The position numbers and the translations under genes are program-made. Shown here piece by piece: positions 1 to 12,338 of a stretch of DNA of 12,338 nt. The notes under the pieces are model-generated. The model did not search any database. It was not told the origin of the DNA and worked only from the letters and a program-made list of their open reading frames with translations. Origin of the DNA: Desulfobacterales bacterium (GTDB lineage: Bacteria > Desulfobacterota > Desulfobacteria > Desulfobacterales > QNYZ01); the NCBI GenBank assembly GCA_029938515.1, contig JAOZUU010000029.1, positions 1-12,338 of the forward strand, written 5' to 3'. Positions within the stretch are counted from its first letter, which is position 1; every line of letters starts with the position of its first letter.

Positions 1-557
1 CCGGGGGCCACAGCGTTGACCGTCACCCCGAAGGCACCTAATTCCTTGGCGACAGCTTTGGTGTAACCGATGATGCCCGCCTTGGAGGCGCTGTAGTTGG
101 ACTGGCCGAACTTGCCTCGCAGGCCGTTGATGGAGGTCACATTGATAATGCGTCCGGATTTCTGTTCTTTCAGCAGGGGCGCGGTGTGACGGGTAAAATT
201 GAAATAACCCTTCAGATTGACTTCCAGGACCCTGTCCCACTGCTCCTCGGTCATTTTCCAGCAGACGCCGTCCCAGTTCATTCCGGCGTTGTTGACCAGG
301 ATATCTATTTTGCCGAATGTTTCCAGGGCCTCCTTGACCACAGCTTCGGCTTCGGTGAAGGAGGCGATATCGCATTTGACGCATACTGCCTTACGCCCCA
401 TTCCTTTTATTTGTTTTACGACTGTTTCGGCTTCTTCCTTGTGGCTGCGGTAGGTCAGGCATACATTGGCGCCGTCCTCAGCAAGCATTAAGGATACGGC
501 CGTGCCGATACCCTGGGATCCACCCGTTACGATGGCATTTTTACCTTCCAGTAACAT
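1..557 (-). CDS. Short-chain dehydrogenase/reductase, FabG/PhaB-like, C-terminus cut by window edge
   Basis: Classical SDR oxidoreductase; 185 complete codons are present and the C-terminal part lies beyond the left edge. Visible motifs are the nucleotide-binding TGGSQGIG (residues 11-18), NNAG (89-92), and catalytic Asn114, Ser142, Tyr155 and Lys159 in YSASK. The start is ATG at 557, preceded by a GAGGGG ribosome-binding site. The family includes 3-oxoacyl-ACP and acetoacetyl-CoA reductases and many 3-hydroxyacyl-CoA dehydrogenases. It begins 43 bases after oah on the same strand. Oah releases 3-hydroxypimeloyl-CoA, so oxidation of that compound to 3-oxopimeloyl-CoA is a reasonable inferred role. 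Sequence alone cannot separate this from a general acetoacetyl-CoA or ACP reductase, so no symbol is given. Confidence 0.9.
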   Translation of the reverse strand, partial: MLLEGKNAIVTGGSQGIGTAVSLMLAEDGANVCLTYRSHKEEAETVVKQIKGMGRKAVCVKCDIASFTEAEAVVKEALETFGKIDILVNNAGMNWDGVCWKMTEEQWDRVLEVNLKGYFNFTRHTAPLLKEQKSGRIINVTSINGLRGKFGQSNYSASKAGIIGYTKAVAKELGAFGVTVNAVAP

Positions 558-600
558 ACATTCCCCTCTTTCTTGGTTGTTGGTCGAATAATCGATACAG

Positions 601-1734
601 TTATTCTTTCGGAGTTCCCAGGACGGCCGCCATCAGCGCGGTGTCCATGGGTTCTCCGGCTGCGAGGCGCTTGCGATATTCGATGAAATCGATAGTGTCC
701 TGGCCGGTAATCTTCTTGGTATTGAAGGCATTGAAGCCCAGGAAGGCTTCACCAGACATGTTTGCTGCCAGCCAGTGGCGGTTGATCACCTTGGTTTGAT
801 CCCAGAAAAATTTCTTCTTCAAACGGATCCCTTCAATGCTCTTGATCAGGCATCCGGGAAACAGATTGGTATAGGTCCAGATAACTCTGTCAATCTCCTT
901 GTCGAGCAGTTCGAAATCGATCGTGGCTTCTTTCAAATAGGCGCGTGCCTCTTTGGCGGCTTCACCGGTTTTATACTCGCCGTACACCAGCTCGCCGTCG
1001 GCAACATAGGAATCGATATGCACAGTGGGGTTGCGCATCCACTTGCCGTTGTCCTTGATAACCGGCAAACACTTGGAGATAACGCCAAGGCGATACATTT
1101 TGTAGGCGCTCCACATCTCGCAGGAGACACAGTTCCACATGGCCAGCTCCATGGGCAGCATCCACGGCAGGAAATCAGTGCTGCCGCCGTCCGGGGCGCT
1201 GCCGTGTTTGGCGCCTGCCTGGCCAAATATCGCCAGGTCACTGGAAATGGTAATATCCGTGGCCATACCGATTTCCTGACCACCGGCTACACGCATGCCG
1301 TTGACCCGGCAGATGGTCGGCTTCTTACAGAACAGGATGGTGTCGACCATGGTGTTGAACAGATCCATGTAAAGGCCGTATTCATTAGGCCGTTTGGCAT
1401 AGTATTCGGCATACTCTTTGACGTTGCCGCCGGTGCAAAAAGCCTTGTCGCCAGCACCGGTAAATACACAGGCCACCACCGAGGAATCGGCCGAAGCCCG
1501 GTGAAAACCGGCAATCACCGCTTTGACCATCTCCGTGGTATAAGAATTGTACTGGTTTGGGTTGTTCAGGGTGACCCAAGCCGAGTAGAGTCCGTCTACC
1601 GCGTTGCCCTGAGGGTCGCGTATTGGTTTTTTCTCAAAAATTACGCCAGGGGCCTGGCTGGAAAAGATATCGTCACTCCACAGGTGATGGTCTTTGTGCC
1701 CGGATTCTCGAGGAAGCCAACTTAAATCGCTCAT
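601..1734 (-). CDS. oah: 6-oxocyclohex-1-ene-1-carbonyl-CoA hydrolase (ring-opening hydrolase, Oah/BamA)
   Basis: Crotonase-superfamily enzyme of 377 residues, the usual length for this family. It adds water to 6-oxocyclohex-1-ene-1-carbonyl-CoA and hydrolytically opens the ring, giving 3-hydroxypimeloyl-CoA. It is cytoplasmic, with no signal peptide or membrane segment. The oxyanion-hole segments are AFCTGGN (residues 98-104) and VNGMRVAGGQEIG (144-156). The N-terminal stretch around SDLSWLPRE and the Gly/Asp-rich PDGGSTDFLP region are typical of Oah and not of ordinary enoyl-CoA hydratases. The ATG at 1734 has a GGAG site 9 bases upstream. It follows had by 54 bases. This gene (bamA) is the standard marker for anaerobic aromatic degradation through benzoyl-CoA. 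Confidence 0.96.
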   Translation of the reverse strand: MSDLSWLPRESGHKDHHLWSDDIFSSQAPGVIFEKKPIRDPQGNAVDGLYSAWVTLNNPNQYNSYTTEMVKAVIAGFHRASADSSVVACVFTGAGDKAFCTGGNVKEYAEYYAKRPNEYGLYMDLFNTMVDTILFCKKPTICRVNGMRVAGGQEIGMATDITISSDLAIFGQAGAKHGSAPDGGSTDFLPWMLPMELAMWNCVSCEMWSAYKMYRLGVISKCLPVIKDNGKWMRNPTVHIDSYVADGELVYGEYKTGEAAKEARAYLKEATIDFELLDKEIDRVIWTYTNLFPGCLIKSIEGIRLKKKFFWDQTKVINRHWLAANMSGEAFLGFNAFNTKKITGQDTIDFIEYRKRLAAGEPMDTALMAAVLGTPKE

Positions 1735-1788
1735 CTAATATTCTCCTTTTTGCTTCACCGGGATACCGGGGAAGGTATAGTTTGCAGG

Positions 1789-2862
1789 TTAAGGAACCAT
1801 GATAGGACGCTGGATGATCTTACGCTGATGGGCCATCTCAAACACCTCGTTGATGGAATCCAGCGGGAAGGTTTTGACAAACGGCTTGAGATCCATCTTG
1901 CCGTCCAGGATCAGATCGACGACCGGTCTATAATATTCAGGTATACATCCCCAGTTGCCCCGCGCTGTGGCATTGAAAGCCATCAGGTTGGACAAACGGA
2001 TGTCCGCCGTGTCGAGGGTGAAGCCGACGATGGACAGGTGGGCGCCGAAGGTTAAAAGCCCGTAGGCGGTCTTCTGTCCAGCGGCGGTGCCGGAGGTCTC
2101 GAAAATCTTCAGATGGGTAGTCGACCGACCCGTCTCCTTGGCCACGCCGTAGACCTTTTTGCGAAGGTCCTTGAAGGGGATGTCCTTTACATTAAAAGTC
2201 GCATCCACATAGGAAGATAGATTTTCGAGCTTCAGCGGATCCACGTCAATGGCTACCACCGCGGCACCGAAGCTTTTGGCAAGCAGGGCACCAAAACCGC
2301 CCACGCCGCCTACACCGATAAACACCGCCAGGTCTTTCTTGGTGAGACCCGCTTCGATAATTGCCTGATAGGGGGTGGTGATGGCATCAGCAACTACGGA
2401 AAGTTCTTCCAGGGTGACGTCTGTTGCGCCGATTGGCTTCATATTCTCATCGACGGGAATCTTGCACAACTGTTTGGCCGGTACCACAATATGGCTGGCG
2501 AATCCACCCTGGATGTCATTGCCCGGCATTTTCTGGGTCCTGCAGATATTGCCGCGGCCTTCCCTGCAGGACTCACATTCGCCACAGGGCATTACCGCCG
2601 GAACCACGACTGCGCATCCGTTCCATGCCTCGGCACCAGGGCCGGTCGCCTGGACGATACCGCTGATTTCATGTCCCAGAGTCAGCGGTAAGTCCGATTT
2701 GATGGGAACACCGTCATAGAAGAAACCTAAATCCGTGTGGCACACACCGCAACCGCTAATTTTCAGCAGAACTTCCCCGGCTTTTGGCTCAGGGAGGGGT
2801 GCTTCCACACGTTCCAACGGTTGATTGGGGTTGACCATCTGCCAGGATACCATTGTTGTCAT
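1789..2862 (-). CDS. had: 6-hydroxycyclohex-1-ene-1-carbonyl-CoA dehydrogenase (Had/BamQ)
   Basis: Zinc-dependent medium-chain alcohol dehydrogenase of 357 residues. It oxidises 6-hydroxycyclohex-1-ene-1-carbonyl-CoA to the 6-oxo compound with NAD+, between Dch and Oah. The catalytic zinc site is visible as Cys38 in GCGVCHTD and His64-Glu65 in GHE. A structural zinc site is formed by Cys93, 96, 99 and 107. The Rossmann motif GVGGVGGFG lies at about 183-191. The ATG at 2862 has AAGGAG 8 bases upstream. The substrate is assigned from overall resemblance to Had and from its position between dch and oah; the general alcohol dehydrogenase class is certain. Confidence 0.95.
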   Translation of the reverse strand: MTTMVSWQMVNPNQPLERVEAPLPEPKAGEVLLKISGCGVCHTDLGFFYDGVPIKSDLPLTLGHEISGIVQATGPGAEAWNGCAVVVPAVMPCGECESCREGRGNICRTQKMPGNDIQGGFASHIVVPAKQLCKIPVDENMKPIGATDVTLEELSVVADAITTPYQAIIEAGLTKKDLAVFIGVGGVGGFGALLAKSFGAAVVAIDVDPLKLENLSSYVDATFNVKDIPFKDLRKKVYGVAKETGRSTTHLKIFETSGTAAGQKTAYGLLTFGAHLSIVGFTLDTADIRLSNLMAFNATARGNWGCIPEYYRPVVDLILDGKMDLKPFVKTFPLDSINEVFEMAHQRKIIQRPIMVP

Positions 2863-2950
2863 AACGATTACTCCTTATTTTTTTGCGTTATTGGGGTTCC
2901 AAGTCATGAATGAAATGTTTTATCCGTTATAAATGAGAGATTTACCAACT

Positions 2951-2978
2951 TTGATACAGGCGATCGCGATCATGTCAA
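2951..2978 (-). promoter_or_regulatory. Candidate sigma-70 promoter upstream of had
   Basis: On the minus strand a perfect TTGACA (2978-2973) is followed after 16 bases by TATCAA (2956-2951), a 4 of 6 match to the -10 consensus. The spacer contains the 10-base perfect palindrome GATCGCGATC (2962-2971), which could bind a regulator or occur by chance. It lies in the 156-base gap between dch and had and would let had-oah-SDR be transcribed separately from the bam genes. This is judged from pattern only. Confidence 0.33.
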
Positions 2979-3018
2979 GATCCTGGGCGGAAATTCAGCC
3001 CCATGTGAGTGTAAACGC

Positions 3019-3786
3019 TCACCTGTTTTTCCACTCGGGACGGCGTTTTTCTTCAAAACTTTTAATGCCTTCAAGGGTGTCTTCGGTTTTCATTAACTGG
3101 TTGAGAAACATATTATTGACACTGTCCATAGCGTCATCAAATGGTATCGCCACGTGTTGGTTGACCGCCTTTTTGTTGAGCCGGAGGATCAGCGGACTGG
3201 CGTGCTGAATTTCTTTGGTCAATGTGGTCCACCCTTCTTCAAATGCGTCATCGTCGAAGACATCGCAGACAACTCCCATCTGCTGCATGGCTTCTGCGCT
3301 GTAGCGCCTTCCGGTCGTACAAATTTCGATAGCCCGCGAAGGTCCTACCAGGTGGGGCAAACGGACCGCTGCATAGGGCGGCAGAAAACCCAGCTTAATC
3401 TCCGGCTGGCCGAATACAGCCGATCTGGCGGCCACAACCATATCGCAGGCAATGGCGACCTCCATTCCACCTCCAAGACAGGCGCCGCCCACGGCGGCGA
3501 TGGAGGGAACGGCGAGGGCATGAATCTGCCTGAGCAGCGCGTCGAAGATCCGAATCATGTCCGGTGCAAGATCAGGCTTGTGATCAAGGACTTCCACACC
3601 GGCACACCAACTGCTCCCCTGGGCGGCAATGACCACGCATTTTAAATCGGCATCCTTGTTCAGGTCAGCCAATACAGAGGTCAACTCCTGCATCATATCC
3701 ATGTTCAACACATTGTGTTTCGGACGGTTGAGTGTAATTCGGGCTATGCCGTTTTCTTTTATTAATTGATGATACGTAAGCTCCAT
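3019..3786 (-). CDS. dch: Cyclohexa-1,5-diene-1-carbonyl-CoA hydratase (Dch/BamR)
   Basis: Enoyl-CoA hydratase/isomerase family protein of 255 residues. It adds water to the dienoyl-CoA made by benzoyl-CoA reductase, giving 6-hydroxycyclohex-1-ene-1-carbonyl-CoA. Oxyanion-hole segments are SSWCAGVEV (58-66) and GGACLGGGMEVA (100-111); the FGQPEIKLGFLPP region (125-137) follows. The ATG at 3786 has GAGGA about 8 bases upstream. The 175-base gap to bamF (3787-3961) holds an AT-rich stretch with a TATACT box, but I see no convincing matching -35. The stop codon TGA lies in a weak hairpin (near-palindrome 3006-3021) without a U-tract. Position between the reductase genes and had supports the specific assignment. 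Confidence 0.94.
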   Translation of the reverse strand: MELTYHQLIKENGIARITLNRPKHNVLNMDMMQELTSVLADLNKDADLKCVVIAAQGSSWCAGVEVLDHKPDLAPDMIRIFDALLRQIHALAVPSIAAVGGACLGGGMEVAIACDMVVAARSAVFGQPEIKLGFLPPYAAVRLPHLVGPSRAIEICTTGRRYSAEAMQQMGVVCDVFDDDAFEEGWTTLTKEIQHASPLILRLNKKAVNQHVAIPFDDAMDSVNNMFLNQLMKTEDTLEGIKSFEEKRRPEWKNR

Positions 3787-3961
3787 AATGTCATTCCTCT
3801 TTGATACTGGATTTTTGAAAAGGATCGTCGCTTATTGCACTATAGTATACTTCATATATTACATCCGAGATTAATGGTTCTGGAGGGACTGAATTCATGT
3901 ATTAATTTTTTCCCAATCCCCTTTAGCTGATAGGAAGGATCAACACCGATGGTATCTTCGG

Positions 3962-4834
3962 TCATGGGAGTGCCCTTTTAGTAGAAGTATTTTTCTTGTT
4001 TCCTTTGCTGCCCGTTCGTAAAATCGTTCGTTTTTCCATAGGTAGTGGCGGCGGCACCGGATCGCCGACAATCTCGGTGACTGCTCCAAAGCGGGAAGGA
4101 CAGGCGTTCAGGCAGGTGCCGCACTTGATGCACTTGTCCTGATCGATGACATGGATCTGGCTCTTGCCGCCTTCGATGGCCTCCACCGGGCATCTCTTTG
4201 AGCAGATCATGCATGCCTGGCATTTTGCTGGATCGATATAGTACGAAACCACATCGCCAAACAGCCGCTCGATCTCCTCAAGGCTGAAATGGTTGTCGTA
4301 GTCGGCTGCATCCTCCAGACGGGCGGTCAGCTTGGCGTGTTTTACAATTTTTATATATGGGGCCAGCCGGGTGACCTCGGCCAGGGCCACCCCAAGTTGT
4401 GCCGGCGCAATTTCGTCATCTTGCCCTATGGGGCCAAATTCTTTAATCGTTTTACAGAAATCGTCTACTGTTGCGGCAAACAGGTTGCCTTCTCCGCCGG
4501 ACATGAAGGCAATCTGTAGCCGCTGCGGATTCAAGCCGATATGTTCCAAGATTTTTTTGCAAAGCGAGGTCAGGTTCGCGGCATGGTAATTGCCGTGGGT
4601 GGTGTAGTTACATTCACCCAGCCGGCATCCGCCGATGAAGACACCATCCGCTCCTTTGGCAAAGGCATGCAGGATGTGTGCCATATCCACCCGGCCCGAG
4701 CACATCAAGCGAACCATCCTCATATTCGTTGAGTATTGTAGTCTGGAAACTCCAGCCAGGTCAGCCGCCCCGTATACTCACCAGTGACAGACAAAGCCGA
4801 TGATTCTGGGGGTGAATAATTGTCCTTTGCTCAT
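3962..4834 (-). CDS. bamF: BamF, MvhD-type Fe-S subunit fused to a 2[4Fe-4S] ferredoxin domain; selenoprotein with in-frame TGA
   Basis: Predicted 290-residue electron-transfer subunit of the class II benzoyl-CoA reductase. The start is ATG at 4834 with GAGGAG upstream, 21 bases after bamE. Codon 19 is TGA (4778-4780), read here as selenocysteine. The sequence on either side is GFVCHW, then Sec, then VYGAADLAGVSRLQY, which matches the MvhD family, where this residue is Cys or Sec in a CxxC. Other conserved cysteines are 45 (CSGR), 70 and 75. Residues 1 to about 140 are the MvhD domain, which binds [2Fe-2S] in the family. The C-terminal ferredoxin domain has Cys205, 208, 211, 215 and Cys235, 238, 241, 245. 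The last 25 residues form an unusually basic tail. Calling the gene from ATG 4723 would lose the redox centre. Its likely partner is BamE. Confidence 0.92.
4730..4780 (-). promoter_or_regulatory. bamF: SECIS-like hairpin at the bamF selenocysteine codon
   Basis: The TGA and next four bases (4780-4774, TGAGTAT) are exactly complementary to ATACTCA at 4736-4730, giving a 7-bp base stem that includes the UGA. Inside, CTGGA (4755-4751) pairs with TCCAG (4747-4743) around a GTT loop that lies 28-30 bases after the UGA. Bacterial SECIS elements lie directly 3' of the UGA with a G and U in a small apical loop at about this distance, so the layout fits. The fold was found by eye, and no energy was computed. 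Confidence 0.66.
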
Positions 4835-4855
4835 GTTTTGCTATCTCCTCGCTTG

Positions 4856-7800
4856 TCATTTTGTTTCTATTGATTCGGGAATCAGTGCATCGATCTGGCT
4901 CAGGATCTCCCGGTCATTGAAATGTTTCAGGACAATGGCCCCGGTGGGACACACGGCGTTACACAACCCGTCACCTTTGCAGATCACCGGGTTAACGACA
5001 GCCTTTTGTCCCTGCTTGGTTTTGCGCAATTCAATGGCACCATAGCTGCAGACAGCGACGCAGGCGCCGCAGCCTATGCAGCTTTTCTCACTCACTTCAC
5101 AGACTGCTCCCGATACGGTAACTATATCATTAGACAGCAGGGTCAACGTCCGGCCTGCCGCCCCATAGGCCTGGTTGATAGCCTCGGGGAGATGCTTGGG
5201 ATAGTGAGCCATACCGCAGAGAAAGACGCCACTTGTGGCAAATTCCACTGGCCGCAGTTTGACATGGCCTTCCTGGAAAAAGCCGTCCGGCCCCAGCGGT
5301 ACCTTGAACAAGCTTGCAATCTCCTGGGCGCCTTTTGGCGGGATAACAGCTGCGGCCAGAACCAGCAGGTCGGCGTCAAAAGCCAGCTTTTTACCTAAAA
5401 TCGGATCTGTCAGCACCATCTGCAAGACGGCTCTGCCATCTCCGGCTTCACCTGCGTCCACCACAGGCGGATCTTCCGGCGTCCAGCGAATGAACCGCAC
5501 GTCCTGGTGAGAAGCCTCGCGGTAGTATGTTTCGTTGAACCCGTAAGTGCGCATATCCCTGAAGGCAATGGCGACATCCATCTCCGGGTTAATAGCCTTC
5601 AGTTTCAGGGCATTCTTGACACTATGACTGCAGCACACCCGGCTGCAGTAGTTGCGGTCTTTGTTGCGGCAGCCTATGCACTGGATCATCACCACGCTCT
5701 GGGCCCGGGTGACTGTCTCATCTTCCCTTGCGATTCGTTCACCCAGTTCAAGTTGCGTCACCACGCGCTCATCTTTCCCGTACAGGTACTCGGTGGGTTT
5801 GTATTCTTCAGCACCGATGGCAATGACAGCAGCACCGTGCTCGATGACCGTTGCACCCCTTTCAGAGGTGACCCGGGTAACGAAATTGCCCACGTAGCCG
5901 GTGGCCTCGGTGATGACAACTTCCGTATACACATGGATCTCCGGATGGCGGTAAATCCTGCGGACGAGATCGGCAAGATCGGCCTGGACGTCCTTGCCGT
6001 CCAGGGTAGAATAAAGTTTTCGCGCTGTGCCGCCCAATTCGGATTGCCGTTCGAGCAGGTAGACCTCGTGGCCCTGATCGGCGATGGAAAGCGCGCAGGT
6101 CATGCCTGCCAGGCCACCCCCAACTACCAGAGCCGCCTTGGTGACCGGCAGATCGAATTCCTGCAAGGGTTCGAGGTCGATAGACCTGGCGACCGACATG
6201 CGGATGATATCCTGGGCCTTGACTGTTGCAGCCTCCTTCTCCCGTGCGTGGCACCAGGAGCAGTGCTCCCGGATATTGGCCATATCCAGATAATATTTGT
6301 TTATGCCCGCTTCACGTAGAGTGTCCTGAAAAAGCGGTTCCAAAGTCCGGGGACTGCAGGCTGCAATAACCACCCGGTTGAGTGATTTCTCTTTTACGGT
6401 GTCAACGATCTGTTGCATGGAGTTGGTTGCGCAGGAAAAGAGCTGTTCCTGGACGTGGACCACATTGGACAACGTCTGGGTATAGGCGACAGTGTCTGGC
6501 ACATTCACCACCCTGCTGATATTGGCCCCGCAGTGGCAGACAAATACGCCGATGCGCGGCTCTTCGTCCGTGTTGTCCTTTTCTGATGGATAAACTCTTT
6601 CCCTGGTCAGTTTGCCTCGACGGTAGTTCAGTAACTCGCCGCATTGGGACCCGGCGGCACTGGCGGTAAAGACCGATTCGGGGATATCCATGGGCCCCTG
6701 GAAGGCTCCGCTGACAAAGATCCCCGGACGAGTAGTGGCCATGGGGTTGGCGGAATCGATTTGACAGAATCCGTGGCAGTTGACCTCAATGCCGAACTTC
6801 TTTGCCAACCCCTGATAATCCGCTGGCGGGTTCAGCCCAACAGAGAGCACTACCATGTCAAAGGATTCCTCTTTGACCCCTTCTGATTCGGTGGCGTAGC
6901 GGACAATCACGTTTCGGGTTTCCGGGTCTTCACCGACGATGGAGGCATAGCTGCGGATAAACCGGACGTCGGGAAGCTTCTGGGCCCGCTGGTAGAAGGT
7001 TTCGAAGCCCTTGCTGTAGGAACGGACATCATTGTGGAAGATAGTGCAGGCAGCTTCACTATTGTGATCCTTGGTCAGAATTACCTGTTTCTGGGCGTAG
7101 GTGCAGCAGACAGCCGAGCAGTAGCTGTTGTCTCCTTCGCTATCCCGCCGGGAGCCGACGCACTGAATCCAGGCGACCTTGTGAGGATGCCGCATGTCCG
7201 ATGCGCGCAGGATCTCGCCTTCGTACGGACCGGTGGCGCACATCAACCGTTCGTAGTCCATGCCGGTCACCACGTTCTGGAGTCTGCCGTAGCCATATTC
7301 GTCTCTTACCTTCGGATCGTAGACCTCATAGCCGGGGGAGAGAACGATGGCTGCCACGTTCAGTGTCATCTTCTCCGGTATCTGGTGGAGATCAATAGCA
7401 TCGTTTTTACAAACCGCTTCGCAGATACGGCATTTCTTTTCCTTTAAGTACAGGCAGCTTTGATCTATGTACGTGATCAGCGGGATGGCCTGGGCAAAAT
7501 AGATATGCACGGCCTTGTTGTTGGAGATCTCCTGGTTGTATTGATCGGGATACGCCACCGGGCAAAACTCCACGCAGGTGCCGCAACCTGTGCACTTGTC
7601 TTCGATGATGTAGCGCGGTTTTTTGGTCAGTCCGATGGTAAAGTTACCTGCCTGTCCTTCAACACTGTCAACTATGGTGTAAGTGAGAACTTCGATATTG
7701 GGATGCCGGCCGACCTCGACCAGTTTCGGTGAAAGAATTCACATCGAGCAGTCGTTGGTCGGATACGTCTTGTCCAGCTGTGCCATGTGGCCGCCGATGG

Positions 7801-7954
7801 CCGGCCCCTTTTCGATCAGATAGACCTTAAAACCGGCTGTGGCCATATCCAGTGCAGCCTGAATACCGCTGATTCCGCCGCCGACTACCATGACGTCGCC
7901 AAAATTTCCTCGACCCGAACCCTCGCGGTGTTGCATCATTAATTGGTTTTCCAC
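4856..7954 (-). CDS. bamE: BamE, double HdrA-like flavin/Fe-S protein; selenoprotein with in-frame TGA
   Basis: One 1032-residue reading frame interrupted only by TGA at codon 72 (7739-7741), read here as selenocysteine: NDCSM, Sec, [15 protein letters not shown]. HdrA proteins carry Cys at this place. First module: FAD motif VVGGGISG near residue 23, Cys121/124/127/131, Cys167/175/178/182, and the HdrA-type cluster Cys265/279/283/284. Second module: CHCGAN near 473, FAD motif VVGGGLAG near 610, and a second HdrA-type cluster (Cys759, 770, 774, 775). The C-terminus has Cys959/962/965/969 and a final site reading CKGDGLC, where the second Cys is Asp995. HdrA homologues are flavin-based electron-bifurcating subunits; supply of electrons to BamBC is inferred. 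The chosen start is GTG at 7954 with AAGGA 8 bases upstream; ATG at 7939 is possible. It ends with TGA at 4856, followed soon by in-frame TAG. Confidence 0.92.
7706..7741 (-). promoter_or_regulatory. bamE: SECIS-like hairpin after the bamE selenocysteine codon
   Basis: Fifteen bases after the UGA, CTGGTC (7723-7718) pairs with GGCCGG (7711-7706) in a 6-bp stem with two G-U pairs, closing a six-base loop GAGGTC (7717-7712). The loop contains GGUC, as does the loop of the E. coli fdhF SECIS. The loop lies 22-27 bases from the UGA, within the range known for bacterial SECIS elements. It was found by eye; pairing is seen directly and function is inferred. Confidence 0.72.
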
Positions 7955-7995
7955 AGTTTGTTTCCTTATTCGGTTACTTCATTTTCCTGGATGCC

Positions 7996-8163
7996 TTATT
8001 TGATCCCGGCCTTGTTGGGAATGCCGGCGGTGTCCCGGGCCACCTTTTTCATACGCGGATCGTAGCTAAGGTAGTAGCCAGAAAAATAGAGTAGTTCCAT
8101 CTCTTCGAAATCCGCTACTTTATCAACTTGTTCCTGTATCCTTTTGTTGCAAGCTTGTAAGCG
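7996..8163 (-). pseudogene. Decayed fragment of a second bamD-like gene (HdrD/CCG-domain remnant)
   Basis: The 209-base gap between bamC and bamE holds a 55-codon open stretch directly after the bamC stop and in the same frame, ending at TAA 7996. From the ATG at 8100 it reads MELLYFSGYYLSYDPRMKKV and then ARDTAGIPNKAGIK. This matches residues 144-175 of the intact BamD in this window at 24 of 32 positions by my count. The first Cys of the CCG motif, Cys152 in BamD, is Tyr here (TAC). The N-terminal ferredoxin region and everything after the first part of the CCG domain are gone. A few codons after the stop (7995-7966) read GIQENEVTE and may echo the BamD C-terminus EIKDITE, but that is weak. 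No ribosome-binding site is evident. Confidence 0.8.
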
Positions 8164-8703
8164 TTATTTGAAATCTTTTAAGGAGGACATTCTGGTCACA
8201 GCATCCATGATTTTCTGCATACCGTGCGTTTCGACCAACGATGCCAATCCGATATCAAGCTTCTCTTGTGGCTCCACAATCTCGACCTCTTCTTCACGTT
8301 CCTCCAGGGTCAGCGCGTCGGTGATGCACCACTTGACGCACATGGGTTCGTCTTCGCCTTCACACATGTCACACCTCAGGGGCAGGCCAGAGTCGGGTTC
8401 CTTGAAGTCATCTCTGGAAGGGCAGGACGCCCGGCAAAAGGCGCACTCATCGTACTCCTTGCCGTCGATGATATATTTGTCCCGCCCGGCGCATTCCGCT
8501 CCAACGGACTCACCGGCGTAAACCGGCACGTAGATGTCTTCCAGCGGATGGCGCACCACGCGGATGCGGGCCCGGGCTGGGTTGTTGCTGCTATACATGG
8601 GCAGGGAGTGAAAGGCCGAACATATCATCTCGCAGGCCCGGCAGCCGTTGCACAGGTCGGCATTGATCTTGATAGCTTTGATGATCTTTTTTTCAGTTGC
8701 CAA
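8164..8703 (-). CDS. bamC: BamC, polyferredoxin electron-transfer subunit of class II benzoyl-CoA reductase
   Basis: A 179-residue Fe-S protein of the HycB/NrfC type that forms the BamBC catalytic unit and passes electrons to the tungsten site of BamB. Cysteine groups are Cys18/21/24/28, Cys87/90/94, and Cys111/114/122/126, with Cys71 isolated. This suits the three [4Fe-4S] clusters known for BamC. The start is TTG at 8703, two bases after the bamB stop. It is chosen because a full AAGGAGGTG lies just upstream inside the end of bamB and no ATG or GTG is close by. The C-terminal 45 residues after the last cluster are acidic, then helical in appearance. Tight spacing indicates coupled translation with bamB. 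Confidence 0.94.
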   Translation of the reverse strand: MATEKKIIKAIKINADLCNGCRACEMICSAFHSLPMYSSNNPARARIRVVRHPLEDIYVPVYAGESVGAECAGRDKYIIDGKEYDECAFCRASCPSRDDFKEPDSGLPLRCDMCEGEDEPMCVKWCITDALTLEEREEEVEIVEPQEKLDIGLASLVETHGMQKIMDAVTRMSSLKDFK

Positions 8704-8705
8704 GA

Positions 8706-10715
8706 TTACACCTCCTTGTCGATTACGGCTGGGGTTGCCTGGGAAGGTGTATCCCCATTATCCGAATAGACGCCTCGTTTGACAAACTCTTCGTATACAT
8801 AGTCCAGTCCCAGATCGCGCAAGGTCTCTTCGGTGGGGATACCCTGCTCGTTCCAGCCCTTGAAGGCGTAGTAGGTGTCCAAAAGTTCCTTTTCCAGTTC
8901 CGGGAAGCGCTTTTTCCAATGGTTGGCAGGGGGCTTTTCGTCTTTTCTGCGCATGCCTCTTCGGGTGTTGATGGCACGCACCAAGGTGCGGTAGCGCTTG
9001 GCTGCCTCGGTCAAGGTTGCTTCGTCCATGTCTAAACCGACCCCTGAGGAGATGAGTTTCGGATAGTTGTGGATATGATAGGGCGGTTTGAGCGGAAATG
9101 ACGATAAACCGGCACACATTCCCAGGGCGTCGTCGATGTAGTGCATCCGTTCCTGCCAGTCCACGATATCGCAACACATTTCCGGTGTGGGATAGAAGGG
9201 AATCGACTTTTCACCGCGGAGTTCCCAGTCCAGGAAATATTGCTTGAATTTTTCGTCAGGTACCTGGAACCAGTCCTTGACGAAGGCCTCCCGCTCCTCC
9301 CGCGTGGGAAAAGGCGCTTGAGGGAACTGCCCTTCGATCTGGGTGATGTTCAGCTTCTCGCCGGTGGCGTACATGAGAAAATAAATAGGGTTGAGCATAG
9401 AGAGCTTCAGGGGCAGCTGCTCTTGCTTCTTGATGTTGTTGTGGGCGTATTTCTCGGCGCCGTTGCCGATCTGCCTGGCTGCCCAATAGGTACCGTTGGC
9501 CAGCACATCACCGATGCCCTCCCGCCGGACAATGTGATCCAGTAGCCAGTAAAACCGCCCTTCGCTGTCCTCGGGCATACCCGGGAAATCATCTTTGGTC
9601 AGGATACCGGCTTCCAAAAGCTCCAGGGCAAAGGCCATAACCTGCGGGGCAGAAAATCCGTCGACCCCGTGCTCGGTGGCACTCTGGGCGATTCCGAGGC
9701 CGAACGCCAGGTCCGAGAAAGCTGCCATGGTATAGGTCAGCTTGGAAAAGCATTTCATCATATACGTTGGCTTGCCCGGCGGCGAAATGGTTGCACCGCA
9801 GGTCATGGGGCAGTTGTAACAACTGATCAACCGCGTGCGCATCTTCTCCATGGTCTGGGTCCAGTCTTTGGCGATCTCCTCGGTCCAGAAACCTTTGCGG
9901 CGCTCCCGCGAATTTCCCCACATGAAATTCTCGGTATGCCATTTTTCATCGTGGATCTTCATCTCCTGGGGAGACCCCAGTATGGCCAAAATAGGCATGA
10001 CGCCGGGGATCGGATTTTCGTTGCGGAATTTGATGTAGTCCATCGCCTCGTTGCACAGCTCCATGAATTCAGCCGGACGGGACAGATGAATATCCTTGGT
10101 TCCCCGGACCACAATGGCCTTGACCCCCTTGTCGCCCATCACCGCTCCGATTCCACCCCGACTGGCACTGGAGCGACCTTGTTCGATGGAGGCAAAATAG
10201 ACCCTGTTCTCGCCCGCCATACCGATGGCAGCCACCTGGGCCTTTGGCTCCTTAAGTTCCTGGCAAATAAGTTCAGCCGTTTCAATGGCCCCTTTGCCTT
10301 TCAGATGAGAGGCATCGCGGATTTCGACCTTGTCGTCCTTGATCCATAAGTAGACCAGTTTGGGAGATTTTCCACGCAGGATCACCTTGTCATAGCCGGC
10401 ATATTTCAATTCAGGCGCCCAGAAACCGCCCATCATAGAGAACACCAGTAACTGGGTCTGAGGTGAGATAGTGGTGACGATGGTGCGGTTACAGCCGGTG
10501 GCCGGCGTGCCGCACAACAGACCGGCGGCGAAAATCAGCAGGTTGTCGGGTGAAAAGGCTTCCACTTCGGGCGGTACCCTGTCCCACATAATCTTGGCGT
10601 TGGTTCCCAAACCGCCCAGATACAATTGGCTGTCTTCGGGATTAGTTGATACCCGTTCGATATTGCTACGGGTCAAATCGATCTCTAGATTATAGCCTGT
10701 TTCTCCGTATCTCAT
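8706..10715 (-). CDS. bamB: BamB, tungsten-containing active-site subunit of class II benzoyl-CoA reductase (AOR family)
   Basis: A 669-residue aldehyde:ferredoxin oxidoreductase-family protein. BamB reduces the aromatic ring of benzoyl-CoA to cyclohexa-1,5-diene-1-carbonyl-CoA without ATP hydrolysis, using a W-bis-pyranopterin cofactor. The N-terminal AOR domain covers about residues 1-205, starting MRYGETGYNLEIDL and including RSSASRGGIGAVMGDKGVKA near 181-200. Ligands for the [4Fe-4S] cluster are Cys299, Cys302 and Cys306 in SCYNCPMTCG, and Cys534 in DDALGMC. No signal peptide is present, so it is cytoplasmic. The ATG at 10715 has GAGGAAAA upstream. No in-frame TGA occurs. Neighbouring bamC, bamE and bamF with dch, had and oah make the benzoyl-CoA assignment firm against other AOR enzymes. 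Confidence 0.95.
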   Translation of the reverse strand: MRYGETGYNLEIDLTRSNIERVSTNPEDSQLYLGGLGTNAKIMWDRVPPEVEAFSPDNLLIFAAGLLCGTPATGCNRTIVTTISPQTQLLVFSMMGGFWAPELKYAGYDKVILRGKSPKLVYLWIKDDKVEIRDASHLKGKGAIETAELICQELKEPKAQVAAIGMAGENRVYFASIEQGRSSASRGGIGAVMGDKGVKAIVVRGTKDIHLSRPAEFMELCNEAMDYIKFRNENPIPGVMPILAILGSPQEMKIHDEKWHTENFMWGNSRERRKGFWTEEIAKDWTQTMEKMRTRLISCYNCPMTCGATISPPGKPTYMMKCFSKLTYTMAAFSDLAFGLGIAQSATEHGVDGFSAPQVMAFALELLEAGILTKDDFPGMPEDSEGRFYWLLDHIVRREGIGDVLANGTYWAARQIGNGAEKYAHNNIKKQEQLPLKLSMLNPIYFLMYATGEKLNITQIEGQFPQAPFPTREEREAFVKDWFQVPDEKFKQYFLDWELRGEKSIPFYPTPEMCCDIVDWQERMHYIDDALGMCAGLSSFPLKPPYHIHNYPKLISSGVGLDMDEATLTEAAKRYRTLVRAINTRRGMRRKDEKPPANHWKKRFPELEKELLDTYYAFKGWNEQGIPTEETLRDLGLDYVYEEFVKRGVYSDNGDTPSQATPAVIDKEV
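8709..8717 (-). promoter_or_regulatory. bamC: Strong Shine-Dalgarno site that decides the TTG start of bamC
   Basis: The minus strand reads AAGGAGGTG, a near-complete match to the anti-Shine-Dalgarno end of 16S rRNA. Seven bases separate AGGAGG from the TTG at 8703. The site lies within the last codons of bamB and overlaps its stop. Confidence 0.85.
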
Positions 10716-10749
10716 TATCTTTTCCTCGTACTGTCTGCTAATTTACTTG

Positions 10750-10767
10750 AGTTTCACCGGTAAAACT
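10750..10767. repeat. 18-base near-perfect palindrome upstream of bamB
   Basis: AGTTTCACCGGTAAAACT has arms that differ at one position and meet at ACCGGT. It lies 35-52 bases upstream of the bamB start in the 116-base gap after bamD. It could be a regulator site or a leader-RNA hairpin with a CCGG loop. There is no U-tract, so it does not look like a terminator. Confidence 0.4.
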
Positions 10768-10831
10768 GAACCAACCGGAAAATCCACTATTGAGACTTTC
10801 AGGATGAATTTCACCTGTTTGCTAGCATAAG

Positions 10832-11983
10832 CTACATTACTTTCTGAACGATTTCTGTAATATCTTTAATTTCCAGCAAGTCACCATATTCGAGGTTGAG
10901 GCGACTTTCCTCGAAGTTGGTAATGCAATATGGGCAACTGGTTACCAGCACCTGGGCTCCAGTTTGAACCGCCTGATTCAACCTGATGTCGGAAAATCTT
11001 TGGTCTTGTGGCGTGTCCATCCATATTCTCCCGCCACCACCACCACAACATAGGCTATCACGGCGTGATTCGGCCATCTCAACCAGTTCAAGTCCGGCTA
11101 TCCTGTTCAAGACAGTACGGGGTTGGTCATATATATTGTTGTGCCTGCCGAGATAGCAGGGATCATGATAGGTGACTTTCTTCTCAAATGGATGGCTTAG
11201 CTGGAGGCGCCCCTCATTGAGCAGTTCCAGTAAATATTGACTGATATGGACAACTTCAAAGTTGACCATGAATTCGGGATATTCGTTTTTAAAGGTATGG
11301 TAGCAGTGGGGGGACGAGACCAAAATTTTTTTTACCCCATTGTCGACAAAGGTCTTGATATTTTCCCTGGCCAGGGACGTGAACACCTGCTCACTGCCGA
11401 ACTTGCGGATACTTTCTCCACAGCAGTTTTCTTTGTTACCCAATATGCCGAAATCAACTCCTGCTTTTTTGAGGATATCGGCCGTGGCTACTGCAACCTT
11501 CTTCATTCTCGGATCATAACTCAGATAACAGCCGACAAAAAACAGCAACTCCATTCCTTCGGAATATGGTTTGACCGCGTACTCCTCTGCCCAATCCGCT
11601 CGTTTTTCCCGCTCTACCTGCAACGGATTCCCTTCTGAGATAAGGCTCGCTCTTGCCGTGCGAGCAGACTTGACAGATGCCGGGAAGACTTCATAGCTGG
11701 CGGCCACCCGCCGTAAAGAAACGCCGAGTTCAATCTGGTTTACTCCTCTTGGACATTGAGCTGGACATCTTCCGCAAGTGGTGCATCGCCAGATGTCTTC
11801 ACTGTCAATTTCGGTCAAACCAAAGGTGGCCTCACGTATGATTTTACGCATACTGAATCGCCTTACCTTGTTCCAGGGACAAACTGTGTCACACAAGCCG
11901 CACTGAAAGCAAAACCTCTGTGATTGTCCGCCGGCTTCTGCTATCTCTTCAACTACTTCTTTGAAAGGGGCAACTGTTTCCAC
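10832..11983 (-). CDS. bamD: BamD, HdrD/GlpC-type Fe-S oxidoreductase subunit of the Bam complex
   Basis: A 383-residue protein. The N-terminal domain is a 2[4Fe-4S] ferredoxin type with Cys25/28/31/35 and Cys67/70/73/77. It is followed by two CCG domains: Cys152, Cys187-Cys188 and Cys227, then Cys276, Cys312-Cys313, Cys350 and Cys353. This is the fused HdrC-HdrB plan of HdrD, GlpC and BamD. In the Bam complex it is thought to carry electrons between the HdrA-like BamE and BamBC. The start is GTG at 11983 with GAGGA upstream; an in-frame TGA lies seven codons before it and no ATG intervenes. It precedes bamB by 116 bases instead of following bamC, and a fossil copy occupies that other place. 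By eye its base composition is more AT-rich than that of bamB. Confidence 0.9.
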   Translation of the reverse strand: METVAPFKEVVEEIAEAGGQSQRFCFQCGLCDTVCPWNKVRRFSMRKIIREATFGLTEIDSEDIWRCTTCGRCPAQCPRGVNQIELGVSLRRVAASYEVFPASVKSARTARASLISEGNPLQVEREKRADWAEEYAVKPYSEGMELLFFVGCYLSYDPRMKKVAVATADILKKAGVDFGILGNKENCCGESIRKFGSEQVFTSLARENIKTFVDNGVKKILVSSPHCYHTFKNEYPEFMVNFEVVHISQYLLELLNEGRLQLSHPFEKKVTYHDPCYLGRHNNIYDQPRTVLNRIAGLELVEMAESRRDSLCCGGGGGRIWMDTPQDQRFSDIRLNQAVQTGAQVLVTSCPYCITNFEESRLNLEYGDLLEIKDITEIVQKVM

Positions 11984-12031
11984 TTTATTTTGTCCTCGCT
12001 TTCATTTTAAACGGTTGAATAATATGTAACT

Positions 12032-12042
12032 ATGTAATACAT
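12032..12042. repeat. Perfect palindrome ATGTA-A-TACAT over the bamD -10 box
   Basis: Five-base arms ATGTA and TACAT flank a single central A. It covers the proposed -10 element, a typical place for a repressor site. ATGTAAC occurs just beside it (12024-12030), making a small cluster of half-sites. Confidence 0.45.
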
Positions 12043-12062
12043 TAATTGTTAATGGGTGTCAA
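12034..12062 (-). promoter_or_regulatory. Candidate sigma-70 promoter for bamD and the downstream run
   Basis: On the minus strand, TTGACA (12062-12057, perfect -35) is followed after exactly 17 bases by TATTAC (12039-12034, 4 of 6 to the -10). Transcription would start near 12027, leaving a leader of about 45 bases before the bamD GTG. The -10 box lies within the palindrome at 12032-12042, which would suit control by repression. I saw no sigma-54 -24/-12 pair here. Confidence 0.5.
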
Positions 12063-12074
12063 GACTATAAAGTT

Positions 12075-12178
12075 ACATGTTAGCTAGTATATAGATACAT
12101 TCCAGCTAATATGTATCCTCTCGCATAAGACAAGTCAAATAGGCCCCGAACTTCGCTCCATTAAAATGGCTAACATGT
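12075..12178. repeat. Three copies of GCTAAYATGT in the divergent intergenic region
   Basis: GCTAACATGT occurs at 12169-12178 (plus strand) and as its exact complement ACATGTTAGC at 12075-12084. A one-mismatch copy, GCTAATATGT, lies at 12105-12114. They lie between bamD and the plus-strand gene, upstream of both. Three copies of a ten-base motif in about 100 bases suggest regulator binding sites; the regulator is unknown. Confidence 0.45.
12094..12117. repeat. Dyad GATACAT-N10-ATGTATC, operator-like
   Basis: Exact seven-base inverted arms at 12094-12100 and 12111-12117 are separated by ten bases, a spacing of about 17 bases centre to centre. The right arm overlaps the middle GCTAAYATGT copy. 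This looks like a dimeric regulator site in the divergent promoter region. Confidence 0.4.
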
Positions 12179-12217
12179 TGTAATAATTATCGTTTATCCT
12201 GAACTAAGGATGAGGCT

Positions 12218-12338
12218 ATGCAAAAAGAAACCGACCCGGCAGAAACCAACGAAAGTGATTGGGGAGAATGGAACTATATAAACAACATGGACTTTGATGA
12301 AAAAGGGCTCTATTCAGTACGGTTTAGTTTACTTGATA
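12218..12338 (+). CDS. Unrecognised protein, N-terminal 40 residues only (divergent to bamD)
   Basis: An open frame starts at ATG 12218 with AAGGA and GAGG just upstream and runs off the right edge without a stop. It begins MQKETDPAETNESDWGEW and continues NYINNMDFDEKGLYSVRFSLLD. The start is acidic and hydrophilic, with no signal peptide or membrane segment. I do not recognise a domain in this length. The divergent position next to a catabolic operon is where a regulator is often found, but nothing in the 40 residues shows a DNA-binding or sensor domain. Confidence 0.6.
   Translation, partial: MQKETDPAETNESDWGEWNYINNMDFDEKGLYSVRFSLLD

Follow-up and report, generated by a model that had tools for sequence, protein, structure and literature searches.

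The window analysed here, a stretch of 12,338 nucleotides, raises the question of whether a TGA inside a long HdrA-type frame is a stop or a codon for selenocysteine and, in the latter case, what the selenocysteine would do. The frame (bamE, 4856..7954, minus strand) would encode a fused two-half HdrA-type subunit of 1,032 residues, some 113 kDa as judged by length, with selenocysteine at residue 72. The sequence-only reading had described the frame as open from GTG 7954 to 4856 except for TGA 7739-7741, and exactly one internal stop was found at that place (7741-7739 on the minus strand); the terminator is also TGA. The GTG start has AAGGAAA 5' of it. The probability that no further stop would occur over 1,031 codons in random sequence of this GC content is about 1.6e-18. 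The UGA at codon 72 (7739..7741, minus strand) is very probably translated as selenocysteine, judging from the locus comparison and the HdrA alignment, and its recoding is strongly supported by sequence comparison. We are highly confident in the joint reading that bamE encodes a full-length selenoprotein by means of a hairpin, that bamF is likewise recoded, and that U72 is probably a selenolate ligand of a cluster.

The gene order in the window is bamD, bamB, bamC, bamE, and bamF, then had and oah downstream, and all features given below lie on the minus strand. The bamD gene (10832..11983), which encodes an HdrBC-like subunit and lies upstream of bamB, was assigned from profile matches and locus comparison. 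A remnant of an older bamD (7990..8107) lies between bamC and bamE. The bamB gene (8706..10715) encodes a subunit of the aldehyde:ferredoxin oxidoreductase family and was assigned from linkage and a match to NF007354 of 229 bits, below the cut-off of 868. The bamC gene (8164..8703) encodes an iron-sulfur subunit and was assigned from weak ferredoxin-type matches and its linkage to bamB and bamE in named relatives. Three further genes encode an enoyl-CoA hydratase family protein that is probably dienoyl-CoA hydratase (Dch; 3019..3786; TIGR03189, 153.9 bits, below the cut-off of 292.5), 6-hydroxycyclohex-1-ene-1-carbonyl-CoA dehydrogenase (1789..2862; TIGR03201, 473.6 bits, cut-off 338.65), and 6-oxocyclohex-1-ene-1-carbonyl-CoA hydrolase/hydratase (601..1734; TIGR03200, 551.5 bits, cut-off 464.45). 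The neighbours of bamE in eight named loci (L052-L059) include bamB, bamC, and bamF in all eight and bamD in seven (L053 begins inside bamB). By this bam gene context, the HdrA-type protein of the window is assigned as BamE of class II benzoyl-CoA reductase. This HdrA homologue falls outside the own groups of NF040770 (918.2 bits, cut-off 1100) and NF041778 (708.5 bits, cut-off 1400), the NCBIfam HdrA models.

The flanks of the TGA align with solved HdrA sequences; residues 22 to 124 of BamE align without gaps with chain A of Methanothermobacter wolfeii HdrA (5ODC), and residue 72 falls on Cys197. This bears out the earlier claims that conserved HdrA sequence flanks the TGA and that the TGA stands where HdrA has Cys. 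The N-terminal domain and the C-terminal ferredoxin domain of the two proteins align as well. However, M. wolfeii HdrA has Cys and consists of one HdrA per chain that dimerises, whereas BamE has selenocysteine and is a fused pair. The first half of BamE has U72 and lacks the HdrA N-terminal domain; the second half lacks the U72 motif and carries, at residues 464-618, the N-terminal cluster domain. A passage of PMC9012536 describes how the partner copy contributes Cys197 of HdrA as a ligand to a cluster, and it also describes the fused-HdrA pattern. Since U72 aligns with this cross-subunit ligand, it is likely to be a selenolate ligand of an iron-sulfur cluster. By the same analogy, U72 would reach across to the [4Fe-4S] cluster in the N-terminal domain of the second half.

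Selenocysteine might also be inserted yet ligate no cluster, acting in redox chemistry or protection as a free thiol/selenol. We regard this role as unlikely, although it is the best placed of the alternatives. C69, the first Cys of the motif, is invariant in 20 aligned sequences, so that a CxxU redox pair is possible, and a 2026 review gives the HdrA motif as CxxU (PMC13188914). Two points speak against this role: in the solved HdrA, the partner copy supplies the aligned Cys197 as a ligand (PMC9012536), and BamE has two halves that complement each other as HdrA partner copies do. In the ligand reading, the cluster bound by U72 would lie on the electron path leading away from the bifurcating FAD, and selenium may tune or protect the clusters of the complex that drives ring reduction of benzoyl-CoA.

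The UGA is widespread at the codon-72 column. It is present in all 29 nearest loci (L023-L051) and in 22 of 24 named loci (L052-L075); in the other two, the column is missing (L068) or reads TGT (L075, an HdrA of 36% identity). Desulfobacterota as well as MAGs labelled Chloroflexi or Bacillota are among the sources of the loci with this TGA. An alignment of homologues had been proposed as a check on this column, and among 100 readable loci it holds UGA in 71 (the window included) and Cys in 29. In the same draft genome, three further HdrA-like genes (L011, L013, and L022) have UGA at the matching Cys column. A trait of the Sec-HdrA family, which BamE exhibits, is UGA in the Cys position of the DC[SA]xC/U motif (Cys197 of 5ODC). 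Extra stops in L101, L103, L104, and L105 and the second stop of L115 are terminal TGA and were rejected as selenocysteine codons.

A true stop at codon 72 would make bamE a pseudogene, or a 71-residue peptide followed by a separate protein restarted at 7573. Standard ORF calling does return a 905-residue ORF from GTG 7573, the broken gene call that the sequence-only reading had foreseen. Yet a restart there would drop residues 1-127, including U72 and the GGGISG motif, which we take to be FAD-binding, and dozens of genomes from several phyla have the same TGA and hairpin with the frame open on both sides. A true stop is thus very improbable. Under the preferred reading, selenocysteine would enter BamE at the position equivalent to Cys197 of other HdrA proteins.

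The hairpin after UGA-72 is a candidate bacterial SECIS-type element (7706..7723, minus strand) with the sequence CUGGUCG-AGGU-CGGCCGG. It had been described earlier as a 6-bp stem with a GGUC-containing loop, beginning 15 bases downstream of the TGA; the element and its spacing were recovered, with the stem now at 7 bp and the loop read as AGGU. The usual bacterial SECIS element is a stem-loop that lies shortly 3' of the UGA and has G in its short apical loop; such elements are often specific to their species. The bamE hairpin fits this layout, with a 7-bp stem that begins 15 bases 3' of the UGA, a loop of AGGU, and 22 bases from the UGA to the loop. SelB with Sec-tRNA would bind this hairpin during translation.

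RNA folding had also been proposed as a check, and the energy of the hairpin alone proved unexceptional against shuffles (z of -1.1, 0.1, and -0.9 in three windows). Only L066 stands out among five Sec-type relatives (z of -2.5). An Rfam scan of the window listed no SECIS family at E up to 5; a match to a snoRNA family was set aside as chance (17 bits against a 40-bit cut-off). The evidence beyond chance for the hairpin is comparative.

Codons 78-83, which lie beneath the hairpin, hold ranks 1-6 in top-codon share among 472 columns of 65 Sec BamE-like loci. The share is 1.0 at five of these codons and 0.969 at codon 81, a tie with codon 290, against a background mean of 0.58 (sd 0.16). After near relatives were removed to leave 46 loci, only codons 78, 79, 80, and 83, out of 443 columns, reach 1.0, and codon 81 is eighth (0.956); codon 82 was excluded from this set, with less than 90% Gly there. 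The 19 Cys BamE-like loci read KF(V/I/L)EC.R in the place of the hairpin, and their top-codon shares at columns 78, 80, 81, and 83 are 0.32-0.63. The hairpin is frozen at the synonymous level in Sec-type genes, unlike in Cys-type genes. The same element recurs in L013 and L100, two Sec HdrA paralogues whose identity is no more than 43-48%, and two others (L102 and L107) keep the TGA with diverged downstream sequence. None of the seven stem pairs exhibits double-sided covariation because the nearly invariant hairpin hardly varies at all: a one-sided change affects a single pair in 4 of 21 distinct rows, and two rows break the loop-adjacent pair.

The bamF gene (3962..4834) would encode an MvhD-like domain and a ferredoxin domain in 290 residues, some 32 kDa as judged by length, with selenocysteine at residue 19. 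Its UGA (4778..4780, CHW-U) and its own SECIS-type hairpin (4743..4755; 5 bp, CUGGA-GUU-UCCAG) had been missed in the sequence-only reading. The codon-19 TGA is present in 46 of 47 readable loci among the 53 examined (L023-L075). The bamF hairpin is paired in 250 of 250 cells, with a compensatory UA-to-GC change at one pair in 2 of 50 rows. Wherever both are readable, selenocysteine in BamE is accompanied by selenocysteine in BamF. UGA-19 is very probably also read as selenocysteine, and bamF would be recoded in the same manner as bamE. U19 would lie within the CxxC/U motif of an MvhD-type [2Fe-2S] carrier that feeds HdrA.

Several genes of the genome carry UGA where Cys would stand, which would also fit a variant code with UGA as an ordinary sense codon for Trp, Gly, or Cys. 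Such a code is extremely improbable: bamE, bamF, and the dch-like gene all terminate on TGA, internal TGA occurs in only two of the eight window genes counted (bamE and bamF, one each), Trp is encoded by TGG and Cys by TGC/TGT in all eight, and each internal TGA coincides with a known Sec column and is followed by a conserved hairpin. A sequencing or assembly error, conceivable in a fragmented draft of 560 contigs and 71.7% completeness, is the least credible explanation, as the TGA and the same hairpin occur in independent genomes, including complete-titled chromosomes of two Desulfosarcina species. Desulfoprunum benzoelyticum and Desulfosarcina widdelii, both probably able to grow on benzoate, share this UGA.

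The selenocysteine machinery, which had been named as a further check, was recovered in part. The draft genome has selA (612 bits), and no selB, selD, or tRNA-Sec was found over the cut-offs in this 71.7%-complete assembly. Among nine named relatives, selB is over the cut-off in all nine and tRNA-Sec in eight. Four candidates from the source genome were rejected: a tRNA-Sec candidate is tRNA-Ser(GGA) by ARAGORN, the best sub-cut-off selB match is a 598-residue ORF that is LepA by eye, and two sub-cut-off selD matches are, by eye, ThiL (beside a ThiM-like ORF) and an AIR-synthase-type protein.

Two genomes outside the window, G024 and G361 (different genera of one family), have a second in-frame TGA in bamE inside bamBCDEF clusters. 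It takes the place of the second Cys in the N-domain motif (VCY-U-GAN, U475) and is followed in each by a 9-bp hairpin 12 bases downstream. A third genome examined of this family, G062, has Cys at this position, which suggests that the Cys-to-Sec change is recent. We consider it an evenly balanced possibility that some BamE chains carry U72 and U475 from two HdrA halves, both ligating one [4Fe-4S] cluster. If so, one cluster would have two selenolate ligands and, with U19 of BamF, three selenocysteines would lie on one electron path. No report of a double-Sec BamE or HdrA was found in the portions of open-licence literature searched; a review attributes multiple Sec residues to some archaeal FrhD/VhuD proteins (PMC13188914).

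Selenocysteine-containing BamE has already been reported in Desulfococcus multivorans, where a passage of the genome paper places BamE among five UGA-containing genes (PMC5109826). The case in the window is real and its kind is not new. By its description, the D. multivorans protein (dmul_C24500/10) is likewise a Sec-containing BamE. However, D. multivorans is a different organism, the nearest named relatives here being Desulfobulbaceae, and the passage concerned gives no Sec BamF whereas the window has one (PMC5109826). The sequence-only reading had tied selenium to benzoate metabolism at the gene level; selenocysteine in BamE stands, but as a new link the tie is preceded by the D. multivorans BamE. 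Sec-containing HdrA was listed with 16 bacterial members in 2006 (PMC1794560), and the passage of a 2009 paper on Desulfobacterium autotrophicum names hdrA1, hdrA2, hdrL1, and hdrL3 as Sec HdrA-type genes (PMC2702500). The Sec-containing HdrA of Deltaproteobacteria, Firmicutes, and methanogens belong to the same family as BamE, but BamE fuses two HdrA halves within a benzoyl-CoA reductase operon. The MvhD/FrhD selenoproteins share the CxxU motif with bamF, which, unlike them, has an extra C-terminal ferredoxin domain and sits in the bam cluster. Selenocysteine has also been reported in the BamF of Geobacter.

Selenocysteine in BamE is widespread in the loci sampled and is not peculiar to D. 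multivorans. Because standard ORF calling splits or truncates bamE, work on metagenomes can easily overlook the electron-bifurcating subunit of a major enzyme of anaerobic aromatic degradation. Should U72 and U19 prove to be cluster ligands, the supply of selenium would bear directly on the route that electrons take in benzoate degradation.

The bamE frame on the minus strand starts at GTG 7954 and ends at 4856, and its sole interruption is the TGA at 7741-7739 (codon 72), as the sequence-only reading had stated. The terminal codon of the frame is TGA as well. The residues flanking the internal TGA are HdrA sequence, and phmmer matched these flanks to solved HdrA chains. The alignment with 5ODC chain A is gap-free over residues 22 to 124, thus residue 72 falls on Cys197 of that chain (counted from 22 = 147), which bears out the earlier placing of the TGA at a Cys of HdrA. 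Two broken pieces had been expected from a standard gene caller; bamE is indeed broken, but the standard ORF list (at least 80 residues) shows just one 905-residue piece starting at 7573 in this region.

The bamE gene sits in a benzoyl-CoA degradation cluster. The first of the listed cluster genes is bamD (11983-10832), which is followed by bamB, bamC, bamE, and bamF in that order, all named by homology and linkage. A dienoyl-CoA hydratase-like gene, a 6-hydroxycyclohexene-carbonyl-CoA dehydrogenase, and a 6-oxocyclohexene-carbonyl-CoA hydrolase come after them, the last two above the NCBIfam cut-off. A decayed bamD remnant is located at 8107-7990 on the minus strand, between bamC and bamE, which is the usual place of bamD. 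The remnant matches the bamD of locus L056 at that place in 96 of 118 bases (score 126) and the window's own upstream bamD in 74 of 107 bases (score 45, where the maximum over 200 shuffles was 29). The upstream bamD seems to have replaced an older bamD that once lay between bamC and bamE. A second Sec-type bamE (L011, G000:C259:853-3918, 67% identical) is found on a short contig of the same draft genome, where it adjoins a bamD piece.

Codon 72 of the relatives was read via tblastn alignments. It is TGA in 29 of 29 best-scoring loci from other genomes of the phylum (L023-L051) and in 22 of the 24 taken from named records (L052-L075), shares that are no estimate for all BamE because these loci were picked by likeness to the Sec-type gene. 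The carriers include Desulfobulbaceae UBA2775 (97% identical), Desulfobulbus sp. Tol-SR, Desulfoprunum benzoelyticum, Desulfosarcina widdelii, D. alkanivorans, and Desulfospira joergensenii, as well as MAGs labelled Chloroflexi, Bacillota, Thermincola, and Bathyarchaeota, among others, whose labels may be wrong. The two remaining named loci are L068, where the column is missing, and L075, an HdrA of 36% identity that has TGT. All 19 relatives listed without internal stops, which were fetched on purpose (L076-L094), have TGC or TGT. Overall, 71 TGA and 29 Cys codons were read in 100 readable loci of 105 examined, window included, in agreement with the expectation of Cys or Sec at this column. 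UGA also occupies the column in three further HdrA-like genes of the window's draft (L011, L013, and L022). The Cys-type BamE of L076-L094 bear one more Cys nine residues past Cys72, at column 81 (KF.EC); this column is Val in the Sec-type genes and lies within the hairpin codons.

The hairpin CUGGUCG-AGGU-CGGCCGG begins 15 bases 3' of UGA-72, at the distance proposed from sequence, and forms the chief part of the predicted fold. For 65 Sec BamE-like loci with an identity to the window of 55% or more, excluding the window, the share held by the most frequent codon was computed over 472 columns (those between 20 and 999 in which one amino acid accounts for at least 90%; Met, Trp, and stops excluded). 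The mean share is 0.59 over all columns; when codons 73-84 are omitted, it is 0.58 (sd 0.16). Codons 78, 79, 80, 82, and 83 are the sole five at 1.0, and codon 81 (0.969) shares sixth place with codon 290. These six codons, 78-83, coincide with the hairpin; the best six-codon run not overlapping it reaches 0.72. The set was thinned because some loci are near or identical kin (e.g., L039 and L072). In the 46 loci left (pairwise identity below 85%; 443 columns), only codons 78, 79, 80, and 83 reach 1.0; codon 81 comes eighth (0.956), and codon 82 is lost from the set because Gly is present in less than 90%. The hairpin place reads KF(V/I/L)EC.R in the 19 Cys BamE-like loci, with shares of 0.58, 0.63, 0.58, and 0.32 at the qualifying columns 78, 80, 81, and 83. 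At the level of sequence, this comparison is the decisive test of the hairpin as a putative SECIS. The fold energies of the region are ordinary compared with shuffles. The stem is paired in 98.6% of 147 cells (22 sequences of 71), and these 22 sequences exhibit no double-sided change. The same element occurs in Sec-type HdrA paralogues of 43-48% identity (L013 of the window's genome and L100); L102 and L107 have the TGA and a diverged downstream element.

The draft genome from which the window comes has 560 contigs totalling 3.23 Mb and a completeness of 71.7%. The proposed check for sel genes succeeded for selA (612 bits); selB, selD, and tRNA-Sec were not found over cut-off in this incomplete draft. 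The best of the weaker selB and selD matches look like LepA and ThiL, and the tRNA-Sec candidate is a tRNA-Ser. Named relatives were represented by nine genomes: selB passes its cut-off in all nine and tRNA-Sec in eight. We take selB, selD, and tRNA-Sec to lie within the unassembled part of the window's genome.

The next gene, bamF (4834-3962), looks like a selenoprotein gene too. It has an in-frame TGA at 4780-4778 on the minus strand (codon 19, in FVCHW-U-VYGAADLAG), which the sequence-only reading did not mention, and this codon aligns with the second Cys of the MvhD CNWC motif. Codon 19 is TGA in 46 of 47 readable loci of L023-L075 (53 examined), and TGC in the other, L075. A SECIS-type hairpin, CUGGA-GUU-UCCAG, is located at 4755-4743 on the minus strand, and no codons of the gene vary less than codons 28-30 among 49 Sec-type loci. 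The stem is paired in 250 of 250 cells in 50 of the 52 distinct TGA sequences (two non-bam MvhD genes excluded), and L029 and L085 show a double change from UA to GC. Two further MvhD-like genes of the draft (L016 and L017) have UGA at this column.

The BamE/BamF states were compared in 65 loci with both codons readable on one strand within 5 kb, window included: U/U 47, C/U 8, C/C 10, and U/C 0. Since state was partly a criterion in choosing the loci, the informative point is solely that U/C is missing. In a quick tree (94 rows; SH-aLRT only), the window falls within an all-U branch of 58 rows, sister to its 97% relative. The 19 Cys BamE-like genes fall within one 21-row branch, and five changes of state are needed over the whole tree, more distant HdrAs included. 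That branch also holds two Sec-type bamE genes nested among the Cys-type genes, L111 (G007:C34) and L112 (G140:C44). When they are set against six Sec-type and seven Cys-type genes of our choice, their excess likeness to the Sec type peaks in columns 66-89, is weaker in 42-53, and is small or absent in the rest. Such a pattern suggests that Sec was possibly regained through local gene conversion.

In the solved HdrA, Cys197 is described as a cluster ligand that the partner copy supplies, and tandem or fused HdrAs are described as dividing these features between halves (PMC9012536). BamE has the same split as those fusions, with the order of the halves reversed: the first half has residue 72 and is without the N-terminal domain, the second half has that domain (464-618 on chain residues 2-156), and the second reductase domain is without the DCSxU motif. 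By analogy with Cys197, U72 is probably a selenolate ligand of the cluster in the N-terminal domain of the second half; less probably, it acts as a free selenol. The MvhD [2Fe-2S] cluster is the donor to the HdrA flavin (PMC6019823), and U19 of BamF would be part of such a site.

BamE of Desulfococcus multivorans is listed among five UGA/SECIS genes in PMC5109826, thus a Sec form of BamE was published in 2016. For HdrA and MvhD/FrhD, Sec was known earlier (PMC1794560; PMC2702500), and the claim that Sec-containing HdrA is known among Desulfobacterota holds (PMC2702500). The proposed gene-level tie between selenium and benzoate stands as a link but not as a new one, being already in PMC5109826. 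The window's BamE is therefore a further, well-supported case of a known type of Sec protein; what it usefully adds is how broadly UGA-72 is conserved, how little the hairpin varies, and the pairing with Sec in BamF.

In two other genomes, G024 and G361, which belong to different genera of one family, column 475 of bamE is a second TGA (L109/L125, G024:C1:307421-310462; L110/L126, G361:C11:38278-41322). This column is where the VCHC motif of the N-terminal domain has its second Cys, and the context is VCY-U-GAN in both. A 9-bp hairpin, GGGCGCGUC-GUG-GACGUGCCC or a near copy, lies 12 bases past each TGA-475; compared with shuffles, the two have z of -2.5 (0/200 as good) and -1.25 (24/200). Both genes also have U72, and both belong to bamBCDEF clusters in which bamF has a UGA. 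Column 475 is Cys in G062, the third genome compared of that family. A degenerate pattern of the site, applied exactly so that variants would be missed, found only G024 and G361 in 395 genomes of the phylum and 46 of their class. A 2026 review gives HdrA as CxxU, with the value 1 in the column taken as Sec number, and reports several Sec residues in some archaeal FrhD/VhuD proteins (PMC13188914); our search of open-licence papers met no double-Sec BamE. BamE of G024 and G361 is apparently a double-Sec protein, and if TGA-475 is read as Sec, one cluster may bear two selenolates.
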